40,886 nt of DNA, from NCBI GenBank assembly GCA_002938315.1, contig PTLL01000014.1:1-40886 (forward strand), in the 5' to 3' direction. Both the position numbers and the translations under genes were made by a program. Shown here one piece after another: positions 1 to 40,886 of the stretch. A model generated the notes under the pieces. That model saw nothing but the letters and a program-made list of their open reading frames with translations, was not told the DNA's origin and made no database searches. The stretch's first letter is position 1. Each line of letters starts with the position of its first letter. The stretch comes from Alphaproteobacteria bacterium MarineAlpha3_Bin2 (GTDB taxonomy: Bacteria > Pseudomonadota > Alphaproteobacteria > Rhodospirillales > Casp-alpha2).

Positions 1-151
1 CCATGGTCCAAGGCGTCTTGCCGTAGGCTTCGAGGGTGACATTCAAGGCATCGATAATGGTCGGCCAACTGTCAACCAGGGTGTTGTCCCAATCAAACAA
101 GATGGCGCGCGGTTTACCGTTGGCCTGATCTGAATCCCCGTTCAAGGTCAT
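1..151 (-). CDS. HAD-family phosphatase, N-terminal part only (runs off the left edge)
   Basis: Reading leftward from the ATG at 151, about 50 residues are visible. Near residue 20 they contain DWDNTLVD, the first motif of haloacid dehalogenase hydrolases (DxDxT/V, nucleophile Asp first), followed by a helix typical of the phosphoglycolate phosphatase-like cap subfamily. The start codon shares one base with the stop of the upstream aminotransferase gene (TGATG), so the two are probably translationally coupled and this is the next gene of the ntr-trkA operon. Substrate cannot be told from the fragment; phosphoglycolate or another small phosphomonoester is typical of the family. The rest of the gene lies outside the window. 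Confidence 0.8.
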   Translation of the reverse strand, partial: MTLNGDSDQANGKPRAILFDWDNTLVDSWPTIIDALNVTLEAYGKTPWTM

Positions 152-1032
152 CAATTCCAGGTATTGGTGTTTTGGGGACCGCCCTTGGTTTCGATGAAAT
201 CGACATAAAGGTCGAGCATCCTGGACGTCAATTCCCCGATGTGGCCGTTACCGATGGAATGTCCATCGATACTGGTAACCGCTTTAACATGTGAGGTCGA
301 ACTGGTGACAAAAGCTTCCTTGGCCTGCATCGCCTCTTCGACGGAAAATGCCCGTTCGGAAAATGGAACTCCCGCCGCCACCGCCGCCTCCAGCACCGAC
401 AGCCGGGTAATCCCGTTGAGGATGGCATGCGAGGCATTGTGGGTGACCAGCTCACCGTCCTTGGTGACGATCCAGGCATTTGATGCCGTCCCTTCGGTGA
501 TCATCCCCTCATTGTTGACCATCCAGGCTTCGTAAGCACCGGCTTCACGGGCTTGTTGCTTGCCGATGATATTGGGCAGAAGAGAGACCGATTTAATGTC
601 ATGACGCTGCCATCGGATATCGGGGATGGTAATGACCCCAACGCCTTTGCGCAGTTGTTCCTTGTCCAGCGGGGGCATCCGTCGTGCAGTGACTACCAAA
701 GCGCTTTCCGTATTGTCAGGAAACGAATGGTCGCGCCGCGCGACGCCACGGGTAATTTGTAAATAGATCAGCCCGTCCCTTACCCGGTTGCGGCGTGAGA
801 CCTCACGGATAATGACGCCAAGCGCGCGGGCAGACATCGGCCAGTCGATGCGGAGTTCGCCCAGCGAATGAGCCAGCCGATCCATATGCCCCTGTTCACC
901 TACCATGCGGCCTTGGTGAACGGCAAAGACCTCATAGACGCCATCGGCAAATTGATAGCCCCTGTCCTCAATATGAACGGCTGCATCCTGGTGAGGCACA
1001 TATTGGCCGTTGACGTAAGCAATGCGGGACAT
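151..1032 (-). CDS. dat: D-amino acid aminotransferase (PLP fold type IV)
   Basis: This 293-residue protein is a class IV aminotransferase of the D-alanine transaminase group, exchanging amino groups between D-amino acids and 2-oxo acids in the cytoplasm. The N-terminal VNGQYVPHQDA and EDRGYQFADGVYE segments are typical of the family. The PLP-binding lysine is K147 (DIKSVSLLPN), and E180 in EGTASN matches the conserved glutamate that contacts the cofactor ring. Length equals the family norm. The ATG lies two bases after the trkA stop, and the gene follows ntrBC-ntrYX-trkA as in many alphaproteobacteria. Branched-chain aminotransferase or aminodeoxychorismate lyase are less likely alternatives, given the HDIKSVSLLPN context. 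Product D-amino acids could feed peptidoglycan, but that is inference. Confidence 0.85.
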   Translation of the reverse strand: MSRIAYVNGQYVPHQDAAVHIEDRGYQFADGVYEVFAVHQGRMVGEQGHMDRLAHSLGELRIDWPMSARALGVIIREVSRRNRVRDGLIYLQITRGVARRDHSFPDNTESALVVTARRMPPLDKEQLRKGVGVITIPDIRWQRHDIKSVSLLPNIIGKQQAREAGAYEAWMVNNEGMITEGTASNAWIVTKDGELVTHNASHAILNGITRLSVLEAAVAAGVPFSERAFSVEEAMQAKEAFVTSSTSHVKAVTSIDGHSIGNGHIGELTSRMLDLYVDFIETKGGPQNTNTWN

Positions 1033-1034
1033 TT

Positions 1035-2411
1035 TTAAAAATACTCCAACTGCACGGAGAAAATCTTTTCGACCTGGCGGATGACTTCCTCTGAGGCGAA
1101 CAGAACCACACGGTCCTTGGCTTTGACCACGGTTGAACCGCGCGGGTAAATCATTTTACCATCGCGGACGATGGCCCCCAGCTTAACGCCGGAAGGCAAC
1201 TTCACCTCTTTCAGGGGCTTGCCGACCAAATCCGACGTTTCCAGGGCTTCGGCCTCAATCAATTCGCCGAAACCTTCCCGAAGCGTGTGGACGGAATGAA
1301 TACGACCGCGCCGGACGTATTGAAGGATCGTCGATACCGTTATATTGCGGGGGCTCACGATAACGTCAATGCCAAGAGAATTTATCAACGGCTCATAAGC
1401 CGCGGTATTGATCAGGGTGATGGCCCGTTTGACCCCGTTGCGCTTAGCCAGTAACGAAGACAAGATGTTGGTTTCATCGTCGTTGGTGACGGCAACCACG
1501 GTTTCAGTCATTGAGGCGTTGGCTTCTTCCAGGATTTCAGGGTCGAGAACATCACCGTTGATGACCATGGTCCTATCAAGCATCCCCGCGACGCTTTCGG
1601 CCCGGTCCTTGTCGGCTTCGATAATTTTGGCTTTGACCCAGTCGTGATTCTTTTCAATTTCTTGTGCCAGAAACAAGCCAATATTGCCGCCCCCGAAAAT
1701 CAACAGCCGACGGGCTTCCGCCTCTTCGTGACCGAAGGCAGCCATCGCGCGGGACACCTGTTCACTGTCGACAACGAAATAAACCTCGTCACCGGGCAGC
1801 ATGTAGTCGTCCGCCGTCGGCATCATGGGGTTTCCATCCCGCATCAGCCCGATAATGACGATATTGAGATCGGGAAAAAGGTGGGTCAGCTGTCGAAGCG
1901 GCGTGTTGATCAGCGGGCAGGTTTCCTCGCATCGCACACCAATCAGTTTCACCTTGTCATCAACCAAGGGAATCATCTCGAAGGCGCCGGGCACTTGAAG
2001 CCGGCGTGTCACCGCCCGGGCGACCTCTATTTCCGGTGAAATAATTACGTCGATGGGCAAGTGGTCGCGTGAAAACAGGTTGGCGTAGATGGGTTGCAGA
2101 TAACTTTGCTGGCGTACCCGGGCGATCTTCGTCGGTACGTCGAACAAGGAATGGGCGACCTGACAGGCGACCATATTGACCTCATCGGCGTAGGTGACGG
2201 CAATGATCATGTCGGCATTGGCGATGCCGGCTTTTTCCAATACATCCGGATTCGACGCGTGGCCGAACACACCGGTGGCGTCCAGGGTATCGTTGACCCG
2301 GCGGACCAAGTCCGGGTTCTGGTCGACAACAGTGACATCGTTGTTTTCAAGGGCCAAGTGGCGGGCGATGTTGAATCCGACTTGCCCGGCGCCGCAAACA
2401 ATCACTTTCAT
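1035..2411 (-). CDS. trkA: Trk potassium uptake system NAD-binding protein TrkA
   Basis: This 458-residue peripheral membrane protein gates the TrkH/TrkG potassium channel subunits in response to nucleotides. It has two tandem RCK halves: a first Rossmann fold starting MKVIVCGAGQVGF, its TrkA-C domain, then a second Rossmann fold around IFGGGNIGLFLAQEI and a final TrkA-C domain. The open frame extends to 2597, but that would overlap ntrX heavily. The ATG at 2411 gives the family's standard N-terminus and length and has a purine-rich AAAGG ahead of it. It lies 31 bases after ntrX and 2 bases before dat. No trkH is visible in the window. Confidence 0.95.
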   Translation of the reverse strand: MKVIVCGAGQVGFNIARHLALENNDVTVVDQNPDLVRRVNDTLDATGVFGHASNPDVLEKAGIANADMIIAVTYADEVNMVACQVAHSLFDVPTKIARVRQQSYLQPIYANLFSRDHLPIDVIISPEIEVARAVTRRLQVPGAFEMIPLVDDKVKLIGVRCEETCPLINTPLRQLTHLFPDLNIVIIGLMRDGNPMMPTADDYMLPGDEVYFVVDSEQVSRAMAAFGHEEAEARRLLIFGGGNIGLFLAQEIEKNHDWVKAKIIEADKDRAESVAGMLDRTMVINGDVLDPEILEEANASMTETVVAVTNDDETNILSSLLAKRNGVKRAITLINTAAYEPLINSLGIDVIVSPRNITVSTILQYVRRGRIHSVHTLREGFGELIEAEALETSDLVGKPLKEVKLPSGVKLGAIVRDGKMIYPRGSTVVKAKDRVVLFASEEVIRQVEKIFSVQLEYF

Positions 2412-2442
2412 GGTTTCAAAACCTTTGTTGTCGTCAACATTG

Positions 2443-3834
2443 CTATTGCCTGTCTTCGTTACGTACGCCCAAGGATTTGAGCTTTCGATGCAGGGCCGAG
2501 CGTTCCATGCCAATGAATGTGGCGGTTTTGGAGATATTACCGCCGAACCGGGCCATTTGCGCGATAAGGTATTCCCGTTCGAATATTTCCCGCGCATTGC
2601 GAAGCGGTAAGCCCATGATTTCCAGATTGGTTTTCAAGTTGCTTGCGACGGGAGCATTGGCGTAGATTTCGGGCGGCAGCATTTCGATTTTGATCTGGCT
2701 AGTCTGGTCGCCGGAGGCCATGATTAATAGCCGTTCGATGACGTTTCTGAGTTCGCGGACGTTGCCGGGCCAGAAATAGGCCTGAAGGGCCGCCATGGCA
2801 TCGGCGCCGATCTCACGCGGCGCCTGCCCCGTCGTCCGGGCGGCCCGTTCCATAAAATGTTCTGCCAGGGTCGGAATATCGTCCGGCCTTTTATTTAACG
2901 CCAGCACCTCAAGGGGAACCACGTTCAAGCGGTAAAAAAGATCCTCGCGGAATTTTCCGGCGCTGATTTCCTCTGCAAGGCTGGCGGTTGACGAAGCGAT
3001 AACGCGGACATCGACCTCGACACGGACGGAGCCCCCGACGCGCTCAAAAATTTGTTCCTGAAGGACGCGGACGATTTTACCTTGGGTTTCCAACGGCATA
3101 TCCGCAACCTCATCGAGAAACAAGGTGCCGTTGTGGGCAGCTTCGAAGGTGCCAACTTTTTGGGGAGAGTTCCCATCAGCGTCCGGATTTTCGGTGCCAA
3201 ACAGCTCAACCTCGAAACGGTCCGGCGACATGGTTGCGCAATTGACGACAACGAACGGCCCTTCGGCGCGCCTCGATTGGGCGTGCAGCATTCGGGCCAC
3301 CACTTCCTTTCCCGATCCCGCCGGACCGGTAATTAGGATCCGGCTGTTGGACGGCGCCACTTGGTTGATGGACTGTTTAATGTCGCGGGTCGCCTGCGAT
3401 GGCCCAACCAATTCATTGGCAGTACCGGCTCGAATTCTCAGTTCTTCGTTCTCACGGCGCAGGCGATCGGTTTCGATGGCACGTTCCACCAACAGGATTA
3501 GGCGATCGGCCTTGAACGGTTTTTCAATGAAATCATATGCCCCGTCCAGGATTGCAGAGACTGCCGTTTCAATTGTGCCGTGGCCGGACATCATCAGTAC
3601 TGGGATGGTCGGGTGGTCTAGCTTCAGCGCCTTGAGGATGCCCAGTCCGTCCAACTCCGAACCTTGGAGCCAGATATCCAATAGAACCAGATTGGGCCGC
3701 CGTGCTTCGACGGCACCAAGGGCCTCGGTACTATTTGCCGCTTCGCGGGTTTGAAAACCTTCGTCCTGAAGGATGCCTGCCGTCAGCACCCGGATGTCAG
3801 CCTCGTCATCGACTATCAATATTTCCGTTGCCAT
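2443..3834 (-). CDS. ntrX: Nitrogen-response regulator NtrX (AAA+ family, lacking GAFTGA)
   Basis: This 463-residue protein has three parts. The receiver domain (1-120) has phosphoacceptor D53 and K105. The AAA+ domain has Walker A GPAGSGKE near 170 and Walker B LFLDE at 238-242. A Fis-type helix-turn-helix lies near 430-452. It is the cognate response regulator of NtrY. The stretch between LFGTE and FEAAHNGTLFLDE does not contain the GAFTGA loop that lets such proteins contact sigma-54, whereas the NtrC copy in this window has it. That suggests control without sigma-54 activation, a trait I believe is common in alphaproteobacterial NtrX. It sits 9 bases after ntrY in a single operon. ATG start at 3834. 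Confidence 0.93.
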   Translation of the reverse strand: MATEILIVDDEADIRVLTAGILQDEGFQTREAANSTEALGAVEARRPNLVLLDIWLQGSELDGLGILKALKLDHPTIPVLMMSGHGTIETAVSAILDGAYDFIEKPFKADRLILLVERAIETDRLRRENEELRIRAGTANELVGPSQATRDIKQSINQVAPSNSRILITGPAGSGKEVVARMLHAQSRRAEGPFVVVNCATMSPDRFEVELFGTENPDADGNSPQKVGTFEAAHNGTLFLDEVADMPLETQGKIVRVLQEQIFERVGGSVRVEVDVRVIASSTASLAEEISAGKFREDLFYRLNVVPLEVLALNKRPDDIPTLAEHFMERAARTTGQAPREIGADAMAALQAYFWPGNVRELRNVIERLLIMASGDQTSQIKIEMLPPEIYANAPVASNLKTNLEIMGLPLRNAREIFEREYLIAQMARFGGNISKTATFIGMERSALHRKLKSLGVRNEDRQ

Positions 3835-3843
3835 GTCCGGTCC

Positions 3844-6159
3844 CTACGATTCTTGCGCCAATAGGCTGGAGGCGACCTTCATTGCACCGACTTCGCCACC
3901 GTTCTCTTTCTTGTCGGCGATCTTTTCCATAGGCGGGAAAATCAGTGACACGCTGGCGCCACCCCCTGGGTTGTTGTCGAGCGACAAGTGCCCATTGTGG
4001 TCTTCCATGATTTTTTTGACGATGGCCAGGCCCAACCCGGTGCCTTTTGTGCGTGTAGTAACATAAGGTTCGGTAAGGTCTTCACGGTTTTCGCCTGGAA
4101 GGCCACTGCCATTGTCCTTAATAAGGATAGAAATGGTGCCTTCATCCATTGCAGCCATACCCCTGCCCCCCTCCTTTTCGTTTTTTATGCCGGTAGTTAT
4201 GGAAAGGTGAATACGGCCCTTGGAGGTTGTCTTTTTAGTGTTTTCCAAATGGCCGGTGACGGCTTCGGCGGCGTTCTTTAATAGGTTAGTCAAGGCGCGG
4301 GAGACTTGGCGGTGGTCGCAATAAAGCCGGATGTCTTGGTCAGGAAGATTGACGTCATAGTCGATGTCAGGGTGGCGGTTGTGTTCTAGTGAAATAGCTT
4401 GGCGGCAAATTTCTGAGAGGTTTTCATCGCTCAGCGACAATTGCGGCATTCTGGCGAACGACGAGAATTCGTCGACCATGCGGTGAAGGTCCTCGACCTG
4501 ACGGATAATGGTATCAGTGCAGCTTAAAAACGTTTCCGGGTCGCTTTTGATTTCATCCAGATATTTTCTCTTCAGGCGTTCAGCCGATAGCTGGATCGGC
4601 GTCAACGGGTTTTTAATCTCGTGGGCGATACGACGGGCGACGTCAGACCAGGCGGCTTTGCGTTGTGCGGATAGCAGTTCGGTGACGTCATCGAAAGTGA
4701 CGACATAGCCGATGACTTTTCCCTCCAGCCTTTCGGCGGCGATGGAAACCATCAAGGTATGGTATTGCCCGTCGCGGTTAACCTTTACCTCTGCTTGATG
4801 AGACTGGCCGGGCCGTTCCATCGCTTTGGAAAGAAGGCTCGCCATTTCAGGGATGGCGTCGCCGAGTGTCTGGCCAATGAGTTTGTCCAGGTCCGTCGCC
4901 AATAGCTCCGACGCCGAACGGTTGGGAAGATAAACATTTCCCTTCGCGTCAAGGCCGATGACGCCTGCGGATACCCCGGTCAGCACCGTTTCCGTAAACC
5001 GCCGGCGTTCGTCGATTTGGCGATTGGCGTCCATTAGCCCTTCCTGGGTGTTTTTCAGCTGTTCGGTCATGGAGTTAAAGGCACGGCTGAGGGCGCTGAG
5101 TTCGTCGGGGCTTTCGGTGGTATCGACGCGGACGCTTAAATCGCCCTCACTGATGGATTTTGAGGCCGCGATCAGGGAACTGATCGGTTTCGCCAATTGT
5201 GTCGCTACCGTCAGTCCGATCCAGATAGCGGCCAGCAACAAAAGCACCGCGACGATAACGAAAATCATCACGAATTTGATTTGAATGCCGCCCATTTCCT
5301 TTTGTACCGCTTTGTAGCGTTTCCGGGCGGTTTCGATCTGTTCGATCTGGCGGATCACTTTGGGGTCGACGAAGCGTTCCACCAACAAATATGCGTCAAC
5401 GAAACTTCGCAACCGAACGATGGCCCGAATGCGTTCGTCCTTTACGCCGCCGAGAACGGTTATTTCCCCGCGACTAGCTTTTTCGAAGGCCTCTTTCGAA
5501 ATGTGGCGGGCCTTCACCGAAAGGCTGAGTTCGGATCGCGCCATGACCCTTCCGCTGCGGTTGATGACCAAGGCTTCCGACAGGGAGCGCAGCACCGCAT
5601 GGTGCGAAAGTATTGGGTTTAAACGCCGGATGTCACCACCGACCCTCGGCGCGTTAATGTTGAGGTCGCCGGCTAGGGCGAAGGCGTCGGCGGAGATGTT
5701 TTTCCGGTGTTCCAGAAGGTAGGCTTTGCCGACCACCACCGATTGATTGACGGCGGTACCGATCTTGTCCTGGAACCAAGCCTCAACCCCATATTGGATA
5801 AACAAGGCCGAAAAGACGGCAACCAAGATGGCGGGCGTGATCGCGACCAGGCCGAACATCATCATCAGGCGCACATGTAGTCCGGCGCCGGCTTGGCCGC
5901 TACGGCGCTCCTGCCAGACGGTGACCAATTTTTTGGCTACCAAAAGGGCCAGCAGCAATAAAATTGCCCCGTCCACATAAATTAGGTTGAGGACCGTTTT
6001 GACGTCTACGGCCGTCGTGCTGTTACCGGTCAAGGTGGCGACGGTCATGCCGCCCGAGACCACCGCCGCGATCACCAGCACATAGGCCAGTTTGCGTTGC
6101 AGGCTGGCATTCTCCGACCAGGCGCGGACCGTATCGTTCAAGCTGGCGAAACCGCTCAT
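3844..6159 (-). CDS. ntrY: Membrane sensor histidine kinase NtrY
   Basis: This 771-residue inner-membrane kinase pairs with NtrX and senses a nitrogen- or redox-related signal. Hydrophobic segments lie at roughly 25-43, 57-76, 97-121 and 294-317. The stretch between 121 and 294 should be the periplasmic sensor region. A HAMP linker (about 318-370), a PAS domain (about 385-495), HisKA with phosphorylation site H513 in [10 protein letters not shown], and HATPase_c with DNGSG (682-686) and GTGLG (706-710) follow. All catalytic boxes are intact. The start codon overlaps the ntrC stop as ATGA, so the genes are coupled. The Gly/Lys-rich insert around 640-672 in the ATPase domain is longer than usual. 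Confidence 0.95.
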
Positions 6160-7589
6160 TTCGGCCCCCGAATGACTGGTATGTTGAGGTCGCGGATCTT
6201 TTTGCGGAGCGTGTTGCGGTTGAGGCCGAGGACCTCGGCGGCGCGGATTTGATTGCCGTGGGTCGCTTGCAGGGTCAGCGTGATCAGGGGCCGTTCGACT
6301 TCCTTGAGGACGCGTTGGTAAAGCCCCGCCGCCGGCAGCTCGCCAGCATGGGCTGTGAAGTAAGTGGACAGACGATGTTCCACCGTTTTCGAAAGCCCCT
6401 GCTCATCGTCATCTTCGGAAGATGCGGGCGGGGTATCGGCCAATTCGGTGTTGATGTCATCGATGGTGATGACTTCGTGCGAATACAGCGCCGCCAGCCG
6501 CTTGATTAGATTTTCCAGTTCGCGCACATTGCCGGGCCAGGAATATTTCTTGAGGCGGTCCATGGCGTCATTGTCGATGACTTTCCAGGGAAGTCCTTCA
6601 TCGGCGGCCTTAGCTATGAATGAGCGTACCAATTCGGGAATGTCCTCGGCCCGTTCACTGAGCGGCGGCAGGCGGATCGGCACCACGTTGAGGCGGAAAA
6701 ATAAATCTTCGCGGAACAGTCCTTGGAGGATTAACCGCTTAAGGTCGTGATGGGTGGCGGCAATTATCCTGACATTGGATTTTATCGGGGCGCTGCCGCC
6801 GACGGTGGAGAATTCTCCTTCCTGAAGCACCCGCAACAACCGGGTCTGAGCGTCAGCCGGCATGTCGCCGATTTCGTCCAGAAAAAGGGTTCCTCCTTCG
6901 GCTTGCTCGAAGCGTCCGGCGCTGCGTGATTGGGCACCGGTAAAGGCGCCTTTCTCATGCCCGAAAAGTTCGCTTTCTATCAATTCTTTTGGAATTGCAG
7001 CCATGTTAATGGCGACGAAGGCATTGTTCTTGCGCTTGCCGTAATCATGAAGGGCGCGGGCGACCAGTTCCTTGCCGGTGCCGGACTCTCCGTTGATCAT
7101 CACCGTCAGGTCCGAACTCATCAATCGGGCCAGGGTTCGGTAGATATCCTGCATGACCGGCGATCGGCCAATCAGCGGCAAAGACTCCTCGGCTTCCTCA
7201 GGCCTAAAGTCGCCATTGGCGTGTGGCGTTTCGAGGCCGCGCTTGACGACACTAACCAATTTGTCGATGTCGAAGGGCTTGGGCAGGTATTCGAAGGCGC
7301 CGCATTCCGTCGCCTTGACGGCGGTAAGAAGGGTGTTTTGGGCGCTCATGACGATGATCCGAAGTTCCGGGCGGATGGAACGAATCCGGGGGATCAGGTC
7401 GAGCCCGTTTTCGTCGGGCATGACAACGTCGGTGATGACCAGGTCGCCATCGCCGTCGCTGACCCAACGCCACAAGGTCGCCGCGTTGCTGGCGGCTTTG
7501 ACTTCAAACCCAGCGCGGCCAAGCGCCTGACTGACCACCGTGCGGATGGCGCCATCGTCATCGGCAAGAAGGATGGTCGGCGCCGTCAT
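6156..7589 (-). CDS. ntrC: Nitrogen regulator NtrC (sigma-54 activator)
   Basis: This 477-residue protein has receiver residues 1-120 with phosphoacceptor D54, an AAA+ domain with Walker A GESGTGKE (167-174), an intact GAFTGA loop (214-219), Walker [10 protein letters not shown], and a C-terminal Fis-type helix-turn-helix with [10 protein letters not shown]. It activates sigma-54 promoters of nitrogen assimilation genes once phosphorylated by NtrB. The frame is open up to 7679, but the ATG at 7589 ([15 protein letters not shown]) matches the family start and overlaps the ntrB stop as ATGA. An insert of acidic residues (EDDDEQ) precedes the C-terminal domain. Confidence 0.96.
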
Positions 7590-8728
7590 GGGGTCCCCTC
7601 CTCCGCCTCGGTGGCGCGGGTTTTTTCGGCCATCGGCAGCATGACCCTGAATTCGGTCCGTTTTGGCGTGCTGTCGCATTCGATAACACCACCATGGTCA
7701 CCAATAATTTTGGCCACCAACGCCAGGCCTAGGCCGCTTCCCTGAGGCTTCGAGGTGACGAAAGGATCGAACAGGCAACTCATGATATCGTCTGGAATGC
7801 CGCCGCCGTTATCTATAATTGAAACCCGAAGCGGTAAGTGAATACGCGATCCCGTGCCCGGCACGGTAAATCGAACGCCTTGTTGATAGGCTGTCTCTAG
7901 GGTGATTTCACCGCCAACAGATGGAGCCGCTTCGGCGGCGTTCTTGATCAGATTGAGAAACACCTGCACCAATTGGTCACGGTGCCCCAAAACTGGCGGC
8001 AACGACGGATCGAAAATGGGGTTATATCGCAAATGCCGTCCGAACCCGTTTTTCGCCAGTTGCATTACCCGGTCCAAGACCTGATGAATATTGACGGCAT
8101 CGCGTTGTAAGGGCCCTGAATCCGAAAACACATCCATGCGATCTACTAAGTCGCATATGCGATCAGCCTCTTCGCGGATCAATGTCGTCAGGCCGCGATC
8201 ATCCGGGGTGGCGTTCTGTTCTAAAAGCTGCGCCGCGCCGCGAATTCCAGAAAGCGGGTTTTTGACTTCGTGGGCCAGCATCGACGCCAATGCCGTGACC
8301 GACCTCGCCGCCCCTCGATGGGTCAGTTGGCGGTCGATCTTGTCGGCGATGGACCACTGTTGCAGGGTCAGCGCCACCGCATTGGGGGTATCCAATAGAG
8401 GCGCCGCCTGAAGGTTGACCAGATGGCGGCCGATGCGCGGCGATTCAAGGGTGACGCCGTATTCGGAAACCGCCAGACCTTCCTTGCGCACTTGCCGGAT
8501 CAGGGAAAAAAGCTTGCTGTCGAACGGCAGCATTTCGTCCAACTGACGGCCTTGCAGATATTCAGCGCCGCCCTGGAGAAATTGTTCGCCGGCTGAGTTG
8601 ACGTAAGCAATGGCGTCGTCGGCATCAACGACGACGATGGCTGTCGCCATCGCATTGAAAATACTTTCGATATCAATGCCATCATTTTCGCCGTCCTTAG
8701 GCCGCGGCGCCAAGGCTGGTTTTGTCAT
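7586..8728 (-). CDS. ntrB: Nitrogen sensor kinase/phosphatase NtrB (GlnL)
   Basis: This 380-residue soluble kinase is regulated by PII and phosphorylates NtrC under nitrogen limitation. It has an N-terminal PAS domain (about 20-125), HisKA with H153 in [10 protein letters not shown], and HATPase_c with NLIKNAAEA (N box), DNGGGIPDD and GSGLGLALV. There are no membrane segments, as expected for NtrB and in contrast to NtrY. The ATG at 8728 is one base after the dusB stop; the 3' end overlaps ntrC. The dusB-ntrB-ntrC order is standard for alphaproteobacteria, where dusB was once called nifR3. Confidence 0.95.
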
Positions 8729-8729
8729 G

Positions 8730-9716
8730 TTATGCCGCTTCCCGGCCGATAATCGGCTCGAAGAACTGGTTCAGCATCCCCTTAACCACCGCTGGGTCGT
8801 CCGCCCGCATAATTTTGGACCGTAATTCGGCCGAATTCGGCAGGCCTTTTGAATACCATCCCAGGTGCTTGCGGGCGATTTTGAGGCCGTGGTGAACGCC
8901 ATAATGGTCCAGCATGGCGCCATAATGGCGGAGGATAGTGGAAAATTTTACGGCGAGGGTTGGGTCCGCCAATCGTACGCCGGTGGCCAGGAAATGCCGG
9001 ACCTGATTCGGGAACCATGGCCGTCCATAGGTGCCGCGGCCGATCAGGACCCCGTCGGCGCCGGAAACGGCCAGCGCCTGCGCCGCGTCGTCAACGCTGG
9101 TGATGTCGCCGTTGACAAACACCGGAATTCCGACCGCGTTCTTGACCTGGCGAACAAAGCTCCAATCGGATTGGCCCTTGTAAAACTGACATCGGGTGCG
9201 GCCGTGCACCGATACCGCCTTGATCCCGCTTTCCTCGGCGACCCGGGCAAGCAGGGGCGCGTTGCGGGTGGCGCCGTCCCAGCCGGTTCGCATTTTCAGG
9301 GTCACCGGCACGTTGACGGCGGCGACAACGGCTTCGAAAATTTGTGCCGCCAGTGGCTCATCGCGCATCAACGCCGAACCGGCATCACCATTAGTGACTT
9401 TTTTCGCCGGGCAGCCAAGATTGAGGTCGATCAAGGTCGCGCCCCGGGCCTCATTCAAACGGGCGGCCTCGGCCATAACTTCGGGCTCACACCCGGCCAG
9501 TTGAACGGCGATGGGGTGTTCAACGGCGCAATGCGTTGCCATCTTCATGGTCTTCTTGGCGGCATGAATCATGGCCTTCGACGCGATCATCTCGGACACG
9601 ACAAGGCCGACGCCGAATTCCTTGACCAGGCCGCGGAAGGGCATGTCGGTCACCCCCGACATTGGGGCCAGGACAACGGGGCTATCCAGGTGAATTGGGC
9701 CGATTTGCAGAGACAT
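8730..9716 (-). CDS. dusB: tRNA-dihydrouridine synthase B
   Basis: This 328-residue FMN-dependent enzyme reduces uridine to dihydrouridine in the D-loop of tRNA. Visible landmarks are LAPMSGVTD at the N-terminus, the catalytic C102 in [10 protein letters not shown], the HGRTR segment that binds substrate, and VNGDI plus the [10 protein letters not shown] phosphate-binding motif near residue 225. It is the first gene of the ntr operon. A perfect 7-base inverted repeat stands 21-39 bases ahead of its ATG. The start is the only sensible ATG and the length is normal for DusB. Confidence 0.95.
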
Positions 9717-9736
9717 GGGATTTGAGCTTTATCTAT

Positions 9737-9755
9737 TTGCCTACTTAATAGGCAA
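9737..9755 (-). promoter_or_regulatory. Inverted repeat ahead of the dusB-ntr operon (candidate operator)
   Basis: TTGCCTA, five spacer bases and TAGGCAA form a perfect 7-bp inverted repeat. On the minus strand it holds TATTAA, which could serve as a -10 with TTGTAT 16 bases upstream, a weak match. The repeat would then cover the core promoter of the whole dusB-ntrBC-ntrYX operon. No known regulator is recognised from the sequence. Confidence 0.35.
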
Positions 9756-9831
9756 TTTCACCGCGAATACAATGAATTTACGTCGGGTTTTTTGCTTAAT
9801 TAGCGGGTATCCGGGGTTATTTGAGGTATTT

Positions 9832-10635
9832 TTAGGCCATTATCACGTCGGTGACGAATTTTACCCCGGGATACCCAAGCGTCAGTAACAGATAGGCCAA
9901 AAGCACGATCCGGGCCGCCTGTCGTCCGCGAAGCCCGGTTTTAAAATGCGCCGCCAACAAACCGCCGATGACCACAAACGCGGTGATGGTCAAAATTGTT
10001 TTGTGGTCAATAATCAATAATGTCCCGGTTTCGCCGTATTGAAGCACCATTCCCGTGGCCAGGCCGATAGCCAGCACGATTTCACCAAGAATAAGAAGCC
10101 GTACCTCCAACCCTTCGCAGTCGGCAACCGACGGTAATAGTCTGCTCAGCGCCGTCGGTCGTTTGTTTTTCAGCGCCCGTTCCTGCAAAAAGGCGGCCAG
10201 GGCGGCAACCGCGGCCAGTGTGACCAGTGCATAGGTGCCAACCGAAACGCCGATGTGGATTCCAATCCAACCGCCGCCGGTGGTGGCGCTACTCATGGGC
10301 TGATGAGGCACCTGGCTCCAAATAGTGGCGACAATGCCCAACGCCGCCATGTAGGCGGATATCAACGGCGCCAGCCGCCAGGTTTCGTGGGCGAGGACGG
10401 CAATGACTGCGAAGATAGCCATGGTTGCTGCGATGGTGACCCATAGTGCCGTCGAAAGATCGGTTCGCCAGGACCCGGCCATGGTAACCAAAACCAAAAT
10501 CAACGGCCCCGCCACCGCCACCATAAGAACCAGCCAAAAGACGATATCCGGACGGTGATCGCGGCGCAGCGCCAGCAAAGAAGACGGCACCAGGGCGATA
10601 ATGGCTGAAAGGCTGAGAATGACGTTTTCAGGCAT
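9832..10635 (-). CDS. Cytochrome c assembly family membrane protein (CcsA/HemX/YpjD-like)
   Basis: About 267 residues, almost entirely hydrophobic, with eight or so membrane segments. It resembles the CcsA/HemX/YpjD family of heme-handling or cytochrome c assembly proteins found as single genes in alphaproteobacteria. Conserved-looking features are the Trp/His-rich loop WSQVPHQP followed by GGGWIGIHI, and a DHKT segment before the penultimate helices. These are plausible heme-ligand loops. The exact function is not settled for this subgroup. The frame opens at 10695 (TTG), with ATGs at 10671 and 10635. The last places the first helix right at the N-terminus and is chosen, although the ATG at 10671 has the better GGGGCG ahead of it. 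It is divergent from ispDF. Confidence 0.7.
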   Translation of the reverse strand: MPENVILSLSAIIALVPSSLLALRRDHRPDIVFWLVLMVAVAGPLILVLVTMAGSWRTDLSTALWVTIAATMAIFAVIAVLAHETWRLAPLISAYMAALGIVATIWSQVPHQPMSSATTGGGWIGIHIGVSVGTYALVTLAAVAALAAFLQERALKNKRPTALSRLLPSVADCEGLEVRLLILGEIVLAIGLATGMVLQYGETGTLLIIDHKTILTITAFVVIGGLLAAHFKTGLRGRQAARIVLLAYLLLTLGYPGVKFVTDVIMA

Positions 10636-10797
10636 CGGGGAGTATGTACTTTCGTTTATTCGGCGCACCATCGCGCCCCAACCGCCCCTTGGCAAGACCT
10701 TTGGCGGACTCTACAGTCGGCCCGCGAAGCATAACGGATTTGGCGGGTATTTGAAGCCGCTAGTGGCAAGTCACCTTCCACAGGGGATAACGTATAC

Positions 10798-11940
10798 ATG
10801 GGTGGAACCGTTGCATTGGTGGTTGGTGCCGGCGAGGGCCAACGTTTTGGCGGCGAGTTGCCGAAGCAATACCACCTGCTGGCGGGAGTGGCGGTGATGC
10901 GGCGTTCATTGAAGGCCTTTATGGATCACCCCGACGTTTCTGTGGTCCAGGCGGTTATTCACCCCAATCACCACGAACTTTATGACGCGGCAGTTCAGGG
11001 CCTTGCCCTGCCGGTTCCGGTGGACGGCGGCGCCACCCGTCAGGGGTCGGTCCTCAACGGCCTGGAAAGCCTGAACGCGGATGAGCCATCAACGGTGCTG
11101 ATCCACGATGCCGCCCGGCCACTGGTCGATCCCGGCGTCATTTCGCGGGTGCTGGCGGCCCTGCAAACATCGCCCGGCGCCATCCCCGCCCTTGCCGTTG
11201 CCGATACCCTGAAGCGGAGCGATGGCCAATTCGTCGAGACCACCGTCGACCGCCAGGGGTTGTGGCGGGCACAAACGCCGCAGGGGTTTCACTATCAAAA
11301 TATCCTCGCCGCCCACCGCCAGGCCGGCGGTGATGAGCTGACCGATGATGCCGCCGTTGCCGAACGCGCCGGTCTGGCCGTCGCCATCGTCGAAGGATCG
11401 GAAGATAATGTAAAAGTCACCCGGACCGGGGACATGGTCCGCGCCGAGCGAATTCTCGGCGCCGGTGAAACGCGGACCGGGTTGGGGTTTGATGTGCACC
11501 GCTTCGGTCCCGGTGATCACGTCATGCTATGCGGGGTCAAGGTGCCTCACGAATTTGGCCTCGAAGGGCATTCGGATGCCGATGTCGGTCTCCACGCCGT
11601 TACCGATGCGCTTTTGGGGGCCATCGGCGAAGGCGATATCGGCACCCACTTTCCACCCTCCGATCCGCAATGGAAAGGCACGGAGTCCGACATATTCCTG
11701 CGCCATGCCGGCGATATGATCGCTGGCAAGGGCGGTCGCATTTCAAACATCGACGTGACCCTGATCTGTGAGCAGCCGAAAATCGGCCCCCATCGCGCCG
11801 CCATGATCAAACGGATGGCGGAAATTCTGAGCATTACCGAACACCGCATCAGCATCAAGGCGACGACGACGGAACGCCTCGGCTTCACCGGCCGCGGTGA
11901 AGGCATCGCGGCGCAAGCGGCGGCAACGGTTGTCCTTTAA
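10798..11940 (+). CDS. ispDF: Bifunctional IspDF (MEP isoprenoid pathway)
   Basis: A 380-residue fusion. Residues 1 to about 222 are IspD, 2-C-methyl-D-erythritol 4-phosphate cytidylyltransferase, with nucleotide-binding [21 protein letters not shown] and TPQGF. Residues 225-380 are IspF, 2-C-methyl-D-erythritol 2,4-cyclodiphosphate synthase, with metal ligands D232, H234 (GFDVHRF) and H266 ([10 protein letters not shown]) and the [15 protein letters not shown]-terminus. It carries out steps three and five of the pathway. The fusion is typical of alphaproteobacteria and some epsilonproteobacteria. A purine run CAGGGGA precedes the ATG. It is divergent from the CcsA-like gene and convergent with cutA. 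Confidence 0.96.
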
Positions 11941-11955
11941 CTTTCGGTTGAGCGT

Positions 11956-12279
11956 TTAATCTTGGTTGACGGTTTCTGTCTCGATCCAATCGAGAAACGC
12001 TGGATTGCCGCCGGTAATGGGCAGGGAAACCACGCAGGGGCAGTCATAGCTGTGGATCGATTTGACCTTTTCGATCACTTGGTCGACCAAGCCGTCTCGG
12101 GTCTTTAAAATCAGCGGCACCTCGTCGCCCTCATTTACGGCGCCTTCCCACCAATAAATCGATGTCATCGGGGCGAGGACGTTGGCGCAGGCCGCCAAAC
12201 GGCTTTCGACCAGGATCCGGCCGATGCCGACCGCTTCTTCGCGGGACCCGGCGGTCACATAAATCAGCGATTGGGACAT
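11956..12279 (-). CDS. cutA: Divalent-cation tolerance protein CutA
   Basis: A 107-residue trimeric, ferredoxin-like fold protein of the CutA1 family, linked genetically to copper tolerance though its mechanism is unclear. Family landmarks are VTAGSREEA at the N-terminus, RLAACANV, the SIYWWEGAV segment and EVPLILKT. The late VKSIHSYDCPCVVSLPI carries the usual His and Cys positions. The frame is open to 12345, but the ATG at 12279 has a GGAGG eleven bases upstream and gives the usual length. The 3' ends of ispDF and cutA face each other with only 15 bases between. Confidence 0.92.
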   Translation of the reverse strand: MSQSLIYVTAGSREEAVGIGRILVESRLAACANVLAPMTSIYWWEGAVNEGDEVPLILKTRDGLVDQVIEKVKSIHSYDCPCVVSLPITGGNPAFLDWIETETVNQD

Positions 12280-12401
12280 GGCGTTTTCCTCCAATTTCTG
12301 CGGTTTTTTGTAGCTTTTTCCCTTGGGGGTTGGCCCCGGAATCAAACTATCGTAGCATGGGGCAATGAATATTGTCTTGTTTCCAGGGATTCGAGGGAAA
12401 A

Positions 12402-12701
12402 ATGCCGTTAGAATTGGTCGTTGAAAATAAGCCGAAAAAGGCCCCTGCTCGGAAACGGGGAAAAAAACGAGCTGGAGGATCGGCGACGCCGAACCAGATG
12501 CACTGGCTAGCGCAGGGGCTCGATCAGGCGGGTGGCAAGCTGCCGCTGTTCGACGAAGACGGCCAGCGGATCAGCGAACGCACCGTTCTCAGTTGCATCG
12601 AAAAGGGTTGGGCCAAACCATGGTTCGATAACCCGATCAAGCCGGACTGGCAGGTCTGTGGCCTGACCGAAGCCGGGCGCCAATTGGTTTACCGAGCTTA
12701 A
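12402..12701 (+). CDS. Small basic protein of unknown function, possibly winged-helix
   Basis: Ninety-nine residues from the ATG at 12402, which has GAGGG at 12393-12397. A TTG at 12372 is open in frame but has no clear ribosome site. The first third is rich in Lys, Arg and Ala (PKKAPARKRGKKRAGG), like a disordered nucleic-acid-binding tail. The rest has a leucine-rich helix (TVLSCIEKGWAKPWFD) followed by a short strand and LTEAGRQL. That pattern recalls the recognition helix, wing and closing helix of small winged-helix proteins. I do not recognise the family. It stands alone between divergent cutA and the damaged STAS gene. Function is not assigned. Confidence 0.65.
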   Translation: MPLELVVENKPKKAPARKRGKKRAGGSATPNQMHWLAQGLDQAGGKLPLFDEDGQRISERTVLSCIEKGWAKPWFDNPIKPDWQVCGLTEAGRQLVYRA

Positions 12702-12807
12702 CAACAATATTTATCGTACCGGCCCCCTTGATATTCCCCTACTCCTTGCTCGTCTGTTGGGCTTAGCATTGGCGCGTATTTTTAGAGAACGCGGGGCCCC
12801 ATTCTCC

Positions 12808-13144
12808 ATGGATCACACTATCACCAATGACGGCGATTGTGTCATCGTCGCCTTGCACGGCGACATCGACCTGCAGTATTCCGGCCACGCCCGCGAAGTC
12901 CTGCTTCAGGCAACGGATGAAGCACTGTCGGTGGTGGTGGATATGTCCGGCGTCGGCATGATCGATAGTTCTGGTGTTGCCAGCCTGTTAGGGGCCTTGC
13001 AGGCGTCCCGCAAGCGGAAGGCGCTTCTTTCTTGCCGCCATTGACCCGTCGGTGGATCGGGTTCTCATGTTGGCCCGTCTGGAGACGGTTTTTGAAATTA
13101 CCGACGATGTCGCAGCAGCCAAGCTGTCCCTCGCCGAAAACTGA
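12808..13144 (+). pseudogene. STAS-domain anti-sigma factor antagonist, frameshifted
   Basis: From the ATG at 12808 the frame reads a SpoIIAA-like STAS domain: strand VIVALHGDIDL, then VVVDMSGVGMIDSSGVASLLGA, where the Ser of IDSSG is the usual phosphorylation site. It ends early with a stop at 13042. The missing last helix and strand (FLAAIDPSVDRVLMLARLETVFEI, shown here only to its landmarks DPSVDRV and LETVFEI) resume in the next frame from about 13024 and stop at 13142-13144. One extra base near the CTTCTTTCTT tract at 13024-13033 explains it. Such proteins bind anti-sigma kinases to release sigma factors. Either a true frameshift or a sequence error; the early product would lack about a third of the domain. 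Confidence 0.75.
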
Positions 13145-13219
13145 AATTTCATTAAAATTACAGCCTGTGATGACCGTCACATGCAAGCCGGAAACCGTGT
13201 GGTTCTATGGGGGGGCAGG

Positions 13220-13667
13220 ATGGATTTCGTGAAAACGTATCCTCCCTTCCCTCAAGAGCACAACCTAAAGGCCGGGATTTTTTCCCGGCTTTTCCACCTC
13301 CCCTTGTTGGCGGCGCATCCAAAACCTCGAGGATTCAGGTGTCATCACCAAACGGGTTGCGCTGCTGGATCCGGATAAACTCAATATCGGCGTCACCGTC
13401 TTTGTCCGCATCAAAACCAATCAGCATACCTATGAATGGCTGGATAACTTCGCCAAGGGAATTGAAAAAATTGATGAGGTGATTGAGCTCTACCGCATGA
13501 GCGGCGATATCGATTACCTGTTACGGGTCGTTGTCCCGGACATTCAAGGTTTTGATGCGGTTTACAAACGCCTCATTTCGATCGCCGATCTCGCCGATGT
13601 CAGTTCCAACTTCGCCATGGAGAAAATCAAATACACGACCAAACTTCCGCTCAACTATGCTGGATAG
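13220..13667 (+). pseudogene. Lrp/AsnC-family regulator with a broken N-terminal half
   Basis: The C-terminal effector-binding half is intact in one frame from about 13290 to the stop at 13665-13667. It includes the recognition-helix motif STSPCWRRIQNLEDSGVI, LDPDKLNIGV, then an RAM-type ligand domain ending in ME-KIKYTTKLPL. The preceding helix-turn-helix is broken. An ATG at 13220 after AGGA starts MDFVK, the expected RIL follows only after a one-base slip, QEHNLKAG returns in the first frame, and another slip is needed in the T6 run at 13278-13283 to reach STSPCW. A few residues of helix two also seem lost. At least three frame breaks make a functional protein unlikely if the sequence is correct. 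Members sense amino acids and control nearby metabolic genes. Confidence 0.72.
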
Positions 13668-13673
13668 GACCCG

Positions 13674-14468
13674 TTAGGCCAGCACGCCTTCACCGTCACG
13701 CTGCAAGACCTGACGTGCGTAGTAATGGAAGGTCGCGTTCAGGGGCGCTTCCTTGAGGCGGTAATCGTGGGCATGTCGCCCGGGACCCGGCGGCAGCAGC
13801 TTGATTTCTCCGGCCGCCATGGCCAAAAGCTGCATCTTCGCCGCGCGTTCGAAATGGAAGGCAAGGACGGCGGCCTGTTCCACCGTTTCGCCGGCGGAAA
13901 GTTGACCGTGGTGGGCCAGCAGGATGGAGCGTTTGTCACCGAGCGCCGTGGAAATCAAGTCGCCCTCATCGTCGCCGATGGGTGGCCCGGGCCATTCCGG
14001 GAGCCAGGCACAGTCCTCGTAAAACATGGCCGTATCCATATGGGACGCGATCAGCGGCACACCGATCATGGAAAGCGCCGAAACATAGGGGGGATGCGTA
14101 TGAACGACGCAAGTGACATCCGCCCGCGCCCGGTAAATCCATAGGTGGAACCGGTTCGACGGGTTCGGCATACCGTCTCCTTCGAGCACATTCAGGTCGT
14201 CATCGACCAGCATAAAATCGCTGGCGTGGATTTCATCCAAGCCGAGGCCGAATGTGGCCGTCCACATGGTATCCGGCGCCTCGCCCCGGGCCGTAATTTG
14301 GCCGGCCAGGGCCGAGCCGTGCCCCTCGGCGGCCAGCATGCGTGCCGTCAGCGCCAGTTTCTGAGTTATCGTCCATTCCGATGGCCGGGCCAGATGTTGC
14401 TTCATCTCCCTGCTCGCCCGAGCCTCGAAATCGGACTTGGATATATTTTCTTTTCCGCCGCGGTTCAT
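13674..14468 (-). CDS. Class II aldolase/adducin-family protein
   Basis: A 264-residue member of the fuculose-1-phosphate aldolase (class II) fold. The metal ligands are visible as HTHPP in the middle of the protein and a third His in LLAHHGQLSAG about 75 residues later. The Gly-rich N-terminal segment GHGSALAGQITAR replaces the usual phosphate-binding loop. Many alphaproteobacterial members of this subgroup have no known substrate, and some act as decarboxylases or epimerases, so I do not choose one. The ATG at 14468 lies inside a 12-bp palindrome. The gene is convergent with the Lrp remnant (stop codons 6 bases apart). Confidence 0.85.
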   Translation of the reverse strand: MNRGGKENISKSDFEARASREMKQHLARPSEWTITQKLALTARMLAAEGHGSALAGQITARGEAPDTMWTATFGLGLDEIHASDFMLVDDDLNVLEGDGMPNPSNRFHLWIYRARADVTCVVHTHPPYVSALSMIGVPLIASHMDTAMFYEDCAWLPEWPGPPIGDDEGDLISTALGDKRSILLAHHGQLSAGETVEQAAVLAFHFERAAKMQLLAMAAGEIKLLPPGPGRHAHDYRLKEAPLNATFHYYARQVLQRDGEGVLA

Positions 14469-14534
14469 GAACCTTCTTCCCGGATGAGAATACGTTAACT
14501 AGGTCAAAGGCGAACCTCTGACCTATTCGGGTTC
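14462..14534. promoter_or_regulatory. Cluster of inverted repeats upstream of the aldolase gene
   Basis: GGTTCATGAACC (14462-14473) is a perfect 12-bp palindrome containing the aldolase start codon. GAACC recurs at 14512-14516 and GGTTC at 14530-14534. A separate perfect inverted repeat, TAGGTCA (14500-14506) and TGACCTA (14519-14525) with 12 spacer bases, lies between. The spacing suits one or two dimeric regulators controlling the aldolase gene, possibly the adjacent Lrp-type protein, but no binding consensus is recognised. Confidence 0.3.
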
Positions 14535-14608
14535 ACATATTTTATCCCAATCCAAAAAAATAGGCCATGCACGTGACCTTTGATATCCCTAATCCCTTTG
14601 AAAAAAAA

Positions 14609-14685
14609 TGGTCGGAGCGAGAGGATTTGAACCTCCGACCCCTTCACCCCCAGTGAAGTGCGCTACCAGGCTGCGCCACGCTCCG
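14609..14685 (-). tRNA. tRNA-Pro (anticodon GGG)
   Basis: Seventy-seven bases including an encoded CCA end. The acceptor CGGAGCG (14685-14679) pairs with CGCTCCG (14619-14613), with discriminator A and CCA after it. The D-arm has AGCCTGGTAGCGC. The anticodon stem CTTCA/TGAAG encloses loop CTGGGGG, giving anticodon GGG with G37, as in proline tRNAs. The T-arm contains GGTTCAAATCC, slightly unlike the usual GGTTCGAATCC. A run of eight T follows directly after CCA and can end transcription. Its location downstream of merR-ihfA-fabH-plsX is the standard alphaproteobacterial one. Confidence 0.95.
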
Positions 14686-14782
14686 TCCATATATCCGGCG
14701 GGGATTCTCTCTAGTGCCGAACGGGCGCACTATACTGCTGGGGATAGCCTGCGGCAACAACTTGCGGGGTAATTTAAGGCCT

Positions 14783-15187
14783 TCAGCCTTCGTGCCTGAG
14801 TAGGGTTTGGATATCTTCCAGTTCAGCCATGATGCTTTTCAATTCGGCCTTATCAGGTTCTGTGGAAATGGTTTCCGGAGAGGTGTTTTGAATGGCCTCC
14901 CCTACCTTTCCCTTGCCCTCGGGCAAGTCAATTTTGCCGCCGCCTTCGCGCAACAGTTTCTGCACCCCCTTGATGGTATAGCCATCGTCATAAAGGAGAC
15001 CGCGAATGCGTTGGAGAAGCACGATATCGTCGGGCCGGTAATAGCGCCGCCCGCCGCCCCGTTTCATCGGTTTGATGGCATTGAACTTGGTTTCCCAAAA
15101 GCGAAGAACATGCTGGGGTAAATCCAGCTCGGTGGCGACTTCGCTGATGGTTCTAAAGGCTTGGGCGGATTTTGAGGACGACGCCAT
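14783..15187 (-). CDS. MerR-family transcriptional regulator
   Basis: A 134-residue protein with an N-terminal MerR winged helix-turn-helix: [25 protein letters not shown], whose landmarks are SEVA, LRFWE and [13 protein letters not shown] short helix ([16 protein letters not shown]) follows. The C-terminal half is acidic and lacks effector cysteines, so it is not a metal sensor of the MerR/CueR type. The gene follows ihfA and precedes tRNA-Pro, an arrangement well conserved in alphaproteobacteria, but the targets are unknown to me. The ATG at 15187 is 29 bases downstream of the ihfA stop. Confidence 0.9.
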
Positions 15188-15216
15188 CGTCTAAATAGGC
15201 CCCTTGCCCGTTTTCA

Positions 15217-15537
15217 TCATTCCTGAGGTGGAACGACGGGACGCATTCTTTCGTTGATCCGGCTTTTCAAGACTTGCGAAGGGCGGAACACCAAGACCTT
15301 TCTGGGCAAGATGGGAACTTCCTCGCCGGTTTTGGGGTTGCGCCCGATCCGCTGGCCTTTTTGGCGGACCGAAAAACTGCCGAAGGAGGAAATCTTGACG
15401 GTTTCACCCCGGGCCAACGCCGAGGACATTTCCGCGAGTACGGACTCTAGCAATTCGGCGGACTCGTTCCTCGATAGGCCGACTTCCTGATAGACGGCCT
15501 GACCCAATTGTGCCCGCGTTACTGTTTTCCCTGACAT
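15217..15537 (-). CDS. ihfA: Integration host factor alpha subunit
   Basis: A 106-residue DNA-bending protein of the HU/IHF family that pairs with IHF-beta. Features are the N-terminal helices ([20 protein letters not shown]), the saddle strand [27 protein letters not shown] with the Pro that intercalates at the arm tip (landmarks FGSF, RNPKTGE), and the C-terminal SQVLKSRIN helix. IHF assists sigma-54 activators such as the NtrC encoded in this window. It is separated from fabH by 106 bases that hold a 7-bp hairpin and a possible promoter, so it may be transcribed both with the lipid genes and alone. Confidence 0.95.
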
Positions 15538-15609
15538 GCCTTAGTAACCCCCAATTAGAAACTGAGCCAAGAGCGTATCGTGGTGGGATAAATCCGTCAA
15601 TAACAAAGG

Positions 15610-15628
15610 GTTGGGGGATTTCCCCAAC
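15610..15628 (-). terminator. Hairpin between fabH and ihfA
   Basis: GTTGGGG, a five-base loop and CCCCAAC form a 7-bp GC-rich stem 16 bases after the fabH stop on the minus strand. No good T-run follows, so it may be an attenuator or RNA-processing/stability element and not a full terminator. Downstream on the minus strand TTGACG and TACGCT with 17 bases between could give ihfA its own start. Confidence 0.4.
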
Positions 15629-15643
15629 TGATCTTCGTCCGCC

Positions 15644-16642
15644 CTACCAGCGCACCAAACCGGCGCCCCATGTCAGCCCGCCGCCCATGGCTTCCATCAG
15701 CACCAAATCGCCCTTTTTGATGCGTCCATCGCGGACGGCCTCGTCAAGGGCCAGCGGGATCGACGCCGCCGAGGTGTTGGCGTGGCGGTCGACGGTAATG
15801 ACGATTTTTTCTTTCGCCAGGCCGAGCTTTTTGGCGGTGCTATCGAGAATGCGTTTGTTAGCCTGGTGGGGCACCAGCCAATCGATGTCTTCGGAGGCCA
15901 GTCCGTTGGCTTCCAGCGCCTCACCGACGATGGAGGCCAAGTTAGTGACGGCGTGGCGGAACACTTCGCGGCCGTTCATCCGGACATGGCCGACAGTCTG
16001 AGTCGATGATGGCCCGCCATCGACGTAAAGCAGTTCATTGGTGGAGCCGTCAGAGTGCAGATGGGTCGATAAAATGCCGGTGCCCCGGTTATGACCGGAT
16101 TCCCCGACATTGACCTCCGGCTCTGCTTCACCGGCTCTTAATACCACCGCGCCGGCGCCATCGCCGAACAGCACGCAGGTCGAACGATCTTCCCAATCAA
16201 GGATACGGGAGAACGTCTCTGCGCCGATCAGCACGACGGTCTTACATTGGCTGGTTTTGATGAAATTGTCGGCTATCGCCATACCGTAGATAAAACCTGA
16301 ACACACCGCCTGGATATCGAATGCGGCGCCGTTGACCATTCCTAGTTTGTCCTGGACCTTGGTCGCCGTCGCCGGAAAGGTGTTGTCTGGTGTGGTCGTC
16401 GCCAACACCACCATATCGACTTCGGAGGCCGGGATATTGGCATTTTCCAGGGCCCGTTCGGCGGCCTTCAGGGCCAGGTCCGAGGTCAACTCGCCATCCG
16501 CTGCCAAATGGCGTTGGCGAATACCTGTACGGGTAGTGATCCACTCGTCGGTGGTGTCGAGCTTGGCAGAAAGCTCTGCGTTGGTGACCACGCGCTCGGG
16601 CAGGTAGGATCCGCAGCCGATAATTTTAGATCGTTTCATCAT
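15644..16642 (-). CDS. fabH: 3-oxoacyl-ACP synthase III (KAS III)
   Basis: A 332-residue thiolase-fold enzyme that condenses acetyl-CoA with malonyl-ACP to start type II fatty acid synthesis. The catalytic triad is complete: C114 (QAVCSGF), H259 (VPHQANKRI) and N289 (HANTSAAS). GDGAGAVVL near 161 is also conserved. The gene begins ATGATG, overlapping the plsX stop by four bases, so plsX and fabH are translationally coupled. Length and start match the family. Confidence 0.97.
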
Positions 16643-17691
16643 TCGCTGCCTGCTGCCTTCTCCGTGGTTGGTGGGTTGCCCGATAGCAGGGCGTAGTCTT
16701 CTTTTATCCTATCATTGAAGGAATGAGTAATCAGTTCTTCTGCGACGTGAATGGCATTGGCGAAACCCAAGGCGTCGGTTCCGCCGTGGCTTTTGATGCA
16801 AATACCGTTGAGACCAAGGAACATGGCGCCGTTGTAGCGGCGTGGGTCGACCTTCATCTTAAACTTCTTCAAGGCGTTACTGGCCAGCAAAGCGCCGAAT
16901 TTTGAAATTAGCGATTCAGACAGCGCCTGTTTGAGAAATTCTCCGAACATTTTGGCGGTGCCTTCTGAGGTCTTAAGGGCGATATTCCCGGTGAAGCCAT
17001 CGGTAACGACGACATTGACAATGCCGGCGCTGATGTCATCGCCTTCGATGAAGCCGTGAAATTTGATCGGCAACGAGGTTTCCTGAAGCATCGCCGAGGC
17101 TTTTTTAACCGCTTCGTTGCCTTTAAGGTTTTCGGCGCCGACGTTGAGAATCCCGATGGACGGATTTTCAAGGCCGAGGACATTGCGGGCGAAGACCTCC
17201 CCCATCACCGCGAACTGGACCAGATTGTCGGCGTCGCAATCGACATTGGCGCCGAGGTCGAGCATGACGCTTTCACCGCGTTGAGTCGGGTAATAGGCGG
17301 CAATGGCCGGGCGGTCAATTCCGGGCAGGGTCTTGAGCACGAATTTGGCCATGGCCATGAGCGCCCCGGTGTTGCCGGCCGAAATCACGCCCGCGGCTTC
17401 GCCAGCACCGACAGCGTCAATGGCGAGGCGCATGGAGGAATTCCGACCGCCCCTCAGCGCCGAGGAAACCTTCTGGTCATTGGTAATAGCCTCAACGGTG
17501 TGACGGATTTCCGTCACCGCCGCCGCCCATGGGTGATTTTCCAGCAAAGGCGCCAATTTTACTTCATCGCCGAACAGCAGGAACTTCACTTCCGCCAAGT
17601 GGGAAAGCGAAGTTTCAATACCTTCGACGACCATGTTAGGCGCGTTGTCGCCGCCCATGGCGTCAATGGAAAGTGTCAGGGTCTCTGTCAC
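16639..17691 (-). CDS. plsX: Phosphate acyltransferase PlsX
   Basis: A 350-residue peripheral membrane enzyme that converts acyl-ACP to acyl-phosphate, the donor for PlsY in phospholipid synthesis. Landmarks are [11 protein letters not shown] at the N-terminus, [25 protein letters not shown], and [14 protein letters not shown]. The start is a GTG at 17691 (next ATG would remove the conserved DAMGGD N-terminus). It follows rpmF by 54 bases and overlaps fabH. Confidence 0.96.
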
Positions 17692-17745
17692 TGTGCCCTA
17701 CCTTTGGGCCGAATAATGGGAATAGGCATGTGCCCCGCCAATTAA

Positions 17746-17931
17746 TCAGGCGGCGTCTTCCGCTTCGACGACGTCACGGCCATTGTATTGACCGCAAGCC
17801 TCACAAACGTGATGGGGCCGTTTCAACTCACCACAATTAGGGCATTCCTCATGAACCGAGGACGGCAAGGAATCGTGGGAACGCCGCATGTTGCGCCGCG
17901 ATTTGGAAATTTTTTTCTTCGGAACTGCCAT
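17746..17931 (-). CDS. rpmF: 50S ribosomal protein L32
   Basis: A 61-residue ribosomal protein starting [20 protein letters not shown], here limited to its first landmark MAVPKKK. It has a zinc-ribbon of the four-cysteine type: CPNCGE and CEACGQ. The frame opens at 17958, but the ATG at 17931 gives the universal L32 N-terminus and has AGAGAGG ahead. It lies in the conserved DUF177-rpmF-plsX-fabH group that ties ribosome and lipid synthesis together. Confidence 0.97.
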
Positions 17932-18026
17932 CTTTAGATACCTCTCTTGGGGCGCCAATCCTCGGCGCGGGTCTACTTATACTGATTAACCACTCATGGG
18001 CAAGAAACTTGCCATTAATTAAAGAC

Positions 18027-18623
18027 TCATTTTGTAAGTTTTTTCTTCAATGTGGCCAAGCCTGAGAATGGCCCGGCGCTGGAGACCGCTTTTACTATTC
18101 CGGCACCATTCCCGTCTTCGGTTTCGGATGAAAAGTCGACAAAGGAAATTCCCGGCTTGCGGGGAAATGGGTTGATTTCAAGTGCCAATTGTTCGGAGAT
18201 GGCCTCGCCGATGTCGATTTGCCCCTCCATCAAGGGCTCCGGGGGGTCGTCATTCTCGGCATCGATGTCGGCCCTGATATCTTTATCGTCGTTAATTTTC
18301 TCCCCATCGCCAAGGGTCAACAACGTGGTGTCATAAAGCCGTTCAATTGAAGCTTCAATGCGGGTTTCAATGGGTTCCAAGGTAACCACACAGGTTTGCT
18401 GTATATCGGCTTGAAAGCTGCCTTTCAGGTGGATAATTCGGCCCTTCTTTTGAGGTGCCAGGTCGATCTCGGCACTGAGGCTTTCCAGCCTATTAAGGCC
18501 GAGCCGTTCAGCAAGCCGGACGCATTCCCCCCGGTCAGCTTGGATACTCATTGTTTTCCCTTTTTCGCCAATGCCTTCTGGAGAAATGGGTCGGGAGAAT
18601 TCAATTTCTGCCGGTGAAGTCAT
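18027..18623 (-). CDS. DUF177/YceD-family protein
   Basis: A 198-residue protein of the YceD (DUF177) family. It is encoded immediately before rpmF in most bacteria and is linked to 23S rRNA accumulation or processing. The core is seen as LKGSFQADIQQTCVVTLEPI, with landmarks QTCVVTLEP and the acidic DIDAENDDPPEPL, then GQIDIGEAISEQLALEINPFPR, a typical YceD ending with a conserved Pro-Arg/Lys before the C-terminus. The Asp/Glu-rich middle and basic tail KKKLTK are usual. The ATG at 18623 overlaps the preceding stop as ATGA. Confidence 0.9.
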   Translation of the reverse strand: MTSPAEIEFSRPISPEGIGEKGKTMSIQADRGECVRLAERLGLNRLESLSAEIDLAPQKKGRIIHLKGSFQADIQQTCVVTLEPIETRIEASIERLYDTTLLTLGDGEKINDDKDIRADIDAENDDPPEPLMEGQIDIGEAISEQLALEINPFPRKPGISFVDFSSETEDGNGAGIVKAVSSAGPFSGLATLKKKLTK

Positions 18624-19177
18624 TTCGCCCCTTTCAATCGGGCCGGCGGAGGTCCGAATTCCAGGTTTCCTGTAGCCAGTCGGTCGATGTCGACGGTATC
18701 TAGATGACGGGCCTGGTCTCGAATGTATTCGGCAATGGCCGCCGTTTGGCTGGGGGACGGAGAGGTTTTTCGGTACAAATTGCGCTCCAAGGCTTCGTTA
18801 AGCGCCGTTCCATCATCCGCCAAGCCCTTTTCATAGGCTTCAACACGACCGTAGAAACCTTCCGCCATGGCTTTTACGCGCTTTCCCACGCCCATATCAC
18901 CGAATCCCATTTCCCGAAGATTTTGGTCAAGGTCGGCAAACATCAGGTCGAAGACCTCTTGGCTAAGGTCGGCGGTTTTCTCATGGTCGCGCTTGAGCCT
19001 TCTCAGCACCAGAATCGCATGCACCAGAATCATATCAAAACGGCCGTCAGGTGTATCGGGAACGCCGAAATCAAGATAAAAATCCGGATGACGGGCCTGG
19101 TTGACCACCGCCGCGTAAATTTTACTGGCGTTCTTACTGAAATCCTTTGTGCTAAAAAAATCGAATAATTTCATCAT
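18620..19177 (-). CDS. Ubiquinol-cytochrome c chaperone (CBP3/UQCC1-like)
   Basis: A 185-residue alphaproteobacterial homologue of mitochondrial CBP3, which helps cytochrome b mature and enter the bc1 complex. Landmarks are the early AAVVNQARHPDFY, the helix ILVHAILVLRRLK, then QEVFDLMFADLDQNLREMG (landmarks DLMF and REMG) and GVGKRVKAMAEGFYGR. This fits a bc1-respiring alphaproteobacterium. The ATG pair at 19177/19174 gives MMKLFDFF; the first is used. It is the first gene of a long minus-strand run and is divergent from bamE. Confidence 0.92.
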   Translation of the reverse strand: MMKLFDFFSTKDFSKNASKIYAAVVNQARHPDFYLDFGVPDTPDGRFDMILVHAILVLRRLKRDHEKTADLSQEVFDLMFADLDQNLREMGFGDMGVGKRVKAMAEGFYGRVEAYEKGLADDGTALNEALERNLYRKTSPSPSQTAAIAEYIRDQARHLDTVDIDRLATGNLEFGPPPARLKGAK

Positions 19178-19352
19178 TTAATTTGTAATTCGTCGGGAAA
19201 ATTTTGGCCGTTTACGGGATTATCATTTGGGGTGTTGATGAAAACCGCAATTGACATGAGACTTACTTGGGTGCAGTTTTCCCTTGTCATTGAAATGATT
19301 GCCGAGGCGAACGAGTCAATATCTCCCGCCGGTACGGCAAGGATGAGTAGCG
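19178..19352. other. Divergent intergenic region between the CBP3-like gene and bamE
   Basis: These 175 bases must contain promoters for both directions. A TTGACA sits around 19250-19255 on the plus strand, but no convincing -10 stands 16-18 bases downstream. AT-rich sequence lies just upstream of the CBP3-like gene. No repeat or RNA structure is recognised. Confidence 0.4.
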
Positions 19353-19853
19353 GTGCATAAGCCCCAGTATTTCTATTCGAAACGCCTTTCTTTTATCCTG
19401 GCCGCGGGGGTTGTGGTTTTGGCGCTCTCCGCTTGTGAAAGCCGCTTGGATACACGCGGTAACCTGCTTGATCCTGAACTGGTGGTTGAAATAACGCCTG
19501 GTGAACAAAACCGTGATGAAGTGGCGGCAATCCTTGGGTCTCCGTCAAGCATAACCCCTTTCGGTAGCGACACTTGGTATTATATCTCCCAACGAACAGA
19601 AACCTTTGCTTTTTTGGCCCCCAAAGTCACGGAAAGAAAAATTCTGGTGGTCAAGTTTGACAAGGACGGCAAAGTTGCCAAAGTCGATACCGTTGGATTA
19701 GAAGCCGGTCAGGTCATTAACCCGATTCAGCGTAAAACTATGACTCATGGCAACAAAATGACCGTTATCGAACAGCTGGTCGGCAATCTTGGTCGGTTTA
19801 AAGAAGCCAGCCAGAAACGGAACCGGAAAAAAGAGGAAAGTGAAGACCGCTAA
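19353..19853 (+). CDS. bamE: Outer-membrane assembly lipoprotein BamE (SmpA/OmlA)
   Basis: A 166-residue lipoprotein of the BamA complex that inserts beta-barrel proteins into the outer membrane. A signal peptide (basic KR at 10-11, hydrophobic FILAAGVVVLAL) ends in lipobox LSAC with lipidated C28. The BamE domain follows: GEQNRDEVAAILGSPSS, WYYISQRTE and ILVVKFDKDGKVAKVDT. The C-terminal tail is Lys/Arg/Glu rich. The start is GTG at 19353. An upstream ATG at 19343 is in another frame. It is divergent from the chaperone gene, as in other alphaproteobacteria. Confidence 0.93.
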   Translation: MHKPQYFYSKRLSFILAAGVVVLALSACESRLDTRGNLLDPELVVEITPGEQNRDEVAAILGSPSSITPFGSDTWYYISQRTETFAFLAPKVTERKILVVKFDKDGKVAKVDTVGLEAGQVINPIQRKTMTHGNKMTVIEQLVGNLGRFKEASQKRNRKKEESEDR

Positions 19854-19870
19854 GCGGCTTTTTCCCGGTT
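19821..19870. terminator. Inverted repeat between bamE and hppA (candidate bidirectional terminator)
   Basis: AACCGGAAAAAAG (19821-19833) and CTTTTTCCCGGTT (19858-19870) pair over 13 bases with one mismatch, enclosing a small CCGC-TAA-GCGG hairpin. The A-rich left arm and T-rich right arm provide U-tracts for either strand. The repeat overlaps the 3' end of bamE and stands 28 bases from the hppA stop, where transcription converges. Confidence 0.55.
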
Positions 19871-19897
19871 TCTTCCGGCTTTTCGGTTCCCCTTTCC

Positions 19898-21991
19898 TTA
19901 CGCCAGTGCCGCCAACAACAAGATGGCGACGATATTGATGATCTTGATCATCGGATTGATGGCCGGGCCGGCGGTATCCTTGTAGGGGTCGCCCACGGTA
20001 TCGCCGGTAACGGCAGCGTGGTGGGCATCCGAGCCCTTGCCGCCGTGGTTGCCGTCTTCGATGAACTTCTTGGCGTTGTCCCAGGCGCCGCCGCCCGATG
20101 TCATTGAAATAGCGACGAACAGCCCGGTGACGATGGTGCCCATCAGCATCGCGCCCAGGGTCGTGAACGCTGCCGCCTGACCGGCGATGGCGTTGATGGC
20201 GAAATATATGATGAACGGGGCAAAGACCGGTAGCATGGACGGAACGATCATTTCCTTGATCGCCGTTTTGGTCAGTAGATCGACGCAGGCGGCATAATCC
20301 GGTTTACCGGTGCCTTCCATGATGCCGGGGATTTCCTTGAACTGCCGGCGCACCTCGACCACGACCAGGCCACCGGCGCGGCCGACCGCCATCATGCCCA
20401 TGGACCCGAACAGATACGGCAGCATTCCGCCGATGAAAAGCCCGACGACGACAAACGGATTTTGCAGTTCGAACACCACTTCGAGGTCCGAAAAAAGGTG
20501 CTTAAGTTCTTCCGTATAAGCGGCGAATAAAACCAGCGCCGCCAGACCGGCAGAGCCGATGGCATACCCCTTGGTCACTGCCTTGGTGGTATTTCCCACC
20601 GCGTCGAGCGCATCCGTGGTTTTGCGCACGTCTTCGGGCAAATCCGACATTTCGGCAATGCCGCCGGCGTTGTCGGTGACCGGCCCGAAGGCGTCCAGGG
20701 CTACAACGATCCCGGCAAGCGCCAGCATGGTGGTGGCGGCAACGGCCAGGCCGAAAAGGCCGGCGAACAAAAAGGCGATAATGATCCCGCCGCAAATCAC
20801 CAGAACCGGCAGCGCCGTGGCTTCCATGGAAACGGCCAGACCCTGGATGACATTGGTGCCGTGCCCTGTGGTGGAGGCTTTAGCGATGCTTTGTACCGGA
20901 CGGTAATCGGTGCCGGTGTAATATTCGGTGATCCACACGATCAGGCCAGTCACCACCAGGCCGGCCATGGCGCTGACATAGAGATCGGTCCCCGTCACCA
21001 TGCGCCCGGCCATGTCATAGCCGGTGTCCCAACCGATTTGGAGCGAAATCACGCCACCAATGAGGACGGCGGCAATCACGGCGCTGGCGATGAAGCCCTT
21101 ATAAAGTGCTCCCATGATGTTTTGATTGGCGCTGAGTTTGACGAAAAAGGTAGCGATGACGGAGCCCACGATGCACACCGCGCCGATCACCAGCGGCAGG
21201 ACCATCATCAGCTCCTGGGCCGGGCCGGTAAATAAGTTGGCGGCCAGAAGCATGGTTGCGACAACGGTAACGGCATAGGTTTCAAACAAATCGGCGGCCA
21301 TGCCTGCACAGTCGCCGACGTTATCGCCGACATTGTCGGCGATGGTCGCCGGGTTGCGGGGGTCGTCTTCCGGGATGCCGGCCTCGACCTTGCCGACCAG
21401 GTCGGCGCCGACGTCGGCGCCCTTGGTGAAGATGCCGCCGCCTAAGCGCGCGAAGATGGAAATCAGCGACGCGCCGAAGCCAAGCGCGACAAGGGCTACC
21501 AGGATATGGCGCATCCCTTCCGGGGTTTCAGGATTGCCGCTGGAACGGAGGTAGAAGTAGTATCCGGCGACCCCTAAAAGTGCCAGACCAACGACCAGAA
21601 GGCCGGTCACCGCGCCGGACTTGAAGGCGATATCCAAACCGCCGGCCAGGCCTGAAGAACGGGCCGCTTCCGTGGTCCGGACGTTGGCGCGGACCGAGAC
21701 GTGCATGCCGATGTAGCCCGTCAACCCCGACAGAAAGGCGCCGATGAAGAAACCGATGGCGGTGGAAAGTCCCAGCCAGAACCCAAGAATGATACCGATT
21801 ACGACGCCGACGATGGCGATGGTCTTGTATTGGCGGGCCAGATAGGCGCTGGCGCCTTCCTGAATGGCAAGGGCGATTTGCTGCATTCGTTCCGTTCCGG
21901 TCGGTGCCGCGAGAACCGCCCGAATGGCGTAAACGCCGTATAATAGTGAAAGAAGGCAGCTACCGAAAATCAACAAGGACACGTTCGACAT
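19898..21991 (-). CDS. hppA: Proton-pumping membrane pyrophosphatase (K+-independent type)
   Basis: A 697-residue integral membrane enzyme with about 16 helices that hydrolyses pyrophosphate and pumps protons. The substrate-binding loop is clear: [22 protein letters not shown] (landmarks [11 protein letters not shown] and EDDPRNP) then [20 protein letters not shown]. The second Asp cluster, DNAGGIAEM, and the late DNAKKFIE and [11 protein letters not shown] are present. [10 protein letters not shown] has Lys where K+-dependent enzymes have Ala, marking a K+-independent proton pump as in Rhodospirillum rubrum. It lets the cell conserve energy from biosynthetic PPi. AAAGG precedes the ATG at 21991. 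It is probably monocistronic. Confidence 0.97.
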
Positions 21992-22168
21992 GCTTGGGAG
22001 ACCTTTTCAAGAAATGACCGCGTTTACCGGCGGAATTGTGCTGATGGGTACCGTTCAGGGCCGATAAATACGACTGATCGATATTTGATAAATGATGGGA
22101 CAATGCCCATCCATAAAATTCGCCGGGAAAATGCCAGAAGCGGGGCCATAAAGCAACCGCATTTGAAA

Positions 22169-22185
22169 GGCGGAAAATGCCCGCC
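22169..22185 (-). terminator. Weak hairpin downstream of the FliL-like gene
   Basis: GGCGG, a seven-base loop and CCGCC form a 5-bp GC stem about 33 bases after the stop of the FliL-like gene on the minus strand, followed by TTTC. It may end the riboflavin-thiL transcript before hppA. The 226 bases from 21992 to 22217 otherwise hold the hppA upstream region, with no clear promoter. Confidence 0.3.
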
Positions 22186-22217
22186 AATTCCGGTCGTGAA
22201 ACTGGTGTCAAAAAAAC

Positions 22218-22649
22218 TCAGCGAGCCTGGTCGATGATCGACTGGACCAGCACGTTGGAAACCACGTCCCTGCCGAGGACTCTGTCACTAACCATTTGCA
22301 GGCGTTGCTTGATAATGAGGACGTCAACGCGTTCCTTTTCCTTTAGCAACCTGGGAATAAAGCTGTGCAGGTCGCGGATGAAGGCATCAGTAAGGATCGG
22401 CATTTTTTCTTTAATTTCATCGGCTTTGTTCTGGTTGTTGGTTTCCAGCTTGATTTGAATTTGGATGGTGGCCGCGACCCTATAACCCTGAAATATGGGC
22501 AGCGCCAATGGGTCCATGTCGATGAAAACAGTGGTGTCTTCGATGGCCTTCTGTTCGATTTTTCGGATTTCACCTTTCTTGGGTTTGAGGGGGCCGATTT
22601 CGAGAAATTTCAGAGACCCGATGGTGGCGCCCACCAGTAACAGGAACAT
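22218..22649 (-). CDS. FliL-like single-pass membrane protein
   Basis: A 143-residue frame from ATG 22649, which begins inside a hydrophobic stretch (MFLLLVGATIG). The rest resembles the periplasmic domain of FliL-family proteins: a strand with IDMDPLALPIFQGYR, a repeated-pattern IQIQIKLET, then a long helix ending in RLLKEKERVDVLIIKQRL. No flagellar genes are nearby, so a role at the flagellar motor is not implied; similar non-flagellar FliL-like proteins exist. The ATG has no ribosome-binding site. An ATT nine codons upstream (22676) has AGGGA six bases before it and would add IKKLLLLIA, completing a membrane helix with a basic start. The gene follows thiL by 130-157 bases. Confidence 0.6.
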   Translation of the reverse strand: MFLLLVGATIGSLKFLEIGPLKPKKGEIRKIEQKAIEDTTVFIDMDPLALPIFQGYRVAATIQIQIKLETNNQNKADEIKEKMPILTDAFIRDLHSFIPRLLKEKERVDVLIIKQRLQMVSDRVLGRDVVSNVLVQSIIDQAR

Positions 22650-22806
22650 CGCGATTAGTAATAGTAATTTTTTAATCGCGTCCCTGCTATTTCCTGAGCC
22701 GTTTCCAGACCTGTCGTCACTGGCGTTTCTTAGCCCGATTCGGAATCGTTATCCCGACAAATGGTTGCCGATGAAAGCCCCCCGCGACTAGCCCCGCCTA
22801 GTGGGT

Positions 22807-23814
22807 TCAGAAATGATGGTAGCCCCCATTTTTAATTAATATTTCGCCTCCGGCCTCATTAATGACACGGACAGGTTCTCCTTTGCCGCCGTTTCTACCG
22901 ATGCTTCCGATTCTGGTCAGCGCCAGATCTATATTCTTACTCAAGTCTTCAATACGGTCGGCTTGCGACGCCGGGCTTGTGAATAATAATTCGTAGTCAT
23001 CGCCGCCGGTGATGGCCGCCTCCACCAAAGCCGGGTTCAAAGCTATCGCCGCGAGGGCGGCGGCGGAAAACGGCACCCGGTCTAAGGTAATGGACGCCTC
23101 TACCCCTGAAGCCCGGGCGATATGTCCCAAGTCGGCCACCAATCCGTCGGAAATATCGATTACGGCGCTGGCGATCCCGAAAAGCCGCCCGCCCAGCCCT
23201 ACCCGCGGTTGGGGCCGGTGGTAACGGGCCAAAAGGTGGTCTGCGTGTTCCTTCGGCAAACCGGTGAGTTCTCCGGTCAAGACTTTCAGGCCCAGGGCGG
23301 CGTCGCCGATGCTGCCCGAAACATAAACATGATCCCCTGCCGCCGCGTCGCTTCTTCGCAGGGCTTGACCATCGGAAACGGTTCCGATGGCGGTCAGGGT
23401 GAGCGTCAACGGTCCCTTCGTTGCCACCGTGTCGCCGCCGACGAGGTGAAAGTCGTGTATTTCCTGTTGCTGGCCGAGAGCTACGGCGAAGGCTTCGAGG
23501 AATCCGGCGTTCCATTCCCCGTCCTCTGGCAAGGCCAGAGACAGGGTATAGGCCCAGGGCTCGGCGCCCATGGCGGCCAGGTCGGAAAGATTGACGCCGA
23601 TCAGCCTTGCGGCGATGTCCGAGGCGTCTTCATCGGTTGGGAAATGGACGCCGGCGATTAAGCTGTCGGTTGTTACGACCAATTGGCGGCCGGGGGGTGG
23701 TTGCAGTAAAGCCGCATCATCGCCGAGACCCAACGCCCCCGGTTCGGCAGCCGCCAGTGGTGCGAAATAGCGGGCGATAATTTCAAATTCGTCGGGTTTT
23801 TTGTCGTTGCCCAC
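22807..23814 (-). CDS. thiL: Thiamine-monophosphate kinase
   Basis: A 335-residue ATP-dependent kinase making thiamine diphosphate from thiamine monophosphate. It has the PurM/ThiL fold with GLGDDAALL at residue 28 on, VVTTDSLIAGVHF, the Mg-binding VNLSDLAAMGA and LVGGDTVATKGPL, and a late DISDGLVADL and GGDDYELLF. The start is a GTG at 23814 preceded by AAGGGAG at good spacing; the next in-frame ATG would delete the GDDAA motif. It follows nusB, as in many proteobacteria where ribH-nusB-thiL form one operon. Confidence 0.95.
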   Translation of the reverse strand: MGNDKKPDEFEIIARYFAPLAAAEPGALGLGDDAALLQPPPGRQLVVTTDSLIAGVHFPTDEDASDIAARLIGVNLSDLAAMGAEPWAYTLSLALPEDGEWNAGFLEAFAVALGQQQEIHDFHLVGGDTVATKGPLTLTLTAIGTVSDGQALRRSDAAAGDHVYVSGSIGDAALGLKVLTGELTGLPKEHADHLLARYHRPQPRVGLGGRLFGIASAVIDISDGLVADLGHIARASGVEASITLDRVPFSAAALAAIALNPALVEAAITGGDDYELLFTSPASQADRIEDLSKNIDLALTRIGSIGRNGGKGEPVRVINEAGGEILIKNGGYHHF

Positions 23815-23856
23815 CGTTGATGCTCCCTTAGGGCGCGGGCCGTCTTCGGTCCTTAA

Positions 23857-24351
23857 TTAAAGTTCTCCGGTCCTGAGGTCGCGGGCCAGATGATCGAGGA
23901 CGCCGTTGACCATGCGGGTCTCTCCACCCTCAAAAAAAGCATGCGCGACATCCAGATACTCGGAAATGATGACGGCGGCAGGGATGTTCTTTTTAATCTT
24001 CAATTCGTAGGTGCCGGCGCGGAGAATCACCCGAAGCAGGGCTTCCAGCCGGTCCACGGTCCAATCCTCGGACAGCGCGGGTCCGATCAGACCATCCAGT
24101 TCTTCTTGCCCGGAGGAGACGCCGTGTACCAGGTCGTTCAGCCACTCTTGGTCGGGTTCGGTCAGCGGTGCGTGTTCACCGTTTTCGGGGCCATCGCCGT
24201 CACTCTGACGCCACCGTTTCAGGAAAAATTCCTCTAAAACCGCATCCACGTCGGCATTGACCATGTCCATTTCGTAAAGCGCCTGAACGGCAACTAACCT
24301 GGCCGCGCTGCGTCGGTTTCCGGTGGCGCCTTTTTCTGCGGTTTCGGTCAT
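23857..24351 (-). CDS. nusB: Transcription antitermination factor NusB
   Basis: A 164-residue all-helical RNA-binding protein that joins NusE (S10) on boxA RNA for rRNA antitermination. Landmarks are RSAARLVAVQALYEMDM at the N-terminus, the central DGLIGPALSEDWTVDRL and LRVILRAGTYEL, and VIISEYLDVAHAFFEGGETRMVNGVLD (landmarks ISEYLD and VNGVLD). The N-terminus has a basic tail (KGATGNRR). The start overlaps the ribH stop as ATGA. Confidence 0.95.
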   Translation of the reverse strand: MTETAEKGATGNRRSAARLVAVQALYEMDMVNADVDAVLEEFFLKRWRQSDGDGPENGEHAPLTEPDQEWLNDLVHGVSSGQEELDGLIGPALSEDWTVDRLEALLRVILRAGTYELKIKKNIPAAVIISEYLDVAHAFFEGGETRMVNGVLDHLARDLRTGEL

Positions 24352-24812
24352 CGTTGCGCCAGACGCAGTTCTTTTTTCAGGTCCATCATTCTCAGGCAGG
24401 CCTGGGCGGCGTCGGCGCCCTTGTCTCCCCGGCTGATGTCGGCACGGGCTTCGGCCTGTTCTTTTGTCTCACAAGTCAAAATCCCAAATCCCAGGGCGAC
24501 GGATTGCTTGACGGCAATGTCCATCAGCGCCCGCGAAACCTCGCGGCAGATATGGTCGTAATGATCGGTCTCGCCCCGGATGACGGTGCCCAGCGCGATA
24601 AAACCGGAATAATTGCTGGTCGCCGAATGGGTCTCCATGGCGCGTAGCGCGAAGCGGATGGCGGCCGGAACCTCAAATGTGCCGGGCACCGCGACCCGGT
24701 CATGGAGGATCCCCGCCTTATCGAGGGCGGCAATCGCGCCCTTCGCCATTTCATCGGCCAGATCGCTGTAAAACCGGGCCTCGACGATCAGGACGCGTAA
24801 CTTCTCGGTCAT
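24348..24812 (-). CDS. ribH: 6,7-dimethyl-8-ribityllumazine synthase
   Basis: A 154-residue enzyme joining 5-amino-6-ribitylamino-uracil and 3,4-dihydroxy-2-butanone 4-phosphate, the penultimate riboflavin step. Landmarks are VEARFYSDLADEM, VPGTFEVPAAI, the GTVIRGETDHYDHIC substrate loop with the catalytic His in DHY-DHIC, and a late LGFGILTCET, where most family members read VLT-ENxEQA. The frame is open to 24830, but ATG 24812 lies one base after the ribB stop, has AAGGGG upstream and gives the standard N-terminus. Confidence 0.95.
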   Translation of the reverse strand: MTEKLRVLIVEARFYSDLADEMAKGAIAALDKAGILHDRVAVPGTFEVPAAIRFALRAMETHSATSNYSGFIALGTVIRGETDHYDHICREVSRALMDIAVKQSVALGFGILTCETKEQAEARADISRGDKGADAAQACLRMMDLKKELRLAQR

Positions 24813-24813
24813 T

Positions 24814-25959
24814 TCAGGACCCCTTCCCATTGATCGGGCGATGTTCGGCGACGCTCAACCCATAGCCCTCCAGGGCGATCAGCGTCCGTTCGGTGTTGGA
24901 AAGGACGATCATGTCCCTAACCCCGAGATCAAGAAGAATTTGGGCGCCAACGCCGTAATCGCGAAGCTCTGGCCCAGGGGGAAGATTGGGGTCTTTGGTG
25001 TCCGGGGGGGCGGTCCTGGCCTTGATTTGGTCCGAAAGGCTCGCCTTCAAAGGATCGCGGATGAGGACCAAAACACCCTTCTCCGCGCCGCCAATCATTT
25101 TCATGGATTTCTGTAGCTCGCCGGCCTTGGCGTTATGAAGATCACCCAGGACATCATCCAGGACGTTGAGCGCGTGGACCCGAACCATCACCGGCCCGTC
25201 CTTGGCTAAATCGCCCTTTACCAGGGCGATGTGTTCGGCATATTCCACCATATTGACATAAATATACATATTGAAGGGGCCGCCAAAATCGCTTTCGAGC
25301 GTGGTCTCAAGGGTGCGCTCAATAATCTTGTCGTGCTCAAGCCGGTAGGCGATCAAATCGGCAATAGTGCCGATTTTGAGGTTGTGGAAATGGGCAAATT
25401 TGATCAGGTCCGGCATCCGCGCCATGGTGCCGTCCTCATTCATGATTTCGCAGAGCACGCCGGACGGGTTGAGGCCGGCAAGGCGAGATATATCGACCGC
25501 GGCCTCGGTATGGCCGGCCCGGACCAGAACGCCGCCGTCGCGGGCCTCAAGCGGGAAGATGTGACCCGGCAAGACGATATCCTCAGGGCTTTTGGACGGG
25601 TCGATGGCGACGGCGATAGTGCGCGCCCGGTCGGAGGCAGAAATGCCAGTGCTGACCCCATCTCTGGCTTCAATGGAAACCGTGAATGGGGTCTGATGAC
25701 GGGACGTGTTGCGTTGTGCCATCAGCGGCAATTCCAGTTGCTTGATGCGGGCGGCGGTCATCGGCAGGCAAATCAACCCACGCCCATACTTGGCCATGAA
25801 ATTGATGACGTTTGGGGTTGCCATTTGCGCCGGAATGATGAGATCGCCTTCGTTTTCGCGCTCCTGGTCATCGACAAGGACGAACATGCGGCCGTTGCGG
25901 GCCTCGGCGATGATTTCCTCGACGGATGAAAGGTTTTCCGAATAAGACAACGGCTTCAT
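24814..25959 (-). CDS. ribB: 3,4-dihydroxy-2-butanone 4-phosphate synthase with degenerate GTP cyclohydrolase II-like domain (RibBX)
   Basis: A 381-residue two-domain protein. The N-terminal 210 residues are RibB: the acidic DDQERENEGDLI, the GLICLPMT and the HTEAAVDISRLAG metal/substrate motifs are intact, so it makes the four-carbon riboflavin precursor from ribulose 5-phosphate. The C-terminal half resembles RibA but lacks the zinc site: where RibA has RVHSEC and CDCG, this reads RVHALNVLDDVLGD and AKAGEL, with no cysteine. It matches the RibBX type described for alpha- and other proteobacteria, whose second domain has no cyclohydrolase activity. Start ATG 25959 is preferred to 25989 for family length. 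It is 44 bases after ribE. Confidence 0.93.
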   Translation of the reverse strand: MKPLSYSENLSSVEEIIAEARNGRMFVLVDDQERENEGDLIIPAQMATPNVINFMAKYGRGLICLPMTAARIKQLELPLMAQRNTSRHQTPFTVSIEARDGVSTGISASDRARTIAVAIDPSKSPEDIVLPGHIFPLEARDGGVLVRAGHTEAAVDISRLAGLNPSGVLCEIMNEDGTMARMPDLIKFAHFHNLKIGTIADLIAYRLEHDKIIERTLETTLESDFGGPFNMYIYVNMVEYAEHIALVKGDLAKDGPVMVRVHALNVLDDVLGDLHNAKAGELQKSMKMIGGAEKGVLVLIRDPLKASLSDQIKARTAPPDTKDPNLPPGPELRDYGVGAQILLDLGVRDMIVLSNTERTLIALEGYGLSVAEHRPINGKGS

Positions 25960-26003
25960 TCCTTTTATATGGCGTAAACCAGGTTGCATTTGTCCCGTTG
26001 GAC

Positions 26004-26612
26004 TTATTTATCTCTTTCCACTTGGACAAGGCGCGCAACATAGCGCGCCAGCATATCGATTTCCAGGTTCACCCGCTGGCCGGGCTCAAGACTGCCCAAG
26101 GTGGTATTTTCCAGGGTATGGGGGATGACGTTGATGCCGAATTGATTGTTGTCGACTTCGTTGACGGTCAACGACACACCGTCGATGGTCGCCGATCCTT
26201 TGGCCGCGATCAACGGAGACAGGGCGCCGGGGGCCTCAAATAGAATCCGGCGTGAATCTCCTTTCGACGTCACAGTGATGACCCTGGCGATACCGTCGAT
26301 ATGCCCGGAAACGATGTGTCCGCCCAATTCGTCACCGGCTTTAAGGGCGCGTTCGAAATTGACGGGTGTTTCTTCGCGCCAGTCGCCAAGCGTCGTCTTG
26401 GACAGCGTTTCGGCGGATACGTCGGCGGCGAACCAGCCGTTTTCTCCGTCGGGACCTTTATCAACAACGGTCAGGCAGGCGCCCGAGCAGCAAATCGACG
26501 CCCCCATTTCCACGGACGACATATCGAACCCGGTGGAAAATTCGAAACGCGTGTCGCCGGAGGCTTCGATGGCCCGAACCTGGCCTAAATCGGTGATGAT
26601 GCCGGTGAACAT
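26004..26612 (-). CDS. ribE: Riboflavin synthase alpha chain
   Basis: A 202-residue enzyme that dismutates two lumazine molecules to riboflavin. It is an internal duplication of a lumazine-binding barrel: first MFTGIITDLGQV with GASICCSGACLTV, second LGGHIVSGHIDG with GSATIDGVSLTVNEV. The catalytic GAS and GVSLTV segments are both intact. It starts with ATG nine bases after the ribD stop and ends with a basic VERDK tail. Also named ribC in some species. Confidence 0.96.
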   Translation of the reverse strand: MFTGIITDLGQVRAIEASGDTRFEFSTGFDMSSVEMGASICCSGACLTVVDKGPDGENGWFAADVSAETLSKTTLGDWREETPVNFERALKAGDELGGHIVSGHIDGIARVITVTSKGDSRRILFEAPGALSPLIAAKGSATIDGVSLTVNEVDNNQFGINVIPHTLENTTLGSLEPGQRVNLEIDMLARYVARLVQVERDK

Positions 26613-26621
26613 CCGTTTCCC

Positions 26622-27758
26622 TTAAATCGCACGCCGATAGGTTTCAAGGACGTCGTCGCCAGCGTCCGTAATGGAATCGCGAACAAAGGCCGGGGCTTCG
26701 GCGATGGCCTCGATGCCGAAGGCGGCGACCGCCCCCTTACCATCGCCGCCGATCAATTTCGGCGACCGGAACCAGGCCAACCGGTCGGCCAGATCATGTT
26801 TAATCAAGGCGGCGGCCAGATCACCTCCGCTTTCGACCAGCAATCTGGTCAGCCCACGCCCGCCCAGTTCCATCACCACGGCGATTAAATCAGGCCGACC
26901 GTCGTTTCCCGCCGCGACCTCGATGACCTCGATTCCTTTGGCTTCCAGGGCTTGGCGTTTGTCTTGATCGGCACTCTTTACGGTCACGACCCAGGTGGGG
27001 ACGTCCCCGGCGGTTTCGACCAGGGGGCTTTCCACGGGTAACCGCAAGGTGCTGTCGGCGACGATGCGTACGGGGGAACGGTCCTCCATTCCCGGCAATC
27101 GGCAGGTCAGGGACGGTTGATCGGCAAGGGCCGTGCCGATGCCAATCATAATGGCGTCGTTTTCGGCGCGCAGCCCGTGGGCAAAGGCCCTGGCCGGGGC
27201 GCCGGTGATCCATTTGCTTTGGCCTTTCGCGGTGGCGACGCGGCCATCAAGCGTGGTTGCGGTTTTCAAGGTGATCAACGGGCGGCCCTTGGTGACCCGC
27301 ATCAGAAACCCGGCATTAAGGTGGCGGGCTTCTTGTTCGAAAAGACCAATCTGGGTTTCCACGCCGGCATTGGCCAAGCGTCGGATGCCGGCGCCTGAAA
27401 CCCTTGGGTCGGGGTCTTCAATGGCAATGACACAGCGGGTGACACCGGCGGCAATCAGGGCTTCGGTACACGGCGGGGTTTCTCCTTGGTGGTCGCAGGG
27501 TTCCAGGGTCACATAAGCGGTTGCGCCCTGGGTCAAGGCGCCGGCTCTGGATAGGGCCTCGGTTTCAGCATGCGGCCTGCCCCCGGGTTGGGTCCAACCC
27601 CGACCGATGATGCGGCCGTCCAGGTCTTCACGCGCCAAAACGCAACCGACCGCCGGATTGGGCCAGGCCGACCCAAGGCCACGACGGGCAAGGACCAGCG
27701 CCGCGTGCATGGCTTCATGGTCGCGGTTGGCCGCAGGAGAGGAGTTAGTCGTTATCAC
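26622..27758 (-). CDS. ribD: Bifunctional riboflavin deaminase/reductase RibD
   Basis: About 378 residues from a GTG at 27758. The N-terminal deaminase has the zinc site PHAETEAL plus [13 protein letters not shown]. The C-terminal reductase (about 150 on) has [21 protein letters not shown] (landmarks TLDGR and KWIT), LIVESGG-type [12 protein letters not shown] and [11 protein letters not shown]. The two steps convert the cyclohydrolase product to 5-amino-6-ribitylamino-uracil phosphate. The frame is open to 27902, wholly inside nrdR, so that start is rejected. The first ATG (27710) would cut the first helix. The GTG overlaps nrdR by 14 bases, as usual for this gene pair. Confidence 0.92.
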
Positions 27759-28203
27759 TGCCCAGTTTGCCCACAAAAGCCTCGAAATCCCTGGCTTCCC
27801 GGAAATTCCGGTACACCGAAGCAAAGCGGACAAAAGCGACCTGGTCCAATTCGGAAAGGGCCTCCATGACCATTTCGCCGATAACTTTGGTCGGAATTTC
27901 ATTCTCGCCCAGGGTTTCGAGACGGCGTTGGATGCCGTTGGCGATACGCTCTATACGGTCTTCGTCAACGGGGCGCTTACGAAGCGCAATCATGAGCGAG
28001 CGCAACAGCTTTTCGCGGTCGAACGGCATTTTATCACCATCATTTTTAGTGACCGACAATTCGCGCAACTGCACCCTCTCGAAGGTGGTGAAACGGGATG
28101 AACATTCCGGGCAAAAACGCCGTCGGCGGATGGTGGCGTTTTCTTCCGCCGGACGGGAGTCCTTTACCTGGGTGTCATCGTGGTGGCAAAATGGACAGCG
28201 CAT
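27745..28203 (-). CDS. nrdR: Transcriptional repressor NrdR
   Basis: A 152-residue repressor of ribonucleotide reductase genes. A zinc ribbon is formed by C3, C6 (RCPFC), C31 and C34 (FCPEC), followed by the ATP-cone domain beginning about residue 49 ([21 protein letters not shown], landmark FDREKL). It senses dATP/ATP. The gene overlaps ribD by 14 bases and follows glyA by 19. The nrd genes it controls are not in the window. Confidence 0.96.
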
Positions 28204-28222
28204 GAGTTCCGTTCCTTGTCAT

Positions 28223-29521
28223 TTATCCGTTGCTGTAGACGGGGAATTTCCCGCAAAGTTCCAAAACCTGCTCCTCAGCCGCTTTTTCGGCGGCGGAATT
28301 GTCGTCCGGATTGGCCGCCAAGCCATCCAGCACATTGCTGATCAGATTGCCGACCTGCTTGAATTCATCTGTTCTGAAGCCCCGCGTGGTTGCCGCCGGG
28401 GTGCCCAAGCGGATGCCTGACGTAACCATCGGTTTTTCCGGATCAAACGGGATTCCGTTCTTGTTGCAGGTCATGCCGGCACGCTCCAGGCTGGCCTCGG
28501 CATCGCGCCCGGTGAGCCCTTTCGGCCTCAAATCAACCAGCATCAAATGAGTGTCGGTGCCCCCCGATACGATGTCGCAGCCCCGTTCCACCAACACCGC
28601 GGCCAGCGCCCTGGCGTTATCGACAACGGCCTGGGAATAGTCTTTGAATTTGGGCTTGAGCGCCTCGCCGAAGGCGACCGCCTTGGCGGCAATGACATGC
28701 ATCAGGGGGCCGCCCTGGAGGCCGGGGAAGACGGCCGAATTGATCTTTTTGGCGAAGTCCTCGTTGTTGGTGAGGGTCATACCCCCACGGGGGCCGCGCA
28801 GCGTCTTGTGGGTCGTCGTCGTGGTAACATCGGCGATCGGCACCGGGCTCGGGTGGTGGCCGGTGGCGACAAGGCCGGCAAAATGCGCCATGTCGACCAT
28901 CAACAGGGCGCCGACCTTGTCGGCAATGGCGCGGAAACGTTCGAAATCTAGGGTCCGGGGATAGGCCGACCCGCCGGCGATGATCATCTTCGGGGAGTGT
29001 TCTTGGGCTAGGCTTTCGACCTCATCGAAATCAATCAGGGCATCTTCCTTGCGCACACCATACTGGACGGCGTTGAACCATTTCCCCGATTGGGCCGGTG
29101 GGGCACCATGGGTCAAGTGCCCGCCGGCGGCCAGGGACAGGCCCATAATGGTATCGCCGGGCTGCAACAATGCCATCATTACGGCGCCATTGGCCTGGCA
29201 GCCGGAATGGGGCTGGACATTAACGAATTCACTGCCGAACAATTCCTTGGCGCGATCAATAGCCAAGGTCTCGGCGACATCGACGAATTCACATCCGCCG
29301 TAATAGCGCCGGCCGGAATAGCCTTCGGCATATTTGTTGGTCATGACCCCGCCCTGGGCTTCCATGACCGCCGCCGACACGATGTTTTCCGACGCAATCA
29401 ACTCGATCTGGCTTTGTTGACGGCCCAATTCATTGTCAATGGACGTCTTCAGGACCGGGTCGCGTTCGGCCAATGGTTCGGAGAAAAATCGTTCCAGTTC
29501 TTCGTTACCGTAGGGAGCCAT
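28223..29521 (-). CDS. glyA: Serine hydroxymethyltransferase
   Basis: A 432-residue PLP enzyme interconverting serine and glycine with tetrahydrofolate, the main source of one-carbon units. Landmarks are [14 protein letters not shown] near the start, [44 protein letters not shown], and the Schiff-base lysine in [11 protein letters not shown]. The frame opens at 29620 but overlaps rpiB by 85 bases. The ATG at 29521 is 14 bases from the rpiB stop and matches family length. The rpiB-glyA-nrdR-ribD order is standard in alphaproteobacteria. Confidence 0.97.
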
Positions 29522-29535
29522 GTTTATAATTATTC

Positions 29536-29994
29536 CTATTGGGGATCTGAAAGTTTGTCGACACGCCGGGAATGACGCCCGCCGTCCTCGAAATCCGTTT
29601 CCAGAAATACCTTCAAGCAATCGCGGGCGACCTCGGGGCCGATCGTGCGGCCGCCGAAGCAGACGACGTTGGCGTCATTGTGTTGGCGCGCCAGGCGGGC
29701 GCCCAAGGCGTCATGGACTAAGGCTGCGCGAATTTCGGAATCCCGGTTGGCGGCAATGGAAATGCCGATGCCGCTGCCGCAGATGAGCACGCCGCGCTTG
29801 GCCTTGCCTTCCTTTATGGCCCCGGCCAGGGCGTAGCCGAAATCGGGGTAATCAACGGATTCAAGGCTGTCGGGGCCAAGGTCCAGCACCGTATAGCCGT
29901 TTTCCATGAGGTCCTGCTTGAGCTCATTTTTTAGCTCAAACCCGCCATGGTCGCTGGCGATGGCGATGGTTTCCGATGTCTCTTCTGATGCCAT
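29536..29994 (-). CDS. rpiB: Ribose-5-phosphate isomerase B
   Basis: A 152-residue RpiB/LacAB-family isomerase interconverting ribose 5-phosphate and ribulose 5-phosphate. Landmarks are [14 protein letters not shown], the catalytic Cys in [15 protein letters not shown], and [14 protein letters not shown]. It is the first gene of the minus-strand rpiB-glyA-nrdR-rib operon, and its product ribulose 5-phosphate is the substrate for RibB encoded in the same transcript. The ATG is at 29994. Confidence 0.94.
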
Positions 29995-30137
29995 GGCGAT
30001 TGGATTTTCCGATGGATTTTAGGGCTGGTCGTAAATTCACGGGATTAGATACCATATCTCGAATCCCTATGCCAACAAACCTCTATCACTCGCGGTAGCC
30101 CCAAGTGATGTGGTGTCGTTATTAAATCCATTATTCA

Positions 30138-30166
30138 TTGTCAGGCGAAGCGATGATTTCTATGAT
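30138..30166 (+). promoter_or_regulatory. Sigma-70-type promoter for mucR
   Basis: TTGTCA (30138-30143) and TATGAT (30161-30166) with exactly 17 bases between each match the sigma-70 consensus at five of six positions. The predicted start would leave an untranslated leader of about 70 bases ahead of the mucR GTG. The 251 bases between rpiB and mucR contain no other element I can support. Confidence 0.6.
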
Positions 30167-30245
30167 GGATCAGAACCTGTGGATGGTTTTTGGATCAACG
30201 GAACCACAAAAAACAGGCATAAATTATTAACCAGGGGGATCCACC

Positions 30246-30668
30246 GTGACCGAGGAAAACGTCGAAAGTTTGCCGCGCCATCAGGATTTGTTGCGCATGG
30301 CCGCCGATATTGCCGTCGCCTATGTCGCTCAGAATACCGTTACCGATTCACAAATTCCCGGTATTATCACCCGGGTCTACGACACCTTGGCCAGCATAAC
30401 GACCGGAACCGCTGATAAGTCTAAAAAATCGGGCAAACCCGCGGTTGCAATCCGCCATTCCATCACTCCCGATTTTATTGTTTGTTTGGAAGACGGTCGA
30501 AAGATGAAGATGCTCAAGCGCCATCTCCGAACCGCCTACAACCTGACGCCCGATGAATACCGGAGCCGGTGGGGATTGCCGCCGGAATATCCGATGGTGG
30601 CGCCGAATTACGCCAAACGCCGATCCGATTTCGCCAAAAAAATAGGTTTGGGCCGGAAAAACGCTTAA
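30246..30668 (+). CDS. mucR: MucR/Ros-family transcriptional regulator with altered zinc-finger ligands
   Basis: A 140-residue regulator of the alphaproteobacterial MucR/Ros family, which controls exopolysaccharide, motility, cell cycle and its own gene through AT-rich DNA. The zinc-finger region reads FIVCLEDGRKMKMLKRHL (residues 78-94). Ros ligands Cys, Cys, His, His correspond to C80, D83, H93 and Y98, so only two remain. A zinc-independent fold has been described for Mesorhizobium relatives with Asp at the second position. The C-terminal YPMVAPNYAKRRS is standard. The GTG start has AGGGGGATCC before it. It overlaps the DUF6898-like gene tail to tail by four bases. Confidence 0.93.
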   Translation: MTEENVESLPRHQDLLRMAADIAVAYVAQNTVTDSQIPGIITRVYDTLASITTGTADKSKKSGKPAVAIRHSITPDFIVCLEDGRKMKMLKRHLRTAYNLTPDEYRSRWGLPPEYPMVAPNYAKRRSDFAKKIGLGRKNA

Positions 30669-30910
30669 ATTTCCAGCCCGCCGTCTTCTCCATCTTCCCC
30701 GCCGCCCGGTTTTTTGCTGAGTACGTACGCCAGCTTCATGGCGGCGAATTGCTTTATTTCCTTCCTCGTGGCTTTCGCCGGCGCCACCATGACGAATGCG
30801 GTTCCTGTGATGGAATCGATGGCGGTTACGCGGAGGCTTTTCCCCACCCGTCTCCATTCGAATAGGACTTCCGGTAAATAAACGTCTTTTAAGGGGCCTT
30901 TATCGGCCAC
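30665..30910 (-). CDS. Small DUF6898-like protein
   Basis: An 81-residue protein starting at a GTG, with the core VLFEWRRVGKSLRVTAIDSITGTAFVMVAPAKATRKEIKQFAAMKLAYVL, of which EVLFEWRRVG, AIDSITGTA and KLAYVL are the landmarks. It resembles the uncharacterised DUF6898 family, short proteins in Rhodospirillales-type genomes, by recall only. Strands followed by a helix and an acidic Gly-rich tail are predicted by eye. It follows icmF by 67 bases on the same strand and is convergent with mucR. Function unknown. Confidence 0.6.
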   Translation of the reverse strand: MADKGPLKDVYLPEVLFEWRRVGKSLRVTAIDSITGTAFVMVAPAKATRKEIKQFAAMKLAYVLSKKPGGGEDGEDGGLEI

Positions 30911-30977
30911 GGCGCGGCTCCTATTCAGGGCGTTAGAGAATGCAATTTAGGCAAATCGTGTTTACCCCTCAAGGGGG

Positions 30978-33900
30978 CTACATATTACGGCGGTATTTGC
31001 CGCCTGCCTCAAACAGGGCATCGGTGATCTGCCCAAGCGAACAATATTGGACCGCGTCCATCAATTGGGCAAAGGTATTGCCGCCACCGGTGGCGGTTTC
31101 CTTGAGTTTGGCCAACGCCGCGTCGGCGTTTTTTGAATTCCGCTTCTTGAATGCCGATAAGCGTTTTATCTGACTGTCTTTTTCTTTTTTAGTAGAGCGT
31201 TGTAGCTGCCTCGGTGTGGCGGTATCTGTGACCGCATCTTCAAGGAACGTATTGACGCCGATAATCGGCAGCGTGCCGTCGTGCTTGCGGGTTTCGTAAA
31301 GCAGCGATTCTTCTTGGATCTTGCCGCGCTGATATCCGGTTTCCATGGCGCCGAGGACGCCGCCGCGCTCGCTAATCCGTTCGAACTCGCAAAGCACCGC
31401 TTCTTCGACCAGATCGGTCAATTCCTCGATGATAAAGGCGCCTTGGTTGACGTTTTCATTTTTGCCGAGGCCCCATTCCTTGTTAATGACCATTTGGATA
31501 GCCATAGCCCGGCGCAAACTCTCCGGTGTCGGCGTCGTGAAGGCCTCATCGTGGGCGTTGGTATGGAGGCTGTTGCAGTTGTCGTAAACGGCGATCAGCG
31601 CCTGCAATGTGGTCCGTATATCGTTAAAATCCATTTCCTGAGCATGCAGCGATCTACCGGAAGTTTGTATATGATATTTAAGGCGTTGTGAGCGTTTATT
31701 TCCATTATACTTTAATTTCATGGCGGTCGCCCATATGCGCCGGGCGACGCGCCCCATGACGGTGTATTCCGGGTCCATGCCGTTGGAGAAAAAGAATGAT
31801 AAATTTGGGGCAAAGTCGTCAACCTTCATGTTCCGCGCGAGGTAGGATTCAACGAAGGTGAAGCCATTGGCGAGGGTAAACGCCAGTTGGGAGATCGGAT
31901 TGGCACCGGCTTCGGCGATATGATAGCCGGAAATCGACACCGAATAGAAGTTTTTCACTTTATTTTCAATAAAATAGGCCTGAATATCGGCCATCATCCT
32001 GAGCGCGAATTCGGTCGAAAATATGCAGGTATTTTGACCCTGATCTTCCTTGAGGATATCGGCCTGGACGGTGCCGCGGACGGTTTCCAGCACCCAAGCC
32101 TTGATTTCAGCGGCTTCCTTCGCCTTTGGCGGCCTACCCTGTTTCTCCCTGAAGGCGTCCAGGCGCTGGGTTATGGCGGTATTTAGGAACATCGCCAGGA
32201 TCGTCGGCGCCGGCCCGTTGATGGTCATGGATACCGAGGTAGACGGGCTGCAAAGGTCAAATCCCCGGTATAGAACCTTCAGGTCGTCCAGGGTGGCGAC
32301 GGAAACGCCGGAATTGCCGACTTTCCCGTAGATATCGGGACGCTGGTGGGGATCGAAGCCGTACAAGGTGACGGAATCAAAGGCCGTCGACAGCCTTTTG
32401 GCGTCGGAATGTCTCGACAGCAACTTAAACCGATAGTTGGTAGCCGCGGGATCACCCTCGCCGGCGAACATGCGGGTCGGGTCTTCTTCTTCCCGTTTGA
32501 ACGGGAATACGCCGGCCGTATAGGGAAAATATCCAGGTAGATTTTCCCGCATCAGCCATTTTAAAAGCTCGCCATCATCTTCGAAGGACGGCAGCGCGAT
32601 ACGCGGTATAAGGGTGCCGGAAAGTGATTCATTTTTGAGCAGAATTCGCGATTTATCGTCGCCATTGTTTTCAACTAATTCCTGTCCGGATAATTTTTCT
32701 TTGATCTTAGGCCATTCTTCGAGAAGTTTTTTGGTTGTTGGATTTAAGGCCTCCTGTCGGGCCTGAATCAATGGATCGAGATCACTGGTTGGCTTGCCGG
32801 CGATTTTCAAAATCGCCTTCGAAGCGGTAAGTTGCTGGCGTTCCCTGGCAAGGCAAACCTGCTCGGCGATGGTTCGGTGATAGCCGCGTACGGTGTCAGC
32901 GATTTCAGCCAAATAACGCCGACGTTCGGGCGGAACAAGGTGGTCCCGGAAGCTGGAATCGGGATCAAAATTTTTCAAACCAACCGGTTTGGATATTCTA
33001 TTTAATACATTGAAATTTTTAAAATTAAGTACTTTTAAAAGACCATTATAAAGGGCGGAAATCCCGGGGTCGGCAAACCGCGATGCAATCGTCCCGAAGA
33101 CCGGCATGTCAGTAACCGGTTTGGTAAATTCCTGGCGGTTCCGCTGTACTTGTTTGCGGACATCGCGCAATGCGTCAAGCGCGCCCAGGCGGTCCATTTT
33201 GTTGATCGCAATCAGGTCGGCGAAATCCAGCATGTCGATTTTTTCAAGTTGGCTGGCGGCGCCGAATTCGGGTGTCATAACATATAGGGAAACGTCGGTG
33301 AAATCGACGATGGCGGCATCGCCCTGCCCGATCCCCGGCGTCTCGATGATGATCAAATCGAAATTTGCCGCCTGGCAACAGGTGATGATGTCTTCCAGGG
33401 CCGCCGGCACTTCTGTTCCCGATTCACGTTTGGCTAGGGATCGCATATAGATGGTGGGGGACGTGATGGCATTCATGCGGATGCGGTCACCCAACAGGGC
33501 GCCGCCGGACTTGCGCCGCGACGGGTCGATGGCGATGACGGCAATTTTTGGTTCGTCACCGTATAGCCGGAAGCGGAGGATCAATTCGTCGGTCAGGGAC
33601 GATTTTCCAGCGCCCCCGGTGCCGGTTATGCCGAGCACCGGTGCCGGGGTGCCTTTGTTGGCTAGGGCCTGGATGTCATCGCGGCGCTTTTTCGGCAATA
33701 CACCCAGTTCCAGGGCGGTGATAAAGCGGGCGAGATCGGCGTCGTTGGCGGATTTCAGTCCATTTAAGTCTTTGGGGAGAGCTTTTTCCGACTTCGACGC
33801 ACTGGTTCCGGATTCAGCAAGGCTGATCATGTCGAGGATCATGCCGTCGAGGCCCATTTTTCGGCCATCTTCTGGGGTATAGATACGGCAAACGCCGTAA

Positions 33901-34328
33901 TCCCGGAGTTCGGCGATTTCGGCTTCAGTGATGACCCCACCGCCGCCTCCGAACACCTTAATTTCCGGGCGGTCGCGCTGGGCCAGAAGGTCGACCATAT
34001 ACTTGAAGTATTCGACATGGCCGCCTTGGTAGGAACTGATGGCAATGCCCTGAACGTCTTCTTGGATGGCCGCGGTGACCACTTCGTCAACGGAGCGGTT
34101 ATGGCCTAGATGGATGACTTCGGCGCCGGCGCCTTGCAGAATCCGGCGCATGATGTTGATGGCGGCGTCATGCCCGTCAAACAGGCTGGCCGCGGTGACG
34201 AACCGAACCGGCGCATCGAGGGCGAGGGTTTTGGACCGATTAGTTCCAGAATTTGGAGTTTGTGCGGATTTACCCGCCTTTTTGGCAGTCTTTTTGCCCT
34301 TGGAGATGGGAATGACAGCGTTTGCCAC
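30978..34328 (-). CDS. icmF: Fused isobutyryl-CoA mutase IcmF (B12-dependent)
   Basis: A 1116-residue fusion of the three parts of an acyl-CoA mutase. Residues about 42-165 bind cobalamin (axial-ligand H53 in [26 protein letters not shown]). Residues about 230-430 are a MeaB-like GTPase chaperone (Walker [10 protein letters not shown] at 236-244, and INKMD). From about 560 is the acyl-CoA mutase barrel, with [23 protein letters not shown] and [14 protein letters not shown]. It rearranges isobutyryl-CoA and n-butyryl-CoA, with the GTPase protecting the cofactor. Methylmalonyl-CoA mutase uses separate subunits and lacks the internal GTPase. The start is GTG at 34328 with AGGAG upstream. The basic N-terminal 40 residues are an extension. 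Confidence 0.95.
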
Positions 34329-34396
34329 GGGTCAGGCTCCTATTCTTGCCCTCTAATTTTAAACCTTGTGTGGAACTTTTAAAGGCCTATCTTTCC

Positions 34397-34414
34397 GTTT
34401 ACGTAAACGTAAAC
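34397..34414. promoter_or_regulatory. 18-bp near-palindrome midway between icmF and hemB (LiuR-like operator candidate)
   Basis: GTTTACGT, two bases and ACGTAAAC form 8-bp perfect arms. Its ends stand 69 bases from both the icmF GTG (34328) and the hemB ATG (34483), so its centre is the exact midpoint. The TTTACGTTTACGTAAA pattern on the minus strand resembles, from memory, sites of the MerR-family regulator LiuR of branched-chain acid degradation genes, which would suit icmF. No regulator gene of this type is in the window. Confidence 0.5.
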
Positions 34415-34482
34415 TTATTTCCGGTCCTGGTAAAGCTCTTGAATCTACGAATCCAGGCTTCTACTCTCCGGAAAATACAATC

Positions 34483-35508
34483 ATGACCAAAATCTTGAAA
34501 CACCGGGATAAAAAAATGGATGGCCGGTTTCCCCGTACCCGCATGCGTCGCAACCGTCAGGATGCGTGGTCGCGGGCGATGGTTTCGGAAAACGCCCTTG
34601 CCTCCACTGATCTGATGTGGCCGGTTTTCATCAGCGAAGGCGGGAATACGATCGAGCCTATTTCCTCGATGCCAGACGTGAATCGGCTTGGCATCGACGC
34701 CCTGGTCGACGCCGTCGCCGAGGTCGCGGAATTGGGCATTCCCGCTATTGCGTTGTTTCCGTACACCGATGACAGCCTCAAAACGCCAGAGGCTGAGGAA
34801 GCCTATAACCCGGAAAACCTTGTTTGCCGGGCGGTTCAGGCGGTCAAAAAGGCGCATCCCGGGGTCGGTATCATGTGCGATGTGGCGCTAGACCCATACA
34901 ATTCAGACGGCCATGACGGGCTGGTCCGTGATGGCCGGGTTCTTAATGACGAAACGGTGGAAATTCTTACCCGTCAAGCGGTGGTTCAGGCGCGCGCCGG
35001 TTGCGACATTATCGCCCCTTCGGACATGATGGACGGGCGCATCGGCGCCATCCGCGACGCCCTGGATGCCGAGGGATTTCAAGACGTCCTTATTATGTCC
35101 TACGCGGCCAAGTATGCATCCGCCTTTTATGGGCCATTCCGCGACGCGGTTGGGTCGTCGGGTGCGCTTAAAGGCGACAAAAAGACCTATCAAATGGATC
35201 CCGCCAACTCCGATGAGGCATTGCGCGAAGTCGGCCTCGATATCGACGAGGGCGCCGATATGGTGATGGTCAAACCGGGCTTAGCCTATCTGGACATCAT
35301 TCGCCGAGTAAAGGATGCCTACAGCGTTCCCACCTTCGCCTATAACGTTAGTGGGGAATATGCGATGCTGAAGGCTGCCGCCGATCACGGCTGGTTGGAT
35401 TACGACACGGTGATGATGGAAACGTTAATGGCGTTCAAACGTGCCGGCTGTAACGGGATATTGACCTATTTCGCCCTTGAGGCGGCGCGGCGCTTCAAAA
35501 AAGGCTGA
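34483..35508 (+). CDS. hemB: Porphobilinogen synthase (delta-aminolevulinate dehydratase), Mg-type
   Basis: A 341-residue enzyme joining two aminolevulinate molecules to porphobilinogen for heme and cobalamin. The Schiff-base lysines are in SYAAKYASAFYGPFRDA and MVKPGLAYLDI, both present. The metal loop reads CDVALDPYNSDGHDG: Asp and Ala replace the Cys triad of zinc enzymes, so this is the Mg-dependent/Cys-poor type known from Rhodobacter and Pseudomonas. The frame opens at 34366, but the ATG at 34483 suits the family. Another ATG at 34516 is possible. Divergent from icmF, it also feeds synthesis of the B12 that icmF uses. A strong hairpin follows. Confidence 0.95.
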   Translation: MTKILKHRDKKMDGRFPRTRMRRNRQDAWSRAMVSENALASTDLMWPVFISEGGNTIEPISSMPDVNRLGIDALVDAVAEVAELGIPAIALFPYTDDSLKTPEAEEAYNPENLVCRAVQAVKKAHPGVGIMCDVALDPYNSDGHDGLVRDGRVLNDETVEILTRQAVVQARAGCDIIAPSDMMDGRIGAIRDALDAEGFQDVLIMSYAAKYASAFYGPFRDAVGSSGALKGDKKTYQMDPANSDEALREVGLDIDEGADMVMVKPGLAYLDIIRRVKDAYSVPTFAYNVSGEYAMLKAAADHGWLDYDTVMMETLMAFKRAGCNGILTYFALEAARRFKKG

Positions 35509-35530
35509 ATTCGGCGAGAGCAGACCAATA

Positions 35531-35570
35531 AAACCTCGCCCGGTCTTCATCGGAAACCGGGGCGAGGTTT
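35531..35570. terminator. Strong bidirectional terminator after hemB
   Basis: AAACCTCGCCCGG (35531-35543) and CCGGGGCGAGGTTT (35557-35570) form a long GC-rich stem with one bulged G. On the plus strand the right arm ends in TTT. On the minus strand the stem is followed by TTTTATT, a proper U-tract. It can end hemB transcripts and those coming leftward from the cheW remnant and the CoA-transferase gene. Confidence 0.75.
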
Positions 35571-35589
35571 CTGTGATGCTTTGGCTGAG

Positions 35590-35778
35590 TTAATCCTTAC
35601 CCAAGTCCGGCAAGCTGTCGATATCCAGGACCACCATCAGATTATTCTCCAACCGGAAAACACCGTTGGAAAATTCACGCCATTTGGGGTCCAAGGTGCC
35701 GGGGTTCTTTTCATAAAATTCCTGGGACAGGCCAATGAAGTCGCCTATCCTATCGGGGGTATGTTTCGCTTTTATGTC
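35590..35778 (-). pseudogene. Remnant of a CheW-like chemotaxis protein (C-terminal part)
   Basis: About 63 residues, ending at a stop at 35590-35592, match the last part of a CheW domain. GTLDPKWREFSNGVFRLEN followed by LMVVLDIDSLPD corresponds to the closing strands of the CheW fold, and the preceding DRIGDFIGLSQEFYEKNPG looks like the conserved V/I-x-D-x-I-x-L segment. No start codon or N-terminal half is present. Upstream the frame runs into the 3' end of the CoA-transferase gene without resemblance. CheW couples receptors to CheA. No other chemotaxis genes are visible. It is a truncated gene and probably not translated. Confidence 0.65.
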
Positions 35779-35833
35779 TGAATTGCGTCCACTTATGACT
35801 GGGCGTATGGCCCTGGTGAACGCTAAGTGACAA

Positions 35834-37051
35834 TCAGACGATGCCGCGCTGGCGAAGTCCGGCGACCTCGTCCGGGTCCATTTCCAACAATTCGCCAAGG
35901 ACCTCCTCTGTGTGCTGGCCTAGCAAGGGCGGCGCATGGCGGTAGTCGGGGCCGGTTTTCGACATTCTGATGGGGCTGGCGATCAGGTGGACCGGGTTAT
36001 CGCCGGTTGCCGGATGGGGCATTTTTAGATCCATGCCCCGGGCCTGAACCTGGGGATGGTCGAAGACCTGTTCGATGGTGTTGATGGGGCCACAGGTTAC
36101 GTTGACTTTTTCCAGGCCCTCGACCCAATGCTTCGAGGTTTTTGCTTCGATGATGGATTGTAGTAGTTCAATCAATTCCTCGCGGTTGCGGACCCGAAGT
36201 TCATTGGTTTTGAACCGTTCATCCTCGGCCAGCTCCGCCACCCCGGCGAACGTGCAGAAACGCTGATATTGAGCGTCGTTGGCGGCAGCCAGCACCATGT
36301 TTCCATCGGCGGTGGTAAAGGACTGGTAGGGAACGATGTTGGGATGGGCGTTGCCCAGCCGTTTCGGAGTCTTGCCGGTAGAAAGGTAATTTAACCCCAT
36401 AATCGACAGTGTTGCGGTCATCGTATCCAGCATGCCGATATCGATGTGTTGGCCTTCGCCACTGACTTCGCGGTGGCGAAGGGCTGCGTTGATGGCGACC
36501 GACGCATACATCCCGGCCATCAGGTCGGCGATTGGAATACCTGCCTTTTGCGGCTCTCCCTCCGGTTCTCCGGTGACGCTCATGAACCCGCCCATGGCTT
36601 GAATCAGGACATCGTATCCGGGCCGTTCGGCATAGGGACCGGTGTGGCCGAAGCCGGTGATCGAACAATAGATCAGGCCAGGGTTTTCGGCCTGTAATTG
36701 GTCATAGGACAGGCCGTACTTGGCCAAGCCACCGGTCTTGAAATTTTCAACCATAATGTCGGAATGGCCGATCAGCCGTTTGGCCAGGGCCTGACCTTCG
36801 TTTTCGGCAATGTTCAAGGTGATCGAGCGTTTATTGCGGTTGGAGCTGCAAAAATAGGCGCTTTGATCGGTGTCGTCACCGGCGTCATTCTTGATGAATG
36901 GCGGCGTGAAGTAGCGGGTGTCGTCACCGGTACTTGGTTGTTCGACCTTGATGACGTCGGCGCCAAGGTCGCCAAGAATTTGTGTGCACGTCGGCCCGGC
37001 GAGAATCCGGGTCAGATCAAACACTCGCAAGCCATGCAAGGGACCAGTCAT
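35834..37051 (-). CDS. Family III CoA-transferase (CaiB/BaiF)
   Basis: A 405-residue transferase of the CaiB/BaiF type (formyl-CoA, carnitine, succinyl-CoA or mesaconyl-CoA groups). The catalytic Asp that forms the acyl-anhydride is D176 in IPIADLMAGMYA. Other landmarks are RVFDLTRILAGP at the N-terminus, ADVIKVE, NRNKRSITLN and GYDVLIQAMGGFMSVTG (landmarks GYDVL and GGFMSVTG). Substrates cannot be told from sequence in this family. The gene has its own upstream region and is divergent from the penicillin-acylase-like gene. Its end is adjacent to the cheW remnant. Confidence 0.9.
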   Translation of the reverse strand: MTGPLHGLRVFDLTRILAGPTCTQILGDLGADVIKVEQPSTGDDTRYFTPPFIKNDAGDDTDQSAYFCSSNRNKRSITLNIAENEGQALAKRLIGHSDIMVENFKTGGLAKYGLSYDQLQAENPGLIYCSITGFGHTGPYAERPGYDVLIQAMGGFMSVTGEPEGEPQKAGIPIADLMAGMYASVAINAALRHREVSGEGQHIDIGMLDTMTATLSIMGLNYLSTGKTPKRLGNAHPNIVPYQSFTTADGNMVLAAANDAQYQRFCTFAGVAELAEDERFKTNELRVRNREELIELLQSIIEAKTSKHWVEGLEKVNVTCGPINTIEQVFDHPQVQARGMDLKMPHPATGDNPVHLIASPIRMSKTGPDYRHAPPLLGQHTEEVLGELLEMDPDEVAGLRQRGIV

Positions 37052-37260
37052 GGGATATAGCAGCCTTTTTCATTGTTGTGAATAACGTCGGTGGTCATCG
37101 GCGGAAAATGATGGGTCTTCTTATAAAGGAACAAATATAAACGGCAACCGGATCATTCGGCCCGTAATCCTGAAATCGACATTTTCAGCATGTGCGGGCG
37201 TTGAATTTGAATTATGGTCGCTTGACTCATTCAGGTTAGGGGCAACGGAACACGCTTGGG
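37052..37260. other. Divergent intergenic region, CoA-transferase / penicillin-acylase-like gene
   Basis: These 209 bases must hold promoters in both directions. AT-rich tracts occur around 37118-37140 and 37205-37220. I see no convincing -35/-10 pair, repeat or RNA structure. TTGACT near 37230 is too close to the start of the plus-strand gene to be its -35 with a normal leader. Confidence 0.35.
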
Positions 37261-39654
37261 ATGAAACGGTTTCTATTTTTTTCAGTTTCGGCGCTGATTT
37301 CACTGGTGGCGGTGATCGGGCTCGGCGGTTGGCTGTGGTTGCAATCGACCCTGCCCACGACCGACGGCCCCATGGAGGTAGCTGGTTTGGAACTTCCTGT
37401 CGAGGTGATGCGCGACGGTAACGGAATTCCTCATATTTTCGCCAAATCCAGCCGCGACTCTTATTTCGCCCTCGGCTTCGTCCATGCTCAGGATCGTTTT
37501 TGGCAGATGGAGACGATGCGCCGGTACGGAGCCGGCCGGTTGTCTGAGATTCTTGGCCCCCTGACATTGGCGTCTGACAAATGGATGCGAACCCTGGGGC
37601 TCTACCGATTAGCCGAACAGAAAGTCGATCAATTGCCGCCGAAGACGCGTGAAGCGTTGAATTTTTATGCCGCCGGGGTCAATGCCCGGATCAAGCAAAG
37701 CCAAAATTTGCCTTGGGGCGTGCCGTCACCTGAAATCGGCGTTCTGCGTTATTCCCCCGAACCCTGGCGGCCTGCCGACTCTTTGGTTTGGGGAAAGATC
37801 ATTTCGTCCCATCTGGGCCGTAATTGGCGTGATGAGATTCTCCGCGCCCGGCTGGCCCGCAAACTGTCACCCAAGCAAGTCGGTGAATTATGGCCGGTTT
37901 ACCCCGACGACGCCCCCCGGACTACGGAAAAAGCGGTGGCATTGATGCAGGGGGTGGACCTAAAAAAACTGGCTTCCCTATCCCCCGTTCCAGCCGGCCT
38001 GCCGCAAGGGGCGTCCAATGCCTGGGTTATCGCCAACAAGAAAACGCTTAACCGGGGCGCCATCTTGGCAAATGACCCGCATTTGCGGTTCAGCGCTCCG
38101 ATTCTTTGGTATTTGGCCCGCATTAAGGCCCCGGACCATGAAGTCACCGGCGCCACCGTTCCCGGCGTCCCGTTCACCATCTTGGGTCATAACGGTAAAA
38201 TCGCCTGGGGCATGACCAGCACCCAAAGCGATATCACCGATTTGTTCGTCGAACAGGTCGATGAAACCGGCAAGAAGTACAAAACGCCGGATGGGTGGCA
38301 GGCGTTCGAGACCCGGACCGAAACCATTGCCGTCAAAGATGCCCCGCCGGTCACCCTCACCGTCCGGAAATCCCGGCACGGGCCGATTATTTCCGACCTG
38401 CTGGAGGTTTCCCGGACGGCCGCCGGAAAGGGCGCGGTAATGGCTTTGTCGGCGTCTTATCTTCAATCGGATGACCTGACGGCGGATTCCTTATATCGGG
38501 TAAATCGGGCTGGAAACTGGGAGTCCTTCAAGGCCGCGTTGAAAGATTTTCAAAGCCCTCAAAGCAATTTCTTTTTCGCCGACACCAAGGGCGATATCGG
38601 CTTTTTGGCAGCCGGTTTGGCGCCTAAACGGAGTCACGGTTGGGGGCTTGTCCCAAGTCCGGGTTGGGACGGGCTGACCGATTGGGATGGGTTTGTGCCC
38701 TTCGAGGAGCTTCCTTCCATTTTTAACCCGGCATCTGGCCGCATCGTCAATGCCAATAACAACATTACCCCCAAGGACTATCCGCATTTCCTTTCCTTCG
38801 ACTGGTCGCCGGGATACCGGGCGAAGCGCATCCTTGGGGTGTTGGATGTTGGTGACCAATCCGTTCACGCCACCGCCAAGCTCCAGCAAGACCACGTTTC
38901 AGAAATGGCGCTGCATCTTCTGCCGATGATGCTGGATATCGAACCGTCGAACGATCGCGATGAAAAAGCCCTGGCCATGTTGGGAAAGTGGAAGGGCAGG
39001 ATGTCTCGTGGACGGCCGGAGCCGTTGATTTTTTCGACCTGGTTATACGAACTCAACCGGGCCGTTTACGCCGATGAACTGGGCGGCCTGTTCCAGGATT
39101 ATTTGACCCTGAGGCCGCAGTTCATCGTCTCTGTCCTGAACAAGCGCCAATCCTGGTGCGATAACGTCAACACGGCGGAAACCGAAGATTGCCACGGCCG
39201 CATCCGATTCGCGCTAAAATCTGCCCTGGACAGGTTATCGGATTCGATTGGTGAAGACCTTAACGCCTGGCAATGGGGTGAAGCGCACAAAGCTTGGTTC
39301 GCCCATCCCCTATTATCGAAAATTCCCTTTCTCAAGCAGTTCGGCGATCTCGAGATTCCGGTCGACGGCGGCAATTACACCGTTAATCGTGGCGCCAGCC
39401 ACATCAACAATCCCGAACGGCCGTTTAAGGATATTCACGGGCCCGGCTACCGCGCCGTTTATGACCTAGAGGACCTGCGCCGGTCACGTTTTATTATCGC
39501 CACCGGACAGTCGGGAAACCCGGTGTCTGATCATTACAAAGATCTGTTGAACGATTGGCGAGACGGCCGCTATCGGCGCATGGGCCAGACCCGCGCCGCC
39601 TTGAATATCGCCGGCGACATTCTGGTGCTAACCCCGAGTGCGCAGAAACGCTGA
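37261..39654 (+). CDS. Penicillin acylase-family Ntn hydrolase, membrane-anchored precursor
   Basis: A 797-residue precursor of the penicillin G acylase/aculeacin acylase/AHL acylase group. The N-terminal segment FLFFSVSALISLVAVIGLGGWLWL is a signal or anchor helix after two basic residues (landmark ISLVAVIG). The alpha chain follows. The autocatalytic processing site is QGA|SNAWVI, making S252 the nucleophile of the beta chain. ILANDPHL, TVPGVPFTILGHN and WGMT in the beta chain are conserved oxyanion/structural segments. Two Cys near 39165-39195 could form a disulfide. Natural substrates in such bacteria are often acyl-homoserine lactones or lipopeptides, but I cannot choose. Confidence 0.92.
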   Translation: MKRFLFFSVSALISLVAVIGLGGWLWLQSTLPTTDGPMEVAGLELPVEVMRDGNGIPHIFAKSSRDSYFALGFVHAQDRFWQMETMRRYGAGRLSEILGPLTLASDKWMRTLGLYRLAEQKVDQLPPKTREALNFYAAGVNARIKQSQNLPWGVPSPEIGVLRYSPEPWRPADSLVWGKIISSHLGRNWRDEILRARLARKLSPKQVGELWPVYPDDAPRTTEKAVALMQGVDLKKLASLSPVPAGLPQGASNAWVIANKKTLNRGAILANDPHLRFSAPILWYLARIKAPDHEVTGATVPGVPFTILGHNGKIAWGMTSTQSDITDLFVEQVDETGKKYKTPDGWQAFETRTETIAVKDAPPVTLTVRKSRHGPIISDLLEVSRTAAGKGAVMALSASYLQSDDLTADSLYRVNRAGNWESFKAALKDFQSPQSNFFFADTKGDIGFLAAGLAPKRSHGWGLVPSPGWDGLTDWDGFVPFEELPSIFNPASGRIVNANNNITPKDYPHFLSFDWSPGYRAKRILGVLDVGDQSVHATAKLQQDHVSEMALHLLPMMLDIEPSNDRDEKALAMLGKWKGRMSRGRPEPLIFSTWLYELNRAVYADELGGLFQDYLTLRPQFIVSVLNKRQSWCDNVNTAETEDCHGRIRFALKSALDRLSDSIGEDLNAWQWGEAHKAWFAHPLLSKIPFLKQFGDLEIPVDGGNYTVNRGASHINNPERPFKDIHGPGYRAVYDLEDLRRSRFIIATGQSGNPVSDHYKDLLNDWRDGRYRRMGQTRAALNIAGDILVLTPSAQKR

Positions 39655-39675
39655 TTAGGAACAAGGGGCATCGCC

Positions 39676-40131
39676 GTGGCCGTAACCATTGATGATATCC
39701 GCGCCGCCGCCGATCGGCTTGAACGCAAAGTCGTCAGAACCCCGACGTTGCGTTCCGATGCATTGTCGGCACTGTGTGGCGCCAACATCGTTCTCAAACT
39801 TGAAAATCTGCAGCTCACCGGGTCGTTCAAGCCCCGGGGTGTCTTCATTAAACTTTCAGGGCTTTCGGAAAAAGAAGTGAAGGCAGGCGTCGTCGCCGCA
39901 TCGGCCGGCAATCATGCCCAAGGTGTCGCCTATCACGCCCGCCAATTAGGCATTCCGGCGACCATCTACATGCCCGAGGGGACACCGTTCACCAAGGTCG
40001 GCCGTACCGAGGGCTTGGGCGCAACGGTCGTGTTAGCGGGCGCCGGATTAGCAGAAGCCCGCGCGGTGGCGTTCAGCCAGTGCGAGGAACAGGGCCAGGT
40101 GAAAGTATCCGCCATCCGCCGACCACAATAA
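39676..40131 (+). pseudogene. Threonine dehydratase-like PLP enzyme, 3'-truncated
   Basis: Reads 151 residues from a GTG. The N-terminal 138 residues are a type II PLP enzyme of the threonine/serine dehydratase family: ITIDDIRAAADRLE-like start, RTPTLRSDALS, the Schiff-base lysine in TGSFKPRG, and VAASAGNHAQGVAYHAR. After QCEEQG the sequence leaves the family, adds about 12 unrelated residues and stops. Full-length members have 310-420 residues, including the Gly-rich phosphate loop and second half that are absent here. It is a deletion or rearrangement product. No continuation in any frame was found up to the flavin reductase stop at 40206. The 74 bases 40132-40205 hold nothing I recognise. 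Confidence 0.8.
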
Positions 40132-40205
40132 TCCCGGCAATGGCCTGGGCTGCCAGCGCTTTTAGGATGGGCGCCCTTGGGCGGGGCGGGTCGGCTGATT
40201 GGGGG

Positions 40206-40688
40206 CTAGTCATCTCCAAGACGGCCATAGGCGCTTTTGAAATACAACAATGGCTGTCCGTCTGCGGCTCGTTCAATTCGGTCGACTCGGCCGAGGACGA
40301 TGACATGGTCACCGCCTTCCATGACATTGATGCGCGTGCATTCAAGGTTGACCAGGCAACCGGGCAGGATTGGGCAGTCGCTGTCCCATTTTTCGTAGGG
40401 TTGGTTCTTGAATTTATGATCCCGGGGCCCGGCAAAGGATTCGGAAAGTTCCCGCTGGTTATTCTCAAGGATATTGACGGCGAATCGGTCGCCCTTGGTA
40501 AACGCCTCCAGGCTTCCGGTGTCGTTGGCCAGGCAGATCAGGACCAACGGCGGGTCCAGGGAAACAGAGGCAAACGCATTTACGGTCACCCCCACCGGTT
40601 GGTCCTCGGCGGTTAATCCGGTGACAATGGTAACGCCAGTGGCGAATCGCCCCAGGGCTTGGCGGTATTTTTCGGAGTCGAATGACAC
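40206..40688 (-). CDS. Flavin reductase-like FMN-binding protein
   Basis: A 160-residue split-barrel protein of the flavin reductase (DIM6/NTAB, HpaC-like) family. The N-terminal RQALGRFATGVTIVTG and GVTVNAFASVSLDPPLVLICL are the flavin-binding core, with AVNILENNQ later and HVIVLGRVDRIE near the C-terminus. Such proteins give reduced flavin to a monooxygenase partner, which is not in the window. The start is GTG at 40688. Convergent with the truncated dehydratase gene. Confidence 0.9.
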   Translation of the reverse strand: MSFDSEKYRQALGRFATGVTIVTGLTAEDQPVGVTVNAFASVSLDPPLVLICLANDTGSLEAFTKGDRFAVNILENNQRELSESFAGPRDHKFKNQPYEKWDSDCPILPGCLVNLECTRINVMEGGDHVIVLGRVDRIERAADGQPLLYFKSAYGRLGDD

Positions 40689-40759
40689 GTTGTTTAAACC
40701 TAAAATTTAAATAAAGGGAATAAACTATCCGTTATTTGGCTGGTATATTGGATTTGCTA

Positions 40760-40886
40760 GGGTCAGAACTCATTAACCTTTAGATGGTTCAATGGTCTGG
40801 AACTCAACATCGGAGGTTTTGGACCATGAGGCGTTTATTTTGGTTGTCGGATCGTCAGTTTGAACTGATTAAGCCACATTTGCCAT
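40760..40886 (+). mobile_element. Left end of an IS5-family insertion sequence (partial)
   Basis: The transposase start at 40826 and an AT-rich upstream segment indicate an insertion sequence entering the window at its right edge. Its left end may be near 40760, where GGTCAGAACTCA follows CTAG, a plausible TA-containing target. The opposite inverted repeat lies outside, so the boundary is an estimate. The element lies upstream of the flavin reductase gene, about 70 bases from its GTG. Confidence 0.5.
40826..40886 (+). CDS. IS5-family transposase, N-terminal fragment (runs off the right edge)
   Basis: Twenty residues are visible. The MRRLFWLSDRQFELIKP motif is a close match to the N-terminus of IS5-group (IS427/IS1031-like) transposases, which begin with a W-L-S/T-D-x-Q-(W/F) segment. 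A CGGAGG lies nine bases before the ATG. The DDE catalytic core is outside, so intactness cannot be judged. Confidence 0.8.
   Translation, partial: MRRLFWLSDRQFELIKPHLP

Follow-up and report, generated by a model that had tools for sequence, protein, structure and literature searches.

Isobutyryl-CoA mutase interconverts isobutyryl-CoA and n-butyryl-CoA, and the physiological role of its fused form, IcmF, is poorly defined. In Alphaproteobacteria bacterium MarineAlpha3_Bin2, icmF is transcribed divergently from hemB, and the region between the two genes contains a palindrome, which raises the question of what regulator reads this element and on behalf of which gene. The window, that is, the whole stretch of DNA that was analyzed, is the 40,886-nucleotide contig PTLL01000014.1 of assembly GCA_002938315.1; the features discussed here are collected in Table 1.

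Table 1. Features of the icmF-hemB region of the window
Feature	Position	Strand	Basis or remark
icmF, fused isobutyryl-CoA mutase/GTPase	30978..34328	-	NF045497; GTG start behind AGGAG, by eye
LiuR-type operator, 22 bp, predicted	34392..34413	.	Two overlapping 16-bp registers and conservation before icmF
Palindrome as first described, GTTTACGT-AA-ACGTAAAC	34397..34414	.	Read from window sequence
CTTTAC element	34430..34435	- (icmF strand)	16 nt before operator
hemB, porphobilinogen synthase	34483..35508	+	Divergent neighbor of icmF; alternative in-frame ATG at 34516

The icmF product scored 1817 bits against the NCBIfam equivalog NF045497, for which the cut-off is 1500. Its best solved relative is 4xc6, which we take to be the IcmF of Cupriavidus metallidurans; the two proteins align from residue 39 to the end, leaving the first 38 residues unaligned. 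Like 4xc6, the protein retains the F of RMFAGEG and the Q of KEDQGQNT, presumably the determinants of isobutyryl-CoA specificity.

The original prediction described a near-perfect palindrome between the two genes, and its bases, coordinates, and 8-2-8 arms all agree with the window sequence. The window contains four perfect 8-2-8 palindromes, compared with a mean of 0.45 in 20 base shuffles, so that the palindrome by itself is not distinctive, and the idea that it is rare in its own right was rejected. Its center, 34405.5, does lie at the exact midpoint of the start codons used, as had been stated, but this geometry was rejected as meaningful: the nearest relative (L011) has AGG in place of the hemB ATG at 34483, and the distances to both genes vary among relatives, which makes the midpoint a coincidence. 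Its inner 16 bp, 34398-34413 (TTTACGTAAACGTAAA), match without mismatch the pattern TTTACGTNNACGTAAA, presumed to be the LiuR-like consensus. A second match, shifted leftward by 6 bp and overlapping the first (34392-34407), has one mismatch, and the element is therefore a 22-bp pseudopalindrome centered at 34402.5, longer than the palindrome first described. These 22 bp are almost unchanged across 14 aligned icmF-hemB spacers. Neither TTTACG nor ACGTAA was found in the available part of the text of PMC7238569; the consensus letters also stand before a LiuR homologue in Vibrio sp. THAF191d (L344).

The genome from which the window derives (2.27 Mb in 123 contigs) was scanned for TTTACGTNNACGTAAA. 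With at most one mismatch the motif occurs in only three places, compared with 0.1 to 0.2 expected, namely the icmF/hemB spacer, C42:20713-20734, and C42:23705-23726. The first C42 site precedes a liu-type operon led by an acyl-CoA dehydrogenase gene and continuing with genes for cupin, thiolase, SDR, thioredoxin-fold (DsbA-like, by eye), rhodanese, and carboxyltransferase-like proteins. The dehydrogenase is named by no family model; its position and likeness suggest isovaleryl-CoA dehydrogenase (LiuA). The second C42 site stops 13 bp short of the start codon of a gene encoding a MerR-family protein of 130 amino acids. A second copy near acyl-CoA genes and a LiuR-type regulator gene carrying its own copy, both of which the original prediction had proposed to look for, are thus present in this genome. 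At up to two mismatches the reversed control was as frequent as the motif (8 versus 7 matches), so that a looser match is not evidence by itself, and no claim is made for the two-mismatch match at C70:12248.

The regulator has the MerR-family fold, with PF13411, PF09278, and PF00376 all above their cut-offs, and it falls far below the cut-off of every metal-sensor equivalog. Homologues that are 49% and 52% identical to it are encoded in Vibrio sp. THAF191d (L344) and Photobacterium sp. GJ3 (L345), where they are followed by relatives of the dehydrogenase (70-73% identical) and of the carboxyltransferase (about 61%) and are preceded by the sites TTTACGTTAACGTAAA (Vibrio, 0 mismatches) and TTTACGTAAACGTTAA (Photobacterium, 1 mismatch). 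At the third locus examined, from Aeromonas caviae (L343), the regulator adjoins a thiolase gene, and neither a site nor a dehydrogenase match was found. Because its homologues head liu-type operons in Vibrio and Photobacterium, the regulator is called LiuR here, a putative membership drawn from neighborhood and motif. An aspartate-dehydrogenase-like gene (L008:8447-9286) lies directly behind liuR, and a similar gene occupies the same place in the other loci inspected (L118, L120, L122, L125, and L126).

Within the window's family, 48 genomes were searched; icmF and the sequence upstream of it were recovered from 34 of them, at a total of 35 loci. The site stands before icmF with at most two mismatches in 33 of these 35 loci, with or without an adjacent hemB. 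The two loci lacking it belong to G024 and G010, and the motif at no more than one mismatch was found nowhere in either genome; G024 (96% complete) lacks a LiuR orthologue (best E value, 5.9e-8), and G010 has LiuR pieces only. The liuR-like sequence of G010 is in two pieces (G010:C46:24720-25028) on the same contig as the site-less icmF. In a scan of 11 genomes at up to one mismatch, the eight with a close LiuR had 4 to 6 matches each, with overlapping registers counted separately, and G014, without LiuR, had 1; the motif totaled 40 matches versus 11 for the reversed control (G010, 5; G042, 3; G024, 2; G009, 1). The matches that were followed up stand before liuR, the liuA-type gene, and icmF and beside thioesterase/enoyl-CoA hydratase genes. 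Single matches at G009:C102 and G014:C2 were taken as chance. In genus g14, one-mismatch sites also lie between acyl-CoA ligase and aconitase genes (L117, L121, and L124, from G042, G043, and G045), with the gene families named for L117.

Beyond the family, 259 genomes of the order were searched, yielding 52 further icmF genomes. LiuR was considered close at an E value of <1e-40 and absent when there was no hit at an E value of <=1e-20. Of the 20 genomes with a close LiuR, 19 had the icmF site, compared with 2 of the 16 in which no LiuR was found and 1 of the 16 whose only hit was a weaker homologue. The twentieth close-LiuR genome, G053, provides only about 280 bp upstream of icmF. The exceptions having the site without a close LiuR were G060 and G080 (88% complete) and also G082; the IcmF stretch of G082 does not differ from that of G084, a genome with LiuR. 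The MerR homologues of the 16 weaker-homologue genomes are 44-55% identical to the query and thus as similar to it as the Vibrio protein called LiuR. In the 10 of these 16 loci that were inspected, a site within 300 bp upstream was found only in L207 (2 mismatches), an acyl-CoA dehydrogenase gene stood beside the homologue in none, and a thiolase relative (33-36%) was found instead in 9; a 1-mismatch site lies about 480 bp away in L206. On these grounds, the weaker homologues were not counted as LiuR and are judged to represent a different MerR subgroup, which remains a matter of judgment. The loci with a thiolase-like gene are L201-L205 and L207-L210, all but L207 without a site within 300 bp upstream, and their MerR genes perhaps encode a sister regulator of fatty-acid breakdown.

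Kinship was considered by placing both traits on a tree of 81 IcmF sequences, and both could be scored for 73 of these rows. LiuR and site occurred together in 42 rows, neither in 29, the site only in 2 (G044, 91% complete, and G082), and LiuR only in 0, giving a Fisher p of 2e-18 with kinship ignored. Six independent pairs differ in LiuR; four agree with the association, none opposes it, and two are the same in site (sign test, p = 0.125), so that the direction is one-sided and, with few independent changes, significance is not reached. In a second scoring, in which the weaker-homologue genomes were also set to unknown, the association holds on fewer rows (42, 15, 2, and 0 in the same order), and five pairs are available, of which three agree, none opposes, and two are neutral (p = 0.25). 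LiuR was scored as unknown for G003, G008, G010, G023, G036, G060, and G080, where the genome was <90% complete or the hits were broken or weak; the upstream sequence of G053 was too short to score the site. One bad row with a very long branch, G103, was left in the tree, which does not include G100 (one of the 52) or L037, L040, and L091-L095, family loci with partial genes. L036 and L037 start only at residue 88 and lack the upstream region, and G021 is covered by L095.

More distant loci were drawn from named genomes, as the best 80 of 586 relatives; 78 of the 80 were long enough and two were too short. Among these best 80, the site was found at up to two mismatches in 23 of the 78 usable loci, compared with 0 of 78 for the reversed control. 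Judged by record title, the 23 comprise 16 from betaproteobacteria, 4 from gammaproteobacteria, 1 from a Rhodospirillales MAG, and 2 labeled only "Proteobacteria"; a second Rhodospirillales MAG in the same set (L212) and all 21 Bacillota or Actinomycetota loci were without the site.

The operator is accompanied by a further element, CTTTAC or TTTGAC, which is found upstream of it on the icmF strand, at an offset of 16 nt in 18 of 21 hemB-linked loci, with one more at 28. Where hemB is not adjacent, 17 of 34 loci have the same element at an offset of 16, 22, or 28 nt, and this retention of the register led to its rejection as a hemB promoter element. Offsets of 0 to 59 were scanned, and only two occurrences were found elsewhere. 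The three offsets are 6-bp steps, equal to the half-site period. The element may represent a -35-like box of icmF, with the -10 box inside the operator, or a further half-site.

The original prediction went beyond icmF in suggesting that the site might act on hemB as well. In this reading both divergent genes would be controlled, and LiuR would couple the supply of heme/B12 precursors, through hemB, with the B12-dependent mutase. Within the order, hemB is the divergent neighbor of icmF at 21 loci (L144 and L145, the same hemB-icmF spacer from G082 and G084, are counted twice), and the site is retained in all 21, a result that also bears out the expected conservation of the repeat among relatives with this gene pair. 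Co-control is further favored by the absence of hemB from the fetched stretch of all 30 site-less loci outside the family (three with <0.8 kb) and by the placement of the codon equivalent to the first hemB codon of the window, which lies 69-163 bp from the site in 18 loci; in three loci encoding HTH-HemB fusions this codon is 320-342 bp away, and the ATG of the fusion head is at about 110-132 bp. The site-to-icmF distance also varies (about 27-133 bp, for the starts chosen), so that distance does not discriminate, and the correlation with adjacency is confounded by kinship, to which the site-less loci without adjacent hemB are attributed without thereby being explained away. Where hemB lies apart from icmF, however, no site was found within 500 bp in any of 18 loci even at 3 mismatches, and 11 of the 18 belong to genomes with a close LiuR; this count leaves out L040 (linked hemB) and L059 (C-terminal piece). 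Conversely, icmF retains the site in 34 loci with no hemB in the fetched stretch, in G042, where about 6 kb separate the two genes, the site stands before icmF alone, and the fixed-register CTTTAC element is likewise found without hemB. Co-control is thus considered unlikely, and the attractive idea of a shared control of B12/heme precursor supply and a B12 enzyme has to be corrected as unsupported here. The best reading is that hemB would simply share an intergenic region with icmF, an arrangement in which collateral effects on hemB may occur.

In three loci (L016, L017, and L040, from G004, G001, and G008), HemB carries an in-frame N-terminal Cro/C1-type helix-turn-helix; HTH_3 (PF01381) is above the cut-off in all three, whereas the window's hemB has no such domain. 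An enzyme of heme synthesis that carries a DNA-binding domain is a curious combination.

It is also conceivable, at a still lower probability than control of both genes, that another regulator, such as a TetR or GntR acyl-CoA regulator, uses the motif and that the MerR gene is a bystander. Of 20 loci with a close liuR gene outside the family, 14 have the site within 300 bp of it (at most two mismatches), and the 6 that do not would fit such a bystander. The motif nevertheless accompanies the MerR gene itself, standing in its own upstream region with at most two mismatches in 29 of 30 family loci; it co-occurs with this gene across the order; and in five distant loci among the best 80 of 586 relatives (L221, L246, L257, L262, and L266), the site separates icmF from a divergently oriented gene for a LiuR homologue. 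The idea that the palindrome is an intrinsic terminator, an RNA hairpin, or part of a riboswitch was rejected as scarcely credible, since, although a terminator-like scan picks 34397-34414 on the + strand, the element lies between divergent genes where no + strand gene ends, has only 3 G-C pairs, has no Rfam match at an E value of <=1, and recurs before different genes.

The palindrome is thus very probably a LiuR binding site controlling icmF. That a LiuR-type operator would fit icmF had been proposed from the palindrome, and the proposal is borne out by the presence of the motif at liuR and the liu-type operon, by its conservation, and by its co-occurrence with LiuR. We consider it highly probable that LiuR uses the 22-bp element as an operator, acting as a MerR-family repressor that would hold down icmF along with the branched-chain breakdown genes until a pathway intermediate releases it. 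The sequences show the motif, its recurrence at the liuR and liuA-type promoters, its conservation, and the co-occurrence with LiuR; we infer binding, repression, an inducer, and a physiological role in the following sequence. LiuR seated on the operator would keep RNA polymerase off the icmF promoter; during degradation of branched-chain amino acids, an intermediate of the pathway, probably an acyl-CoA, would release LiuR; icmF would then be switched on along with liuR and the liu-type operon; and IcmF would interconvert isobutyryl-CoA derived from valine and n-butyryl-CoA. If LiuR controls icmF, induction of icmF together with the liu operon is to be expected.

The presence of a LiuR-type operator before icmF in three proteobacterial classes ties IcmF to the breakdown of leucine, isoleucine, and valine. 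A broader proposal, to which we give even chances, is that icmF has long belonged to the core of the LiuR regulon in alpha-, beta-, and gammaproteobacteria, with a natural job in branched-chain acyl-CoA metabolism (conversion of valine-derived isobutyryl-CoA to n-butyryl-CoA), and that its operators are 6-bp-periodic arrays of TTTACG half-sites seating LiuR in more than one register.

In the parts of the sources available, LiuR is described as a regulator of liu-type genes for R. rubrum (PMC7238569) and called a MerR-family repressor in Shewanella (PMC3223726), and LiuR regulons are counted in 103 proteobacterial genomes (PMC5343134). An icmF target was not found in the available text of these three papers, and icm, mutase, and methylmalonyl had no match in the available main text of PMC5343134; in the part of PMC7238569 available, isobutyryl-CoA mutase is judged unlikely in R. 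rubrum. No link between LiuR and icmF was found in the literature searched, whose scope did not extend to RegPrecise and Kazakov 2009, which may list icmF, perhaps as methylmalonyl-CoA mutase. In other respects the system resembles the LiuR regulon of branched-chain amino acid degradation, as far as the available text describes it, in pairing a MerR regulator that has its own site with a liu-type operon as target, and the gene order of the operon here is much like that of the R. rubrum liu cluster (PMC7238569).

The regulator has its DNA-binding fold (PF13411 and PF09278) in common with the MerR-type activators MerR, CueR, and ZntR, from which it differs in falling far below all metal-sensor cut-offs. 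In all six genomes inspected, the operator at the liuA-type promoter covers TTGACG and a 17-bp spacer before a -10-like box, read by eye as TATGAT, TAGTAT, TAGACT, or TATGGT; TTGACG is itself a half-site, which makes its reading as a -35 box ambiguous. The spacer is thus 17 bp here, compared with the 19 bp given for mer in the source text available, and a promoter of normal length covered by its operator fits a repressor rather than activation across the long 19-bp mer spacer.
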